Positions 1-64,000 of a DNA stretch of 64,000 nucleotides are shown in pieces. The stretch is from Pseudomonas poae (GTDB lineage: Bacteria > Pseudomonadota > Gammaproteobacteria > Pseudomonadales > Pseudomonadaceae), in NCBI GenBank assembly GCA_004000515.1, contig CP034537.1, forward strand, positions 1,116,001 through 1,180,000, read 5' to 3'. The first letter of the stretch is position 1, and each line of letters starts with the position of its first letter. Made by a program: the position numbers and the translations under genes. The notes under the pieces were generated by a model. That model ran no database searches. It was not told where the DNA came from and was given only the letters and a program-made list of their open reading frames with translations.

Positions 1-2948
1 ACTCATAGCCTTTGTCGGACGTCATGACACGATCCGAGTAGAAACACATCACAGTCTGTCCCATACGCGTGATGAGCGGTGCATCGTAGCTGTCGTCTTC
101 GCTCGCCCAGGTGCAGGTTCGCCAGCCTTTACCGGCAACGTAATAGCTGACGAACGAGGCCGCGTTGTTCTTCTTCTTCAGTGACTTGAATACCCAGTTG
201 TACTTGCAGAATGCAAGTAAGCTGCTTCCATCGGGCAGCGGCTGGATGCTTTCTACTTCGATTCCCTCCGAGAAGTTCGGTGCGTCTTCCCAGCGCAGCC
301 ATGGGCCGTCGAGGTCGGCGGTGCAGAAGATGGCGACCTCGTCGTAGCTGCCGGTCTTTGTAGAGTCGAAAATCAGCCCTTTTTCGACGTAGGAGTACTC
401 CTTGCGCTCCTTGAATCTCCATAGCCACAGGCCGTTGAACCGGATGACCTCTTCAGTTCGGGTGAACTCCCAGCCCTGCGCATCCGGGAAACGGGTCTGT
501 TTCCAGTTCTGCGCATCGCGGGAGTAATAGAACCCGTCGTTGTAACCCGCTATGGCAATCCATATTCCACCCACGAAATACAGCTGGGAGATGGCGGGGG
601 CGTTGTCGGTGGCGCTGAGACGCACGTTCTGCCAGTGCTCTCGATCCAGGCTGCGATACACACGGTTGTCGTGGTCGACGATCAACCACGTGATGCCATC
701 GGTCTTGATGTACTGGATTTTCTCGGGGTCGCAGGGAGGGTGCTGTACCTGACCCCACTCGATGCTGAACAAATGATCCCGGTCATCTTTTTCGATGACG
801 ACCGACTGTTTGGCCAGCTTTTCCTGCTGTTCCTGATGAAGTCGCTCGGCACGCTGCTTTGCTTTGCGCTCAACCACGGACTCGTCGAATCGACCTTCCA
901 TGAATTGCGCGAGCTGTTCGGCCACGTCCGCACAGGCATTTGAAAAGGCACCGAGTGTGTCGTCGAGCTGGCGTTCGAAGTGATTGAACTGGTCGTACCA
1001 GTCTCCGTTAGCTGCGGAGTTGTCCAACTCGAAATCGGCATAGCCGGATTCGTCCTTGAAGGAGATCGCGGGCAGGCCCCAGCGCGCCAGCATGCGATTA
1101 CCCTGGTTCAGCGTGCTGGAATGTCCGGAGATGAACTCGCTGATTTTCTTGCGCATCTCGTTCAGCGAGGACAGGCAGGAACCACGGCCAAGAGTGTAAG
1201 CCGTTCCCTCCACTTTGCTGCTGACCTTGCTCAGGAACGAGTCGTCCCATGCTTCCATGAAGAACGAATAATCAGAGGCTTTCAGGGACGCTTTCGTCAG
1301 ATCGAACGAAAGACTGCTGGCCTCATGACCGACCGTGCGCAGTCTGGCGCGAGCCTCGGTGAAGGTCTGCTCAAAACGCAGCTCGCGGTAACGAACGATG
1401 TTTTTCCAGCCGTTGGTCTGCTGCTGCAACTTCTCGGCAGCCGCAAGCACGTGCTCTTCATCCTGTTCGGTACTGATCACCAGCCCACGGGCGAAGTTTT
1501 CCTTGAACTGTGCGGGCTTGAGCGCGTTCAGGATACGCAGAACATGAGGACCTTCGATCTGTTTCTGGCACAGCGTCAGCAGGTAGAACGCATCGAGTAG
1601 CCAGGTGTAGGTCTTGTCGTCGCCTTTGAGCAGATCCTGCAGGATCGGCAAGTAGTCCTGAACCTTGCGGGGGTTGTCCGCCAGTACTGCGATTTCAATT
1701 GGCACCTGCGGGCACCCGGCCTTGTGCGCCAGCAACTCGAGAAACTCCCGGCCCTGTCTGTTCAATGACGCCGAGTTCTCGATGCACAGAGCGAACAGCA
1801 ACAGGTAGTTGTGTCGGGCGTCAAGATCGTCAATGGTGTCGAAGAAGGTGTGGGAGTGGATGTCCGGCAACGACGACACCAGTGCAACCGGCTCGGCTTG
1901 GGCATCTTCGACGGGTTCGTCGGGCAAGGCGTTAAGACCGTGCTGATCCTTGTAAATCTCCAGAGTCAGCAGGCTGCCGCCGATGATTTCCTCTATCAGG
2001 TCGCGCATCCGGTACTGGGTATAAAGGCCGGAAAACGCCTTGCCAAAGAATCTGGAAATGATTCGCTCGCGCTTCTCGTCGCTGTCACAGACCTCGCCGT
2101 CCGAGATCATGTCGATGATGCGGTCGTACTCGTCGGAGAGGTAATACAGCGAGTTGAACGCCAAACCCGAGATGTTTTTCTGGACGAAGTACGAATCGGC
2201 GACGTGCTCTTCGAACGATAGCTCGATGACCGAGCGGTAGCGTTCGATGCTGGTGGTTTCGATCTGATCGATCAGGTCGATGATGAAACTCAACAGCTGG
2301 ACTTCTTCGTCACAGTCCACGTCCAGCTTTTCCAGCGTGACGATCAGGTGGTTGATGTCTTGCGTGGTCAGCATAACGCCGGGGTGGCTGCGCATGAAGT
2401 CATACGCCAGGTTGAGCACCAGCAGCCCCTTGGGCATCGATTTGTAGCGACGTTTGTTCGCTTCGATGTTCAGCGACCATTGGTGAAAATTGGTGTTGTT
2501 CTCAACCCGGATCAGGCGGCGATTGATCTTGTCGACCGCCACCAAGACGAAATTACGGGTTTCGATGATGTATTCGTTCATCGTGCCAAGGTTGTTGCGT
2601 ATCACCGCAATACTCTGGGCGTTGATCAGGTTCTGCTGCTGCAGTTGCTTGAGGTAGTGCCATGCGAATTTCTGCATGTGCAGCGCGTCAACCTGGTTCT
2701 GCAACTGGTTCTGGCGATTCTTGCCGCTGAATGCACCGGCAAACCGCTTGAAGAATCCGCTCTCGGCTTGTTGTTTCAGGCGTTCCTCGCTGCACGTGAC
2801 CAGCCGTGAAGCATCCACTGCCAGTTGCTGGGTTAGCGCTGCGTTGTTCTGGTGCTGGGCAACGAGCGCCTCAACCGCTTCCCTGCTCCGAGGCGTTCAG
2901 AGGTTGATTGAAGATTTCCTGAGGTGCTGCTTCGACCGTTTCGCTCAT
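1..2948 (-). CDS. Large uncharacterised protein, helical region then BNR/propeller-like repeats (3' end outside window, one frame break)
   Basis: I do not recognise this family. About 980 residues are visible and the reading frame runs open off the left edge. The start is the ATG at 2948, with an AAGG-type ribosome site, 12 bases after the stop of the gene before it. From that ATG the frame stops after 25 codons. Removing one G from the GGG run (plus-strand CCC at 2881-2883) joins it to the long frame, which has no stop down to base 1. Residues about 23-690 look helical, with glutamine/glutamate-rich coiled-coil stretches near 30-140 and 680-710. From about 720 on, repeats of the type G-x-W-x-x-A...Y-x-S-x-D-x-x-x-W (for example FYYSRDAQNW) resemble BNR/YCF48-like beta-propeller blades. 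No signal peptide or membrane segment is seen. It is probably co-transcribed with the upstream gene and the WYL regulator. The domain calls are inference. Confidence 0.7.
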
Positions 2949-2960
2949 TGAAAATATGCC

Positions 2961-4376
2961 TTAAAGATTATCGATCAGGTTCTTCAACTGTGTGCTTTGG
3001 GCTGCCATGGTCTTGACCTGGCCAGCAAAGTGGCGCTCGGACAAGTACAGGCCCTTGTGAAATTCGGCATAGAACGACTGCGACATCTGCAGGTATTCCA
3101 GCGAGTCATGCATGATCATTGCGTTACCCACCACGTGTTCGGAGGCGGTCAGCGTCAACCGGAAACTTTTCTCGATGTGGTTGTCGATAGCGATGCTCAT
3201 GGCCATCGTGGTGATCAGGCCGCCGATAATGCCGCCCACCAGCGCACCGATCGGTCCACCGAGAGCGCCCACTGCAGCGCCCACCGAGCTGCCGACGACA
3301 GCTGCACCAGTCTGCAGTAAATTGTGGCCCGTTCGGGTTTCCAGCTCTTCGCTTGTGATCTTGCCCGCGGCAAACAGCACCACGTTCTGCACCACGTCCA
3401 CGGCACATACCGCAGCAGCAGCCACACCATTGTTGGCGAAGGTGCGCTTGAACGCCGAGCCCGCGAACAGGGCAGGCAAATTGCGTGCTGTGATGCTGAC
3501 CGTCGCAGTCGCGATGCCTGCCTTCAGCGCGCTGTCACCGGCGGCGATTGCGGTGTTTTGGAGAATCTGGAAAGTCGCTTGCTCCACCGTGATTTCGCCG
3601 TCGCGGACGTGTTTGATCGACTGGAAAGTATTAATACTGCCCGCGATCACCGTAGTGATGACAGCTGCCGAACCTGCCGCGTGAAGGCTTTGTTGAACGG
3701 TGGCCTTGTTCAGGTAACCGTTCTGCATCTTTTCATGCAATTGCTTGCCTGCCTCGGTGCCGCTGCCCAGATGCTCGGCGTCCCGTTTGCCCAGAGGCGT
3801 TGACTGAACGCCCTCGACATCGAGGTTGCCCGTCGTCTTCTCGCGAACCTTTTCGGCGGCATTGGCCACTTCCGGCCGCGTTTGCTGGTTTCTCTGCATG
3901 TCTCGTTTGGCCGCTTCCTTGATCTGTTCGATCTGATCTGCAGGCCCGATGAATGCATCACTGTCCTGATACTGATGAATGCCGTCTTTCGTGGATCTGA
4001 ATGCCTTCTGCGTGGCATTGCCATTCTTGAAATATTTCAATTGCGCTCCGAGCAGTTGCTCGTCGCCCTTCATGACCACGATATCGTGGGTGATGTGATT
4101 CTTCGCCAACGGGGTGTTGGTGAAGTTGTCAGTGAAGGCGCGGACTTCCTTGTCCTTGAGGATCGCGTCCAGGTTGAATGATTCGGCGTGCCATGTCTCA
4201 GCGGCGAACCCACCTTTGATCGCGCTGTTTTGCGCGGTTCCGGCAATCTTGTCGATGATGGCGTTCGCGTGATTGATTTCGCCCAGCATGTGGCCAATCT
4301 TTTCCGACGCCTGGGTGGGCCAAATCGGGCAGAGGCTGACTGAGCTGTTCAATGCCTTTTTACGTTGGTTGTCCAT
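2961..4376 (-). CDS. Uncharacterised 471-aa protein: nuclease-like N-terminal motif plus glycine-zipper hydrophobic region
   Basis: Family not recognised. The ATG at 4376 is preceded by GGAAG at good spacing. Residues 55-125 contain an ordered set of polar residues: E60 in GGFAAETWH, D98 in HDIVV, and Q112/K114 in GAQLKYF. This resembles a degenerate PD-(D/E)XK nuclease core of the D...QxK type. Residues 228-250 and 315-335 are hydrophobic, and 355-395 is a glycine-zipper stretch (GxxxG repeats, e.g. VGALGGPIGALVGGIIGG) of the kind that packs in membranes. The C-terminus is helical. It lies between a WYL regulator (55-base gap) and the large downstream protein (12-base gap), suggesting one transcript. 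A membrane-active or nuclease effector is possible, but this is inference from motifs only. Confidence 0.8.
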   Translation of the reverse strand: MDNQRKKALNSSVSLCPIWPTQASEKIGHMLGEINHANAIIDKIAGTAQNSAIKGGFAAETWHAESFNLDAILKDKEVRAFTDNFTNTPLAKNHITHDIVVMKGDEQLLGAQLKYFKNGNATQKAFRSTKDGIHQYQDSDAFIGPADQIEQIKEAAKRDMQRNQQTRPEVANAAEKVREKTTGNLDVEGVQSTPLGKRDAEHLGSGTEAGKQLHEKMQNGYLNKATVQQSLHAAGSAAVITTVIAGSINTFQSIKHVRDGEITVEQATFQILQNTAIAAGDSALKAGIATATVSITARNLPALFAGSAFKRTFANNGVAAAAVCAVDVVQNVVLFAAGKITSEELETRTGHNLLQTGAAVVGSSVGAAVGALGGPIGALVGGIIGGLITTMAMSIAIDNHIEKSFRLTLTASEHVVGNAMIMHDSLEYLQMSQSFYAEFHKGLYLSERHFAGQVKTMAAQSTQLKNLIDNL

Positions 4377-4431
4377 GGAGCTTCCTTGGCATCATCTAGA
4401 TACAGAGGCTTGATCGGCGCGCTGTCGGGCA

Positions 4432-5457
4432 TCAGGTGCTTGTTGAGACGGCGTCGCAATAGAGGGTTCGCAAGTTGTTCAACTTCTGGCTGATCTCATC
4501 GACCCAGACCTGTGGCGCATGGACCCGAATGTTGTCGTTGAGCCCAAAAATCCACCAAAGCGTGTCCCGGTCTAGCGACACTTGAGCGTGCAAGCGTTTC
4601 CAGCTGTGGTCAGGGAGGTCGCTGAGGCTCTGCACGCTGCTCAGCGGTGTCTCACTGAGCAGGGCGGCGATCTGCGGGTGAACGTCGGCGACCAGTTCGA
4701 CCTGCGCATCGGCTTGTCGATGGTTGAAAATCCCTGTGTCGATGTAGTCGTCGACGTCGAACGTGGCGTGCAACTCCGCCACTTCATCCAGCACCCTGAC
4801 CTCGCGAATGCGATGCAGGGCGAACTGGCGAAGATCGTCGTAGCCGTCAACCGATGCCACCAAGTAGCTGATGGCGTGTCGCGACACCAATCCGGCGGGG
4901 TGCAGACGGAACTGCTTGAGTTCGCTTTTGCTGCGGCTCTGATACGCCACTTCCAGTTTCCGGCGCTCCAGCAAGCCGGTTGAAACCTCACTCCAGACCT
5001 GCGGTGCAATGCTGGCAGGCAGTAAGGTTTTTCCGTTGGGAACCGTTCGGACCCGCTTTGCCCAATCCGCCAGGCCGTTGTTACCCAGACCGCCCAGAAA
5101 ATTTCGGGCGCGCCTGAATTGGGGGCCGAGCTGGTCCAGAACAGCTTGCGGGAGCAGTGTGGTGAGATGTCGTTCGGAGAGGTAGAGCGCCAGCGCTGTC
5201 GGGGTGTCCATGTCTTCCAGTTTCAGCGGCGCGTCGCGGGTAAAACTCCAGCGGAAGGGGGTTTCACTGTCGTCGCACTGCAGCGAGAAGGGAATGGACA
5301 ATCGGTTCAGATCGCGCTGAACGGAGCGCAGCGTCACGGAAAAACCCTTGTCCCGGAGCTTTTCCAGCAGAGTCGAGGTGGCGATGCGCTGCGGCTCGGT
5401 GGGCATCAGACGCAGCAATGCGAACAGCCGCAGGAGCGTATCCTTCGCTTGAGACAT
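4432..5457 (-). CDS. WYL-domain transcriptional regulator (YafY type)
   Basis: 341 residues. The N-terminal 60 residues form a winged helix-turn-helix (LLEKLRDKGFSVTLRSVQRD, followed by LNRL). The C-terminal half is a WYL domain (about residues 140-240) containing HPAGLVSRHAISYLVAS and a DLRQFALHRIREV strand, followed by a WYL C-terminal extension ending near residue 335. WYL proteins of this layout are ligand-responsive DNA-binding regulators. Relatives such as BrxR and CapW control anti-phage systems, but many others do not. It lies directly upstream of the two uncharacterised genes and on the same strand, so it probably regulates that cassette. The start ATG at 5457 has AAGG upstream. Confidence 0.9.
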   Translation of the reverse strand: MSQAKDTLLRLFALLRLMPTEPQRIATSTLLEKLRDKGFSVTLRSVQRDLNRLSIPFSLQCDDSETPFRWSFTRDAPLKLEDMDTPTALALYLSERHLTTLLPQAVLDQLGPQFRRARNFLGGLGNNGLADWAKRVRTVPNGKTLLPASIAPQVWSEVSTGLLERRKLEVAYQSRSKSELKQFRLHPAGLVSRHAISYLVASVDGYDDLRQFALHRIREVRVLDEVAELHATFDVDDYIDTGIFNHRQADAQVELVADVHPQIAALLSETPLSSVQSLSDLPDHSWKRLHAQVSLDRDTLWWIFGLNDNIRVHAPQVWVDEISQKLNNLRTLYCDAVSTST

Positions 5458-5626
5458 GGCAACTACCTTGTAAGCCGATTCAACGGATGGTTGCCATTCT
5501 GGCGCCAGCGTAATGTCGATGCTACGGGATTGGATGGCTCAGTGCCATCTTTCATGTTTGCCATACCACTAAAGTCTCGACATAGAGGGCGGGGATTTTC
5601 AAAAGGACGCAGTTGTCTGCGCCGGT

Positions 5627-6010
5627 TCAAGCGCGGGAACGGCGGCTCTGGGCATCGCGTTTGAGATCGCTGTACTCGCGATAAAACGCGTAGCTTTTCT
5701 GCAGAACGACACACAATCCGATCACTGCTAGCAGGTTTTTCATAAGGGGCGCCTTGTTTTCATTCATTGTCTTCAGTAGGGCGACAGGTGTGTCGCGCCC
5801 TATCTCGTTGTTCAGGGCCAGAAATTCTTCCAGACGTGCCTTCAGCACCTCTTTGTGGGTCGCTTCCCGGTATCCGAGCGGCAGGTCATGGCAAGCCGGG
5901 CAACGCGTGGGAGGCGGCAAAACGGTCAGTCGTGAATCACACCAAGGCAAGACGGTCGTTTTCCAGGAGCATTCGGGACAGACAAGAGTGAGAGGGAGTG
6001 AGATGAGCAT
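5627..6010 (-). CDS. Small zinc-ribbon protein with C-terminal membrane segment
   Basis: 127 residues, hypothetical. The ATG at 6010 is chosen over an upstream in-frame ATG at 6076 because a perfect AGGAGG lies five bases before it. C11-x2-C14 and C37-x2-C40, with a further C24, form a likely zinc ribbon (LVCPECSW...TRCPACHD). Residues about 90-107 (LLAVIGLCVVLQKSYAF) are a possible single transmembrane helix, followed by a basic tail (RRSRA). It is on the same strand as the WYL regulator, with a 169-base gap, so it may be the first gene of the cassette or separately transcribed. No function is proposed. Confidence 0.65.
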   Translation of the reverse strand: MLISLPLTLVCPECSWKTTVLPWCDSRLTVLPPPTRCPACHDLPLGYREATHKEVLKARLEEFLALNNEIGRDTPVALLKTMNENKAPLMKNLLAVIGLCVVLQKSYAFYREYSDLKRDAQSRRSRA

Positions 6011-6015
6011 GGCGA

Positions 6016-6021
6016 CCTCCT
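6016..6021 (-). promoter_or_regulatory. Ribosome binding site AGGAGG deciding the start at 6010
   Basis: The complement of CCTCCT reads AGGAGG five bases before the ATG at 6010. No comparable site precedes the upstream ATG at 6076. Confidence 0.75.
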
Positions 6022-7002
6022 GCAATCTTCGGTGCTGCAAGATTGCTTTGCGGGGGCGACAGCACATGTCGCTCATCCACAGGCGCTGAGCAGGGAAGGG
6101 GGCGGAGCGGGCGATTAACTGAACTAAACAGCCACCGTTTTATGTTTTTTCGCCAAAACCTGCCTATAGAGGCCGCTCTGGTTGGGGAGTAGTCTGCTCT
6201 TGACCTTCGGTCCAGAGCGTTCACGTCGACACTCTCGGCAGCAGCCGTAGCGTGAACATCTTCGTAAACATCCGCGGATTCGTGACTGGCAGCTTTTGGC
6301 TGTGGATTCAACCTGTCGCCACAGGCAGATTTTGGCGGGTTCCTGCCTATCCTCTACGGAGGGAATGATCGACAACGTTCGAACTCAGGAGTTTTACATT
6401 CCGTATGCGGCTCTGAATTACTTGCAAACCGACAACGTGCTGACATATCAAGAATCCCGAGTTCGATTCCACCGAACGCCATAACTAGCTGATTTTTTTA
6501 TAGTTACTAGTTGGGGTACGCCGAATTTTCCACCGAAATCCAGACGCTCGAAAAACCTGGCCTCACCGAAACAGACCGTTCGTCTGGTGCCGCCATACAA
6601 GACAAAGCCCCTGCAGAAACTCAGGGACTCTGTCATTTCTGGACTGTTTGCATTTTTGCCTCTATCCGCCTCTAAAAGTCTCTTCTCACCAACCGAACAG
6701 TCTTTTCGATAAAAACGACTATTCCTCTCGTCTTTATTCCAAATCATGAACTGGCAATAATTCTGACCCACCCATAAAAATCATAATTTCATGAACTGCC
6801 AACTCGACCACCCGAAAGTGCCGAGAAAAACCCTCCCATCAACATTCCCGATTGCTCCCCATCCCTCACCACGCTACTCTCCCGCCGTCGCTGCCAATTC
6901 AGCGATCGGGCCTGAGAGCCCGGCAAGATGCAGGCGCCACAGCGCCGCCCATTCGCACGATTACGAATGTGGTAGCTCTCACTCGATATGGGAGTTTTAC
7001 CG
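6022..7002. other. Intergenic region without a convincing gene
   Basis: About 980 bases. The open frames here (minus 5937-6311 and minus 6448-6771) lack family resemblance, good ribosome sites and typical codon bias. At 6440-6483 the plus strand carries a tRNA-3'-end-like stretch (GTTCGATTCC about 14 bases before a CGCCA) followed by a T-run at 6493-6499. The T-arm does not pair properly, so it is at best a remnant. A short CCCTG/CAGGG hairpin lies near 6604-6621. Base composition is more AT-rich than in the flanking genes. Confidence 0.5.
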
Positions 7003-7276
7003 ATGACCACTACACATCCATCTGCCCTAACCACCCTCGGCGTCACCCCCTTCTCCTTTCACTCCGACCAGCCTCTGTTCCGAGTTAACAGCGGTGTTTC
7101 CCTGCCTGACGCTCTGCATCACGCCTCCAACCTGCTGCACGTTGCCGAGTTGCTTGCAGATGACGCGTGATACGGATCGCTACGCCTGGGCATCGCACTT
7201 CTTGCAGGAGATGAGCAAGGCGGTGATTGATGATGTGGTGAAGGTGCTGGAGTCGCCTTGCCATACCGGGCAATAA
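7003..7276 (+). CDS. DUF3077 family small protein (one frame break)
   Basis: About 90 residues when repaired. The N-terminal part (MTTTHPSALTTLGVTPF..., PLFRVNSGVSLPDALHHASN) and C-terminal part (DRYAWASHFLQEMSKAVIDD) are the two halves of the DUF3077 family, which is common and multicopy in Pseudomonas and has no known function. The first frame stops at 7170. The second continues from about 7163 to the stop at 7276, consistent with one inserted base near 7160-7166. It is convergent with pelG and shares a bidirectional terminator with it. Confidence 0.75.
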
Positions 7277-7292
7277 CCAATCCCCCAGCAAC

Positions 7293-7329
7293 AAAAAAGG
7301 CACTTGCCGCTATCCGCCAAGTGCCTTTT
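7293..7329. terminator. Bidirectional rho-independent terminator between the DUF3077 gene and pelG
   Basis: Perfect 8-bp stem GGCACTTG / CAAGTGCC with an 11-base loop, AAAAAA before it and TTTT after it. It can act for both convergent genes. Confidence 0.85.
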
Positions 7330-7349
7330 CTCGTGCCGCTAAACGCCAA

Positions 7350-8718
7350 TCACCGCGCCAGCATAAACGTCTCATACTCCAAATCTTCCAGCGTCGACGA
7401 CAGCCGCGCCAGTCCCAGCAACACACACCAGCAGCGACAACGTAAACCCATACCCAAAGAAACTCGGCCCCAGGTGCATGCTGAGCAGTGTCAGGGCGCC
7501 GTTGAGTACGGCGAACAGTACGCACAGTTCCAGCACCACGCGGCGTTTGTCGAGGTAGAAGAACACGTTGAGCAATGCCATGAACACTACCTGGATGCTC
7601 ACGCCGATCAGGTCGATGTAGAACAGGGGCAGGTAGTAGCTGGAGATGCCGATCCATTCCAGCAGGCGCGGGGCGAAGAGGAACAGCAACACCACGGTGA
7701 GGCCCTGGACCTTGCAGATTTCCAGCAGGCCTTGGCGGATCGACAGGGTCATTTCGGTTTTCAGCGAGCCGATGTGCTGCAAGGTTTCGCCGTCGCGAAT
7801 GGCGCGGAACAGTCGGTCGTACCATTCGGCAAAGTCGGTCTCGATACGTACCAGGAACACGGCCATGCCAGGGATGATCGCCAGGTAGGCGATGAAGATG
7901 GGCATGTCGTACAGGATCGAGGCGCGCAGCGGGCCGATGACGGCGTTGGAGGTGCCGGGGTTGAACCAGAACAGGATCTTGTCGACCCAGATGCCGAAGT
8001 TGTAGAAGAACCCGGTCACCAGCAGGCTGAGGAAGACGTTACGACGATTGAGGAAATCGAAGGCAATCATCTTCTCGGCACGGTATTCGCGCAGGATGTC
8101 GTACAGGTACAGGAACAGCAGGCTACCGTGCCCGATCAGCAATGCCAGCAACAGGCCGGGCATCTTCAGGAAGCTCAGCGCGTAGGCGCTTGCGACCATC
8201 AGCGCGTAGCCCACCACCATGACCATGAGGATGCGGTTATATTTTTTCATCCCCGACAGGAAGATGATCACCAGCCACAGGTTGCACAGCACCACGAAGT
8301 TCGACAGCACCAGCACACGGTAGATCAGCGGCTGGTCGAACAGCAGCGCCAACACAATGACCCCCAGCACGCCGGCGCCAATGGTGACTAGCAGCAACAC
8401 GCCCAGCAGGTTGGGCAGGATCTGCTCGTACTTGTGCTCGAACAATTGGTCGGACACAAACCGGGTAAAGAACAACTGCAGGCCACCCGTCAGGATCAAC
8501 GAGCTGGCCATCAGGTACGTCACCGTGACCAGGAACTGCCCCACCAGTGAGTTGGGCAATAGCAGGCCCAAGCTGATGATACCCACCAGCATCACGCTGA
8601 TGATCGACAGCACCCACGGCCCGGAGCTGATCAAGCCGGCGTACACATACGCGTGCAGCGTGGCGGTGTATGAGTCGCGCGAGAGGATCTTGCGCAGTTC
8701 GAAGCCAATACCGGCCAT
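7350..8718 (-). CDS. pelG: PelG, inner-membrane Pel polysaccharide transporter (one frame break)
   Basis: About 455 residues with roughly 12 transmembrane helices, in line with the usual PelG length of about 456. The N-terminus MAGIGFELRKIL is typical. PelG is the polytopic inner-membrane component that, with PelD, PelE and PelF, forms the Pel synthase/export complex. As read, the frame ends at 7372 with an untypical tail. Removing one base from the AA/TT pair at 7420-7421 restores a C-terminus reading LGLARLSSTLEDLEYETFML and a stop at 7350. Its ATG follows the pelF stop immediately (TAAATG), so it is translationally coupled. It is the last gene of the operon. Confidence 0.93.
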
Positions 8719-10233
8719 TTAATTGTTCTCCATGGCTGCTTGGTACAGGTCGCGATAGCGCTGCAGCATCAAGGCTTCGGTGTAGTAACGGTTGACCCGC
8801 AACAAGCCGCTGGCCTGTGCAGCCTTCCAGCGCTCGGGGCTGCGCAGCAGTTCGAGGATGGCAGCCGATGTGGCCTGTGGGTCAGCAATCGCCACCACCT
8901 TGCCTGCGATGCCCAGGTCGCGGTCTTCGGCGCTGCCGCCTTCGATCAATTCGCGGCACGAGCCGACGTCGCTGCTGATGACCGGCGTACCGGCGGCCCA
9001 GGCTTCGAGGATCACCAGGGGTTGTGCCTCGCTGATCGAGGTCAGCACCATCAGGCCCAGTTTCGGCAGGATGTCCTGGATGCGTTGAAAGCCCAGGAAG
9101 TGCACCCGGCCTTCAAGCCCAAGGCTCGCCATCAAGCTGCGGCATTCGCTGACGTATTCCGGGTCTTCCTCTTCCGGGCCGACGATCCAGCCCTCGGCGT
9201 GCGGCATGGCGCTGATCACGCCGCGCATGGCGCGCAGGAAGGTCTTCACGTCTTTGATCGGCACCACACGCCCGATCAACCCAACCACGGGCGCGATGCC
9301 CGGCTCGCGGGTTTCCATGGCGCTGGCCCACTGCGACAGGTCGATGCCGTTGGCGATCAACTGCGTGCGAGCGGGGTCGGCACCGTCTTTGATCTGGCGC
9401 TGACGGTTGCCGTCATACAAGGCAATGATGTTGTCGGCACTGTTGTAGGCCAACTGGCCGATCCGTTCGAAGTAGCGCACCCACAGGGTACGGATATACC
9501 CCGAGCCACCGTCGAGGCTGCGGTTCAGCGCCTGGCCGGAGCTTTCGGCGATCCACGTGGCCTGGGCCAGGTCGATCTTGCGCTCCTTGGTGTAGATGCC
9601 GTGTTCGCTCAGCAGGTACGTGCACTTCCAGCGATGCTTAAGGATGCACCCCAGCAGCCCGGCGTAACCGGTGGAAATGGAGTGCAGTACCCGCGCTGGC
9701 GGCATCTTGCGTGAGGCTTCGGCGAGCATCAGCAAAGGCGACTGCAGCGAGCGCAGGGTCCAGAAATAGTTGACGAAGGATGGGTCGGCGCAGTGCTGGC
9801 GGTAGCCTTCGCTGAGGGTTTCCCAGCTGGCGCGGCTGCGCAGTACGTCATCAAGGGTCATGTGGCCCTCGGCGATGCAATTGAGCATGCGCTCACCCAG
9901 CTCCCGCTCGGGCTGGTCCGGGTGATGCAAAAAGCGATACAGGTCGGCCAGCTGTTGCGGGTCGGCATCACGCGGCGTGCCGCGGGTGTCGGTGGGGTGT
10001 GTCGCGTCCTCCAGGAACATCTCTTCGATGTGCAATACGTTCGCGGGAATCTCGTAGCGCCGCGAGGTATAGGCCGAGCGCTGGCCGCCGATGAACATCA
10101 CCGAAAAGGTCAGTTCCGGCAGGCCGAGGATCATCTGGTGAATCCAGCTCGATACGCCGCCACGCACGTACGGCCAGGTGCCTTCCAGCAACAGGCAGAT
10201 ATCGGCCGTCGGTGTCGCTTCCTTATGATTCAT
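8719..10233 (-). CDS. pelF: PelF, cytosolic GT4 glycosyltransferase of Pel synthesis
   Basis: 504 residues, close to the family's usual length. It starts with LLLEGTWPYVRGGVSSWIHQ, the donor-side glycine-rich N-terminal signature of PelF. The C-terminal Rossmann half has the retaining GT4 E-x7-E motif in SEAQPLVILEAWAAGTPVIS and an IGRVVPIKDVKTF loop. PelF polymerises the amino-sugar backbone from UDP-linked precursors in the cytosol and works with PelD/E/G. The start overlaps the end of pelE by 11 bases. The gene reads without interruption. Confidence 0.96.
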   Translation of the reverse strand: MNHKEATPTADICLLLEGTWPYVRGGVSSWIHQMILGLPELTFSVMFIGGQRSAYTSRRYEIPANVLHIEEMFLEDATHPTDTRGTPRDADPQQLADLYRFLHHPDQPERELGERMLNCIAEGHMTLDDVLRSRASWETLSEGYRQHCADPSFVNYFWTLRSLQSPLLMLAEASRKMPPARVLHSISTGYAGLLGCILKHRWKCTYLLSEHGIYTKERKIDLAQATWIAESSGQALNRSLDGGSGYIRTLWVRYFERIGQLAYNSADNIIALYDGNRQRQIKDGADPARTQLIANGIDLSQWASAMETREPGIAPVVGLIGRVVPIKDVKTFLRAMRGVISAMPHAEGWIVGPEEEDPEYVSECRSLMASLGLEGRVHFLGFQRIQDILPKLGLMVLTSISEAQPLVILEAWAAGTPVISSDVGSCRELIEGGSAEDRDLGIAGKVVAIADPQATSAAILELLRSPERWKAAQASGLLRVNRYYTEALMLQRYRDLYQAAMENN

Positions 10234-11218
10234 TCCAGCTCCTCACCAACTCAGCGAAGGGTGGCCGCTGGCGGGTTTTTTCCGGAAGGCTGGCGAGCAA
10301 CCCGGGGATTTCGTGATAGCGACCCGCCTCAAAGGCCAGTTCGGCATGGAAGGGCAGCAATTGCGCGGCGCCTAGACCGTTTCTCTCCGCTTCGTGCAAG
10401 AGGGCTTCGGCTCGCTCATTCTCACCGCGCTCCAAGGCAATACGGCCCGCCAGCAACAGCAACTCACCGCCCTCGCCCGCCGCCAGGCCCTGCTCGGCGT
10501 GTTCACTGGCTTGGTTCAAAACGTGCTCAAGCACACTGCCTTGGGCAAGGCCCAGGTAGGCCAACTCCCAATACCAGCGCGCCAACATGCTGTGCACCGG
10601 GCCCGCGGCTCGCGGGCTCACGCCGGCCAATTGTTCGAGGGCCATCTGGATGTGCAGGTTGATGTCGCTTTCCTGCTTGTCGAGCATCGAGTACGCCAAG
10701 AGACGTACGTCATCGCTGGGGTCACCCAAGGCCAACTTGAGGATAGGCACGGCGTCCTTGCCCGGCATGCGTCGCGTCGCCAACAAAGCGGCCAGACGTT
10801 GATCGGGGTTCGGCGCGTGACGCAGCACATCCTGCAAACCGCCGTCGGCGAAGATCGGCGTGCGGGTCTGGGCCTGCGCGCGGAACGGCAGGTCTGGGAT
10901 GCCAACGGCCTGCCAGGCTTGCTGGTCGCGTTTGCGCGGCAGGTACAGCGCCGGGAAGATCGACGCCACCACGCCCAGCGTACCGATGACCGGCACGAAG
11001 AACGCCAGGCTGAAAATGAACAACGGGCTCCACGGCAGCGGCGCACGGTAGCGCGCCGGCAGCAACAGCCAGACCGCGCCGCTGAGCATCACGCAGGCGA
11101 GGCCGTGACTGAAGGTGAACACCAACAGTTGGTGCAACTGCGGTGCGTCGAGCCACAAACTGGCCCAACTGCCCGCCTCTAGCAACACGGCGCCGCTAAA
11201 CAGCCACTTGCTGATCAT
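10223..11218 (-). CDS. pelE: PelE, inner-membrane TPR component of the Pel complex
   Basis: 331 residues. The N-terminal 100 residues hold two to three membrane helices (ISKWLFSGAVLLEAGSWASL, WSPLFIFSLAFFVPVIGTLG). The remainder is helical and repeat-rich, with TPR-like units (LAQGSVLEHVLNQASEHAEQ, NERAEALLHEAERNGL). PelE helps assemble the PelDEFG synthase complex. It overlaps pelD at its start (23 bases) and pelF at its end (11 bases), as expected of a tightly coupled operon. Confidence 0.93.
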   Translation of the reverse strand: MISKWLFSGAVLLEAGSWASLWLDAPQLHQLLVFTFSHGLACVMLSGAVWLLLPARYRAPLPWSPLFIFSLAFFVPVIGTLGVVASIFPALYLPRKRDQQAWQAVGIPDLPFRAQAQTRTPIFADGGLQDVLRHAPNPDQRLAALLATRRMPGKDAVPILKLALGDPSDDVRLLAYSMLDKQESDINLHIQMALEQLAGVSPRAAGPVHSMLARWYWELAYLGLAQGSVLEHVLNQASEHAEQGLAAGEGGELLLLAGRIALERGENERAEALLHEAERNGLGAAQLLPFHAELAFEAGRYHEIPGLLASLPEKTRQRPPFAELVRSWNES

Positions 11219-12571
11219 TCAGGCCACACTCGTTGTAAAGGAAGTTACGCAGCCCGTTGCGATCACAGCCAGGCTCCAGGTTGAAAGGCATGACCCGCAC
11301 ACCCAGGCTGTCCAAATCGGTGTCGATGCCAAAGTGTTCGTGCAACAACAGGCCGATACGCGCGAGGTAGCCTTGGGTGCCTTCCGGACTGGTCAACGGC
11401 AACAGCACCAACAGCAGATGGTGGTCGCGGTTGTTGCGCACCGGCAGGTGCAGGTCCAGGCCACGCTGGCTGCGCTCCATCAAGCGCGTCAGTTCGTCGT
11501 TGGCACGCGTCATCTCGAACGCGAACAACCCGGCTGGCAAGGTGTGCTGTTCCACATCCACCAGCGAACGCTTGAGCTGCAACGTGAATTGCTGGGCATC
11601 CGCATCGGGCAGGCTCAGCACTTGCGGATCGCGGCGCAGCAGGTCGGCGATGTGGCCGGCCAGCAGCGACAGGAGGCTCAACGTACGGTCCTGGAACGCG
11701 AAGAACGGCATCTGCCGCACCGCCAGGATCGCCAGCAAACGGCCTTCCGCGTCGATCAACGGGATGCAGGCCTGCAACGATGAGAACTGCGCGGAGTTAC
11801 CCGAGTCGATCAGTTCCTGACGCACGCTGACCAGCTCGCCACGCTCCAGGCACAGCTTGATCAAGCCGTCGTCGGTGCCCAATGGGCCCATGACGCCGAT
11901 CATGGCCAAGGCCTGCGGCAGTACATTTTTTCGCTTTCGTCGACGCGGTACAAGCCCGCCACGCGCAAGGCGCCGTACTGGCCCAGCATCGCCACGATCG
12001 GTTCTGCCAGCTCGTTCAGCGCATCGCCTTCGACCGACATGCCGCGCAGTTTTTCCCGCAGGCCCAGCAAGGAGCTGCGCAGGCTCTGGTCGCTGCCGGC
12101 AACACGTTGCTCCAACAGGTCGTGGGACACCCGCAAGATCTGGTGGGCACGGGTGAATTCGTCGAGACGGTACTGACGGTATTCGTTGGCCATTTGCAGA
12201 CGCTCCAGACGGCGTACCCACAAGTCGCGCACCTCACCGACCAGCATCCCGCACACCAGCACACCCACGATGAAAGACGGCTCCAGTTGGGTGTAGCCCT
12301 CATGCCCGCTGTAGCGCAACGCGAACAACGCGGCCACCAGCAAAGCGGCGCTGAACAGGCCGCGCACAAAACCGTAACGCACACCCAACAGCAGCGGCGC
12401 CAGAATCGGCCAGGGGAAACCACCGTGCATCTGCAACGGGTCTTCGGGGGTCAGCCAGAAGCCAAGACCAATGGCCAACCCCGTCACCAGAAGCGTTTCC
12501 AGCCAAGACACCGGCCCGCTGGCGCGAGGCGCCAGGCTGTAATCCATGTGTGGAGAATTCATTGCGTTCAC
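11196..12571 (-). CDS. pelD: PelD, membrane c-di-GMP receptor of the Pel complex (one frame break)
   Basis: 458 residues after repair, matching the family. The N-terminus has about four membrane helices (WLETLLVTGLAIGLGFWL onward), then a GAF domain and a degenerate GGDEF domain. The inhibitory-site-like R-G-L-D (in MERSQRGLDLHL) is the RxxD motif by which PelD binds c-di-GMP, so allosteric control of Pel synthesis appears to be kept. The frame breaks at an A-run (plus-strand T6 at 11926-11931). Seven bases restore DESEKNVLPQALAMIGV. The stop overlaps the pelE start and the ATG overlaps the pelC stop. Confidence 0.95.
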
Positions 12572-13086
12572 TCGAACCGAAGGGCGCCAACAAGTTTGTC
12601 GATAACCGTCTGAGCATTGCCCGCCAGGCTTTCACGGGACCAGCCGGCGCGCGCGCCACTTTTGCTCCAGAGCACGCGACCGCTGTTGGCTTCCAATACC
12701 CGCAGGCTGATGCCGACTGCCGGCTCGCCGTCCAGGCCATTCTTGTACTGCCACTCTTCCACGCTACCGGCCACCACGTAATCGAGCTTCTGCTCACGTG
12801 CCCATTCAAGGGCGCCGTTCAGGCGCTCGTTGTCGTCCATCAGCGCTTGCTCGCCCTGGGTGCTGGTTGGGTACACGCGCGGTTGCAGGCCGTGGCTGCT
12901 GAGCACGCTGAGCAGGATCTGCTCGCTGCGCTCACCGGCTTGCGGGGTCTGGGAATAGTTGACCATCGGCACGATGCCCCACTGCGCGTTGCGCGGCAGG
13001 TTCGGGCTGTTTTCACTGGTGAAGCTTGAGCAACCGGCGACGAACAGTACTGTCAGAGCCAAGCTCAGGTTACGAATTGCTTGCAT
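12568..13086 (-). CDS. pelC: PelC, outer-membrane lipoprotein of the Pel exporter
   Basis: 172 residues with a lipoprotein signal (LSLALTVLFVAGCSSF; lipobox VAGC). The family forms a 12-subunit ring at the periplasmic face of the outer membrane and guides cationic Pel to the PelB pore. The domain is of the CsgG/TolB-N kind with a conserved acidic face. It ends with an ATGA overlap onto pelD and begins 26 bases after the pelB stop. Confidence 0.95.
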   Translation of the reverse strand: MQAIRNLSLALTVLFVAGCSSFTSENSPNLPRNAQWGIVPMVNYSQTPQAGERSEQILLSVLSSHGLQPRVYPTSTQGEQALMDDNERLNGALEWAREQKLDYVVAGSVEEWQYKNGLDGEPAVGISLRVLEANSGRVLWSKSGARAGWSRESLAGNAQTVIDKLVGALRFE

Positions 13087-13112
13087 AGGTTTTTCTCCCG
13101 TAGATTCTGTAA

Positions 13113-16100
13113 TCAGCGCCCGAAACGCACGCCGTAGCTCATACCCAGTGTGCCGCCGGACTTGCCATCTCCGCCCTGTGGCGCAGATTGGTAACCGAAG
13201 GTGAGGGCCAGTTCGTCATCACCCAGCACTTCGAAGCCGACCCCGGTGTTGATGCCGTAGTTAAAGGTTTGGTCCGTCCATTGCCAGCCTGCCGTCATGT
13301 CCACCAACCAGGTGTATTGCGGCTTGCTGCGCACCAGGGCGCCCGGTATGCCGCGACGCCAGGTGGTGCCGACGTAGAGTTGGCCGTAGCGGCTTTGCAG
13401 TAGGTCGCCAGCGGTAACGGTTTCCACGTCGAGCGGATCCAGCGCGCCGGTATCCGGATCAGTCGACTGAGGGGTGATCTTGATCGGGCCACCATTACGA
13501 CTGGAGAGGTAGTCCAGGTCACGATCCTTCACATTGTTCTTCTGGTAATCCACACCGCTGCGTACGGTCCAGTTAGGCCCGGCGAATTCCAGCGTGTGGT
13601 TCAACTCCAGCTTCACGGCCTGGCCGGTGCCCAGGGAATCCCCGGCACGGGTCGAGAACGAACGCTGCGCCACTTCCCAGCTCAACTGGTCACGTGCGGT
13701 CAGGCCATGACGCCCACCGACCCAAGCCCGGTCCTGCTCGCCAAAGGCGCGCATGTAGCCGCTGTCATCGCTCTTGCGATGCCAGTCCAGGCCGGTCTCG
13801 ATCTGGTGGCTGGAACCCAATTGCCACATGCGCGACAGGCCCAAGCCGTTGCGGTCGTTGTCCTTGCGCTGGCTGGTGTCGGCAAACAATTTCCAACTGC
13901 CGTTTTCCACCGAGCGAACCAGGGTCAGGGCGGCGTTGCTCTCGTCACCGATCCTCGATGAGATCACATCGTCGCCTTTGTAGTTACCGTGTTCCACCTC
14001 AAGGTCCGCGTACCATTTGTCACCCAGGTTATGGGCGATTTCCAGGCGCGGCGAATCAAACGAGAGGCCACCAAAGTCTTGCTTCTGGTACGACAACAGC
14101 GCGCCTTGCGGTGTGCTTTCGTGAATCTCCACGGCCTGGCGACGCAGCTGTTCGCGCACTGCCTCTGGCTGGTCGTCACCGAGTGCAGACAGGTTGGTTT
14201 CCAGGGCCTCGTTGTTACGTCCCAAACGGCTGAGTGCCTGGGCACGTTGCGCAGGGTTCAAGTCGCTGCTGGCCAACAGGGTTTCGACCTGGGCTTTATT
14301 GCGGCTGCGCAGGGCTTCCTGGATCTGCTCGTAGCGGTCGACCTTGATGCCTTGGGTACGCGCCCATTTCAGCCACTCGTCTTTCTGGGCCTCCTGATTA
14401 GTCGCATCCAGGCGGGCCAGCAAACGCTCGAACCACAACTGCAACATGGCTGGCGAGCCGTCTTTCCACTGCGCCACTTGCTGTTGCGCCATGCGCGGCG
14501 AGTAACTGCTGGCCATCAGGCGCAGCCAGGTGGTGTAGCGCTGGCTGGTCGGTTGGACGTTCTGCGCCTCAGGGCTGCGTAGCAGTTTCAAGCGCAGACG
14601 CTGAGCCGCGTCTTCATAACCGGCGCTGTACAACGCGTCTGCGTACGCAGCCTGCACCAGCCAATCCTGCTTGTTGCTTTTGAGGTACATGCGATACCAG
14701 GCCAGGGACTCCGTGTCGCGGCCAAGCATCTGGCTGGCACTAGCGAACGCCAGCCACAGCACCTGATCCTCCCGGGCGTAGGGCTTCCATTGGGTCAGCA
14801 ACGGCTTGAGCTCAGCCGTGTTGCCCTGGTCCACATAAAGCCACATCAAGCGCTCACGGAAGAGGTTGTCATCGGGGTACATCGCCAGCCCTTGCAGGTA
14901 TAGGCGCTTGGCCTCTTCAGGCTGACCCTGCTGCATGGCTAATGCACCGCGAACAGCCAGCACCTGCGACTGCTCGTAGAGCGCCGGTTGGTCCTCGACC
15001 CCTTGAGCAGTGTGCTGATCTGGTCCCAGTCTTCCAGTTCCTGAGCGAGCAGCAATGAATCCACCAGACGCAGCGGATTTTTCGTACGCTCCCAACTGGC
15101 TACCAGCAACTGCAATGCGCGTCGGGGATCCTTGGTGCGGTAGCTGGCGATCAGGTGTGTCTCGTCGTTAGTGTTGAGCGAGCCTTTGATTTCCAGGAGT
15201 TTTTCGAGGGAGTCTCGCAACTCATCGTCAAGCTCCAGATCCCAGGCCACAGCGGCGCGGGTGGTCCAGTAGTCCGGGTCGGTATGGGTTTTGCGGCCAG
15301 CCTGCAGCACGCTCCACGCTCCCTGATTATCAAACAGCTTCAGGTACGCGTTGGCGTAATCGACTTGTTCGGTGGACGTGAGCGAGAAGCGCTTGGAAAA
15401 ACCTTTGTAGACCGGAATACGCTCGGCGTACTTGCCCGTGTTTTCCAGGTTTTGCAGTAGGCGCACCCACGCCAGACGGTGCATCGGGTACTTGCGCAGA
15501 TAGTTGCGTAGCCAACTTTCGGCTTGTTCCGGCGTACCTCGCGATTCGTGCCCGTAGATCAGGGCATCGAGCTCGACGTCGGTCAGCGCACGTTGATCCT
15601 GGATTTCCGACAACAAGCCAATGGAGCGGTCGAAATCGAATTGCATGCTCGCCAGGCGCCATGAATGCTCACGCACTTCCGGCGTTTCATGCAGGCGCAA
15701 CAGGCGGATCCAGTAAGTCAGCGCAGTTTCGCTTTCGCCGCGCCATTCGGCCAGGTGCGCCATTTGCTCCAGCAATTGCTGGTCTTCGGGAAACTCGTCG
15801 ACCAATGCTTCGCCAGTCTTCCAAGCACCCTCCAGGTCGTTGAGCCCCAATCGCAGGCTGAAATCCTTGCGCAACACCAGCGGGTTATCCGGTTGCAATT
15901 CGCCCCACTTCTGGATAAACCGCTGCGCCAAATCGTAGTGCTTGGTGCCGATCGCCACGTCGACGCCCTGTTGAACCAAGGCCGCATCGGTTTGCGGGTC
16001 CTTGAGTTCGTCCAGCTCATCGGCGAGCACCTGCACCGCTTGCTCGCCACGGTCGGCAGACAACAGGCTATCGAAGGCCAACCGTGCGTATTCGCGGCGC

Positions 16101-16720
16101 TCTTCGGGTTGCTGGCTGTCTTGCTTGAGTTTCAGATAGATATCCGCGGCATGCCCCGGTTCACCGCTGGCCATGAACCACTGTGCAGCAGATTTGAGTG
16201 ACTCAGTCCGCTGGGACGGATCACGCCCGGCGATTTCCTCAAATACCGTGGCGGCAAAGGCCGGCGCCTGCAGATTCAGCGCCAGCTTGGCGAGCGCTTG
16301 CAGTTGCGCCAGCGACAGGTTGCGGTGATCGATGGCCTGCAGACGTTCTACCAGCTCAGGCGGCACGCTGGGATGTTCACTGCTCAGCATCTCCAGAGCG
16401 TCCAGCTCAAGACGGTAATACGCCTGCACATCCGCCACTGGCTTGGGCCAACTGTCCAGGTGCTTGCGCGCCTTGGGGTAATCGCCCAGACGAATCAGCA
16501 GGTCGACCAGTTGCAAGCGCAAGCGGTCATCCTCCGGGTGAGCGGTCAGCAACAGTTCGGCGTAGTTGGCCGAGACCGCATCCGGCTCACGACCATCTGG
16601 CTGGAACACTTCCTCGCGCTGAAAAGTCGCCCACAGCAGGCCACCGACTGCAACACCGACTACCGCCAATGCCCACGGGTTGAGCAGACGGCTATTTTTA
16701 CTGGCAGACGAGCTGACCAT
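13113..16720 (-). CDS. pelB: PelB, TPR scaffold and outer-membrane beta-barrel of the Pel exporter (one frame break)
   Basis: About 1202 residues after repair, close to the family's 1193. An N-terminal membrane anchor (NPWALAVVGVAVGGLLWATF) is followed by some 700-800 residues of TPR helices and a C-terminal outer-membrane beta-barrel ending in MSYGVRFGR with a charged/aromatic finish. PelB interacts with PelA through its TPRs and exports the polymer through the barrel. The frame breaks at 14999-15002, where GGGG should be GGGGG, restoring WDQISTLLKGVEDQPALYEQ. The start lies within the last 23 bases of pelA. Confidence 0.95.
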
Positions 16721-19505
16721 TACTCACCTGCTTCATAGGTAGTTGAAAAGTCCAAAGGCCGGCAGCTGCCTTTCCAGTAAAGCGCTTACCGTCCACTTCA
16801 ACCTGGCAGGCACTTGCAGAGCGCACCGAAAACTCCAGGTCGATTTGCCCAGCAAACGAAAAGCTCACACGTTTTTCGTCCAGGTAACGCCAGTCCACCA
16901 ACGGCAGGTTAGCGTCCTCAAGCGCTGGGCGACTGTCCCGATCCGGGCGCAGTACCAGCAGCGCACGATCACTGCTCAGCGCTACATAGCGCCCTTGAGG
17001 CAGGTCCCGCACACCGGCCACGCCCTGAGAGCGCAGCAAGTCCGGCCAACCCATTTGCGGGTCGAGACGCACGGTGCGCAGCCCATCCATGCCACGAATC
17101 TGCCAGGCTCCGTCAGCCGTGCGCGCCAGGCTGGACTGGTACAAGCCGTGCAAACGGTCGAGGTAGTCGCTCATCCACAACGAGATAGGGTGCTGGGCAC
17201 GCATGAACCCGTAGATGTCTTCCATGGCCTTGATCGAGGCTTGCTTGGTGCTGGAGTAGAAGTGGTAATACAGGTGCAGACCACGCAGACGACGTGGGCT
17301 GTCGGTGAGCTCAAACGTTTCGATCAGGTCACGGAAGCCGTAGTACGGCCCGCGCCAGAGGTTGGTGTAGACGTTTTCGTTGATGATCGGCGCATAGTAT
17401 TGCAAACCCCCTTCGGTCGGACGCAGCAACGGGTTCAGCCCCGTCAACGACGGCTTGGCCTTGGTGAGCATGGTCGAGGCGCCGTTGACGTTTTTCAGTC
17501 CAGCGTCGTAGGCCAATTTGATGGTGGCGGCCGACGGCAAAGCATCACCAGGCCAGAACACCATTTTCACCGGTTTTTCCGGGGTGGTCAGGTTCTTGTT
17601 GATGTAATCGCGGGAACCAAAGATCTCGCGACGAAAATCGATTTTGTCATAGCCTGGAATGGCCATTTTCAAACCGTATTCAGGATTGAAATCCTCATCT
17701 TCCTTGGCCTTTTCCGGCTGCATGAAGAACGGGTGACTGAAGGTATGGGTCGCCACTTCAACCTTTGGGTCGGCAAACAGGTTGCGCGCAAGCGGCTCCA
17801 GTTCTTTGGCCAGGAACGGGAACATGCCACGCGGGGATATTTCGCCTTCGATAATCGACACCGAGGTCAGGAACGGATTAGGACGAATAAATTCGTCGAG
17901 CACCTGTTTACCGGCATAGGGCGAGCCACGCACTTCGGCGCGTGAGGGGAAACCATCACCGTCAATGTGAACAGTGGCAATGCGCCGCCCGTTTTCTGTC
18001 GTGGTATCTGGGCGCGGTTGCTGCGGCAGGCGAAGGCTGGCCTGGAGGAACGCGAACGGGTCAAGGATCCAGCGGCTACGCTCGTTGTTGGATTCGAGCA
18101 GGTAGGGTGCGAGCGCCATGCCCCCATTGACCAATGGCCACTGGGGCATAGGTCTGGCCGTCTTTACCCGTGAGCACCAACGCAGGCTTAGGGCCTTGCG
18201 GCAGTACGGAAACTGAACTCAACTCGCGCGAACGCGCCTGCACCGGGGCCTCGAAAGCGCCGAGCAGGGTTTTGTCCAGCGTCGTGATGGTCAAGGGTTG
18301 AACCCCGCCGGAGGCGAAAGGCTCAGCCCCAGGCGCTTGAGCAGCACACGGTCTTCAACCGGCAGGCTGGAGAAAAACGCCACAGGCACTTTTTCATCAA
18401 GACGCTTGGACAGCCAGCGGTTGAAGGCCGGCGCATCTTCCGGCGGACCGCTGCCCATCCAAGTGATGATACCGGCGTACAAACCGCTGAAACGGTGGTC
18501 AGGCAACGCATCGGAGGACAGGTAGTCGACGCGGTAGCCAAGATACTCGATCAAACCGCCCAGCAGGTTGTGGCCGGCGTTGCGGGTCAAGTCGCCTTCA
18601 CGCGGATCAAACACCAGGGCAATGCGGCGTGGCTGGATTTCGACGTTACTGATGCCGATGGAGTCCAACTCGGGCGTGCTGATGAACGGGATGTAACCCT
18701 CGTCACGCAGGCGCTTGGCGAGCTTGCGTGCCTCTTCGATACGCTCTGGCGGCAGATAATCGATGGCAACCAGCGGGATACCTTTGGCGCGCAGAGGCGC
18801 AAGCTCACCCAACAACCACTTGCGGTCGGACTCTGGTACCGGACGGTAGCGCTTGGCAGCAGCATCCCAACCGGCATACATGGATTCAAAGGCCACGGCG
18901 GCGGCAACGCCGTCCAACTCCGGCAGCACTTCAAAACCACGGTTGAAGAACAGCTTCAGTGATGGCTGACGTTTGTGCATTTCACGTAGCAGGCTGGCGA
19001 GGCCGGCGCGCTGAGCTTCCCTGGACGCTTCGGGTAACAGTTGAAAGCTGTCGAGGGTGTCGAGAAACAGGCCTGCATAACCCTGGCCTTCCAGCTCCTT
19101 GGCGCGGCCAAGCAAGTGCTCGCGCCATGCTGGCGAGGTGAGGTCCATGACCTGACTGTTCCAGGATTCGTTACGTACCGGCGTGACGGCTTTGGTCAAG
19201 CCAGCCTTGGCGAGCTCCGCCTTGTTGCCATCGAACTCGCCGATAGACACGTAGGCAAACGGCTGGCTGCCCAGTGCCCGCAAGGTTTTCACATCGCCCG
19301 GCGTCATATGGCCCGGCTCGACCACGGCCCAGTCGAACTGCGACAGTTCTGGCAGCGGTGGTTGGTCGGCGTACCAGAACGCCACGCTGGCCGGTTGAGG
19401 CAAAGCAGCAGCGTGGGCAACTGGCCCTGCAACGAACAATGCTAGAGCAGCGAGTAGCCGCTCGGCGATCGCGCGCAAACGCGTCCTGCGAAAAACGATT
19501 TCCAT
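16698..19505 (-). CDS. pelA: PelA, periplasmic Pel hydrolase/deacetylase (two frame breaks)
   Basis: About 935 residues after repair (family about 948). A signal peptide (LLAALALFVAGPVAHA) precedes a GH166-type TIM-barrel hydrolase (AFVAYVSIGEFDG-like strand read here as FAYVSIGEFDG, and GLFLDTLDSF). A Rossmann/reductase-like middle follows (RRIALVFDPREGDL), then a CE-type deacetylase domain with metal-binding HIDGDGF and H-x3-H in ATHTFSHPF. It partly deacetylates Pel and can cleave it. Breaks: a C-run at 18295-18297 is one base short (restoring GFNPLTITTLDK), and a G-run at 18143-18146 is one base long (restoring YAQWPLVNGGMAL). The two events compensate in length. Confidence 0.95.
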
Positions 19506-19567
19506 AATTCACTCTTGAAAATGACTGGGCCGATACTGCGTTAACGTCGGGCGAAGTGACCGTCGAA

Positions 19568-20500
19568 TTACAAACTACGCAAGAGCTGTGCTAGACCCTG
19601 GCCGATGGAGGTCGGTTCCGGGAGAGCAAAGCGTTCCAGCAAACGGGCGTTGTTGGCGCGCGAATGGCGAATATCACCTTGGCGTGGCGCTTGGTAGGTC
19701 ACGTTCAACGGGGTGCCCGTGGCATCGCCCAGTTCAGCGATAAGATCGTTGAGGCTGGTGGCGCGGTTAAGCCCGACGTTGATGGCCCCTAGGGCCGGCT
19801 CGTTGGTCTCTACCGCCTGGACAAGAATGCTCACCAAATCTTGCACATATACGAAGTCGCGGGTTTGCTCGCCGTCACCAAATACGGTGATGGGCTTACG
19901 GGCCAGTGCGCGTTCGGTGAAGATGCTGATCACGCCGGAGTAAGGCGAGGAAGGGTCTTGGCGTGGGCCAAAAATATTGAAGAAGCGGAAGATCACCGGT
20001 TCCAGGCCGTGCTCGCGGCGATAGAAGTCCAGGTAGTACTCGCTCGACAACTTGTCGCTGGCATACGGCGTCAGCGGGGACTTGGGAGTGTCTTCATCAA
20101 TGGCAGTGCCTTCGCCATTGTTGCCGTAAGTGGCAGCGCTGGACGCAAATACCACACGCACCACACCGGCTTTCAACATGCTTTGGCAAACGTTGAGTGT
20201 GCCGACAAAGTTGGCTTGGTGGGTGGCGACCGGATCGTCTACCGAGGCCTGGACCGACGCGACGGCAGCCAAGTGCACGACTGCGCTGCAATCACGCATG
20301 GCGCGCTCGACGACGGCGCTGTCTGCGACATCACCCTCCACCAGTTCCAGGTCGGCATTATCCATCGGCAGGTTAGTCACCTTGCCGGTGGACAAGTTAT
20401 CCAGCACGCGAATCTTGTAGCCTTTGCCCAACAAGGCATCGACCAGATGTGAACCGATGAAACCTGCACCACCTGTAACTAGAACGCGTCCAACGACCAT
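19568..20500 (-). CDS. pelX: PelX-type UDP-sugar C4-epimerase, first gene of the pel operon
   Basis: 310-residue extended SDR. It has the NAD-binding [17 protein letters not shown], an HLAAVASVQASVDDP segment, catalytic S-A/S-A and Y-x3-K in YASDKLSSEYY, and FRFFNIFGPRQDP. It matches GalE/UDP-GlcNAc 4-epimerases. In several pseudomonads, including P. protegens, such a gene (pelX) precedes pelA and converts UDP-GlcNAc to UDP-GalNAc for Pel. Here it is 62 bases upstream of pelA on the same strand. It could be a general epimerase, but the context makes PelX the best call. Confidence 0.88.
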   Translation of the reverse strand: MVVGRVLVTGGAGFIGSHLVDALLGKGYKIRVLDNLSTGKVTNLPMDNADLELVEGDVADSAVVERAMRDCSAVVHLAAVASVQASVDDPVATHQANFVGTLNVCQSMLKAGVVRVVFASSAATYGNNGEGTAIDEDTPKSPLTPYASDKLSSEYYLDFYRREHGLEPVIFRFFNIFGPRQDPSSPYSGVISIFTERALARKPITVFGDGEQTRDFVYVQDLVSILVQAVETNEPALGAINVGLNRATSLNDLIAELGDATGTPLNVTYQAPRQGDIRHSRANNARLLERFALPEPTSIGQGLAQLLRSL

Positions 20501-20938
20501 GAAGTTTTCTTCCTAAAGACTCTACTGCAGACGTGAATCAAAGAGCCTGCGAACAAGGTAATTGTGTTTAATGGGTACCCCGACTGACGCCGCTTGGCCA
20601 TCAGGGTCCAAGCCGCAACATCCCGACCTCTTTAAGAACAACAGCATGGGACGAATCTGCGCCATTAATGTCATTTTAATGGCTTAGAGCCATCAAAACC
20701 GTCGCAAATAATGTTGGATCCATTTGGAACTGTCAACGTTTTGTCTTGTCTGCCGCCAAACGGTCACTCGAGGCTCGATTCACGCCATTTATTTGACAGC
20801 GTAAAACCAGCAAAGCCACTTCCGCCGCCTGGTGGACGACCGCTTATTCAGTCATCCCACCGCACAAAAGCCTCTTGCATAAAACCACGCCATCACAATA
20901 ATGAGAGCAATTACCATTTACACATCGGTAGCACGCTC
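20501..20938. promoter_or_regulatory. Divergent promoter region between pelX and the ECF sigma gene
   Basis: 438 bases with no gene. It must hold the pel promoter (leftward) and the sigma-factor promoter (rightward). The right end has a Fur-like box. I see no confident sigma-70 hexamer pair or FleQ/RsmA site by eye. It is AT-richer than its neighbours around 20630-20720. Confidence 0.6.
20897..20915 (+). promoter_or_regulatory. Putative Fur box upstream of the ECF sigma gene
   Basis: AATAATGAGAGCAATTACC matches 13 of 19 positions of the GATAATGATAATCATTATC consensus. It lies 24 bases before the sigma-factor ATG, where Fur would block expression when iron is plentiful. This was matched by eye only. 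Confidence 0.5.
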
Positions 20939-21439
20939 ATGTCGGCCCTTGATCATTCAGCGCTTCATCAGTTGTACAGCGACCACAACAGTTGGCTTAA
21001 AGGCTGGCTGCGGGTACGGCTGGGGAACGCGGCGGATGCGTCTGACCTGGCGCAGGACACCTTCCTGCGTGTGATGACGGCTCGCAACAGCGCGCCGATC
21101 CGTGAGCCGCGTGGCTACCTGAGTGCGATTGCACGTTCGTTGTTGATCGATAAATCCCGCCGTCGCGCCATCGAGCAGGCTTATCTGCAGGCGCTGGCGC
21201 TGCGGCCGGAGCCGGTGGAAGTGTCGCCGGAAGTGCGTTTGTCGATCATTGAAATGCTGGTGTCCATCGACAGCCTGCTGGATGACTTGGGGGTGCGCAC
21301 GCGAGAGATTTTCCTGGCGGTGCAGCTTGAGGGTTTGAACTACGTCGCCGCCGGTGAACGCTTTGGGGTGTCGGTGACCACGGTGAAGAACCATCTGATC
21401 CGCGCCATGACGCAATGCCTGTTGCTGGTCGAGAGCTGA
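20939..21439 (+). CDS. FecI-like ECF sigma factor of a cell-surface signalling system
   Basis: 166 residues. Region 2 (LYSDHNSWLKGWLRVRLGN, DASDLAQDTFLRV) and region 4 (LEGLNYVAAGERFGVSVTTV) are of the FecI/PvdS class. An earlier in-frame ATG exists at 20711, but the 20939 start matches the family length. The stop TGA overlaps the ATG of the anti-sigma gene by one base, so the two are translationally coupled. A Fur-like box lies upstream. It should transcribe the receptor gene when the cognate siderophore binds. Confidence 0.92.
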   Translation: MSALDHSALHQLYSDHNSWLKGWLRVRLGNAADASDLAQDTFLRVMTARNSAPIREPRGYLSAIARSLLIDKSRRRAIEQAYLQALALRPEPVEVSPEVRLSIIEMLVSIDSLLDDLGVRTREIFLAVQLEGLNYVAAGERFGVSVTTVKNHLIRAMTQCLLLVES

Positions 21440-22386
21440 TGCCGCCGTCCCTGGATTTAAAGACGCTTGAAGCCGCCGCCACCTGGTACGTGCAGTTGAA
21501 TGACGGCGAGGCTGACGAGGCACGCACACACGCTTGGCAGGCCTGGTTGCAGGCCTGCCCACAGCACGCGGCGGCGTGGGGGCGAGTCGAAGCGCTGCAA
21601 CAGCAATGGGCAAGGATGCCTCAGCAAGCCGCCCTCTCCGGCCTCGGCGCCGCCCAGAAACAACGCCGTGAGGTGTTGAAGATCCTGAGCATGCTGATGG
21701 CCGTCGGCGCGTGTTCGTGGCTGGCGGTGGAGCAGGTCCCGTACCGCGCCCTGCTGGCCGAGCAACGTACCGGCCCCCGTGAACGTCGCTCGCTGCGCCT
21801 GGATGATGGCACGCAATTGGAGCTGAACGCCGACACGTCGCTGGACATTCTTTTCGACGCCAACCAACGGCTGATCCGGCTCTATCAGGGTGAAATCCGA
21901 GTGCAAACCGCCAAGGATCCAGCCCTGCGGCCGTTCATCGTCACCACAGGCGACGGCAGCATCAAAGCGCTCGGCACGCAGTTCAGTGTTCGTCAATTCG
22001 ACGATCACACCCAGGTCGGCGTGCTGGAGTCCGCGGTTGAAATACGCCCGCGCCGACAACCCGGCCACGTGCTGCGTTTGGAGAGCGGCCAGCAGGTCGC
22101 GTTCGACCGTGATGCCATCCAGGCCCCCTCGGCCTTGCCAGCAGGCTCCACCGCTTGGGTGCATGGCATGTTGAGTGTGGACGACTGGCGCCTGGGGGAT
22201 TTCATTACGGAGCTCAGCCGTTATCGCCCTGGCGTGCTGCGCTGCGACCCGGCGGTGCAAGGCTTGAGCATCTCGGGCGCGTTCCGTATCGACGACACCG
22301 ACACCGTGCTGGAAAACCTGGGCAAATCCCTGCCGGTGAAGGTGCGGTATGTCACCCGCTACTGGGCCACTGTCGAACCCGCGTGA
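21439..22386 (+). CDS. FecR-like anti-sigma factor / signal transducer
   Basis: 315 residues. The cytoplasmic N-terminus is a DUF4880-type sigma-binding domain (AATWYVQLNDGEADEARTHA; HAAAWGRVEALQQQW). One membrane helix follows near residues 78-97 (LKILSMLMAVGACSWLAV). The periplasmic FecR domain begins with RRSLRLDDGTQLELNADTSL and ends in a STN-like C-terminal region (VLRCDPAVQGLSISGAF). It relays the signal from the receptor's N-terminal domain to the sigma factor. It sits between the sigma gene and the receptor. Confidence 0.93.
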   Translation: MPPSLDLKTLEAAATWYVQLNDGEADEARTHAWQAWLQACPQHAAAWGRVEALQQQWARMPQQAALSGLGAAQKQRREVLKILSMLMAVGACSWLAVEQVPYRALLAEQRTGPRERRSLRLDDGTQLELNADTSLDILFDANQRLIRLYQGEIRVQTAKDPALRPFIVTTGDGSIKALGTQFSVRQFDDHTQVGVLESAVEIRPRRQPGHVLRLESGQQVAFDRDAIQAPSALPAGSTAWVHGMLSVDDWRLGDFITELSRYRPGVLRCDPAVQGLSISGAFRIDDTDTVLENLGKSLPVKVRYVTRYWATVEPA

Positions 22387-22487
22387 AAATTGTTGTCGAG
22401 CAACCTTGCTGATTTTGATTCTCATCCGTCAATGACACAAACCGCTATTGCAGCGACTTTCTGCCAGCCCAACGGAAGGATCACCGA

Positions 22488-24898
22488 ATGCCCCCGCTTC
22501 CTCTCTTCGCCAACACGTCCATGACGCGCGCCGTGCGTCTGGCGCTGTTTGGCTTGACCCTCGCCAGCCTACCCGGCCTGGCGTTGATACCAACCCCTGC
22601 GTTGGCACAAACCCAGGCGGCGTACGCCATTCCAGCGGGGCCGCTGGGTAAGGCACTGACGCAATTTGGCGTGCAGGCGGGTGTGACAATTTCGTTCGAC
22701 ACCGAACAGGCTCGACACCTCACCAGCAGCGGTCTGAACGGTTCGTACACCGTTGAAGACGGTCTGGCACGTTTGCTGGCCAACAGCGGCATGCATGCCG
22801 AACGCCAGAGCAACGGCGGCTACATACTGGTCGCAAACGCCGAGCAGAGTGCCTTGCAGTTGGGCGCCACGCAGGTGACCACCAACCAACTCGGTACAGT
22901 GACCGAAGGCACGGGTTCGTATACCCCGGCACCATCGCCACGGCCACACGCCTGGTGCTGACGCCGCGCGAAACGCCGCAGTCGATTTCCGTCGTCACGC
23001 GCCAAGCCATGGACGACTTCGGCCTCAACTCCATCGACGATGTGATGCGCCACACCCCAGGCATCACCGTGTCGACCTACGACAGCGAGCGCACCAACTA
23101 TTACTCGCGCGGTTTCTCCATCAACACTTTCCAGTACGACGGCATCCCGACCCTGCGTGACGCCCAGTATTCCGCCGGCCAGACCCTCACCGATATGGCG
23201 CTGTACGACCGCATCGAAGTGCTCAAGGGCGCCACCGGCCTGCTTACCGGCGCGGGTGGAGTGGGCGGCACGCTCAACCTGATCCGTAAAAAACCGACTG
23301 CCGACTTCCAGGGCAGCATCGAGTTGGGCGCCGGCTCCTGGGACAACTACCGCTCGCAGATCGACGTCAGCGGCCCGTTGACCGAAACCGGCAACATCCG
23401 AGGCCGTGCGGTCGCGGCCTACAACGACAAGCACTCGTTCCTCGATCACTACTCACGCAAGACCAGCGTGTTCTACGGGATTCTTGAGGCCGACCTGGAC
23501 GAAGACACCCTGCTGACCCTCGGCGCCGACTATCAGGACAGCGATCCAAAAGGTTCCAGCTGGACCGGCAGCCGCATGATCTTCGACGCCGAGGGTAAAG
23601 AACTGGACTTGCCACGCTCGTTCAACAACGGCCCGAAATGGGGCTCATGGGCGCAGTACACACGCACCGCCTTCGCCACCTTGGAGCACAGTTTCAGCAA
23701 TGGCTGGGTCGCCAAAGGCCAGTACAACCACCAGATCAACGCCTATCACGCGCCGCTGGGCGCCCTGTCCCAGGACTCGGGCAACCAGAGTTCGCTGTTT
23801 GCACGTAAATACGTGGGCGAAACCACCAGCGACAGCCTCGACGCCTACGCCACCGGGCCCTTTGAACTGTTTGGCCGCGAACACGAACTGGTGCTCGGTC
23901 AGTCGGTGGCCATCAGCACATGGAAGAACAAGGCCTACAACGCCCTGTTTGCCAGCGGCACCAACTCGGCTGATTTCTACACGTGGGATGGCGACATTCC
24001 GGAGCCGGCCTGGGTTAAATATCGCGACTTCGACCAGACCACTCGCCAGACCGGCAGCTACCTCACCAGCCGCTTCAGCGTGACCGACGAAATGCACCTG
24101 CTGCTCGGCGCTCGCTTGGCCAACTATCAAGTCACCGGCAACAGCAAATCCAAGGAAAGCGGCAAAGTCGTGCCTTATGCCGGCCTGACTTACGACCTGA
24201 ACGACAACTTCACCGCCTACACCAGCTACACCGAAATCTTCCAGCCGCAGACTGACTACCGCGACCGCAACGACAAAATGCTCGAGCCGGACGAAGGCAA
24301 AAACTACGAAGTGGGCATCAAGGGTGAGTTCTTCAACGGCGCCCTGAACACCAGCCTCGCCTACTTTGAAGTGCACGAGACCAACCGCCCGGAACTCGAC
24401 ACCTCACCTGGCGCCGCACTGATCAACGACTCGCCCTACTACGGCACCAAGTCCAAGACCAAAGGCTACGAAGCGGAAATCTCCGGCGAACTGGCCACCG
24501 GTTGGCAGTTGCAAGCGGGCTACACCCACAAGATCGCACGCGACGACAACGGCAAAAAAATCGCCACGTGGGAGCCGGAAGATCAGATCAACCTCTACAC
24601 CACTTACAAGCTGACGGGTTCGCTGGACAAACTCACCCTTGGCGGTGGCGCGCGCTGGCAGAGCGAAGGCTGGAAGTCGATCAACAATGCAGGTCTGCGC
24701 CGTTCCGAAGTGCTCACCCAAGACGCGTACTGGTTGGTGGACCTGATGGCGCGCTACCAGATCACCGAGAACCTGTCGGCGACCCTGAACGTCAACAACG
24801 TGTTCGACAAGAACTACTACACCAACATCGGCTTCTACGATTCGGCCTACCCTGGCGACCCACGCAACATGATGGTCACCACGCGCTGGAATTTCTAA
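22488..24898 (+). CDS. TonB-dependent siderophore receptor with N-terminal signalling (STN) domain (one frame break)
   Basis: About 803 residues after repair. A signal peptide ending TPALAQ is followed by an STN domain at about residues 45-118 (AYAIPAGPLGKALTQFGVQA), which contacts the FecR-type protein. The plug domain (ETPQSISVVTRQAMDDFGL, DRIEVLKGATGLLTGAGG) and a 22-strand barrel follow, ending in the outer-membrane signature F at DPRNMMVTTRWNF. Barrel sequence is of the FpvA/FhuE siderophore-receptor type; the substrate cannot be told. The frame breaks at 22924-22927 (CCCC for CCCCC), restoring SYTPGTIATATRLVLTPRE. It is 102 bases downstream of the anti-sigma gene. Confidence 0.93.
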
Positions 24899-24910
24899 CG
24901 CGGGCTAAAT

Positions 24911-24944
24911 GTGGCGAGGGAGCTGGCTCCTTCGCCACACTTTT
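24911..24944. terminator. Palindrome/terminator between receptor and SDR genes
   Basis: The arms GTGGCGAGGGAGC and GCTCCTTCGCCAC form a 13-bp stem with one G-T pair and a 2-base loop, followed by TTTT. It resembles a single REP unit used as a terminator between convergent genes. Confidence 0.65.
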
Positions 24945-24951
24945 ATCCGCA

Positions 24952-25653
24952 CTAGTGACCGGCGCTTTGCCCACCATCGACATGCAAGATCTCGCCGGTC
25001 ACAAACCCGGCGTTTTCCAGGTAGACGATGGCTTGGGCAATATCACTCACTTCGCCCATATGCCCAACCGGGTGTAACTGTCCCAACGCCTCGTGGGTGT
25101 GCTCGCCGTGCATCGGCGTCTTGATAATCCCCGGGCTCACCGCATTTACCCGAATCCCACGCTTGGCGTATTCAATCGCCAGAGATTTGGTCGCCGAATT
25201 CAACCCACCCTTGGTCAGGCTGGCGAGCACCGACGGCACCCCGTCAATGGCATGGTCGACGAGGCTGGTGGTGACGTTGACGATATGGCCGGCACGCTGC
25301 TTCTCCATCTCGGCGACGGCCAGTTGGGTGATGTAGAAAAATCCATTGAGGTTCACCGCCAGCACATTGGCGTAATCCTCCTGGGTATAGGCGGTGAAGG
25401 GTTTGGCGATGAAGATGCCGGCATTGTTGATCAGGCTGTCGATGCGCCCGAACGTGACCAGGGCATCGCGAATGACCCGCTGGGCGGTGGCAGGGTCGGC
25501 GATGTCACCGGCGACCGTGAGGATGTTGGGATCGGTGGATGGCTGGATCGAACGCGAGGTGGCGACCACGCGGTAATCAAGGGCGCGATAGGCCTGGACC
25601 ACGGCGGCGCCGATGCCTTGGGAGGCGCCGGTAATGATAACGACTTTGCTCAT
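24952..25653 (-). CDS. Short-chain dehydrogenase/reductase lacking the usual catalytic tyrosine
   Basis: 233 residues. It has the cofactor motif TGASQGIGAAV, NNAGIF (NNAG), a Ser in NVTTSLVD and a PG-motif VNAVSPGIIKTPMH. The active-site segment reads VPSVLASLTKGGLNS: the Lys is present, but the position four residues before it, normally Tyr, is Ala. I recall an SDR subgroup with this VLASLTKGG pattern, so the substitution may be ancestral. The gene starts 20 bases after the tautomerase stop, suggesting an operon. Oxidoreductase activity is therefore uncertain. Confidence 0.9.
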   Translation of the reverse strand: MSKVVIITGASQGIGAAVVQAYRALDYRVVATSRSIQPSTDPNILTVAGDIADPATAQRVIRDALVTFGRIDSLINNAGIFIAKPFTAYTQEDYANVLAVNLNGFFYITQLAVAEMEKQRAGHIVNVTTSLVDHAIDGVPSVLASLTKGGLNSATKSLAIEYAKRGIRVNAVSPGIIKTPMHGEHTHEALGQLHPVGHMGEVSDIAQAIVYLENAGFVTGEILHVDGGQSAGH

Positions 25654-25673
25654 GATGATGCTCCGTTAGGTGT

Positions 25674-25877
25674 TCAGGCTTGGGACTTGCGGTATTCGGT
25701 GGTGGTGATGCCGGCGTAGCCCCAGTTATCGGTATCGACTTCTTCAATGACGATGTGAGTCAGGTCAGGGCGTTTGTGCAGGACGCGTTCGAGGGTCTCG
25801 GTGAACTCGGCGATGACCTGTGCTTTTTGCTCCGGGGTAACGCCGTCACGGGTGATGCGCAGGCTGACAAAGGGCAT
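25674..25877 (-). CDS. 4-oxalocrotonate tautomerase family protein
   Basis: 67 residues. MPFVSLRITRDGVTPEQKAQ gives Pro-2 (Pro-1 after Met removal), the catalytic base of the tautomerase superfamily. IVIEEVDTDNWGYAG is the conserved second half, as in the small 4-OT/DmpI-like enzymes. It is the first gene of a likely two-gene operon with the SDR. The physiological substrate is unknown. Confidence 0.88.
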   Translation of the reverse strand: MPFVSLRITRDGVTPEQKAQVIAEFTETLERVLHKRPDLTHIVIEEVDTDNWGYAGITTTEYRKSQA

Positions 25878-26088
25878 GGCAGTGGCTCCAATGGCCGGCC
25901 ATCGGGGTGATGGACGGGCGGTGAGGCCAATCTAGAAGTTCACTGCCAGGGGATAAAGGTGGGGCCAGGTACTTCATTAATGACGCGGCGTAACAAGTGC
26001 ATGGCCGGCTGACTGGCTCGTGCCCATCCCGCGTCCAACGTTTTTCTGTATAACGCCGTCACTACTTTTGCGTTGCGAATGGATGCCA

Positions 26089-28110
26089 ATGAACGCGTTG
26101 AAACTGATTGCCCTATTGATCGTCTTCCCTTTATTGCTGGCCGCCACCGGCGCTTGGGAACTACAGCGAATCGACATGGACGCCATGGGTGTTGCCCACG
26201 GCTTGAACCGTGTGCAGCTGTTCCTGGCACCCGGCGTGGTTTTCTTCGGGCTGCTGTCGACCTTGATCGGCGCAGGGGCGCTGGCGTGGATCCACCGCGC
26301 AGGCAAACGGGCGCAGCAGTCGCAAGTGATGCTGATCAGCACGTTCCTGGAGGGGCGACAGCTACTTCCAGGTTGGCTGGTGGGGCATATCGTGACGGTC
26401 TCGGTGGCAGTCGTGCTGGTTTTGGCCTACGAGTGCCTGGCGCTGTGGAAGCAAGAGGGCATATCGAGCTTTGAGGCCAAGCTGGCACTGTTGGCCCTGC
26501 TGGGCGAAGCCTTTTGTCTGTACGGCGTGTGGCTGTTGCTCAAACGATGCCTTGGCTTGCTGAGAATGTTCGAACCGTCGCCACGGCAGATGTTCGGCCA
26601 GTTGGTACGCCCGGACCAGGCGCCTCAATTGTGGCGTCAGGTAGAGGCATGGGCCGGTCAAATGGGCGCGCTACCGCCTGAGCACATCGTGGTGAGTTTG
26701 TCGCCGGGGTTCCATATCACCGCCTGCGACACCGGGTTGTACCCAGAAGGGTTGGCCCTGCAGGGACGCACCTTGCATCTGCCACTGTGCTACCTGGCGC
26801 TGTTGAGTCGTGAGGAAGTCGGCGCCATTGTCGGGCATGAATTGGCACATTTTGTGGGGGACAAGGCCGAGTACAGCCAGCGCTTTCTGCCACTGTTCGA
26901 CGGGGCACGGCGCAACCTGGAAAACCTGGCCGCCAACCTGCAGGAGTGCTCGCCCCTCGAAGCGCGCCTGCTGAAACCTGTGGCGCTGTTCGGCAATCAC
27001 TTCCTGGCTCAAATGCACAACGCCACCCTATCGCTTGGCCACAATCGCCAGTATGAAGCGGACGCAGCGGCCGCGACCCTGGCAGGCAACACCACACTGG
27101 CCTCGGCACTGTTGCGCATGGCCGTGCTCGGCCCGCAGGTCAAGACGTTGCTGGAGACCTATCTCGACTTGAACAAGCACAACTGGCCAGCGGTTGAAGA
27201 CATTGCCTGGCAAGCGATCACCGAGTTGCAGCACCGTGAGTTGAAGCTGTCCAACCACGACCTGATCAACCCCCTGCCCCATCCTACCCACCGTTTACCG
27301 GCCACCGGTGAACGACTCAAGGCACTGGGTGTGCCGGTGCAGGACGTACTGGCCAGCGCAACCCGCAGCACCAGCACGCCCGTGGCGAACGCGGCACTGG
27401 ACGCCTGGTTCAGCGATGCGCTGACACTGTGTCGGCAGCTGTCGGTTGAGCGGGTCACTGCGGCAGTCAATCAAGACACGCAATACACCGAAGAGCTTGA
27501 GACGCTCGCCAACGCCGTCGAAGGCGAGTTCACCTTGCATGAAGGCGCGCGACTCAGAGGCATCGTGATGGTGGCGATCGCGTTGCCGTGCGCCGCGCTG
27601 TTGCTGTTCCTGCTGATGTTGAATGGTTTGGCGCCTGGGCGGTTCAGCGAGGATAAAGTCCTGGCGTTCTGGGTTGCTGCCGGGCTCGCATGCCTGGGTT
27701 TGGTGTGGGGTGCCAGGCTGATCAAACGTTCGCCGCTCGCCGCACTGCGCATCACGCCGGATCACCTGTTCTACAACAACCTGGCGCAACCGTTACCGAT
27801 TCGGGACATTGCCAAAGTGGAGGTGGTGGACAGTGCTGGGCTCTACGTGTTTGTGCATCTGGAACCCGGTGCACCTTGGCCGGCAGCGCGTGCCACAGGT
27901 TTTGGCGTACCCGGCGTGTGGCGTCAGAAGTGGCGCCGCGTACTGACCTTGCGCGCCGAGTACCTGTGTATCGACGGGGAGCGTGTTCACAGCAGCGACG
28001 TGCTGAACCTGCTGGTCGACTACATCAACGCTTCACGAGCCCGCGAGCAATTGCAGCAACAGGCACCACGCGTCCCCAAGGCAGCCACGCAGCGCGGTTT
28101 TTCGGTATAA
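26089..28110 (+). CDS. M48-family membrane zinc metalloprotease, copy 1
   Basis: 673 residues from the ATG at 26089, chosen because the downstream paralogue begins with the same MNALKLI; an ATG two codons earlier is possible. The zinc motif H250-E-L-A-H254 lies in VGHELAHFVGDKAEYSQRFL, and RQYEADAAAA supplies the third-ligand region (E-x3-D). There are about four N-terminal helices (LIALLIVFPLLLAATGAW; LVGHIVTVSVAVVLVLAY) and two near residues 505-560, followed by a PH-like C-terminal domain (LRITPDHLFYNNLAQPLPI). The family is related to HtpX/Ste24-type proteases, but the C-terminal extension is unusual. Substrate unknown. Confidence 0.88.
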   Translation: MNALKLIALLIVFPLLLAATGAWELQRIDMDAMGVAHGLNRVQLFLAPGVVFFGLLSTLIGAGALAWIHRAGKRAQQSQVMLISTFLEGRQLLPGWLVGHIVTVSVAVVLVLAYECLALWKQEGISSFEAKLALLALLGEAFCLYGVWLLLKRCLGLLRMFEPSPRQMFGQLVRPDQAPQLWRQVEAWAGQMGALPPEHIVVSLSPGFHITACDTGLYPEGLALQGRTLHLPLCYLALLSREEVGAIVGHELAHFVGDKAEYSQRFLPLFDGARRNLENLAANLQECSPLEARLLKPVALFGNHFLAQMHNATLSLGHNRQYEADAAAATLAGNTTLASALLRMAVLGPQVKTLLETYLDLNKHNWPAVEDIAWQAITELQHRELKLSNHDLINPLPHPTHRLPATGERLKALGVPVQDVLASATRSTSTPVANAALDAWFSDALTLCRQLSVERVTAAVNQDTQYTEELETLANAVEGEFTLHEGARLRGIVMVAIALPCAALLLFLLMLNGLAPGRFSEDKVLAFWVAAGLACLGLVWGARLIKRSPLAALRITPDHLFYNNLAQPLPIRDIAKVEVVDSAGLYVFVHLEPGAPWPAARATGFGVPGVWRQKWRRVLTLRAEYLCIDGERVHSSDVLNLLVDYINASRAREQLQQQAPRVPKAATQRGFSV

Positions 28111-28140
28111 CCAGGGTCATCGCGTTGTGAACGGACTCCT

Positions 28141-30267
28141 ATGAACGCCCTGAAGCTGATCTTCCTGCTGGTGATTTTCCCGTTGCTGCTGGCCACCTTG
28201 GTGGCTGGGAGCGCCAGCGCGCTGATGAGTCGACCACCGCCGCGATCGACTACCACATCAATGTGGACATCGCTAAACAGCAATTACAGGCGCTGGCGGC
28301 GAAGGATCCGGCGGCAATGGTCGATCTGGTCAATGAAAAGATCAGCGTGCAACTGGCCCTCTCACGGCTGGAAAAAATCGAGACCGAACTGCCCATCGCC
28401 CACCGCGTGAACCGTGCAATGCGCGCCATCGCACCGTGGGTGATCGGCCTGGGATTGCTCGCAGCATTAATAGGCTCGGCTGCATTGCTCGCCACGCGTT
28501 GGGCGGGACACCGCGCGCAGCAATCGCGGGAAAAACTGCTGCAGGTGTTCTCCCTCGGCAGTCGGTTATTGCCCTATGGGTTGGTGAGCCATGTCGTGGC
28601 GATGGCGGCAACCGTTGCGTTGGCCTTGAGCTTCGAAGGCCTGGCGCTGTGGCATATCGGTCGGTTAGGCAGCGGTGAAATCAAGCTGATGGCGGTGCTG
28701 GGGGTGGTCGCTGTGTTCTGCCTATATTCGATCTGGCTGCTGCTCAAGCAATTGCGCTACATGCTGGGCATGTTCAAGGCCGAGCCCCTGGAGATGTTCG
28801 GGTTGGCCGTGACGCCCGAGGACGCGCCAGGGTTATGGAAGCAGGTGAACGAACTGGCCGAGCGATTGGGCGCACTGCCACCGGACCACATCGTGGTGAG
28901 CCTCACCCAAGGTTTTTACGTGACCTCCAGCGACGCTAGCGTCCTGCCCTCTAACACACCACTGCGCGGGCGCACCCTGCATCTGCCATTTCTGCACCTG
29001 GGCTTGCTGAGCCAGGACGAAGTCTGCGCCGTGATCGGCCATGAGCTGGCGCATTTTGCCGGAGAAGACACGGAGTACAGCCAGCGCTTTTTGCCGATCT
29101 ACGATGGCGTGCAGCGTAGCCTCGGTGCGTTGGCACAAACGATGTTGGCCAGCGACGCAATCCAAGGCCGCCTGATGCGCCCTTCATTCAGGTTTGGCGT
29201 GTATTTCATGGAGCACTTCGACCATGCGGTGAACCATTGGAGCCGCGAGCGCGAGCTACTGGCAGACGCCGCTGGCGCGCGATTGGTTGGCAGTGCGGCT
29301 GCCGCTTCGGCGTTATTGCGCGTGTCGGTACTGCATGCGCCCCTGGACAACGCGTTGATCTCGACGTGGGAAAATGCCGCCAAAGCCGATCTGCCCAGCG
29401 CCGTCCTGACAGCGATGCAAGCCGTTGAGCTGCACTTGCCACCTGAGGCGCTGGAGATTCACCAGCCCCACCCCACCGACTCACATCCCTCCAATGGGGA
29501 ACGCCTGCAAGCGCTGCAGGTGACCTTGGAAGACGCGGTGCATAGCGCCGTTCGCGCAGTGGATGCCGAGGCCGCAGATGCGCAAATCGATAGGTATTTC
29601 AGCGCCCCACGCACTGTGCGTGGAGCGTTGTCCCGCGACCTGGTCGACACGTTGGCGTCTGAAGAATCTGCACACACGCATCTGCTGCAAACCCTGGCCA
29701 CCGCGACCGAAGGCGAGCGCAGCTTGCGCGAGGGCGGCCAGTGGCGCGGCGCGCTGATGGCAGTGCTGGGCCTGCCCTTTTGCTGTTGGCTCTGTTTGCC
29801 ATCAGCCGCCCCTGGCTCGCCCCGGAACGCCTGAAAGGCACGCCGCTGTCAGCGCTCGGCGCAGGTGCGTGCCTGGGCATCATTGGGGTGGGTTTTCTAT
29901 GGCTGGGCATCCGGCGCTTCAAGCGCGCACCACAGACCGCATTACGCCTGACGGCTGAGCATTTTGTGTTCAACAACCTGACGCAACCGTTGCCCATCGA
30001 GCATATCGACGACATCACGTTGCAGTTCGCCCAAGGGATCTGGGTGACGGTTCAACTGACGCCCGAGGCACCGTTACCCGAAACACGTAAAACCGCGTTC
30101 GGCGTACCCGGTGTGCGGGTCAACAAGAAGAAACGCCAGCTGATGTTGCAGATGGCGCAACTGTGCATCGACGGTAAAAAATCGAGCCCTACGAAGGGCT
30201 TTCAATGATGCTCGACTACAAAAACGCTGCAATGGCACGCAGGATTTTGCAGCACCGTGAGGACTGA
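28141..30267 (+). CDS. M48-family membrane zinc metalloprotease, copy 2 (three frame breaks)
   Basis: About 709 residues after repair. It is a paralogue of the gene 30 bases upstream, with the same MNALKLI start, the same IGHELAHFAGEDTEYSQRFL zinc motif near residue 301, RERELLADAAGA, and the same C-terminal domain (LRLTAEHFVFNNLTQPLPI). Breaks: near 28219-28222 (one G short; restores GSASAADESTTAA), at 29778-29781 (T4 for T5; restores LGLPLLLLALFAI) and at 30176-30181 (A6 for A7; restores GKKIEPYEGLSMMLDYKNA and the stop at 30265-30267). A terminator follows. Confidence 0.85.
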
Positions 30268-30278
30268 TCCACCGGCAT

Positions 30279-30307
30279 AAAAAACCCCGAACCAGTCGGG
30301 GTTTTTT
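30279..30307. terminator. Bidirectional terminator after the M48 pair and the OprD-family gene
   Basis: Stem CCCCGA / TCGGGG with a 5-base loop, flanked by AAAAAA and TTTTTT. It serves both convergent genes. Confidence 0.88.
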
Positions 30308-30338
30308 ATCGCCTGAATCAGACGCTACACACGATCAC

Positions 30339-31661
30339 TTAGAAAACGTTGATCGGGTAGTCGGCGAACAGACGCAGTTCGTTACCACCTACGTTGTAGT
30401 CGCTGGCGTTGCTGGACACACGCAACCACGAGGCACGAGCACGCAGGCTCAGGTCTTTGGCTGGGCCGCTCTGAACGACGTATTTGAACTGGTTGAAGAT
30501 TTCACGCTCGGTGCCATTGCCGCGGCCAGAGCCGTCGTCAATGTTGGTACCGCGTACGTAAGCAACGTTGTAGCTCAGGCCAGGCACGCCGAAGGCGCTG
30601 AAGTCCAGGCCGTAGCCTGCTTGCCAGGAGCGCTCGTCCTTGCCGTTGAAGTCAGACCAGTAGGAGTTGGCCAGCAGGATGGTGTTGCCGCCGTCGCCGA
30701 TACCGGTGTCCTTGGTATTGTCGCGGTAGCCACCGTATAGGTAGCCAGTGTCGCCGGTGCTACGCTGGTGAGCCACGGTGAAGCTGTGCGGGCCGACAGC
30801 CCAAGTGGCGCCCAGGCTCCAGATCTTGTTGTCGCGCGCGTCGCCATCGCCACGCTGCTCGGCAAAGCTGCGATCCAGCTTGGTTTTGTAGCCGTTGAAG
30901 TCAAAGGTCAGCGACTGCTTCTCTGGCAGAGCCAGCACGTAGTTGACGTTGACGTATTGCTTTTTCAGCACGTCCTGCATGTTGGAGGCGTACAGCGCAG
31001 CCGACAGGCTTTCGGTGAATTTGTAGCTACCACCGAGGTAGTCGATGCTCTTCAGGTTGCCGCTGTCGGTGCCTTCGGCACTCTTGCGAGCTTCCTTGGT
31101 GAAGTGACCAGCGTCCAGTTGCAGGCCTTCGATCTCTTTGGAAACGATCGAAGTACCGGTGTAGGTTTCCGACAGCAGACGCGAGTTGTCGTACTGCAGA
31201 ACCGGCACGGCCGGGAACTGGTCACCGTATTTCAGCACAGTGTTGGAAACACGGAATTTGACGGCTGCGCCGCCCTTGGCCAGATCGTCGGCCGCTTCGC
31301 CGTTGCGAGTGGAGCCATCCGCGCGCGTGGTGCTTGGGCCGGTCTTGAAGAAGTCGATACCACCCGCGCCAGCGCGGCCTCGGCCACCGTCCAGACGGAT
31401 AGCGTATTGGCCGATCACGTCCACACCTACACCGACGGTGCCTTGGGTGAAGCCGGACTCGAACTTGCCGATGAAGCCTTGGCCCCATTCGGCTTTATCT
31501 TGCTTGTGGTTCTTGTAGTCACGGCTGATGTAAGCGTTGCGTGCTGCGATGTTCAGGTGGCTGTCTTCGACGAAACCCTTGGATTGCTCCTGGTCGTTTG
31601 CCATTGCGGCCGATGCGCTCAAAATCCCCAGAGCGATCAGACTCATCCGTTGCTTCAACAT
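30339..31661 (-). CDS. OprD-family outer-membrane porin
   Basis: 440 residues from the ATG at 31661, chosen because it begins a good signal peptide (LKQRMSLIALGILSASAAMA). The mature N-terminus NDQEQSKGFVEDSHLNIAAR and motifs AEWGQGFIGKFESGFTQGTV and DNSRLLSETYTGTSIVSKEI are characteristic of the OprD/Occ family of substrate-selective porins. The C-terminus ends in F (FADYPINVF). The family takes up amino acids or aromatic and other carboxylates; which one is not clear. The 5' leader contains three consecutive hairpins. Confidence 0.93.
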   Translation of the reverse strand: MLKQRMSLIALGILSASAAMANDQEQSKGFVEDSHLNIAARNAYISRDYKNHKQDKAEWGQGFIGKFESGFTQGTVGVGVDVIGQYAIRLDGGRGRAGAGGIDFFKTGPSTTRADGSTRNGEAADDLAKGGAAVKFRVSNTVLKYGDQFPAVPVLQYDNSRLLSETYTGTSIVSKEIEGLQLDAGHFTKEARKSAEGTDSGNLKSIDYLGGSYKFTESLSAALYASNMQDVLKKQYVNVNYVLALPEKQSLTFDFNGYKTKLDRSFAEQRGDGDARDNKIWSLGATWAVGPHSFTVAHQRSTGDTGYLYGGYRDNTKDTGIGDGGNTILLANSYWSDFNGKDERSWQAGYGLDFSAFGVPGLSYNVAYVRGTNIDDGSGRGNGTEREIFNQFKYVVQSGPAKDLSLRARASWLRVSSNASDYNVGGNELRLFADYPINVF

Positions 31662-31700
31662 TTTCTTGTATTCCTTATCACTGGTTGAGTACGCGTTGTG

Positions 31701-31789
31701 ACACCAGGCTCCGTGTTGCTTTTCTGGTGTCGACTTTTTCCGGAAAAAGAAGGCCCGCGGACGACTTAACATGCCGCGGGCCTTTTTTT
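31701..31789 (-). promoter_or_regulatory. Structured 5' leader of the OprD-family gene, including a terminator-like hairpin
   Basis: Three adjacent inverted repeats lie 40-130 bases before the porin ATG: ACACCAG/CTGGTGT (31701-31707 with 31724-31730), the perfect palindrome CTTTTTCCGGAAAAAG (31734-31749), and GGCCCGCGG/CCGCGGGCC (31752-31760 with 31774-31782). The last has T-rich tracts on both sides and could end transcription in either direction. In the porin direction it could be an attenuator. Otherwise it ends an unannotated small RNA. Confidence 0.55.
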
Positions 31790-32008
31790 ATTGGATGAGT
31801 CATGGCGGTTAGCCACAGGCGTTGGGCGCAATCCTAGTCGCGCGTTGAACTATGTGTCAATTTCGTGAATCGTCTGTATTTAGGCGAAATAATTCTAAGC
31901 AACGACCTATAGCCTTTCTGAAAACGACCAAAACCCCTTCCTTACGACCTCAAAAACACATTTCGTAACACATTTCAAAGCCGATACATTTGGGAGCTCA
32001 TTACGCAC

Positions 32009-32027
32009 GCAAATGCAAAGCATTACC
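32009..32027 (+). promoter_or_regulatory. Putative Fur box upstream of the siderophore receptor
   Basis: GCAAATGCAAAGCATTACC matches 13 of 19 Fur-consensus positions and lies 44 bases before the receptor ATG. This was matched by eye only. Confidence 0.5.
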
Positions 32028-32070
32028 ATTCGCGCGTAATTTCCTCCCTAATAATTCGGATACATTCCCC

Positions 32071-34136
32071 ATGCCTGCCCCTCGCCTGACGCCCATGACC
32101 CTTGGGCTTTCCGTTCTGCTGTCTGCCGGTTTTGCCTGTGCGGCCACCACCTTGCCCGAGACCTCGATCAGCGCCGAAGCGGACGAAGACGACCCTCGCG
32201 TCAAGGAAACCAGCACCGCAACCCGCACCGCCACACCGGTTCGCTACGTGCCCCAGGCGATCGACTCGGTGAAGACCGAAAGCCTGCGCTCCTACGGCAC
32301 CAATGACCTGGGCCAGGCCTTGAGCGGCATTCCCAACGTCAGCAGCGGCGCCGACACGCGCTTCGACAGCTTGCGCATCCGTGGTTTTGACGCGAGCAAT
32401 GACTTCTACCTGGACGGCATTCGCGACGACAGCCAGTACGTGCGCGACTTGCACAACATCGAGCGCATTGAAGTGCTCAAGGGGCCGGCAGCCGTGCTCT
32501 ACGGGCGAGGCGGTCAGGGAGGGATCGTCAACCGTGTGAGCAAGCTGCCGATGGCGGGGCATAAATCCAGTATCGAGGCCCAAGGCGGCAGCAACGATTT
32601 GCGCAGTTTGTACGCGGACCTGAGCACCGATCCCACCGATAACATCAGCCTGCGCTTGAACATGGGCAACCAGGACAACAACAGCTTTCGCGATGGTGTC
32701 AGCGGCAATCGCCAACTGTTCGCGCCGTCGATGAGCTGGCAGCTCACGCCGGACCTCAACTGGCTGGTGCAGTACGAATACAGTCGCTACAACCGCACGC
32801 CCGACCGTGGTATTCCGGGCGTCAACGGTCGCCCGGCAGATGTAAGCCGCAGCACCACCTACGGTGACAGCCGCGACTACATCGACGACAAGTCCCAGTC
32901 CCTGCGCTCCAAGCTGACCTATGAGCTGAACGACAACTGGCAACTGCGCCAGACACTGGGTGTGTTCAAGCTCGACAGTGATTTCGACAACACGTACCTG
33001 ACCGCTTATGTCCCAGCGACCAACCGCGTCACACGCCAACGCTGGCAGCAGGACTTGACCACCCTCAACCTCTTCAACAACGTCGAGCTGGAAGGCGGTT
33101 TCAGTACCTACGGCCTGGAACATCGCCTGCTCACCGGTCTTGAACTGGGCAATCAGCGTCGAGATCCCAAACTCTATACCGGCACAAACGTGCCGAGCCT
33201 GGATCTCAACAAGCCCAATCGAAACCTCAGTCACACCGGGCGGATGAACGTATGGAGCAACGCCCACACCGAAGTCGAAACCCGTGCGGTTTACGTGCAG
33301 GACCAACTGCGCCTCAACGATCAGTGGCAAGTGCTGGCCGGCCTGCGTTACGACCACTTTGAAGTGGACACCAAGAACAAACTGACCAACGCCCAGCAGG
33401 CTGTCGCAAGCCACAGCACGAGCCCGCGTTTCGGCCTGGTGTGGACGCCGCTCGAGCATCACTCGTTCTATGCCTCGTGGAGCAAGACGTTTTCGCCGGC
33501 GGGGGCGGCGTGATCGGTATCACCCCGAACGCCTCCGGCAGCGTCAACGACCTGAGCCCGGAACTGACCAAGCAGAAGGAGATCGGGGTCAAGAGCGACT
33601 GGCTCGACGACCGCCTGAGCACCACCCTGGCGGTGTACGAACTGGAACTTTACAACCGCCGCACCCCCGACCCGCTGGACCGTACCATCACCCTGCTCAG
33701 CGGCTTGCAACGCTCACGTGGCGTAGAGCTGACCGCCACCGGCAAGATCGTTGGCAACTGGTACGTACGCGGCGGTATCGGCCTGCAAGACGCCACGGTG
33801 GTGAAAGACAACAACGGCTTTGAAGGCAAGCGCGTCAGCGACGTGGCCAAGCGCAATGGCAGCCTGTTCATTACCTGGAAACCGGAAATGGGCTGGTACG
33901 CCGAAACCGGCTTGACCCTGGTGGGCGACCGTTACGCCGACAGCCTCAACACCGTGGTGCTGCCGGGTTATGGCCGCTGGGATGCGTTGGTCGGCTTGCG
34001 CCAGAAGGAATGGGACGTGCGAGCAGCGCTGAACAACATCGCCGACAAGACCTACTACGCGTCGGCGACCAGCGTGGCGCAGATTCAGCCGGGCGAGCCG
34101 CGTAGCCTGGTGGTAACGGGCACCTACAGCTTCTAA
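32071..34136 (+). CDS. TonB-dependent siderophore receptor, Fiu/catecholate-like (one frame break)
   Basis: About 688 residues after repair. The ATG at 32071 starts a signal peptide (LGLSVLLSAGFACA). There is no STN domain, so it is a transporter without a surface-signalling role. The plug has YVPQAIDSVKTESLRSYGTN, SLRIRGFDASNDFYLDGIRD and RIEVLKGPAAVLYGRGGQGG. The barrel ends in F (LVVTGTYSF). The frame breaks at 33501-33505 (G5 for G6), restoring SKTFSPAGGGVIGITPNASG. Resemblance is to catecholate receptors of the Fiu class; the ligand is not proven. It diverges from the OprD-family gene. Confidence 0.92.
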
Positions 34137-34150
34137 GCAAATGCAGTCAG

Positions 34151-34178
34151 TGTGGGAGCTGGCTTGCCTGCTCCCACA
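34151..34178. repeat. REP-type palindrome
   Basis: TGTGGGAGC and GCTCCCACA arms around a short centre, just after the receptor stop. It is the same core as at 45987, 48242, 53780 and 57958. Confidence 0.75.
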
Positions 34179-34196
34179 GTTGATTGTTGATGTTCT

Positions 34197-34409
34197 TCAG
34201 TTATTCAGCAGGTCGCACAACACACGCACCTCATCCTCACTGAACAACCCCACCGGGTAGCGTTCACTCATCATGCTGCGCAGATCGGGCTGCCTGACCT
34301 GCCGCGAGCCGTTTTCCTTCAACCAGAGCCCCAGCGCATGGATCGCGTCGCCGTTGACCCGCAAGGGGTGGAACGTGCGCGTGTATCTCAGGTTGATGTC
34401 GGCATTCAT
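34197..34409 (-). CDS. Small hypothetical protein
   Basis: 70 residues from the ATG at 34409 (AGGAGAG about nine bases upstream); an in-frame ATG at 34451 would give 84. The sequence (NADINLRYTRTFHPLRVNGD, RSMMSERYPVGLFSEDEVR) is balanced and looks like a real soluble protein. No known motif is seen. It is convergent with the receptor and separated from it by a REP unit. Confidence 0.5.
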   Translation of the reverse strand: MNADINLRYTRTFHPLRVNGDAIHALGLWLKENGSRQVRQPDLRSMMSERYPVGLFSEDEVRVLCDLLNN

Positions 34410-34549
34410 TTCAGCGCTCTCTCCTACTGCGTGAGCGGCTAACTTACTCAAGGTTTATGACAGAACTGTGCGGTCATCGCCTTGGGTCACTGTTGCAACA
34501 CCGATACAAGAGCTATGCCAATGTGCCGTGTTTATAGGCATACGGACAC

Positions 34550-34581
34550 AAAAAAGCCCGCGACCTTGCAGGGCCGCGGGC
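34550..34581 (-). terminator. Rho-independent terminator of aguA
   Basis: GCCCGCG and CGCGGGC arms (34556-34562, 34575-34581). On the minus strand they are followed by TTTTTT. It lies 60 bases after the aguA stop. Confidence 0.8.
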
Positions 34582-34643
34582 TTGGCATGAGCGTTGAAAC
34601 CGGTCAGTCCCCGGTCACCGCCGTTGTGATGTTACAACTGCAC

Positions 34644-35750
34644 TCAATTTTTGTGCGGAGCTGGCTGTTGCTGGGTCAGGCAATGGATATTGCCACCGCC
34701 CAGTAACAACTCGCGGCCCGGCACCATCACCACTTCGTGCTGCGGGAACAGATTCTGCAGAATCGCCTTGGCCTGGCTGTCCAGCGGATCGTCGAAACTC
34801 GGCGCGATAATGCCGCCGTTGACGATCAGGAAGTTCACGTAGGAACCCGCCAGCCGCACTGTAGGGTTACGTTCCTGGGTACCGTCCACCGGATCGACAC
34901 CGGCGCATTCTTCCTCGGTGGCATACAACGGCCCCGGAATTGGCATTTTGTGCACTGTGAACGGGCGCCCCTGGGCGTCGGTGCTGCTTTGCAGCACGTC
35001 CATGGCAGCGTGGCAACGTGCGTAGTTCGGGTCTTGCGCATCGTCAGTCCAGGCCAGCAGCACTTCGCCCGGACGCACGTAGCAGCAGAAGTTATCCACA
35101 TGGCCGTCGGTTTCATCGTTGAACAAGCCATCCGGCAACCAGATGATCTTATCCACAGCCAGGTTGGCGCTCAGTACCGCCTCAATCTCGGCACGGTCCA
35201 GGTGCGGGTTGCGATTGCGGTTCAGCAGGCACTCTTCGGTGGTAATCAGGGTGCCTTCGCCATCGACGTGGATCGAACCGCCTTCCAGCACAAAACCTTC
35301 GGTGCGATAGCGCGGCGCGCGCTCGATTTCAAGGATCTTGCCGCCCACCTGGGAATCACGGTTCCAAGGCGCGTACAGGCCGCCGTCAAAGCCGCCCCAA
35401 GCGTTGAAGTCCCAGTTTACGCCGCGTACTTCGCCGCTGTTGTTGATCACAAACGTCGGGCCGGTGTCCCGTACCCAGGCGTCATCGCTGGACATTTCCA
35501 CCACACGGATATTCGGCACATCCAGGCGCGCACGGGCGTTTTCGTACTGACCGGCGGAAACCGCAACGGTCACTGGCTCAAACCGCGCAATGGCCTTCGC
35601 CACCGCGACGTGCGCCGCCTGCGCCGGCTTACCGCCCAGGCGCCAGTTGTCCGGGCGCTCGGGCCAGATCATCCAGGTTTGAGTCTGTGGCGCCCATTCG
35701 GCAGGCATATGAAAGCCATCGGCGCGGGGTGTGCTGTGCAGGGTGGTCAT
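34644..35750 (-). CDS. aguA: Agmatine deiminase
   Basis: 368 residues, the usual length. It converts agmatine to N-carbamoylputrescine and ammonia in the arginine decarboxylase route to putrescine. Signature segments are [68 protein letters not shown] (Asp and His of the guanidino-group-modifying fold) and the nucleophilic Cys in [18 protein letters not shown]. aguB is not adjacent. The start ATG lies in a 121-base gap before the aminotransferase fusion. A terminator follows. Confidence 0.96.
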
Positions 35751-35871
35751 GGCGATCTGGGCTCCGAATGGGGTAGAGGTCGACTTTATAACGGATAAAA
35801 ATCGGCTTTAAAAGCCACTTAAGATGATAGGCAGTAAATATGACAGAAAATAGCCGATAACAATCGACTAA

Positions 35872-38771
35872 CTACAGCTGCTCATCCAGCACCTTCGACA
35901 GCATGTCGACAAAGAAGTCCACGCTGCGCCTGGAGGTGACCATCGGCGGCTTGATCTTGAGAATGTTCAGGTAGTCACCGGTGGGCTGCATGAAAATCCC
36001 CAGTTCCCGCAGGCGATCACACAGCACTGCGGTTTCTTCGGTGGCCGGTTCCAGGGTGTTTCGATCCCGTACCAGCTCCAACCCCAAGTAGAAACCCGAG
36101 CCATGCACCGCACCCACCAGCGGATGACGGTCGATCAGTTCTTCCAATCGCGCCTTGAAATGCCCCCCAACCACCTGGGCGTTTTCCCACAGCTTTTCTT
36201 CCTCCATCACATCCAGCACCGCCATGCCGATCCGGCAACTCACCGGACTGCCCCCTGAGGATGAGAAAAAATACCCTTCGGCCTCCAGCGCCTCGGCGAT
36301 TTCGCGACGGGTGATCACAGCGCCCAGCGGCTGACCATTGCCCATGCCTTTGGCCATGGTGATGATGTCCGGCACTACACCTTGCTCCTCAAAACCCCAG
36401 AAGAAGTGGCCCATACGGCCGTAACCCACCTGCACTTCGTCGGCGATGCACACGCCGCCCTGAGCGCGAACCAACCCATACACCTGCTTCAAGTAGCCTG
36501 GTGGCAAGAGATTCCCCCGGCATTGCCGTAGACCGGCTCACAGATGAAGCCGGCGAGTTGGCGTTTGCTTGCGGCGATTTTCGCCAAATTGTGTTCCACG
36601 CTTCGTACGTAATCCGGCGCGCTGTCTTGCCCTCGGAACTCACCGCGATAGGTATTCGGTGCGGTCACCGGGTGCACCCAATCCGGACGGCTGCTCAGCG
36701 CCTGGGGGTTATCGGCAATCGAGGTGGACACCGCATCCGCCGCCACCGACCAGCCGTGATACGCCTCCAGCACACTGAGCATGTCGCGCCCGCCGCTGTA
36801 GGCCCACGCCAGGCGGATCGCCAGGTCATTGGCCTCGGTGCCGCTGTTGACCAGGAACACCCGGTCCATGCCGTCCGGCGCCAATGCCAGCAAACGCTCG
36901 GAAAATTCGGCAATCGCCGCGTAGTGGAAACGCGAGTTGGTGTTGAGCAGCGACCACTGCCGCGCCGCCACGGCCGCCATGCGCGGGTGGCCGTGGCCGA
37001 GCACGGCCACGTTGTTGAGCATGTCCAGGTAGGAGCGGCCCTGCATGTCGATCAGGTGATTGCGCCAGCCGCGCTCAATGCGCGGTGGGTCGGCGTAATA
37101 GTGCTTTTGCGAACGGGCGAAACTGGCGTCGCGACGGGCCAGCAGGGCCTCAGGGTCCAACTCCGGTTCTGCGTCACAGGCCAACCCGAGCAAGGCGGCT
37201 GGCGACGGGCACAGTACCTGCCACGCCTGCGCCCGGGACGGCGTACAAAACAACGGCGCCGGCAGGTCTGTGCGGCAAAGCTGTACGGTCAGCGGGCCGG
37301 CCACTTCACCGATCACTTGGCCCTTGAGTACGGCGGCACCGGGCTGCAACAGCGCCGTGACGCCCCACAGCCGTACGTTTGCCTCACGGTTGTGCACCCG
37401 CAACTCACCTTCGCTCCCCAGGTGCACAGTGCCCGCAAACGGCGCCTCGACGGCGGTACCTTGCGGCACATGCAACTCGACATGCAGCGGGAAAGTCGCT
37501 GGCTCACGGGCACTGTCAGGCTGGGTGCGCGACAGGCGGTATTGCCCATAACGACTCGCCGCCAGGCCATGCACCGCTGCTGCCTCCTGCAACAAACGTT
37601 GATCAATACCGGCCTGCTCCCAGTTTCCCGCCTCAAAATGTGGGCTGAGTACCCCCAGGTCGATCAACGCAAACTCGCGCCCCACCAACCCAGGCAGCAA
37701 AGGCACAAAGCCCTCACTGGCCAGGGGTGCCGGCGTGTGCCCTATGCTGCGCAGAATCGCCGCTTCCATCAGTTCAAAGGGCACCGACGTCGCCACATGG
37801 AAAATTTCCCACTCATGCTCGGCGTTTTTCAGCAGGTAGCTGTTGTGCGGGTCGAGGCGCTGCTGCTGTTCACTGCTGAGCACCAGCACGGCGGCACGGG
37901 CGACGATCAACGGCCACAACGCCTGCAATTCTTCGTGCTGCAACGGCGTAATCGCGTGGCACGCCTGGATCGCCGGCAAGATCGCAAAGGGGTCGCCTTC
38001 AGCATGGTGCAGCAAAGCTGCGCAGGTGACCGACAGATCGGCAATGCGCCAGGTGTGCACCAGGTCGCCAAAGTCGATCACGCCCTGAAGCTGCCAATGG
38101 CGCTGGGCATCGCGCTGCCACACCACATTGTCATCGGTGATGTCCATGTGCACCGCTTGCCAAGGCAGGTGTTCGGCCAAGGGCCGGATGCGTGTTTCGA
38201 CCTGAGCGGCTACGTGTTCCAGCGCGGTACGGTGGGGCAGATTTTCCAAGGTGGCCAGCAGGTGCGAGATCAATTCAATGGCATGACGCGGGTCCCATTG
38301 CAGCGTGCGGTCCAGGCCCGGGTGTCTAAAGGACGCCAGCGCCTGGCTCATGCGGCCACACAGGTCGCCAAAACCTGCGATCACGTCGCGGCCCAGGTGC
38401 GGCAGATGAGTCAGGGGCTGGCCGTCGATGTAGTCCAGCACCCGCAGGTGCAACGTTTGGCCATCGACCGTCACCGTCAGCAACTCTTCGCCGTCGAGCG
38501 CCTTGATCACCTTGGGCACACGCACAGCCTGTAGGGCATTGAGCGCAGCGTGTTGGGCCTGCAACTCCACGGCGGCATAGTCGCCCCGGCAGATTTTCAG
38601 AACAAACCGCCCGCGTGCACTGTCGACTTTGTAGTTGAGGTCTTGCTGGCTTCCCAAAGACTGCAAGGTGCCCGTGAGGCCGTAATACTGCTCAAGCAAT
38701 CGCGCCGCCTGGTCGGGGCCTACTTGCGGGCAGGGTAGACTGGCGCGGTGGATCAGCGTGGCGAGCAGCAT
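35872..38771 (-). CDS. Fusion: aminoglycoside-phosphotransferase-like kinase + M23-like domain + class III aminotransferase (one frame break)
   Basis: About 966 residues after repair, with three parts. Residues 20-330 are an APH-type kinase (AVHMDITDDNVVW Brenner motif, GVIDFGDLVH metal-binding loop). Residues about 430-520 resemble a peptidase M23/lipoyl-like beta domain (LHVELHVPQGTAVEAPFAGT). Residues about 560 onward are a class III PLP aminotransferase (LVNSGTEANDLAIRLA, CIADEVQVGYGRMG, PLP-lysine in ITMAKGMGNGQPLG). Animals have kinase and phospho-lyase relatives acting on phosphorylated hydroxylysine or ethanolamine as separate proteins. The bacterial fusion may phosphorylate and then process an amino alcohol. 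The break is at 36503-36518, near C5 (36514-36518), one base short. Confidence 0.88.
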
Positions 38772-38910
38772 GGGGCAACCTCGGTGTTTTTATCAGGCGC
38801 TTAGTTCGCCATTGTTCAGGGGGAGTTGTGCAACCCCCCGACACATCGCTGCGTAACACAAGCTATGCTCCATTCGCTTAATGTCCGTCAAAAGGAAAAG
38901 GGCCTCCGAC

Positions 38911-39993
38911 ATGCGCATTCTCATTACCGGTGGCGCCGGTTTTATCGGTTCTGCTCTGGTACGTCACCTGATCCAGCACACCGAGCATGAAGTGCTCAAC
39001 CTCGACAAACTCACCTACGCCGGCAACCTGGAATCGTTGACCAGCATCGCGTCCAATAGCCGCTATGAGTTCGTCCAAGCTGACATCATCGACCAGCCCA
39101 CCGTCAGCGCGGTGCTGGCGCGTTTCGAGCCCCTGGCGATCATGCACTTGGCGGCCGAATCCCATGTTGACCGCTCAATCGATGGCCCGTCGGACTTCAT
39201 CCAAACCAATATCGTCGGCACCTACAGCTTGCTTGAAGCGGCACGCGGCTACTGGCACACGCTCGCTGAGCCGGATAAAAGCGCGTTCCGCTTCCACCAT
39301 GTTTCCACCGATGAGGTCTACGGTGATCTGCATGGCGTGGACGACCTCTTCACCGAAACCACGCCCTATGCCCCCAGCTCACCCTACTCAGCCAGCAAGG
39401 CCGCGTCCGACCACCTCGTGCGCGCCTGGCACCGCACCTATGGCTTGCCGGTGCTGCTGACCAACTGTTCAAACAACTACGGGCCGTTCCACTTTCCCGA
39501 AAAGCTGATCCCGCTGGTAATTCTCAACGCCCTCGCGGGCAAGCCGTTGCCAGTCTATGGTGATGGTTTGCAGGTGCGCGACTGGCTGTTCGTCGAGGAT
39601 CACGCCCGGGCCCTGCTTAAAGTGGTAACGCAGGGTTTGGTGGGCGAGACCTACAACATTGGCGGCCACAACGAGCAGAAAAACATCGACGTAGTGCGCA
39701 GCATTTGCAGCTTGCTGGAGGAGTTGGCCCCACAACGCCCGGCCGGTGTGGAGAATTACGCTGACCTGATCACGTTCGTCAAAGACCGGCCCGGCCACGA
39801 TCTGCGCTACGCAATCGACGCCAGCAAGATCGAACGGGACCTGGGCTGGGTGCCCATGGAAACCTTTGAAACCGGGTTACGCAAAACCGTGCAGTGGTAC
39901 CTCGATAACCTGGAATGGTGCCGCAGAGTCCAGGACGGCAGTTATCAGGGCCAACGATTGGGCAACACCGACATGAGGGATCTGATCGCATGA
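38911..39993 (+). CDS. rmlB: dTDP-glucose 4,6-dehydratase
   Basis: 360 residues from the ATG at 38911 (AGGAAAAGGG upstream; an earlier ATG at 38881 is less likely). Second enzyme of dTDP-L-rhamnose synthesis. NAD motif [39 protein letters not shown] (catalytic Asp-Glu) and [15 protein letters not shown] (Tyr-x3-Lys). Its stop overlaps the rmlA start (ATGA), and the operon is rmlB-A-C-D. Confidence 0.97.
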
Positions 39994-40865
39994 TGAAAGG
40001 AATTGTATTGGCCGGCGGCTCCGGCACTCGTCTGCACCCCATCACCCTGGGCGTGTCCAAGCAACTGCTGCCGGTATATGACAAGCCGATGATCTATTAC
40101 CCGATCTCGGTGCTGATGCTGGCGGGCATCAAGGAGATCCTTGTGATCTCAACCCCTGCGGACCTGCCGCAATACCGAAACCTGCTGGGGGATGGCAGCC
40201 AGTTTGGTATCACATTCAGTTATGCCGAGCAGCCAACACCGGATGGGCTGGCGCAAGCGTTCCTGATTGGTGAGGCGTTCATTGGCAACGACCCGGTTTG
40301 CTTGATCCTCGGCGATAACATCTTTCACGGCCAAAGCTTCAGCGCCCAGTTGCATGCTGCGGTAAAACGGGGCAAAGGTGCCACGGTGTTTGGCTACTGG
40401 GTCAAGGATCCAGAACGTTTCGGTGTGATCGACTTCGACAGTGAAGGCCGCGCCCTGTCCATAGAAGAAAAACCAGCGGTGCCCAAGTCCAGCTACGCCG
40501 TCACCGGTTTGTACTTCTACGACAATGATGTGATCAAAATCGCTAAAGCGGTGAAGCCTTCCGCACGTGGTGAGCTGGAGATCACTGACGTGAACAACGC
40601 CTATCTGCGCCGTGGTGACCTGCAGGTGGAGCGCTTCGGTCGAGGCTTCGCCTGGCTGGACACGGGCACCCATGACAGCTTGCTGGATGCATCGCAGTAC
40701 GTGCAAACCATCGAGCGGCGCCAAGGCCTGAAAGTGGCGTGCCTTGAAGAAATTGCCTATGGCAATGGTTGGATCGACCGCGATCATTTGCTTGAACGCG
40801 CCAAGTACTTCGGCAAGACCGGCTACGGCCAATACCTTTACTCGCTGGCAGGAGAGGGTCAGTGA
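39990..40865 (+). CDS. rmlA: Glucose-1-phosphate thymidylyltransferase
   Basis: 291 residues. First enzyme of dTDP-L-rhamnose synthesis: glucose-1-phosphate plus dTTP gives dTDP-glucose. [20 protein letters not shown] is the nucleotide-binding loop, followed by [17 protein letters not shown] and [20 protein letters not shown]. The ATG overlaps the rmlB stop, and its stop overlaps the GTG of rmlC. Confidence 0.97.
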
Positions 40866-41406
40866 ACGTCATTGAAACTTCATTGCCCGGCGTTCTGATC
40901 CTAGAACCCAAGGTATTCGGCGACGAGCGCGGCTTTTTCTATGAAAGCTTCAACGCCCGTGCCTTTGAAGAAGCCACCGGGCTCCAGCGCCAATTTGTGC
41001 AGGACAATCATTCACGCTCGCAAAAGGTGTACTGCGTGGCCTGCATTACCAACTCGAACATACCCAGGGCAAACTGGTGCGTGTCACCGCAGGTGAAGTG
41101 CTGGATGTGGCGGTGGACATTCGCCGCAGCTCGCCAAACTTCGGCCAGTGGGTAGGCGTACGTCTATCGTCGAAAAACCATCGTCAATTGTGGGTACCGG
41201 AAGGTTTCGCCCATGGTTTTGTAGTGCTGAGCGACTTCGCTGAATTCCTGTACAAGACCACTGACTACTATCAACCGAGCGCCGAGCGCAGTATTCAGTG
41301 GAATGACCCGACGCTGGCCATCGATTGGGAATTGACCGAGACGCCCCAATTGTCCACAAAGGACCAGGCTGGCAAACCGCTGCTGGAAGCCGACCTTTTC
41401 CCATGA
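40862..41406 (+). CDS. rmlC: dTDP-4-dehydrorhamnose 3,5-epimerase (one frame break)
   Basis: 181 residues after repair, the family's length. It begins at GTG 40862, which overlaps the rmlA stop. The cupin-fold epimerase signature runs [38 protein letters not shown] (catalytic His) and [15 protein letters not shown]. The frame breaks at 41022-41025 (A4 for A5). Repair restores the catalytic segment, so the break would destroy function if real. The stop overlaps the rmlD ATG. Confidence 0.95.
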
Positions 41407-42272
41407 AAACCCTCATCATCGGCCAACACGGCCAAGTCTCCCTCGCTCTGCAACAGCACCTTCAAGGTCTAGGCGAGTTGATCATCCTGGGCCGGGACCA
41501 ACTCGACCTGGCTAACCCTGATCAGATTCGCACGCAAATCCGCGCCAACAAGCCCGACTTGATCATCAACGCCGCCGCCCACACCGCCGTCGACCTGGCT
41601 GAAAGCGAGCCAGATGCGGCCTTCGCCATCAACGCCATCGCCCCCGGCATCCTCGCCGAGGAGGCCAAGGCCCTGGGCATTCCGCTGTTCCACTACTCCA
41701 CCGACTACGTGTTCGACGGCAGCAAGCCGGCGCCCTACACCGAAACCGATACGCCCAATCCACTGGGCGTCTACGGCCAGAGCAAGCTGGACGGCGAGCG
41801 GGCGATTGTGGCCGTGGGCGGCGAGTACCTGATCCTGCGCACCAGTTGGGTCTACTCCAACCACGGCAAGAATTTCCTACTGACCATGCAGCGTCTGCTG
41901 CAAGAAAAGCCCCACATGCGCATCGTCGCCGACCAGATCGGTGCGCCGACCTGGGCTGGCACCATCGCCGCCAGTACCCGCGCCCTGATCGAACGCTGGC
42001 AGGCCGGTGAAGCGGGGCCGTGGGGTATCTACCACCTGACTGCCAGAGGTGAAACCTCTTGGCATGGCTTTGCCGAGGCAATTGGCGAACACCTGCGCGC
42101 CCAGGGCAAGGCATGTGCTGAGCTGGAGGCCATCCCTTCCAGCGCCTACCCAACGCCCGCCAAGCGCCCACTGAATTCGCGGCTCGATTGCAGCCGCCTG
42201 CAACTGCAATGGCACGTCAGCCAACCGCAGTGGCAAGACGCATTGCGCGAGTGTCTTGCAGAGCAGCACTAG
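41403..42272 (+). CDS. rmlD: dTDP-4-dehydrorhamnose reductase
   Basis: 289 residues. Last step to dTDP-L-rhamnose, NAD(P)H-dependent. Nucleotide-binding IIGQHGQVSLALQQHL, NAAAHTAVDLAESEPD, STDYVFDG and catalytic Y-x3-K in YGQSKLDGERA. The start overlaps the rmlC stop. Rhamnose from this pathway goes to LPS, rhamnolipid or other surface glycans. Confidence 0.96.
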   Translation: MKTLIIGQHGQVSLALQQHLQGLGELIILGRDQLDLANPDQIRTQIRANKPDLIINAAAHTAVDLAESEPDAAFAINAIAPGILAEEAKALGIPLFHYSTDYVFDGSKPAPYTETDTPNPLGVYGQSKLDGERAIVAVGGEYLILRTSWVYSNHGKNFLLTMQRLLQEKPHMRIVADQIGAPTWAGTIAASTRALIERWQAGEAGPWGIYHLTARGETSWHGFAEAIGEHLRAQGKACAELEAIPSSAYPTPAKRPLNSRLDCSRLQLQWHVSQPQWQDALRECLAEQH

Positions 42273-42299
42273 GCATAATGCGCCTGTACCCACAGGCGC

Positions 42300-44117
42300 A
42301 TGACTCCCATGACTCCACCCCTTCCGCGAAGACCCCGTTGGCGCAGCCTCGCCTTGCTGGCGCTGTGCCTGGCGCCGCTGCTGTGGCCGCTGGAGCACTT
42401 GGCCGAGCGCTATTATCGCAGCGAATTGGCCGGGCAGAACCGCCAGACCCTCGACCTGTACGTTGCCAACCTTTTGGGCACCCTGCACCGCTACGAGGTG
42501 TTGCCGCAAATCCTCGGCGATTTGCCGGCGCTGCGTACCGCGCTGGATGCGCCCGACGTCAGCACCAACCTGGTCAACGCCAACCTCCTGCTTAAGGACG
42601 TGGCGGCCCAGGCCGGGGTGGAAGTGATGTACCTGATGGACACCACCGGCAAGACCCTCGCCGCCTCCAATTGGGACAAACAGGACAGTTTCGTCGGGCG
42701 CAATTTCTCGTTCCGGCCGTACTTCAGTGAGGCCATGGCTGGGCGCCTGGGGCGGTTCTTTGGCCTGGGTACCACGTCGGCCAAGCGCGGTTACTTCTTC
42801 GCCGCCGCCGTACGCGATGGCAACACCATCATCGGCGTGCTGGTAGTGAAGGTCGACCTGGACCACACCGAAAGCCTGTGGGGCAACACGCCAGAACAAC
42901 TGCTGGTCACCGACCACAACGGCGTGGTGATCCTCACCTCGCGCCCGCAATGGCGATTCCGTGCGACCCGACCACTGACCGCTGAAGAGCGCCAAGCCAT
43001 TATCGCGATCCAGCCCTACCCGACCCGCGACCCGCAGCCGCTGACCCTGAGCAGCACCGCCTGGCTGCGCCAGTCCACGGCCATCGCCGAGACTGGCTGG
43101 AATGTTGAAATCCTCGCGCCGCGCTCGCTCATCACCCGTCCCGTACGTACGGTGGTTGCGGTGGGCGGCGCGACATTGCTGGTGCTGATGTTGCTGCTGG
43201 GCCTGATGATGCAGCGCCGTCGACACTACCTGGAACGCATCGCCTTCGAAGCCAAGGCCCGCCGTGAACTGGAAGCGCGGGTGATCGAGCGTACCAGCGA
43301 TCTGGAAGGCCTCAACCGACGCCTGAAACAGGAAGTGTTGGAGCGCGAACACGCCCAGCAGGAGTTGGTGCGCGCCCAGGATGACCTGGTGCAAGCCGGC
43401 AAACTCTCGGCGCTCGGCACCATGTCGGCAAGTATCAGCCACGAGCTCAATCAACCGCTGGCGGCGATTCGCAGCTACGCGGAAAACGCCGAGATCCTGC
43501 TGGACCACGAACGTACCAGCGATGCCCGAGGCAATCTCAAGCTGATCAGCGAACTGACCGGGCGCATGGCCTCGATCATCGCCCACCTGCGCGCCTTCGC
43601 CCGCCGCGACCGCCATGCGCCGGAAAGCGTGGCCCTGCAACCAGCACTGGACGATGCCCTGGCATTGCTGGCCAAGCGGCGGCGCTCGATGGAAGTGGAA
43701 CTGATCCGCGATTTACCCGAGGCAACCCTGTGGGTGCAGGCCGGCGAAACCCGCTTGCGCCAAGTGCTGGGCAATTTGCTGGCCAACGCCCTCGACGCCC
43801 TCACCGAAAAAGGCCCGCCGCGCAAGCTCTGGCTGAGTGCCGAAACCACCGAACAGGGCGTCAACCTGTACATTCGCGACAACGGCCCGGGTTTTTGCAT
43901 GGAGGCGCTGGGGCGCGCCAGTGAGCCGTTCTATACCACCAAGACCCGCACCCAGGGCCTGGGGTTGGGCCTGGCGATCTGTGACACGTTGATGCGCGCC
44001 TTTGGCGGCGAACTGCTATTTGCCAACCACAAGGAAGGCGGTGCGCTGTTAACCTTGAAATTGCGTGCCGGCTCGCCGGGCGTCAGTCTGCAACCGTCCG
44101 AGGACCGCAGTGTATGA
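42300..44117 (+). CDS. dctB: DctB-like C4-dicarboxylate sensor histidine kinase
   Basis: 605 residues. An N-terminal membrane helix ([20 protein letters not shown]), a periplasmic double-PAS/dCache sensor (about residues 45-280), a second helix ([20 protein letters not shown]), a coiled coil and a transmitter with H-box [21 protein letters not shown]-box [12 protein letters not shown], and G-boxes DNGPGF and GLGLGLAI. The layout fits DctB, which senses succinate/fumarate/malate and controls sigma-54-dependent uptake genes. The ATG overlap with the next gene couples it to the response regulator. No dctA or dctPQM lies within this window. The ligand is inferred. Confidence 0.88.
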
Positions 44118-45489
44118 GTATCGATAACGGGATTCAGGTGGTGTTGATCGACGACGATCCACACCTGCGTCAGGCCCTGTGCCAGACCCTGGACCTGGCC
44201 GGGCTGAAGGTCCTGACTTTGGGCGAAGCCACCGGCCTGACTGCGCGCCTGTCACGGGACTGGCCGGGTGTGGTGGTCAGCGACATCCGCATGCCCGGAA
44301 TGGACGGCCTGGAACTGCTCGCTGAACTGCACGGCCAGGACCCGGAGCTACCGGTGCTGCTGATCACCGGCCACGGCGACGTGCCGCTCGCCGTGCAAGC
44401 GATGCGCGCCGGCGCCTATGACTTCCTCGAAAAGCCCTTCGCCAGCGACGCCCTGCTCGACAGCGTGCGCCGCGCCCTGGCCCTGCGTCGTCTGGTGCTG
44501 GACAACCGAAGCTTGCGCCTGGCCCTCAGCGATCGCCAACAACTGAGCACGCGGCTGGTGGGGCACTCGCCACAAATGCTGCGCCTGCGCGAGCAGATCG
44601 GCGCATTGGCTGCGACCAAGGCGGATGTGCTGATCCTCGGTGAAACCGGTGCTGGCAAAGAAGTGGTCGCGCGCGCACTGCACGACCTGTCGAGTCGGCG
44701 TAGCGGCCCCTTTGTGGCGATCAACGCCGGCGCGCTGGCCGAATCGGTGGTGGAAAGTGAACTGTTCGGCCACGAGCCCGGCGCGTTTACCGGTGCGCAA
44801 AAACGCCGTATCGGCAAGTTCGAGTTCGCCAACGGCGGCACGCTGTTCCTGGATGAAATCGAGAGCATGAGCCTGGATGTACAGGTCAAGCTGCTGCGCT
44901 TGTTGCAGGAGCGGGTGGTGGAGCGTTTGGGGGCAACCAGCTGATCCCGCTGGATATCCGCATCATTGCCGCCACCAAGGAAGACCTGCGCCAATCCGCC
45001 GACCAGGGCCGTTTCCGCGCCGACTTGTATTACCGGCTCAACGTTGCGCCGCTGCGTATTCCGCCGCTGCGCGAGCGTGGCGAAGATGCGTTGATGCTGT
45101 TCCAGCATTTCGCTGACGAAGCCAGCAGCCGCCACGGCCTGCCATTGCACGAACTGCAACCCGGACAACGCGCGTTGTTGCTGCGTCATAGCTGGCCCGG
45201 CAATGTACGGGAATTGCAGAACGCCGCCGAACGCTTTGCCCTCGGCCTGGAACTGGCGCTGGATGCCACGCCGGACAACCCTTCCGCCAGCGTGCTGACC
45301 TCTACACCCGGCGGCCTGAGCGAGCAGGTCGAGCAGTTCGAAAAAAGCCTGATCGCTGCCGAACTGACCCGCCCCCACGGCTCCATGCGCAGCCTCGCCG
45401 AAGCCCTCGGCGTACCGCGCAAGACCCTGCACGACAAATTGCGCAAGCACGGCCTGAACTTTGCCAACCAAAGTGCCGACGACGAATGA
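44114..45489 (+). CDS. dctD: DctD-like sigma-54-dependent response regulator (one frame break)
   Basis: 458 residues after repair. Receiver domain with phosphoacceptor Asp in [17 protein letters not shown] and Lys in [10 protein letters not shown]. The AAA+ domain has Walker [21 protein letters not shown], the sigma-54 contact loop [12 protein letters not shown] and Walker [13 protein letters not shown]. The C-terminal Fis-type helix-turn-helix is [20 protein letters not shown]. The frame breaks at 44929-44933 (G5 for G6), restoring [20 protein letters not shown]. It partners the kinase immediately upstream. Confidence 0.93.
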
Positions 45490-45509
45490 GCCCCTCTAAA
45501 GAGTTCACC

Positions 45510-45965
45510 ATGAACCGCGACAGCCGTTACCTCGAATCCGTCCTTCATCATGACATCCCCCTGACCCGGGAAATGGGCCTCAAAGTTCGTGACTGGCAAG
45601 ATGCAAGGCTGGAACTGCATCTACCCTTGCAAGCCAATATCAATCACAAGAGCACCATGTTTGGCGGCAGTCTCTACTGCGGCGCCGTGCTGGCGGGCTG
45701 GGGTTGGCTGCATTTGCAGTTGCGTGAGGAAGGGATTGAAGACGGGCATATCGTGATTCAGGAAGGGCAGATCAGTTACCCGCTGCCGGTCACGCGCGAT
45801 GCGACCGTTGTGTGCCAAGCGCCGGAAGATAAGGTGTGGAAGCGGTTTGTGGCGACGTACAAGCGTTACGGCCGAGCACGGTTGACGCTGGAGACGTGGA
45901 TTGTAAATGAAGGCAGTGAGGAAAAAGCCGTGGCCTTCACTGGCCAGTACGTTCTGCACCGCTAG
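45510..45965 (+). CDS. YiiD-C-terminal-type hotdog thioesterase
   Basis: 151 residues from the ATG at 45510; an ATG at 45486 overlapping the dctD stop is also possible. It matches the putative thioesterase domain found at the C-terminus of YiiD: LPLQANINHKSTMFGGSLYC carries the hotdog helix with N-x-x-x-T-x-F-G-G, and the sheet follows in ISYPLPVTRDATVVC. The substrate is unknown, probably an acyl-CoA or acyl carrier thioester. Confidence 0.8.
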   Translation: MNRDSRYLESVLHHDIPLTREMGLKVRDWQDARLELHLPLQANINHKSTMFGGSLYCGAVLAGWGWLHLQLREEGIEDGHIVIQEGQISYPLPVTRDATVVCQAPEDKVWKRFVATYKRYGRARLTLETWIVNEGSEEKAVAFTGQYVLHR

Positions 45966-45986
45966 AAGCCTTCACACAAAACCAAA

Positions 45987-46073
45987 TGTGGGAGCGGGCT
46001 TGCTCGCGAAAGCGGAGTGTCAGTCACTGAATGTGTTTCTGATAAACCGCTTTCGCGAGCAAGCCCGCTCCCT
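45987..46073. repeat. Paired REP elements (inverted)
   Basis: Two 26-28-base units in opposite orientation (TGTGGGAGCGGGCTTGCTCG at the left; its complement at 46047-46072) around a short spacer, between the convergent thioesterase and cysQ genes. Confidence 0.85.
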
Positions 46074-46087
46074 GATCCGCTATGGTT

Positions 46088-46923
46088 TTAAGTGCGCGCC
46101 AGTGCCAGCAAGCGCTCCCGCCACGCAGCCTTCGCTGGCAACGCCAAAAGAACGGGTTCAACAACGATGCCCGCGCCGGATAACTGAACGGCTCACCGCT
46201 TAACTCCAGCACCTCGCCCCCCGCCCCTTCCAGCACACCTTGGGCGGCTGCGGTGTCCCACTGCGAGGTCGGCGCCAGGCGCGGATAACAGTCGGCACTG
46301 CCCTCGGCCAACAGGCAGAACTTCAACGAACTGCCGATATTCGCCAGCTTCAACGCGCCCAACCCTTCGCTGAGCCCCTCCAGCAACCGCTCCTGCTCGG
46401 GGCTGGAATGCCGGCGGCTGGCCACCACGGTGAACGACTCACCGGTCGCCGGTGCTTCACGCACCTGGATCTGCTTGGGCGGCTCACTCACATCCGAACG
46501 CCAGGCGCCAAGCCCCGCACCACCGAAGTAGCAACGACCACTGGTAGGCATCGACACTACGCCAAACACCACGCGACCCTGCTCGATCAGGGCGATGTTG
46601 ACGGTGAACTCCTCGCTGCCGGCGATAAATTCCTTGGTGCCATCCAGCGGGTCTACCAGCCACCAGCGCTGCCAGCCTGCACGTACGCTCTGATCGATAT
46701 CGGCATCTTCCTCGGACAGCACCGGAATGCTGGGGTCGAGTGCGGTGAGGCCTGCAAGGATAAAGTGATGGGCCGCCAGGTCGGCAGCTGTCACCGGTGA
46801 ATCGTCAGCTTTGGAGGTCACCGCCACATCGGCGCGCCAGTACGGCAGAATCACTTCACCGGCCTGGCGAGCCAACTCGATCACGGGCGCAATAAACGGG
46901 TGGCCTAAAAACAGTTCGCTCAT
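46088..46923 (-). CDS. cysQ: 3'(2'),5'-bisphosphate nucleotidase (one frame break)
   Basis: About 278 residues after repair. It hydrolyses PAP to AMP, recycling the product of sulfate assimilation. Metal and catalytic motifs of the inositol-monophosphatase fold: LSEEDADIDQ, WWLVDPLDGTKEFIAGSEEF and SQWDTAAAQGVLEGAGGEVL. The frame breaks at 46146-46149 (plus A4 for A5), restoring NPFFLALPAKAAWRERLLAL and a stop at 46088. Unrepaired, the frame runs on into the REP pair. The start overlaps the nudE stop by four bases. Confidence 0.94.
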
Positions 46924-47486
46924 GCGTTAAACACTCCACGCTGGGTCAACAGATCGCGTACCAGGTACAACGCAGCCAGGGCACGGCCTTCGCTGAATTG
47001 CTCGTTTTGCGCAAGCATCGAAAGCTCACGCAGGTTGACCTTGTCTACACGCATTGGCTCGGGTTCATCGCCTTCAAGGCGTTCTTCATAGAGGTCGGTG
47101 GCCAATACCACCTGGATTTTCTGGCTCATGTAGCCAGGAGACAGCGAGAGCTCGGTGAGGTGTTCCAACTGGCGCGCGCCATAGCCGGCCTCTTCCTTGA
47201 GCTCGCGGTTCGCCGCCGCCAGCACATCCTCGCCGGGCTCGATCAAGCCTTTGGGCAAGGAGAGTTCATACTCATCGGTACCGCCGCAGTACTCTTCCAC
47301 CAACAGCGCGTGATCGTCATCGATCATCGCCACGATCATCACCGCACCGTAACCGGCACCGCGACCTACCAGGCGTTCGTAGGTCCGTTCAACGCCATTG
47401 GAAAAGCGCAATTGCACTTCCTCCACGCGGAACAAACGACTACTGGCGACTATTTCGCGGGCGAGGACGGTGGGTTTCTGGCGCAT
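46920..47486 (-). CDS. nudE: ADP compounds hydrolase NudE (Nudix)
   Basis: 188 residues. The Nudix box is present as GLIEPGEDVLAAANRELKEE followed by AGYG, matching G-x5-E-x7-R-E-U-x-E-E-x-G. NudE hydrolyses ADP-ribose, Ap3A and NADH-like compounds. It is upstream of and coupled to cysQ and divergent from yrfG, an arrangement conserved in gammaproteobacteria. Confidence 0.94.
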   Translation of the reverse strand: MRQKPTVLAREIVASSRLFRVEEVQLRFSNGVERTYERLVGRGAGYGAVMIVAMIDDDHALLVEEYCGGTDEYELSLPKGLIEPGEDVLAAANRELKEEAGYGARQLEHLTELSLSPGYMSQKIQVVLATDLYEERLEGDEPEPMRVDKVNLRELSMLAQNEQFSEGRALAALYLVRDLLTQRGVFNA

Positions 47487-47573
47487 AAGCGGCTCCTTGG
47501 CGTGATCGGGTTACTATACCGTGGCTTTTCCGATTGTCTGTGTCGGATATCTTTACTTACATGAGAACTGCCC

Positions 47574-48236
47574 ATGCCCTCTTTGCCCTGGCACGCCATC
47601 GATACTGTCCTGCTGGACATGGACGGCACTCTGCTCGACCTGCATTACGACAACCATTTCTGGATGGAGCATCTGCCCCAGCGCTACGCCGAGTTGCATG
47701 GGGTGAGCCGGGCCATGGCCGAGATGGAACTGCAGCCGTTGTTCGAGCGTAATGCCGGACAATTGCAATGGTATTGCCTGGACTTCTGGAGCGCGGAGTT
47801 GAAGCTGCCGGTGCGCGAACTCAAGCTGGAAACCGCCCACCTGATTGCGCTGCGCCCGGATGCAGACACGTTCCTGGCGGCGATCAAACAGGCCGGCAAG
47901 CGGGTGATCCTGATCACCAATGCTCATCGTGATTCGCTGTCATTGAAGCTGGAACGCATTGAACTGGCGCCATATTTCGAACGTTTGATCAGCTCCCACG
48001 ACTACGGATTCGCCAAGGAAAACCCGCAATTCTGGGATGCGCTGCAGGCCGATATCGGATTCGACCCGACGCGAAGCTTGTTTATTGATGACACCCTGCC
48101 GATTCTGCGCAGTGCCAAAGCGTACGGCGTGAGCCATTTGCTGGCGGTCAAAGAACCTGACAGTAAAAAAGGTGCCAAGGACACAGGTGAGTTCGAGGCA
48201 GTCGATGACTACCGAGATCTCATCGCCGGGCTCTAA
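47574..48236 (+). CDS. yrfG: GMP/IMP nucleotidase YrfG (HAD family)
   Basis: 220 residues. HAD motif I LLDMDGTLLDLHYDNHFW, motif II VILITNAHRD, Lys of motif III near GFAKENPQFW, and motif IV LFIDDTLPILRSAKAYGV. YrfG dephosphorylates purine mononucleotides. The divergent pairing with nudE supports the call. Confidence 0.93.
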   Translation: MPSLPWHAIDTVLLDMDGTLLDLHYDNHFWMEHLPQRYAELHGVSRAMAEMELQPLFERNAGQLQWYCLDFWSAELKLPVRELKLETAHLIALRPDADTFLAAIKQAGKRVILITNAHRDSLSLKLERIELAPYFERLISSHDYGFAKENPQFWDALQADIGFDPTRSLFIDDTLPILRSAKAYGVSHLLAVKEPDSKKGAKDTGEFEAVDDYRDLIAGL

Positions 48237-48241
48237 ACCCC

Positions 48242-48333
48242 ATGTGGGAGCGGGCTTGCTCGCAAAAGCGGTGTATCAGGCACACATTCCGTGACTGACA
48301 CTCCGCTTTCGCGAGCAAGCCCGCTCCCACATG
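48242..48333. repeat. Paired REP elements (inverted)
   Basis: Arms 48242-48271 and 48303-48333 are near-perfect reverse complements, between the convergent yrfG and LysM genes. Confidence 0.85.
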
Positions 48334-48345
48334 TTGGTCTGCGTT

Positions 48346-48786
48346 TTACTCAGGAATACGCAATGTCTGCCCTGGGTAGATCTTGTCCGGGTGCGACAAC
48401 AGCGGCTTGTTCGCCTCGAAAATCTTGTTGTACTGGTTGGCGTTGCCATACACCGCCAGGGAAATCGCGCTCAACGTGTCGCCCTTTTTCACCACGACAA
48501 AACGTGCCGCCGCAACCACCGGGCCGGAGACCGTAATCTGGTCCTCCACGCTAGCAACCCCAGCAATATTGCCCGCTGCCAGAATGATTTTCTCTTTCTC
48601 TTCCTGGCTGGCCACTTCACCGCTGATCGTCACCTTGTCACCGTCAACGGTGGCGTGCACGTTCGGGTTGCCCAGCCCCACATCTTCAATATGTTTTTTC
48701 AAATCATCACTGGCGTTGGCATTACCGGGCGTCAACAGCTTGACCAGCTTCTCGCCAGCTTCCTTAACAAAGCTAAAAATGCTCAT
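48346..48786 (-). CDS. kbp: BON-LysM protein, potassium-binding YgaU/Kbp type
   Basis: 146 residues. The N-terminal BON domain (residues about 25-88, with VTISGEVASQEEKEKIILAA) is followed by a LysM domain (95-145, VVKKGDTLSAISLAVYGNAN...LRIPE). The architecture and length match YgaU, known as the potassium-binding protein Kbp. There is no signal peptide, as in that protein. Confidence 0.92.
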   Translation of the reverse strand: MSIFSFVKEAGEKLVKLLTPGNANASDDLKKHIEDVGLGNPNVHATVDGDKVTISGEVASQEEKEKIILAAGNIAGVASVEDQITVSGPVVAAARFVVVKKGDTLSAISLAVYGNANQYNKIFEANKPLLSHPDKIYPGQTLRIPE

Positions 48787-48918
48787 AGTGCGCTCTCCTT
48801 GGTATTTGAATTCCAGATGCCCAAGACTAGACCAGTCCTACGGATTTGGGTTCCAGGCCGGCCAAAGACCTAAACGCGCTAGAATCCCCCCGCCATTGGA
48901 ATAAGCCCTGGAGCGAAG

Positions 48919-49804
48919 ATGGACATCAAACAGCTGAAATTCCTCATCGCCCTCGACGAGACCCGTCACTTCGGCCAGGCAGCGGCGCGTTGCCACATTA
49001 CCCAGCCAACGCTGTCGATGCGCCTGCGCAGCCTCGAAGAAGAGTTAGACTTGCCGCTGGTCAATCGCGGCCAGCGCTTCGAAGGCTTCACCGCGCCAGG
49101 CGAGCGCGTCCTGGCCTGGGCGCGCACGGTGCTCGCCGCCTACGACGGCTTGCAGGCCGAGGCTGCGGCCTGCCGGGGTAACCTGGTGGGCACACTGCGC
49201 CTGGGCGTGGTGCCGCTGTCGAGCTTTGACCCCTTGGCACTCATGCAAAAGCTGCACAAAGAACACCCAAGCCTGCGCTTCGAACTGTCGGCCCTCAGCT
49301 CCGAGCAAATCCTTGAGCAACTGGCAAGCAATCGCCTGGACTTGGGGGTTTCTATCTGGAACGCCTGGACAGCGAGCGATTCGACTCGCTGGCCTTGGGC
49401 GAAACGCGTATGGGCCTGCTCTACGACCAACGGTTCTTCAGTTTCGGTGACAAGCCCTTGAGCTGGGAGGCGCTGATCGAATTGCCCCTGGGCATGCTCA
49501 CCGGCGGCATGCATTTTCGCCAATCCATCGACCACAATTTCCACAGCCGGGGCTCAACCCGAAGCCGCTGTTGCAAACCGACGCCGTGCATCAATTGTTA
49601 CAAGCTGTGCATGGCGGCCTATGCTGTGCGGTCATGCCGCTGGACGGAGGCCTCGACGCCTTGACCGAACACCTGCGCCTGCAACCTATCGCAGATGCGC
49701 ACACCCTGGCCCGCTTGGGCCTGATCATGCGCCGCAGCGCACCGCGTTCCGCGCTCGCAGAAGCCTGTTTTGCGCTGTACCAAAAATCGCTGCAGGCGTC
49801 TTGA
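48919..49804 (+). CDS. LysR-family transcriptional regulator (two frame breaks)
   Basis: 295 residues after repair. N-terminal helix-turn-helix MDIKQLKFLIALDETRHFGQ, AAARCHITQPTLSMRLRSLE, and a co-inducer domain beginning LVGTLRLGVVPLSSF. Breaks: near 49351-49354 (one T short; restores GVSYLERLDSERFDSLALGE) and at 49549-49552 (G4 for G5; restores SRGLNPKPLLQTDAVHQLL). It lies 97 bases upstream of fdhD on the same strand, so it could govern the formate-dehydrogenase-like genes; that is inference. Confidence 0.92.
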
Positions 49805-49901
49805 TCGACGGCATCTATCGGTAGATCAGTACTGGCGATTAGACGCGACCCTTTGTCGCGCCTAGTCTAAACATTGATCAATCCGCCGGTGGTACTGCCC
49901 C

Positions 49902-50741
49902 ATGAACGCCAAGCGCCCAGTTTGCGCGGCGCCCGCCCTCGCAACGCCCGCGCCATCCGCCAGCCAGAGCTACCAGTTTTGCAATCTCGAGCACACCGAA
50001 GCCGCCAGCACAGCGTTGGCGGAAGAAGTGGCGTTGGCGATTGCCTACAACGACATCAGCCAGGCGGTGATGCTGGTGACGCCCACCGACCTGGAAGACT
50101 TTATTGTCGGTTTCAGCATCGGTAGCGGCATTATCGCCGACGTTAGCGATATTTATGACCTCAAACTCAGCGGTTCGGGCTCAGCTCAATACGCTCAGGT
50201 GCAGATTTCCAGCCGCTCGTTCTGGAACCTCAAGCAGCAGCGCCGCCAACTGGCGGGTACCAGCGGTTGCGGCCTGTGCGGCGTAGAGGCGGTGGAGCAA
50301 GCCCTGCCAGACCTTCAAGTACTGCCCGGCGCGCCCTTGCCGCCCGCCGCATGGCTTGATGGCCTGCGCCAACGCATCAGCGCGTTTCAGCCATTGGGCC
50401 AGTACAGCGGCGCGGTGCACGCCGCCGTGTTTATGAACAATCAAGGCGAATTGCTGCTGGGCCGCGAAGACATCGGGCGGCATAACGCCCTGGATAAGTT
50501 GATCGGCGCACTGATCCGCCAAAAGATTCCGACCGAAGGCGGCCTGGCGATTGTCACCAGCCGTTGCAGCCTGGAGCTGATCCAGAAGGTCCTGCGCGCT
50601 GGCATCCAGACTTTGGTCAGCCTGTCGTCGCCCACCGGCCTGGCCCTGCAATGGGCCCGCCGGCATAACCTCAATCTCATTCACCTGCCGCAGAAAAGTG
50701 CGCCGCGGGTCTACAGCCCCGCGATGGAGAACCAGCCGTGA
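49902..50741 (+). CDS. fdhD: FdhD sulfurtransferase for formate dehydrogenase
   Basis: 279 residues. FdhD passes sulfur to the molybdenum-bis-MGD cofactor of formate dehydrogenases. The catalytic C-x2-C is in GTSGCGLCGVEAVEQ. GREDIGRHNALDKLIGAL and VTSRCSLELIQKVLRAGI are conserved family segments. The stop overlaps the GTG of the oxidoreductase gene, so it is coupled to its likely client. Confidence 0.95.
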   Translation: MNAKRPVCAAPALATPAPSASQSYQFCNLEHTEAASTALAEEVALAIAYNDISQAVMLVTPTDLEDFIVGFSIGSGIIADVSDIYDLKLSGSGSAQYAQVQISSRSFWNLKQQRRQLAGTSGCGLCGVEAVEQALPDLQVLPGAPLPPAAWLDGLRQRISAFQPLGQYSGAVHAAVFMNNQGELLLGREDIGRHNALDKLIGALIRQKIPTEGGLAIVTSRCSLELIQKVLRAGIQTLVSLSSPTGLALQWARRHNLNLIHLPQKSAPRVYSPAMENQP

Positions 50742-53085
50742 GCAATCATAATCAAGCCGACCAAACCCCAACCCCGCGCTACAAGCCCTACAAAGGCGCG
50801 GCCGGTGGCTGGGGTGCATTGATCAGCGTGGCGCAGGCCTGGCTGACCAGTGACAACGCGCTGAAAAACCTGCGCATGATGCTCAAGACCAACCAGAACG
50901 GCGGCTTCGACTGCCCGGGCTGCGCCTGGGGCGATTCGCCTGAAAGCGGCATGGTCAAATTCTGCGAAAACGGCGCCAAAGCCGTTAACTGGGAAGCCAC
51001 TAAGCGCCGCGTAGACGCTGCGTTCTTCGCCAAGCACAGCGTCACCGCGCTGCTGGAACAGAGCGACTATTGGCTGGAATACCAAGGCCGCCTGACCGAG
51101 CCAATGCGCTACGACGCAGAAACCGACCGTTACGTCCCCGTCAGTTGGGAAGCCGCGTTTGACCTGGTGGGCAAGCACCTCAACGCATTGCCAAACCCGA
51201 ACATGGCTGAGTTTTACACGTCGGGCCGCGCCAGCAACGAGGCGGCCTACCTGTATCAGCTGTTTGTGCGCGCCTACGGTACCAACAATTTCCCGGACTG
51301 CTCGAACATGTGTCACGAAGCCAGCGGCGTGGCCCTGGCGCAAAGCGTGGGTGTCGGCAAAGGCACTGTGACCTTTGATGATTTCGAACATGCCGATGCG
51401 ATTTTTGTGTGGGGCCAGAACCCTGGCACCAACCATCCGCGCATGCTCGAACCCTTGCGCGAAGCGGTAAAACGCGGCGCCCAGGTGGTGTGCATCAACC
51501 CGCTGAAAGAGCGCGGCCTGGAGCGCTTCCAGCACCCGCAACACCCGATTGAAATGCTCACCAACGGCGACAAACCAACCAACACCGCCTACTTCCGCCC
51601 GGCGCTGGGTGGCGACATGGCTATCTTGCGTGGCATGGCCAAATTCCTGCTCCTGTGGGAGCGCCAGGCCCAGGCCGAAGGCAAGGAAGCGGTGTTCGAC
51701 CACAACTTCCTCAACGAACACACCGCCAACGTGCTGGATTACCTGGGCAAGATCGACGACACCTCCTGGGATGAAATCGTCGAGCAGTCCGGCCTGACCC
51801 TGGTTGAGATCGAGCAAGCGGCGCGCATGTACGCCAAAGGCAAGAACGTGATCATGTGCTGGGCGATGGGCATCACCCAGCATCGCCACTCAGTGCCGAC
51901 CATTCAGGAAATCGCCAACCTGATGCTGCTGCGCGGCAACATCGGCCGCCCAGGCGCGGGCTGTGCCCGGTGCGTGGCCACAGTAACGTGCAGGGCGACC
52001 GCACCATGGGCATCAACGAACGCCCTCCGGTGGCGTTCCTTGATTCCCTGGAGCGTCGCTTCCAATTCCAGGTGCCGCGCGACAATGGGCACAACGTGGT
52101 TGAAGCGATTCACGCCATGCTTGAAGGCCGCTCCAAGGTGTTCATCGGCCTGGGCGGCAACTTCGCCCAAGCCACGCCAGACAGCCCGCGCACTTTCGAA
52201 GCCCTGCGCAACTGCGACCTGACGGTTCAGATCAGCACCAAGCTCAACCGCAGTCACCTGATGCACGGTAAAGACGCGCTGATCCTGCCTTGCCTTGGCC
52301 GTACCGACATCGACATCCAGGCCGATGGCCCGCAGGCGGTGACGGTCGAAGACTCGTTCAGCATGGTGCATGGTTCCAACGGCCAACTGCAGCCGCTGTC
52401 GAAGCTGATGAAGTCTGAGCCCGCCATCCTCGCCGGCATCGCGGCTGCGACGCTGGGCAGCAAACCGGTGGACTGGAACTGGCTGGTGGCCGACTACGGG
52501 CGCATCCGCGACCTGATCGCCGATACCATTCCAGGGTTCAAGGACTTCAACGAGAAGATCAAGAATCCAGGCGGTTTCTACCTGGGTAACTCCGCCGGCG
52601 CACGTCGCTGGAACACTCCATCGGGCCGCGCCAACTTCCGCCCGAACATCCTGCCCAAAGACCTGATTCACGAACGCACCCATGCCACAGGCCAAGTGCC
52701 GGACCTGATCATGCAGTCGATGCGCTCCCACGATCAGTACAACACCACCATTTATGGCCTGGACGATCGCTACCGTGGCGTAAAAGGTCAGCGCGATGTG
52801 TTGTTCGTCAACGAAGCGGACATTATCCGTCTGGGCTTCAAGCCCGGCCAAAAGGCCGACATCGTGTCGCTGTGGGAAGACGGTCGTGAGCGTCGTGTGA
52901 AAGGTTTTACCTTGCTGGCGTTTGATATTCCAGCAGGGCAGGCTGCGGCTTACTACCCGGAAGTGAACCCACTGGTGCCGCTGGAAAGCACGGGTGATGG
53001 CAGCCATACGCCAACGTCGAAATTCGTGGCGATCCGTTTAGAGGCAGCAAGTGACAACGGGTTGATCATGGCCCGTTCAGCGTAG
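50738..53085 (+). CDS. FdhF/YdeP-family molybdopterin oxidoreductase (one frame break)
   Basis: About 782 residues after repair, starting at GTG 50738. It belongs to the formate-dehydrogenase-alpha-like family with E. coli YdeP. The N-terminus has GGFDCPGCAWGDSPESGMVK, then ASNEAAYLYQLFVRAYGTNN, NMCHEASGVALAQSVGVGKG and the C-terminal cofactor domain (NTPSGRANF, RSHDQYNTTIYGLDDRYRG). The frame breaks near 51960-51961 (C for CC), restoring [20 protein letters not shown]. The true substrate is unproven; formate is likely only by family and by fdhD linkage. Confidence 0.92.
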
Positions 53086-53102
53086 ATTTACGGACACAAA
53101 AA

Positions 53103-53126
53103 GGCCGCTTTTGCATAAAAGCGGCC
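53103..53126. terminator. Hairpin after the FdhF/YdeP-type gene
   Basis: A perfect 10-bp stem GGCCGCTTTT / AAAAGCGGCC with a 4-base loop, 17 bases past the stop. The T-run on the plus strand is weak, so it may be a less efficient terminator. Confidence 0.65.
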
Positions 53127-53284
53127 GTTCCGAAGTAGTTAAAGACCCTCTAAATCGACTTAAGTTCCCCAGTAAAAACAGTAACTTATAGAATTGTGTA
53201 CAACTCGTGTTACTGGTCGGATTTCTATTGCCACAATCTCGATACAACCTCAGGATCGCGCCGTCATCCTCTTGAGGTCTCCCT

Positions 53285-53764
53285 ATGAAGTTCTCCTCGA
53301 TTCTCTTGTTGTCCCTTGGCCTGGTCAGTGGCGCAGCCATGGCCGGTGGCACCACCGAAGCCGGTGTGGGCGGCGCATTGGGCGGGGTTCTAGGTTCGGT
53401 TGTTGGCCAGCAGATTGGCGGTAACACCGGTTCCGCCATCGGTGCAGCGCTGGGCGGCGCGGGCGGTAGCGCGGTCGGCGCGGACAAACGCAGCCGTGGC
53501 GAAGCGGCCATTGGCGGCGCCCTGGGCGCAGCTGGCGGCAACGTGGTCGGCCGCAGCATGGGCGGCAACACCGGCAGCCTGATCGGCGCAGCCGCCGGCG
53601 GTGGCGCAGGTGGCGCGCTGGGCAACTACATGGGCAACAAGAGCGATGACGACGACCGCCGTTCGCGCGGTCGCGACAACCGTCGTTATGACCGTGATGA
53701 CCATCGTGGACGTGGCCATGCTTATGGGCATCGCAAGAACAAGCACCACTACCGCCATCGATAA
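53285..53764 (+). CDS. Glycine-zipper periplasmic/outer-membrane protein
   Basis: 159 residues. A signal peptide (MKFSSILLLSLGLVSGAAMA) is followed by about 95 residues of GxxxG repeats (GGALGGVLGSVVGQQIGG) and a basic His/Arg/Asp-rich tail (DDRRSRGRDNRRYDRDDHRG). It matches the YMGG/Gly-zipper families, which pack as membrane helices. Function unknown. It has its own upstream region. Confidence 0.85.
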   Translation: MKFSSILLLSLGLVSGAAMAGGTTEAGVGGALGGVLGSVVGQQIGGNTGSAIGAALGGAGGSAVGADKRSRGEAAIGGALGAAGGNVVGRSMGGNTGSLIGAAAGGGAGGALGNYMGNKSDDDDRRSRGRDNRRYDRDDHRGRGHAYGHRKNKHHYRHR

Positions 53765-53779
53765 GCCCGCGGGCTAACA

Positions 53780-53811
53780 ATGTGGGAGCGGGCTTGCCAG
53801 CTCCCACATTT
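53780..53811. repeat. REP-type palindrome
   Basis: AATGTGGGAGC and GCTCCCACATT arms around a short centre, after the glycine-zipper gene and before the convergent thioesterase. Confidence 0.75.
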
Positions 53812-53837
53812 GATCTCCACTGTTTGCCAGATCGCAG

Positions 53838-54275
53838 TCAAACCACCAACCGCTGCAACGCCTCGCGCAGCTTCACCGGAATCGCCACCGGCTGGTTCGA
53901 CCCTCGGTCCACAAACACATGCACGAACCTTCCTGCCGCACAGGCCTCGTCCTCGCCCTCCTTGAATACCGCCAACTCATATTGCACTGAGCTATTGCCC
54001 AGCTTGCCCACTCGCAAACCGATTTCAATGCGCTCGGGAAAGGCAATCGACGCAAAGTAATCACACGCCGAACTCACCACAAACCCCACCACTTCGCCAT
54101 CATGGATATCCAACCCGCCCTGTTCGATCAGGTAGGTGTTTACCGCTGTGTCGAAGAAGCTGTAGTAGGTCACGTTATTCACATGACCATACACATCATT
54201 GTCGTGCCAGCGGGTGATGATCGGCTGGAAGTGAAGGTAGTCGGCACGCTGTGGCACTGAATCAGGCATGGGCAC
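53838..54275 (-). CDS. Acyl-CoA thioesterase, 4-hydroxybenzoyl-CoA/YbgC type
   Basis: 145-residue hotdog protein. The catalytic Asp is in TRWHDNDVYGHVNNVTYYSF, the family signature. The rest fits (FASIAFPERIEIGLRVGKLG, GRFVHVFVDRGSNQPVAIPV). It lies 17 bases after the RecQ-like gene on the same strand. The substrate is not known. Confidence 0.88.
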   Translation of the reverse strand: MPMPDSVPQRADYLHFQPIITRWHDNDVYGHVNNVTYYSFFDTAVNTYLIEQGGLDIHDGEVVGFVVSSACDYFASIAFPERIEIGLRVGKLGNSSVQYELAVFKEGEDEACAAGRFVHVFVDRGSNQPVAIPVKLREALQRLVV

Positions 54276-54292
54276 ATCTCGTGAAGGTGAGT

Positions 54293-56229
54293 TTACAAGT
54301 CATTCAAATGGGTCTCGGCCCACTCGCGCACTTCGGCGTAGGGATAGTCTTCCAGCACAGCAAAACCCGGAATCCCCCGCGCCTTCAACTTGGTGAACAA
54401 CGGCACGCTGATGCCGCCGAGAAAACGCGTCAGGCGCTCCGCACCAGGCAACTGGCCGGTGTGTTCATGATGCCTGTGGATAAAATCACCGCACAGCCCC
54501 ATGAAATTTTTATCCACAAGCGACGGTAACCCGGGTGGTTGCGGCAGTTGCGCAATGTGACCATGACAAACCGAGCAATGCCCGCAACGCTGGGGCGCTT
54601 TTTCATCACCAAAATACTGCGCCAGACGCTGCCCCAGGCAACGTTCTGTGGCGAATAGATCAAGCATGGCGTGGATCCGCGCCACCTCCCCGACTTCGTG
54701 TTGCTTGAAGCCTGTGTATAACTCGGCGCTCAACACCTGGGGATCAAAGTCGGTGTTCAGCAAGCTGTAGACTTCGGTCATCTGCTTGCTTTCCAACTCG
54801 ATCAGGCCTTGCTCCTGGAAATAATCCAGCGCCTTCACCACTCGCCCGCGCTCGGCATTGTGCTGTTGGTAAAGCGCGTCGAAATCCACGGTTGCCCAGG
54901 TTCTGGCCCGTTTGCACACTTGGATAATTGCCGCGACAAACTGCTGCCGCTCGCCGGAAAATCGAGCCAGCAATGCTTCGGGCTCGATCAGGTATTTGAA
55001 ACGGTATTCGGCATAAAACGCGTAGCGTGGCGCGATCACGCCCCTGAGTTCCAACTGCACCAGCAACGTCTTGAGCGGCAACTCGCGGATGTTGCTGTCG
55101 TCCGATAACGAGCGCAGTAAAAACTCCCACTGCCCATCGCCTCGTGCCGCCTGTAATTGCTCCAGCACACGAAGAATACCCTCCTGCTCTGGCGTGTCGC
55201 CGTACACGAAATTTTCCAGCACATTAAGGCTATCGCGATTGGCCAACACCAGGCAGTCGGACGGCTGCCCATCACGCCCGCACGGCCGATTTCCTGGCTG
55301 TAGTTCTCGATGGACTTGGGCAGGTCAAAATGCACCACGTTGCGGATATCACTCTTGTCGATGCCCATGCCAAACGCGATGGTGGCGACGATGCAATTGG
55401 AGCGCCCACCCATGAAGCGCTGCTGGATACCCTCACGCTTATCAAAGGGTAAACCTGCGTGGTAAGCCTCGGCCTGGATGCCGTTACGGTTCAAATGCTC
55501 GGCAATCTGCTCAGCGGTTTTTTGCAGAGTGACATAGACGATGCTCGGTTGATCCGCACGCTCGCTCATCCATTGCACCAGCCTTCGGCGTTTGTCCGCA
55601 CCGGACACCGGCTCCACCAGCAGGTTGAGATTGGGCCGGTAGAAGCCCGTGGTCACCACATCGTCGGGCGCAATGGCGAACTTCGCCTGCATGTCGGCAA
55701 TCACCTTAGGCGTTGCCGTAGCCGTCAGCAGCAGTGCTTGTGGGATATTGAACTGACGCTGGTAGTCCGGCAGTTTTAGATAGTCCGGGCGGAAGTTGTG
55801 GCCCCACTCGGAAATGCAGTGCGCCTCATCCACCACCAGCAGCGAGATCCGCACACTTTGCAGGAAGTTACGAAAGCGCTCGTTCTTCAAGCGCTCCACT
55901 GAAACCATCAGGATCTTCAGCTCACCGGAACGTGCACGGGCCATTACGTCGTTGGCCGCATCGCGGCTCTGGGCCGAATCGATACTCCCTGCCGAAATAC
56001 CGTGACGCTGCAGGAAGTCCAACTGATCTTGCATCAACGCCAATAGCGGTGAAACCACCAGTGTCAGGTGTGGCAATAACACCGCAGACAGTTGGTAACA
56101 AAGGGATTTGCCTGAACCCGTAGGGAAAATGGCTGCCGCCGAACGGCCGGCCAATACGGCACTGACGGTTTGTTCCTGGCCCAAACGAAACTGTGGATAA
56201 CCAAAGACCTGTTGGAGGGTGTCGTGCAT
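54293..56229 (-). CDS. RecQ-family ATP-dependent DNA helicase (one frame break)
   Basis: 645 residues after repair. Helicase motif I FPTGSGKSLCYQLSAVLL, DEAH box VVDEAHCISEWGHNFRPDYL, motif III TATATPKVIADM, motif VI QEIGRAGRDG (after repair), then a RecQ zinc-binding segment with C-x2-C pairs (RCGHCSVCHG) and a winged-helix region. I do not see a standard HRDC domain at the C-terminus, so this may be the second, shorter RecQ of pseudomonads. The frame breaks at 55277-55279 (plus C3 for C4), restoring GRAGRDGQPSDCLVLANR. Confidence 0.93.
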
Positions 56230-56392
56230 AGGCTGTCACTCCGTTTACCGCTGTATCGAGTCAAAAACATAGATCAGCGACCGAGAAAGGCTGGGGATAA
56301 AACGCTACAAACTGATACAGAGAAAACCAGCAGGCCCGCGCAAAAACGCAGACAGTAGCACGCCTGATCAACCGGCTCACAAGGAGTCAGCC

Positions 56393-57442
56393 ATGCACCC
56401 ACCGCTCTACAACACACTACGACGTGCCAGTCTGTTCGCCCTGCCCCTGGTTCTGCTCGGATGCGCCAACCCTCCGATATCTGCACCTGAGAAGCTCGAC
56501 ACCCGCGCTTTTGAAACCCCCGAATATTTCGCGCAAAGAGCCTTGCCCATCGTCAAGGCCTCCTCCCTATATGCCCGCGGCGGTACTGGCCAGGGCGTCA
56601 AGGTGGCGCTGATAGATTCGGGCTTGAACAGGCAATTGCCCGAGTTCGAGGGGCGCGTTGCCGATCCGGGCTTTGACTTTGTGCGCAAGGTGCCCGGCAC
56701 CCTCGACACCAAGGGCCACGGCACCCAAATGGCCGGTATTCTTGCCGCCAACAAAGATGACCAAGGCATGCACGGCATTGCCTTCCAGGCCCAACTGATC
56801 CCCATGCGGTTTGGCGACGATAAAGAACCCTTCTACTTCGACACGGAAATCGCTCAAGCCTGGACCCAGGCTTATGAAAAAGGCGCACGCATATTCAGCA
56901 ACTCATGGGCCAACCCTATTGAAGCCAATACCAACGAACTGCCGATCTATGAACGACTGATGGGCGATTCGCTGGAGGTCGCCAAGAAGCTAGTGGCCAA
57001 TGGCGCCGTGTTCGTCTTTTCCACCGGAAATGAAATCAAGCGCGAACCCCTCGCCGAGCCCGGCCTTCCCGCACTGGTGCCCGAATTGGAAAAGGGCTGG
57101 ATCGCCGTCATGGCACTCAACAGCGATGGCACTGCTATCAACCAGAAGTCCAATTACTGTGGCCTGGCCGCTCGATGGTGCATTGCCGTACCGGGTGGTG
57201 ATGGCCGCGCAGGTTTATTAACTACCAGCAAGGACGGAGGCTATGGCCCGACTGCGGGCACCTCGCCAGCCGCTGCGCTGGTCAGCGGAGCATTGGCCGC
57301 ACTGCAAAGTCGCTACCCGCAAATGACGCCCCAACAACTACGCGAGCGCCTGCTCAGCACCGCCAATCGAACGGGTATCTACGCCAACAGCGAAGCCTAT
57401 GGGCGCGGCTTGATGGACTTGGAGGCGGCTTCACGGCCTTAA
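56393..57442 (+). CDS. Subtilisin-like (S8) serine protease lipoprotein
   Basis: 349 residues. A lipoprotein signal with lipobox LLGC (FALPLVLLGCANPP) anchors it to a membrane. The catalytic triad is complete: Asp in KVALIDSGLNRQLPEFEG, His in TKGHGTQMAGILAANKDD, Ser in TAGTSPAAALVSGALAALQS, with the oxyanion Asn in FSTGNEI. Many related proteases in pseudomonads are autotransporters with a C-terminal barrel; this one ends right after the protease domain. The substrate is unknown. Confidence 0.9.
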   Translation: MHPPLYNTLRRASLFALPLVLLGCANPPISAPEKLDTRAFETPEYFAQRALPIVKASSLYARGGTGQGVKVALIDSGLNRQLPEFEGRVADPGFDFVRKVPGTLDTKGHGTQMAGILAANKDDQGMHGIAFQAQLIPMRFGDDKEPFYFDTEIAQAWTQAYEKGARIFSNSWANPIEANTNELPIYERLMGDSLEVAKKLVANGAVFVFSTGNEIKREPLAEPGLPALVPELEKGWIAVMALNSDGTAINQKSNYCGLAARWCIAVPGGDGRAGLLTTSKDGGYGPTAGTSPAAALVSGALAALQSRYPQMTPQQLRERLLSTANRTGIYANSEAYGRGLMDLEAASRP

Positions 57443-57577
57443 ATCGACCCTTACGTATGTTCACGCACAGAACCCTGGTCAGTGGTTCTACCTAACTGTG
57501 TGTGTATTCCTGATAGGCTTGGCACTCTTCATCACTCGAAACAAATACCGCCCTCACCCACTCCTGCGTGACCCACC

Positions 57578-57934
57578 ATGAACCTGGCTCCCGACCTCCC
57601 CGATGACCACGAGTTACAGCAACTCCTGCAGTTGCTCCACGAAGAAGTCGGCTTGCCCCAACACAAGGCCGTCCGACTGCAAACCTCGATCAACTTTGAT
57701 CTGGGCTGCGACGGTGCCGAGGCCAAGCAATTCATGGAAGCCGTGGAGCAAGCGTTTGAGCTCGACCTCGGCGACTACGATGCTTACCGTTACTTCAACC
57801 CACCGGTATTCGATGTATTCCTCAAACACCGCGCCAAGGGCCGTGGTAAAAAAATCCCGCTGACCATTGGCATGCTGCACCTGGCTATCAAGGCCCATGG
57901 CTGGGACACGCAGACCCTCGAAAAACTGGGCTAA
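57578..57934 (+). CDS. DUF1493 acyl-carrier-protein-like protein
   Basis: 118 residues. It matches DUF1493: an ACP-like N-terminus (QTSINFDLGCDGAEAKQFME) and DYDAYRYFNPPVFDVF. Some DUF1493 members sit near acyl-modifying enzymes, but none is adjacent here. The D-L-G-C-D-G-A sequence stands where an ACP would have the phosphopantetheine serine, so a carrier role is doubtful. Confidence 0.8.
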   Translation: MNLAPDLPDDHELQQLLQLLHEEVGLPQHKAVRLQTSINFDLGCDGAEAKQFMEAVEQAFELDLGDYDAYRYFNPPVFDVFLKHRAKGRGKKIPLTIGMLHLAIKAHGWDTQTLEKLG

Positions 57935-57957
57935 TCCAAAGCACAACGTAGATCGAA

Positions 57958-58047
57958 TGTGGGAGCGGGCTTGCTCGCGAATGCGGTGGATCAGTCGACC
58001 TCTTCAGTGACTGAAACTGCGCATTCGCGAGCAAGCCCGCTCCCACA
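57958..58047. repeat. Paired REP elements (inverted)
   Basis: Two near-perfect 28-base units in opposite orientation around a spacer of about 33 bases, between the DUF1493 gene and the transporter gene. Confidence 0.85.
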
Positions 58048-58098
58048 CTTGTTTTGCGTTAACCTGACGAGCCGCGCTTACAACACCAAGGACCTTAC

Positions 58099-58962
58099 AT
58101 GGACGTAACAATGGGCCTGCTGGCCGCCCTGCTCTGGGGCGGTACGGATTTTCTCGTGGGCCTCAATGCTCGCGCCGTGGGCGTCAAGCGCGCCGTGTAC
58201 TTCGGCCAAGCCCTAGGCTTCCTGATCATGACCCTGCTGTTGGTCATCGTTCCTACCTTCCTGTCCAAATCCCTCGACGCCCCTCTAAGCGTCTGGCTGC
58301 TGGGTATTGCCGCCGCCCTGCTCACGGTGTCTGGTGCCCTCGCATTGTCCAAGGCCTTCGCCCTGGGCAAGGCCGCCATCGTCGCGCCGCTGGTGACGTC
58401 CTACGGCGTAGTGACCACGCTGCTGTCGTGGGCCAGCGGCGAACACATCAGCCTGATCCAACTCGGCTGCATCGCCCTGTGCGTGGTAGGCGTAATACTC
58501 TCCAGCATCCACAAGGACAACGGCACGCCCCACAACAACCCACGCCTGTCCATCGCCTACGCCATGCTCGCCGCTTTGCTGTATGGCACCAGTTTCTGGT
58601 TGCAAGGCCGCTACACACTGCCGGCGCTTGGGCCTATCACCATGCTGTGGCTAGGCTACCTGGTCGGCCTGTGCGTATTGGTAGTGATGGTATTGAAGGT
58701 CAAAGACGGCCTGAAAATCCCGCCACTGAAAAACTGCGCGACGTTGACCGGTGCCAGCTTGATGAACCTGGGTGGGTTCTCGGCGTTTTCATGGGGGTCG
58801 ATGGCGGGGTCGGTTTCGGTGGTGACGGTGATCAGTACGTTGTCGGGCGGGATCGCGGCAATTCTGGGTTTTGTGTTTTTCAAGGAGCGGCTATCGGCGG
58901 TGCAAGTGCTGGGGGTCGTATTAGTGCTGGTCGGCGCGGTGGTCTTGCACGTCGCTGACTAA
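58099..58962 (+). CDS. DMT-superfamily (EamA) transporter
   Basis: 287 residues with about ten transmembrane helices in two repeats (LLAALLWGGTDFLVGLNARA and MLAALLYGTSFWLQGRYTLP are the two EamA starts). The final repeat ends FFKERLSAVQVLGVVLVLVG. Drug/metabolite exporter; substrate not predictable. A terminator follows. Confidence 0.9.
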   Translation: MDVTMGLLAALLWGGTDFLVGLNARAVGVKRAVYFGQALGFLIMTLLLVIVPTFLSKSLDAPLSVWLLGIAAALLTVSGALALSKAFALGKAAIVAPLVTSYGVVTTLLSWASGEHISLIQLGCIALCVVGVILSSIHKDNGTPHNNPRLSIAYAMLAALLYGTSFWLQGRYTLPALGPITMLWLGYLVGLCVLVVMVLKVKDGLKIPPLKNCATLTGASLMNLGGFSAFSWGSMAGSVSVVTVISTLSGGIAAILGFVFFKERLSAVQVLGVVLVLVGAVVLHVAD

Positions 58963-58974
58963 CCTCTCGCGCAC

Positions 58975-59004
58975 AAAAAAGCCGCCCACAAGAGGCGGCT
59001 TTTT
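58975..59004. terminator. Bidirectional terminator between the DMT transporter and pckA
   Basis: GCCGCC / GGCGGC stem with a 7-base loop, AAAAAA upstream and TTTTT downstream. Confidence 0.88.
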
Positions 59005-59019
59005 CACAACGACTGAATC

Positions 59020-60561
59020 TTACAACTTAGGACCGGCAGCCTTGATCGCATCGCTCACTTCAAACTTCTTGAAGTTCTCGATGAACAAGCCAGCCAGTGC
59101 CTTCGCAGCTTCATCGTAGGCAGCTTTGTCAGCCCAGGTGTTACGTGGGTTCAACAGGCCAGTCTCAACGCCCGGTACGGCCAACGGCACGTCGAGGTTG
59201 ATGGTGTCGAGGTGTTCGGTTTCAGCACCGATCAACGCGCCGCTCTGGATCGCTGCGATCACGCCGCGAGTGGTCGGGATGTTGAAGCGGTTGCCGACGC
59301 CGTAGCCGCCGCCGGTCCAGCCGGTGTTGACCAGGTAGACCTTGGAACCGAAACCACGAATGCGCTTGATCAGCAGCTCAGCGTATTCGCCAGCTGGGCG
59401 CGGGAAGAATGGCGCGCCGAAGCAGGTGGAGAAGGTCGACTTGATGCCGCCGCCGGAACCCATTTCAGTCGAGCCCACCAGAGCGGTGTAGCCGGACAGG
59501 AAGTGGTAGGCCGCTTGCTCTTCGCTGAGGATCGACACCGGTGGCAGCACGCCAGTCAGGTCGCAGGTCAGGAAGATCACAGCGTTTGGCTCGCCGCCCA
59601 GGTTCTTCTCGGAACGCTTGGCAACGTGTTCCAGCGGGTAGGCGGCACGGCTGTTCTGGGTCAGGCTGACATCGGTGTAGTCGGCGTGCTTGGCGTCGTT
59701 GATCACGACGTTTTCCAGCACAGCGCCATGCTTGATGGCTTTCCAGATAACCGGCTCGTTCTTCTCGGAGAGGTCGATGCACTTGGCATAGCAACCGCCT
59801 TCGATGTTGAACACCACGCCTTCGCCCCAACCGTGTTCGTCGTCACCGATCAGGTAACGGCTTTCGTCGGCGGACAGGGTGGTTTTACCGGTGCCCGACA
59901 GACCGAAGAACAGGGTCACGTCGCCTGCTTCACCAATGTTGGCGGCGCAGTGCATCGGCAGCACGTCGGAAGCCGGCAGCAGGAAGTTCTGCACCGAGAA
60001 CATGGCTTTCTTCATTTCACCGGCGTAACGCATGCCGGCAATCAGCACTTTCTTCTGGGCGAAGTTGAGGATCACGCAACCGTCGGAATTGGTGCCGTCA
60101 CGTTCTGGCACGCATTCGAAGTTGGCCACGTTGAGCACTTGCCATTCTTCACGACCGGCCGGGTTGTACTGTGCCGGGTTGATGAACAGGCAACGACCGA
60201 ACAGGTTCTGCCAGGCAGTCTGGGTGGTCATTTTCACGGCCAGGTAGTGATCTTCGGCAGCACCTACGTGAACGTGGGAAACGAAATGCTCTTGCGCGTT
60301 ATTGAAGGCCTCGACGCGAGCCCACAGGGCATCGAACTTGTCGGCCGGGAACTTGCGGTTGATCGGGCCCCAGGCGATAGCATCCTGGGTAGTCGGCTCT
60401 TCAACGATGAAACGGTCGACTGGCGAACGACCGGTACGGTGACCGGTTTCTACGACCAGCGCGCCAGTATCGGCAAGCACGCCTTCACCGCGCTGCAGGG
60501 CTTCTTTGACCAGATCGTCAACACTCAGATCGGTGTATACGGCGTTATTGGCTTGCGTCAT
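59020..60561 (-). CDS. pckA: Phosphoenolpyruvate carboxykinase (ATP)
   Basis: 513 residues. It converts oxaloacetate and ATP to PEP, CO2 and ADP, the first step of gluconeogenesis. Kinase P-loop [40 protein letters not shown] (metal site), [14 protein letters not shown] and [20 protein letters not shown]. The start ATG at 60561 and length match the family. The gene reads without breaks. Confidence 0.97.
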
Positions 60562-60739
60562 GAGGTTCCCCGTCGGCCTATGGCCGAGTGCTCCAAACGT
60601 TTTGTAGTAGAAAGTTGCGCACTACTACCGCGAAAAAAGTGGGCCGGATTATGCCAGAAAAGCCCAAAAGAGTAGGGCCCTCCCGTCAGAACTGCGCTAA
60701 TCCGGCGTTTGTCAGGTGATTTACCTGTGCTTAAACGTT

Positions 60740-61642
60740 TTAGTGGCGGGTGTCGGAAGGGGTGTCGATGCCAGCCCCTGCAAACAATTGCACTACATCG
60801 GCCGCATCGAATAGGTAGCGCTGGTTGCAGAACTGGCAGTCGATCTCGATGTTGCCACCATGCTCCACCACCAGGTTCTGCGCGTCTTCCAGGCCCAAGC
60901 TGACCAGTGCATTGGCCGAACGCTCGCGCGAGCAGCTGCAGTGGAAGCGCAGGTTCTGTGCGTCAAACAGCCGCACGGCTTCCTCATGATAGAGACGGTG
61001 CAGGATGGTTTCGTTGCTCAGGCCCAGCAATTCTTCGGCCGTGAGGGTGCCGGCCAGGGCAGTGAGGCCGCGCCAGCTTTCCGCACGATCGTCGTCATCC
61101 TTGATCCGGTCGGCCGGCAACTGCTGCAGCAACAGGCCGCGGGCGCGGTGGCCATCGGCGTTGAGCCAGAAACGCGTGCCAACCTGCTGGGACATCACGA
61201 AATAGTTGGTGAAGCAGTCCGACAGGGTTTCGCCATCGAGGTCGACAATGCCCTGGTAGCGCTGGCCTTCAGTCGGGTCGACGGTGAGCGCCAGGACGCC
61301 GTTAGGCATCAGGTCCGACAGGGTGGCATCCGGGGCAATCAGGTCAGCCTCGTAACGGGCCAAACCACGGATGTCACGCTCGCTGGAACACTCGATCATC
61401 AGCAACGGGATCGGGCCTTCGGAGCGCGCCTGCAAGATCAGCAAACCGTCGAACTTCATGGTGCCTACCAGCAGCGCAGCCGCCGCCATCAGCTCACCGA
61501 GCAGTTGCGCGACCGGCTCCGGATAAGGGTGCTTGGCAAGGACTTCGGCGTAGCTGCGCTCCAGCGACACCAGTTCGCCGCGGGCGTCGGTCTCGTCGAA
61601 GATGAAGCGTTGGGTGAAGTCGGTATCCGGTAGATCAGTCAT
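60740..61642 (-). CDS. hslO: Hsp33 redox-regulated chaperone
   Basis: 300 residues from the ATG at 61642 ([20 protein letters not shown]); an ATG at 61669 adds nine residues without support. The C-terminal redox zinc centre is present as C-x-C in [20 protein letters not shown] and C-x2-C in [12 protein letters not shown]. Oxidation of these releases zinc and activates holdase activity. It is upstream of pckA on the same strand, with a 178-base gap. Confidence 0.96.
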
Positions 61643-61746
61643 AGGTCTGGGTATCTGAATTGATGACAAATTGATTACAAGGTTTATAGAATGAAACGCT
61701 TTAGCACCAATTTGGTGCGGTTTTTTAAAGCACAGAGGGACAGTTT

Positions 61747-62543
61747 ATGAACAATCCGGGTTTGTTCCAAGCCAAGTGGAACCTCGGGCGATGGGCCGTT
61801 TGCAATCTACTCGCAATCGGGTTGTTGTGTTTTTGGCTATGGCCCACGGGCCAGATGCTATGTGTGGTATTCGACGAGTGGCTGTTTCATCTGCTCAATG
61901 ACCCGCTGGCGAGCAATACAACCTGGCTACACGTGTGGGCTGTCGCCAGTTTGCGACCGTTTGATGCGGTGGTCGGCGTGATCCTGCTGACGCTGCTGAT
62001 TCGCGCAGATTGGGTATTCAAGGCCGTGCAGGTGCGTCAGGCGGTGTTAGGTTTTGTCGGCATTTTGTTGCTGCTGCTGTTCATCCGCATGCTGTTTTCC
62101 AAACTCGCCGCGCAAATGGGCTGGCAACACCATAGCCCGTCGATGGTGATCAGCGGCGCAATCCAGATGAGTGACTATTTCCCTGGGTTGGAAAAGACCT
62201 GGGAATTGAAGGACCGTTCGAGCCAGAGCTTTCCCGGGGATCACGCCTCGGTGTTGTTGATCTGGGGAATGTTCATGACGGTGTTCGCCAAGCGGATGGG
62301 CCAGGTACTGGTGATCTGGGGCCTGGCGTTGCTGTTCATGATGCCCCGCCTGGTGGCAGGTGCGCATTGGGGGCAGGACGACTACATCGGTGGGGTGCTG
62401 TTAGCACTGTTGGCGCTAGGGTGGGGTACTACACGCCGTTTGCGGCGAAGGTGTCGCAGGGGTTGTTGCGGCTGACGGCACCGGTGTTTGGAATACTTAA
62501 GCGCGTGCCAATGATCAACCGACTGAACGTCATACGCATGTAG
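61747..62543 (+). CDS. PAP2-family membrane phosphatase (one frame break)
   Basis: 265 residues after repair, with about six membrane helices. The PAP2 motifs are SQSFPGDHASVLLIWGMF (motif 2, P-G-D-H) and RLVAGAHWGQDDYIGG (motif 3, R-x5-H-x3-D). Members act on lipid phosphates such as undecaprenyl pyrophosphate or lipid A; which one is not clear. The frame breaks at 62423-62426 (G4 for G5), restoring GWGYYTPFAAKVSQGLL and a C-terminus MINRLNVIRM. The repaired stop TAG at 62541-62543 is the first three bases of the following repeat. Confidence 0.88.
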
Positions 62544-62684
62544 TGAGCGGGCTTGCCCGCGCTGGGGGGCGAAGCCGCCCCAACAAGGACGCCTCGTCGT
62601 GTCAGGTACACCGAGGTATCAGAATTTAGGGCGGCTGCGCCACCCAGCGCGGGCGGTGCGACGATTCGACGAGCCCGCTCACTA
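62541..62684. repeat. Long imperfect inverted repeat (REP-like pair)
   Basis: TAGTGAGCGGGCT at the left pairs with AGCCCGCTCACTA at the right (62672-62684). An inner pair GCCCGCGCTGGG / CCCAGCGCGGGC (right copy at 62643-62654) also pairs. It separates the convergent PAP2 and hslR genes and could act as a terminator. Confidence 0.75.
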
Positions 62685-62689
62685 CAAGG

Positions 62690-63097
62690 TCAGTCGTCGT
62701 TGCCGCTGCCGCGGAACTTGAACAGGTCGCGGCGTTGCTTTTTGCTCGGTTTGCCGTCGGTGCTCAAACCCATGGCGCCAGCCTTGCGCATCGCCGCCGC
62801 ATTTTCGCGCTTGGCGATGCTGGCTTCTGTTTCAGCGTACAACGCCTGCGCCTCGGGCGCGCCGCGGCGCACGATGGAAAGTGCCTGCACTACGACGGTT
62901 TTTTCATCGAAGCCAGTACGAATCTGGAACTCATCGCCGATACGCGGCTCTTTGCCCGGCTTGCAGCGTTCACCGCGATGGTGCACCTTGCCGCTCTCGA
63001 TGGCGGCCTTGGCCAGGGCACGGGTTTTATAAAAACGCGCCGCCCACAACCACTTGTCCAAACGGACCTTCTCTTCCTCTTCCTGCTTTTGAGCCAC
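62690..63097 (-). CDS. hslR: Heat shock protein 15, S4-domain ribosome-rescue factor
   Basis: 135 residues from the GTG at 63097, which has GAGG about seven bases upstream and gives VAQKQEEEEKVRLDKWLWAA; the ATG at 63163 would add an unlikely 22-residue tail. The S4 RNA-binding domain is RLDKWLWAARFYKTRALAKA, AIESGKVHHRGERCKPGKEP, with a basic C-terminus (KPSKKQRRDLFKFRGSGNDD). Hsp15 binds 50S subunits carrying stalled peptidyl-tRNA. It diverges from rimB. Confidence 0.93.
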   Translation of the reverse strand: MAQKQEEEEKVRLDKWLWAARFYKTRALAKAAIESGKVHHRGERCKPGKEPRIGDEFQIRTGFDEKTVVVQALSIVRRGAPEAQALYAETEASIAKRENAAAMRKAGAMGLSTDGKPSKKQRRDLFKFRGSGNDD

Positions 63098-63395
63098 TTG
63101 AATTCCTCGCTCTGAAAAATGTCGCAACTTTACCGTTGAAACCCTTCGACGCATAAACCTCAAGGCTCACCTAAGATACGCCAGACACCGCGAGATTTGC
63201 GCGGCTTTCCCATCCGGCGGCTGATTACCGCAGCCTGAGAGATATCTGTCGCCATTTACCGAATATTCTGCGTGAATACCGCGAATTCGGCACCGAACCC
63301 TCAACGAAGGTTTGGCGATTGTCACAATCCGTGAGCAGTTGGACGTTACTGTCCTCGACGACTACGAAACATTTCTGAATTACCGGTTACCCATA

Positions 63396-63878
63396 TTGAA
63401 GACATTTGACCATTTGACCGTTGTCGGTCTGCGTGAGTGGGTGGCACTTCCCGATTTGGGGGTGGCTGGCCTGCGCGCGAAGATCGACACCGGCGCCAGC
63501 ACCTCCAGCCTGCACGCCACCGATATCGAGCCGTTTGAGCGCGACGGTGAAAAGTGGGTGCGCTTTACCGCGCACCTGGGCAGCGTGGTGCAACTGCGTC
63601 ACCGTCGCTGCGAAGCACCCCTGGTGACGATGAAAACCATCAAGAGCTCCAACGGCCATGCGCAGGTGCGCTATGTGATCAGCACCACCCTGGCGTTGGG
63701 TGATCGGGTATGGCGGGTGGAGTTCACCCTGGCCTGCCGCAAAGCCATGCGTTACCGCCTGTTGCTCGGCTCCAAGGCGCTGATTGACGGCCAATTGGTG
63801 GTCAACCCCGGCGTCAAGTACGTTCAAGACAAGCCGGTGTTCCCGGTCTCTACTATTTCTGCCCCAGGTGCTGCATGA
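63396..63878 (+). CDS. rimB: RimB-type retropepsin-like protease (RimK-associated)
   Basis: 160 residues from the TTG at 63396 ([21 protein letters not shown]). No in-frame ATG lies near, and upstream TTG at 63312 is an alternative, so the start is uncertain. The retropepsin-like site is [20 protein letters not shown]. The family (called ATP-dependent zinc protease or RimB) is linked to rimK in pseudomonads, where the rimABK products control S6 glutamylation. The stop overlaps the rimK ATG. Confidence 0.88.
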
Positions 63879-64000
63879 AGATTGCTGTGCTGTCGCGAAA
63901 CCCGCGTCTGTATTCCACCCGCCGCCTGGTCGAGGCCGGCACCGAGCGTGGCCACGAAATGGTGGTGATCGACACGCTGCGTGCCTATATGAACATTGCC
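63875..64000 (+). CDS. rimK: RimK, ribosomal protein S6 glutamate ligase (3' end outside window)
   Basis: The first 42 codons are visible: [40 protein letters not shown]. This is the N-terminus of RimK, the ATP-grasp enzyme that adds glutamates to the C-terminus of S6. The catalytic domain is beyond the right edge. The ATG overlaps the rimB stop (ATGA). Confidence 0.93.

Follow-up and report, generated by a model that had tools for sequence, protein, structure and literature searches.

What a run of four genes at the left edge of the stretch of DNA analysed here (the window, 64,000 nucleotides) is for is the question that this locus raises. The window corresponds to bases 1,116,001-1,180,000 of contig 1 in a 7.5-Mb two-contig genome, and the named locus most similar to its cassette in a contig scan is from Pseudomonas citronellolis. 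The sequence-only reading had described four genes on one strand, none belonging to a recognised system, and had proposed a WYL-controlled effector beside a sensor-like scaffold, in a defence or a contact-dependent setting. The ORF positions confirm that all four genes lie on the minus strand, with intergenic gaps of 169, 55 and 12 bases as claimed, and Pfam, NCBIfam and PADLOC indeed gave nothing acceptable for the 471-aa protein (N471) or for the large protein (BIG). The features are listed below, with negative positions lying to the left of base 1.

1..2818, on to -253 beyond the window, minus strand: BIG, 1,023-aa ORF as it stands (ORF and relatives)
2819..2948, minus strand: region matching the first 43 codons of BIG relatives, out of frame with the ORF in this copy (comparison with relatives)
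1928..2818, minus strand: BIG-N, conserved helical N-terminal domain, portion past the frame break (profile comparison)
1..802, minus strand: C-terminal propeller of BIG, window portion, the remainder lying left of base 1 (AlphaFold2 model and Foldseek)
2961..4376, minus strand: N471, putative effector, 471 aa (ORF, relatives, alignment)
3927..4226, minus strand: N471 residues 51-150, nuclease-like, with E60, D98 and Q112-x-K114 (alignments)
3177..3326, minus strand: N471 residues 351-400, hydrophobic glycine-zipper region (sub-threshold Pfam match and alignment)
4432..5457, minus strand: WYL/WCX transcription regulator, 341 aa (Pfam, comparison between loci)
5627..6010, minus strand: zinc-ribbon and transmembrane protein, accessory in the Pseudomonas form (ORF, relatives)
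6584..6600, no strand assigned: imperfect copy of a tRNA-Thr 3' end, right border of an 8.46-kb stretch (comparison with the relative G017)

The zinc-ribbon/transmembrane ORF itself extends over 5627-6076, and its start is most likely at 6010, where the starts of its relatives place it. The large gene required more care. Extended leftward, as had been advised, it ends at -253, and the earlier estimate of more than 980 aa holds as to size, with an ORF of 1,023 aa. The start implied by the 12-base gap, however, leads into a frame that stops after 25 codons, so that the gene is not open from there; the 1,023-aa ORF uses a different frame, with a GTG at 2818 as its first codon. Because its relatives are open for ~1,066 aa (the nearest one 98% identical), the copy in the window appears either to be broken near its N-terminus or to contain an assembly error there. 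The window's own cassette copy may be dead; intact copies of BIG are present in relatives, and the 98%-identical homologue, P0121, was used as a stand-in wherever full-length BIG was required.

Whether the genes form a unit was examined in 19 loci, comprising the window, two Cronobacter IncFIB plasmids, 14 contigs from the contig scan and two genomes of the genus, with a distant Paenibacillus match excluded from the set. N471 lies directly upstream of BIG, on the same strand and 5-12 bases away, in 19 of 19 loci, and the two core genes are never found apart there (the spacing is approximate in L025, BIG runs off the contig end in L022, and both genes are broken in L026). The loci span Gamma- and Betaproteobacteria and are partly non-independent, with WYL proteins 99% identical between L018 and L039 and 83% identical between L011 and L012. 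Sequence searches returned at least 238 proteins related to N471 and at least 215 related to BIG, annotated mostly as hypothetical and coming, where a source is named, from Pseudomonas, Vibrio, Shewanella, Aeromonas, Cronobacter, Klebsiella, Burkholderia, Duganella and others.

The pair is rare. Full-length BIG occurs in 5 of 249 genomes of the genus, its own included, with a 31-residue remnant only in two further ones; full-length N471 was found in its own genome alone among 398 genomes of the phylum, and in its own plus one other among 398 of the family. Searches centred on known carriers added none, giving 4 of 398 (all already known) and 1 of 196 (the centre itself). A distant DNA search with window 2500-6010 found no match in E. 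coli. Neither of the outcomes that had been named as refutations was seen, since the two core genes stay together in all 19 loci and no housekeeping family matched; a housekeeping role is not preferred because the pair is rare. A phage-borne origin was set aside as well, since 50,697 phage records gave no match and 17 pattern matches in viral contigs included none coding for a relative; these absences neither help nor exclude an anti-phage role.

The cassette also shows signs of movement. When the window is compared with seven other Pseudomonas loci, DNA similarity stops at or near the cassette edges, and the insertion sites therefore differ. In the relative G017, the 3'-end sequence of a tRNA-Thr (tgt) gene is joined directly to the equivalent of window position 6584, so that 8.46 kb (-1873 to 6584), cassette included, are missing there. 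On its left this stretch is bounded by the 3' end of the tRNA-Thr gene at about -1875, beyond the window. Its GC content is 0.559, compared with 0.59-0.60 in the flanks, and no integrase was recognised by eye among its ORFs. G017 carries a different insert of ~6 kb between the equivalents of 6794 and 6864. This is the anatomy of a tRNA-anchored island; it is possible that the gap in G017 arose by deletion in G017. Damage is seen in three loci, namely BIG in the window, the fragmented L026, and L040, where a gene encoding an integrase core domain splits the WYL gene.

A constant but rarely present pair at different sites could be a selfish addiction device of plasmids or islands, with N471 as a toxin neutralised by BIG and the module costly to lose. 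The tight pairing, the carriage on Cronobacter plasmids and the position in a tRNA-end stretch would all suit such a device. We nevertheless think it improbable, as the putative antidote would be a protein of ~1,066 aa, the full-length pair occurs in just 2 of 72,556 plasmid records, and living genomes tolerate damaged copies.

The regulator had been assigned correctly, with the WYL domain above the Pfam cut-off (E 1.5e-14) and WCX just under it (23.6 vs 23.9 bits, E 6.7e-5). A WYL gene adjoins the pair in 16 of 19 loci and belongs to one of three dissimilar types, which are ~24% identical to each other or give no significant match. The window's type is found at eight loci, a second type on the same strand at five (L011, L012, L023, L025 and L026, in pieces in the last), and a third, divergently transcribed, at three (L020, L021 and L027); no WYL gene was found in L014, L022 or L024. 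The zinc-ribbon/transmembrane gene is present as described, with a Pfam zinc-ribbon match below the cut-off only, although it is not part of the core: it lies upstream in all eight loci with the first WYL type, is confined to this Pseudomonas form, and was not detected in the other loci tested (L012 was outside that test). No sigma-70-like site was found in 4300-6600, and a palindrome at 6022-6046, considered as an operator candidate, was rejected because it is not conserved.

N471 is strikingly uniform, most of the best 120 of its at least 238 relatives being exactly 471 aa long, and 18 aligned members show a mean column identity of 80%. Residues 51-150 are the best-conserved region. Within it, an alignment of 49 sequences, one of them from Paenibacillus at 26% identity, shows no variation at E60, D98, Q112 or K114. 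All seven deep relatives keep E60 and K114, and six keep D98, the exception in the alignment being L090. Q stands at position 112 in all but one of the seven, a BREX-embedded copy in which E replaces it and gives the classical ExK. The order E-D-(Q/E)xK is the residue pattern of PD-(D/E)xK nucleases, and Mrr nucleases use QxK. Judged by its alignments, N471 carries the candidate catalytic E/D/(E,Q)xK residues whose conservation is the criterion for this superfamily. Three hydrophobic segments follow (230-248, 316-341 and 358-398), the last with regularly spaced glycines, and the Pfam glycine-zipper model matches below its cut-off only. N471 thus combines a PD-(D/E)xK-like signature with a glycine-zipper region, and both of these features, pointed out before in the 471-aa protein, are conserved in its relatives. 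The AlphaFold2 model is poor (mean pLDDT 42), and no PDB chain matches N471 in sequence. Other proteins matching at about 331-406 were excluded as relatives, the similarity being taken as that of glycine zippers, and matches in G1163 and G1045 were not counted, as by eye they lie within pilus-assembly-like clusters.

A protein of this kind could also be a secreted, contact-dependent or polymorphic toxin with its partner, an alternative raised in the earlier reading. A sub-threshold Pfam match to SpvB (E 0.19) points in that direction, and glycine zippers occur in unrelated proteins too. Against it, none of the four genes encodes a domain for secretion or delivery that Pfam or NCBIfam detects, and no constant small immunity gene was noticed in the gene lists, where small genes may be missed. 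The contact-dependent proposal is not supported, and we regard this alternative as very improbable.

BIG consists of the conserved helical N-terminal domain (BIG-N), a helical middle and a C-terminal propeller. The propeller-like repeats noticed in the sequence are supported by the AlphaFold2 model of P0121 (mean pLDDT 82), in which the fold comparison effectively covers residues 710-1065 and the best Foldseek match in the PDB is the YCF48 propeller 5ojp (E 3.6e-7, 14% identity). Against a viral structure library, the matches listed are to propellers only. The middle part shows a faint TerB-like similarity (hhalign probability 23, hmmsearch E 0.003), which was left as faint and not taken as an identification, and one BIG homologue is a fusion with a TPM domain.

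We also examined what lies around the pair. Directly upstream of it, the Vibrio locus L014 encodes a protein resembling DruE (E 2e-98) as well as a NERD/UvrD helicase (E 1e-32). Genes for both kinds of protein also precede the pair in the Giesbergeria locus L024, with two small genes intervening. The two DruE-like proteins are 35.5% identical and the two UvrD proteins 41.8%, and for this reason the arrangements are not one recent copy. A UvrD-like helicase (Pfam) follows BIG in L040. Among the proteins chosen for scanning, a type II REase-like protein lies ~7 kb from the pair in L018 and a Zac-like pair lies near L021; in the flanks of the window's locus itself, no gene was recognised as belonging to defence. 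When 112 flank proteins from 17 loci and 112 control proteins from 13 regions were scanned with PADLOC (E up to 1e-10), 84 models were matched in the case flanks and 11 in the controls. The best 25 of the 84 models matched two proteins each, largely as helicase cross-matches, and the control matches include AbiLi, AbiLii, AriA and a DinG. No overall defence enrichment is claimed for the flanks, as the PADLOC tallies name no loci.

Distant relatives of N471 are found with other partners. G813, a genome from the same family as the window, has a relative of 466 aa (25% identity) whose gene overlaps a 193-aa gene and lies between pglX and abiEi-abiEii-pglZ-brxL, downstream of brxC, that is, within a BREX locus. 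A small partner followed by an N471-like protein is also found in Paenibacillus and on a Butyrivibrio plasmid, and a truncated pair of this kind lies beside IS3 on a Peptoclostridium plasmid; the small partners are mutually related, some of them weakly. The N471-like protein of a Polaromonas plasmid has a longer C-terminus and precedes two uncharacterised genes and a helicase matching MkoA of Mokosh (E 4.7e-101), and an Acinetobacter soli plasmid has related genes with the N471-like one split. In G1339, a 509-aa relative is followed by a 1,001-aa AAA protein that matches PADLOC IetA (E 1.1e-20), possibly just as an AAA ATPase. From these varied settings it follows that N471 goes with several partners.

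BIG-N recurs in a similar manner. In Vibrio it forms the greater part of a protein of 454 aa (profile 37-330, E 1e-32), whose gene directly follows that of a DUF726 hydrolase in two places, a plasmid and another genome, and this protein was matched in 4 of 192 genomes of the genus Vibrio, in one of them via that genome's own BIG. Large proteins of two Vibrio genomes contain a more weakly matching relative (hmmsearch E 3e-8 and 4e-8, hhalign probability 95), and in the one scanned with Pfam it sits between patatin and dynamin domains, in a cluster that also holds genes for TerB, for more dynamins and for a WYL regulator sharing 28-30% identity with the type found in the window. One domain therefore accompanies several membrane-active enzymes. 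It is a tentative suggestion, plausible to us though short of our preferred reading, that BIG-N represents an undescribed family of immunity adaptors coupling exchangeable sensors to exchangeable membrane-attacking effectors (N471 with the propeller, the DUF726 hydrolase with the short helical partner, and the patatin-dynamin fusions in WYL-controlled Vibrio clusters), with N471 as a mobile effector reused with at least four kinds of partner.

The same Vibrio clusters bear on a further alternative, in which the cassette responds to envelope, metal or DNA stress and has no part in immunity; a metabolite would be the signal for the WYL protein, BIG would serve as a scaffold, and damaged membrane or DNA would be what N471 acts on. 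TerB and dynamin genes stand beside the BIG-N relatives in both clusters, a BIG homologue is fused to a TPM domain, the middle of BIG resembles TerB faintly, and WYL regulators serve stress regulons too. The rarity of the pair, its presence at unrelated sites, its tRNA-end location, the damaged copies, and the BREX-embedded and DruE-linked relatives all speak against it, and we consider a stress module unlikely, if less so than an addiction device.

The reading that we lean towards, with somewhat more belief than doubt, is that the cassette is a mobile conflict module of two components under WYL regulation, directed most likely against phage. As far as sequences can tell, N471 and BIG are probably an undescribed effector-sensor defence module of the abortive kind. 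The earlier proposal of a nuclease or membrane-inserting effector next to a sensor-like scaffold under WYL control draws support from the pairing in 19 of 19 loci, the WYL gene in 16 of 19, the mobility, the DruE-like and UvrD neighbours, the BREX and Mokosh-like relatives, and the membrane-active partners of BIG-N; an overall enrichment of defence genes in the flanks was not established. In the simplest account, the WYL protein would hold the pair silent until its ligand arrives, and BIG would restrain N471 while detecting a product of infection or damage, probably via the propeller, with phage as the presumed trigger. BIG-N could be the coupling piece. Once triggered, N471 would cut nucleic acid and/or insert in the membrane, stopping the infected cell. 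The zinc-ribbon/transmembrane protein would be a Pseudomonas add-on. If this is true, a rare two-gene immune module across Gamma- and Betaproteobacteria has been missed by the PADLOC library used, two protein families with more than 200 matches each would be added, and the logic of effector and sensor exchange would extend to Firmicutes; the propeller and the exchangeable partners offer testable ideas on the trigger.

Finally, the pair was compared with known systems. No description of it was found in the open literature, most subscription papers being outside that scope. The closest candidate family in PADLOC is PDC-M09B, which three distant N471 relatives match (best E 3e-11, residues 40-396, in Paenibacillus), whereas N471 itself matches neither this family up to E 1 nor any other PADLOC family; the matching relatives have the small partner, while the partner of N471 is BIG. 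PDC-M09 was not found in the open literature searched. The resemblance to Druantia lies in L014 and L024, where a DruE-like gene, together with a UvrD gene, precedes the pair, but DruE is absent from the flanks of the window and stands beside only 2 of 17 scanned loci, and N471 and BIG match no PADLOC Druantia model. BrxR-type regulators of defence islands (PMC9122601) share with the window a WYL and WCX regulator beside a conflict-like locus; the WYL protein of the window, however, has no match among PDB chains at E 0.01 (phmmer), solved BrxR-type regulators included, and the N471-BIG pair is served by three dissimilar WYL types. PMC9519451 describes a single-protein defence gene that joins an Mrr-family nuclease to a seven-bladed propeller, a precedent for combining the two as N471 and BIG would do, although here two proteins are involved, which also have a large helical body and a glycine zipper, and the comparison was by PADLOC scan only. 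As for BREX, pglX, pglZ, brxC and brxL surround only the distant relative in G813, and the four genes of the window match none of its components; the position of that relative agrees with the auxiliary PD-(D/E)xK effectors inside BREX loci reported in PMC12839542.

Immediately ahead of the start of the zinc-ribbon gene of the cassette lies an inverted repeat (window 6022-6046) whose two 8-bp arms match perfectly across a 9-base spacer. Its form is that of an operator, but a check of seven related loci showed no conservation. Close to where the stretch missing from relative G017 has its right border, about 195 bases (window 6400-6600) are a dispersed repeat: genome G022 has copies of them at five or more sites, 92-95% identical. 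The genes to the right of the cassette (window 7372-15095) resemble a pel exopolysaccharide operon and may be one.

The BIG homologue P0222 (1,487 aa) carries a TPM domain at its end (E 8e-36). Remnants of the BIG C-terminus were observed in two genomes of the same genus as the window:

L043:10001-10093, 31 residues, 84% identity
L044:3319-3411, 31 residues, 84% identity

Proteins of 454-456 aa resembling BIG-N, the conserved helical N-terminal domain of BIG, are encoded directly after a DUF726 hydrolase in two Vibrio loci:

L109:5000-7314, DUF726 hydrolase and BIG-N-like gene, Vibrio cyclitrophicus plasmid
L117:5798-8088, DUF726 hydrolase and BIG-N-like gene, another Vibrio genome

Larger clusters in Vibrio comprise a WYL regulator, a dynamin-like GTPase, a large protein (in L118 with the domain order patatin, BIG-N-like, dynamin), one or more TerB genes and another dynamin-like gene; a single literature search found no published description of this cluster type:

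L118:1915-11781, WYL/dynamin-like/TerB cluster, Vibrio genome
L119:2721-14672, WYL/dynamin-like/TerB cluster, second Vibrio genome

With N471, the putative effector, an 802-aa protein (L093:1609-4017) has only the glycine-zipper stretch in common; judged by eye, we take it to be like a phage tape-measure protein, and similar frames recur in Burkholderia-family genomes. Two plasmids encode an N471-like protein together with genes of unknown function and a Mokosh-like helicase:

L110:5845-11167, N471-like multi-gene set, Polaromonas plasmid
L013:8013-13164, N471-like multi-gene set, Acinetobacter soli plasmid
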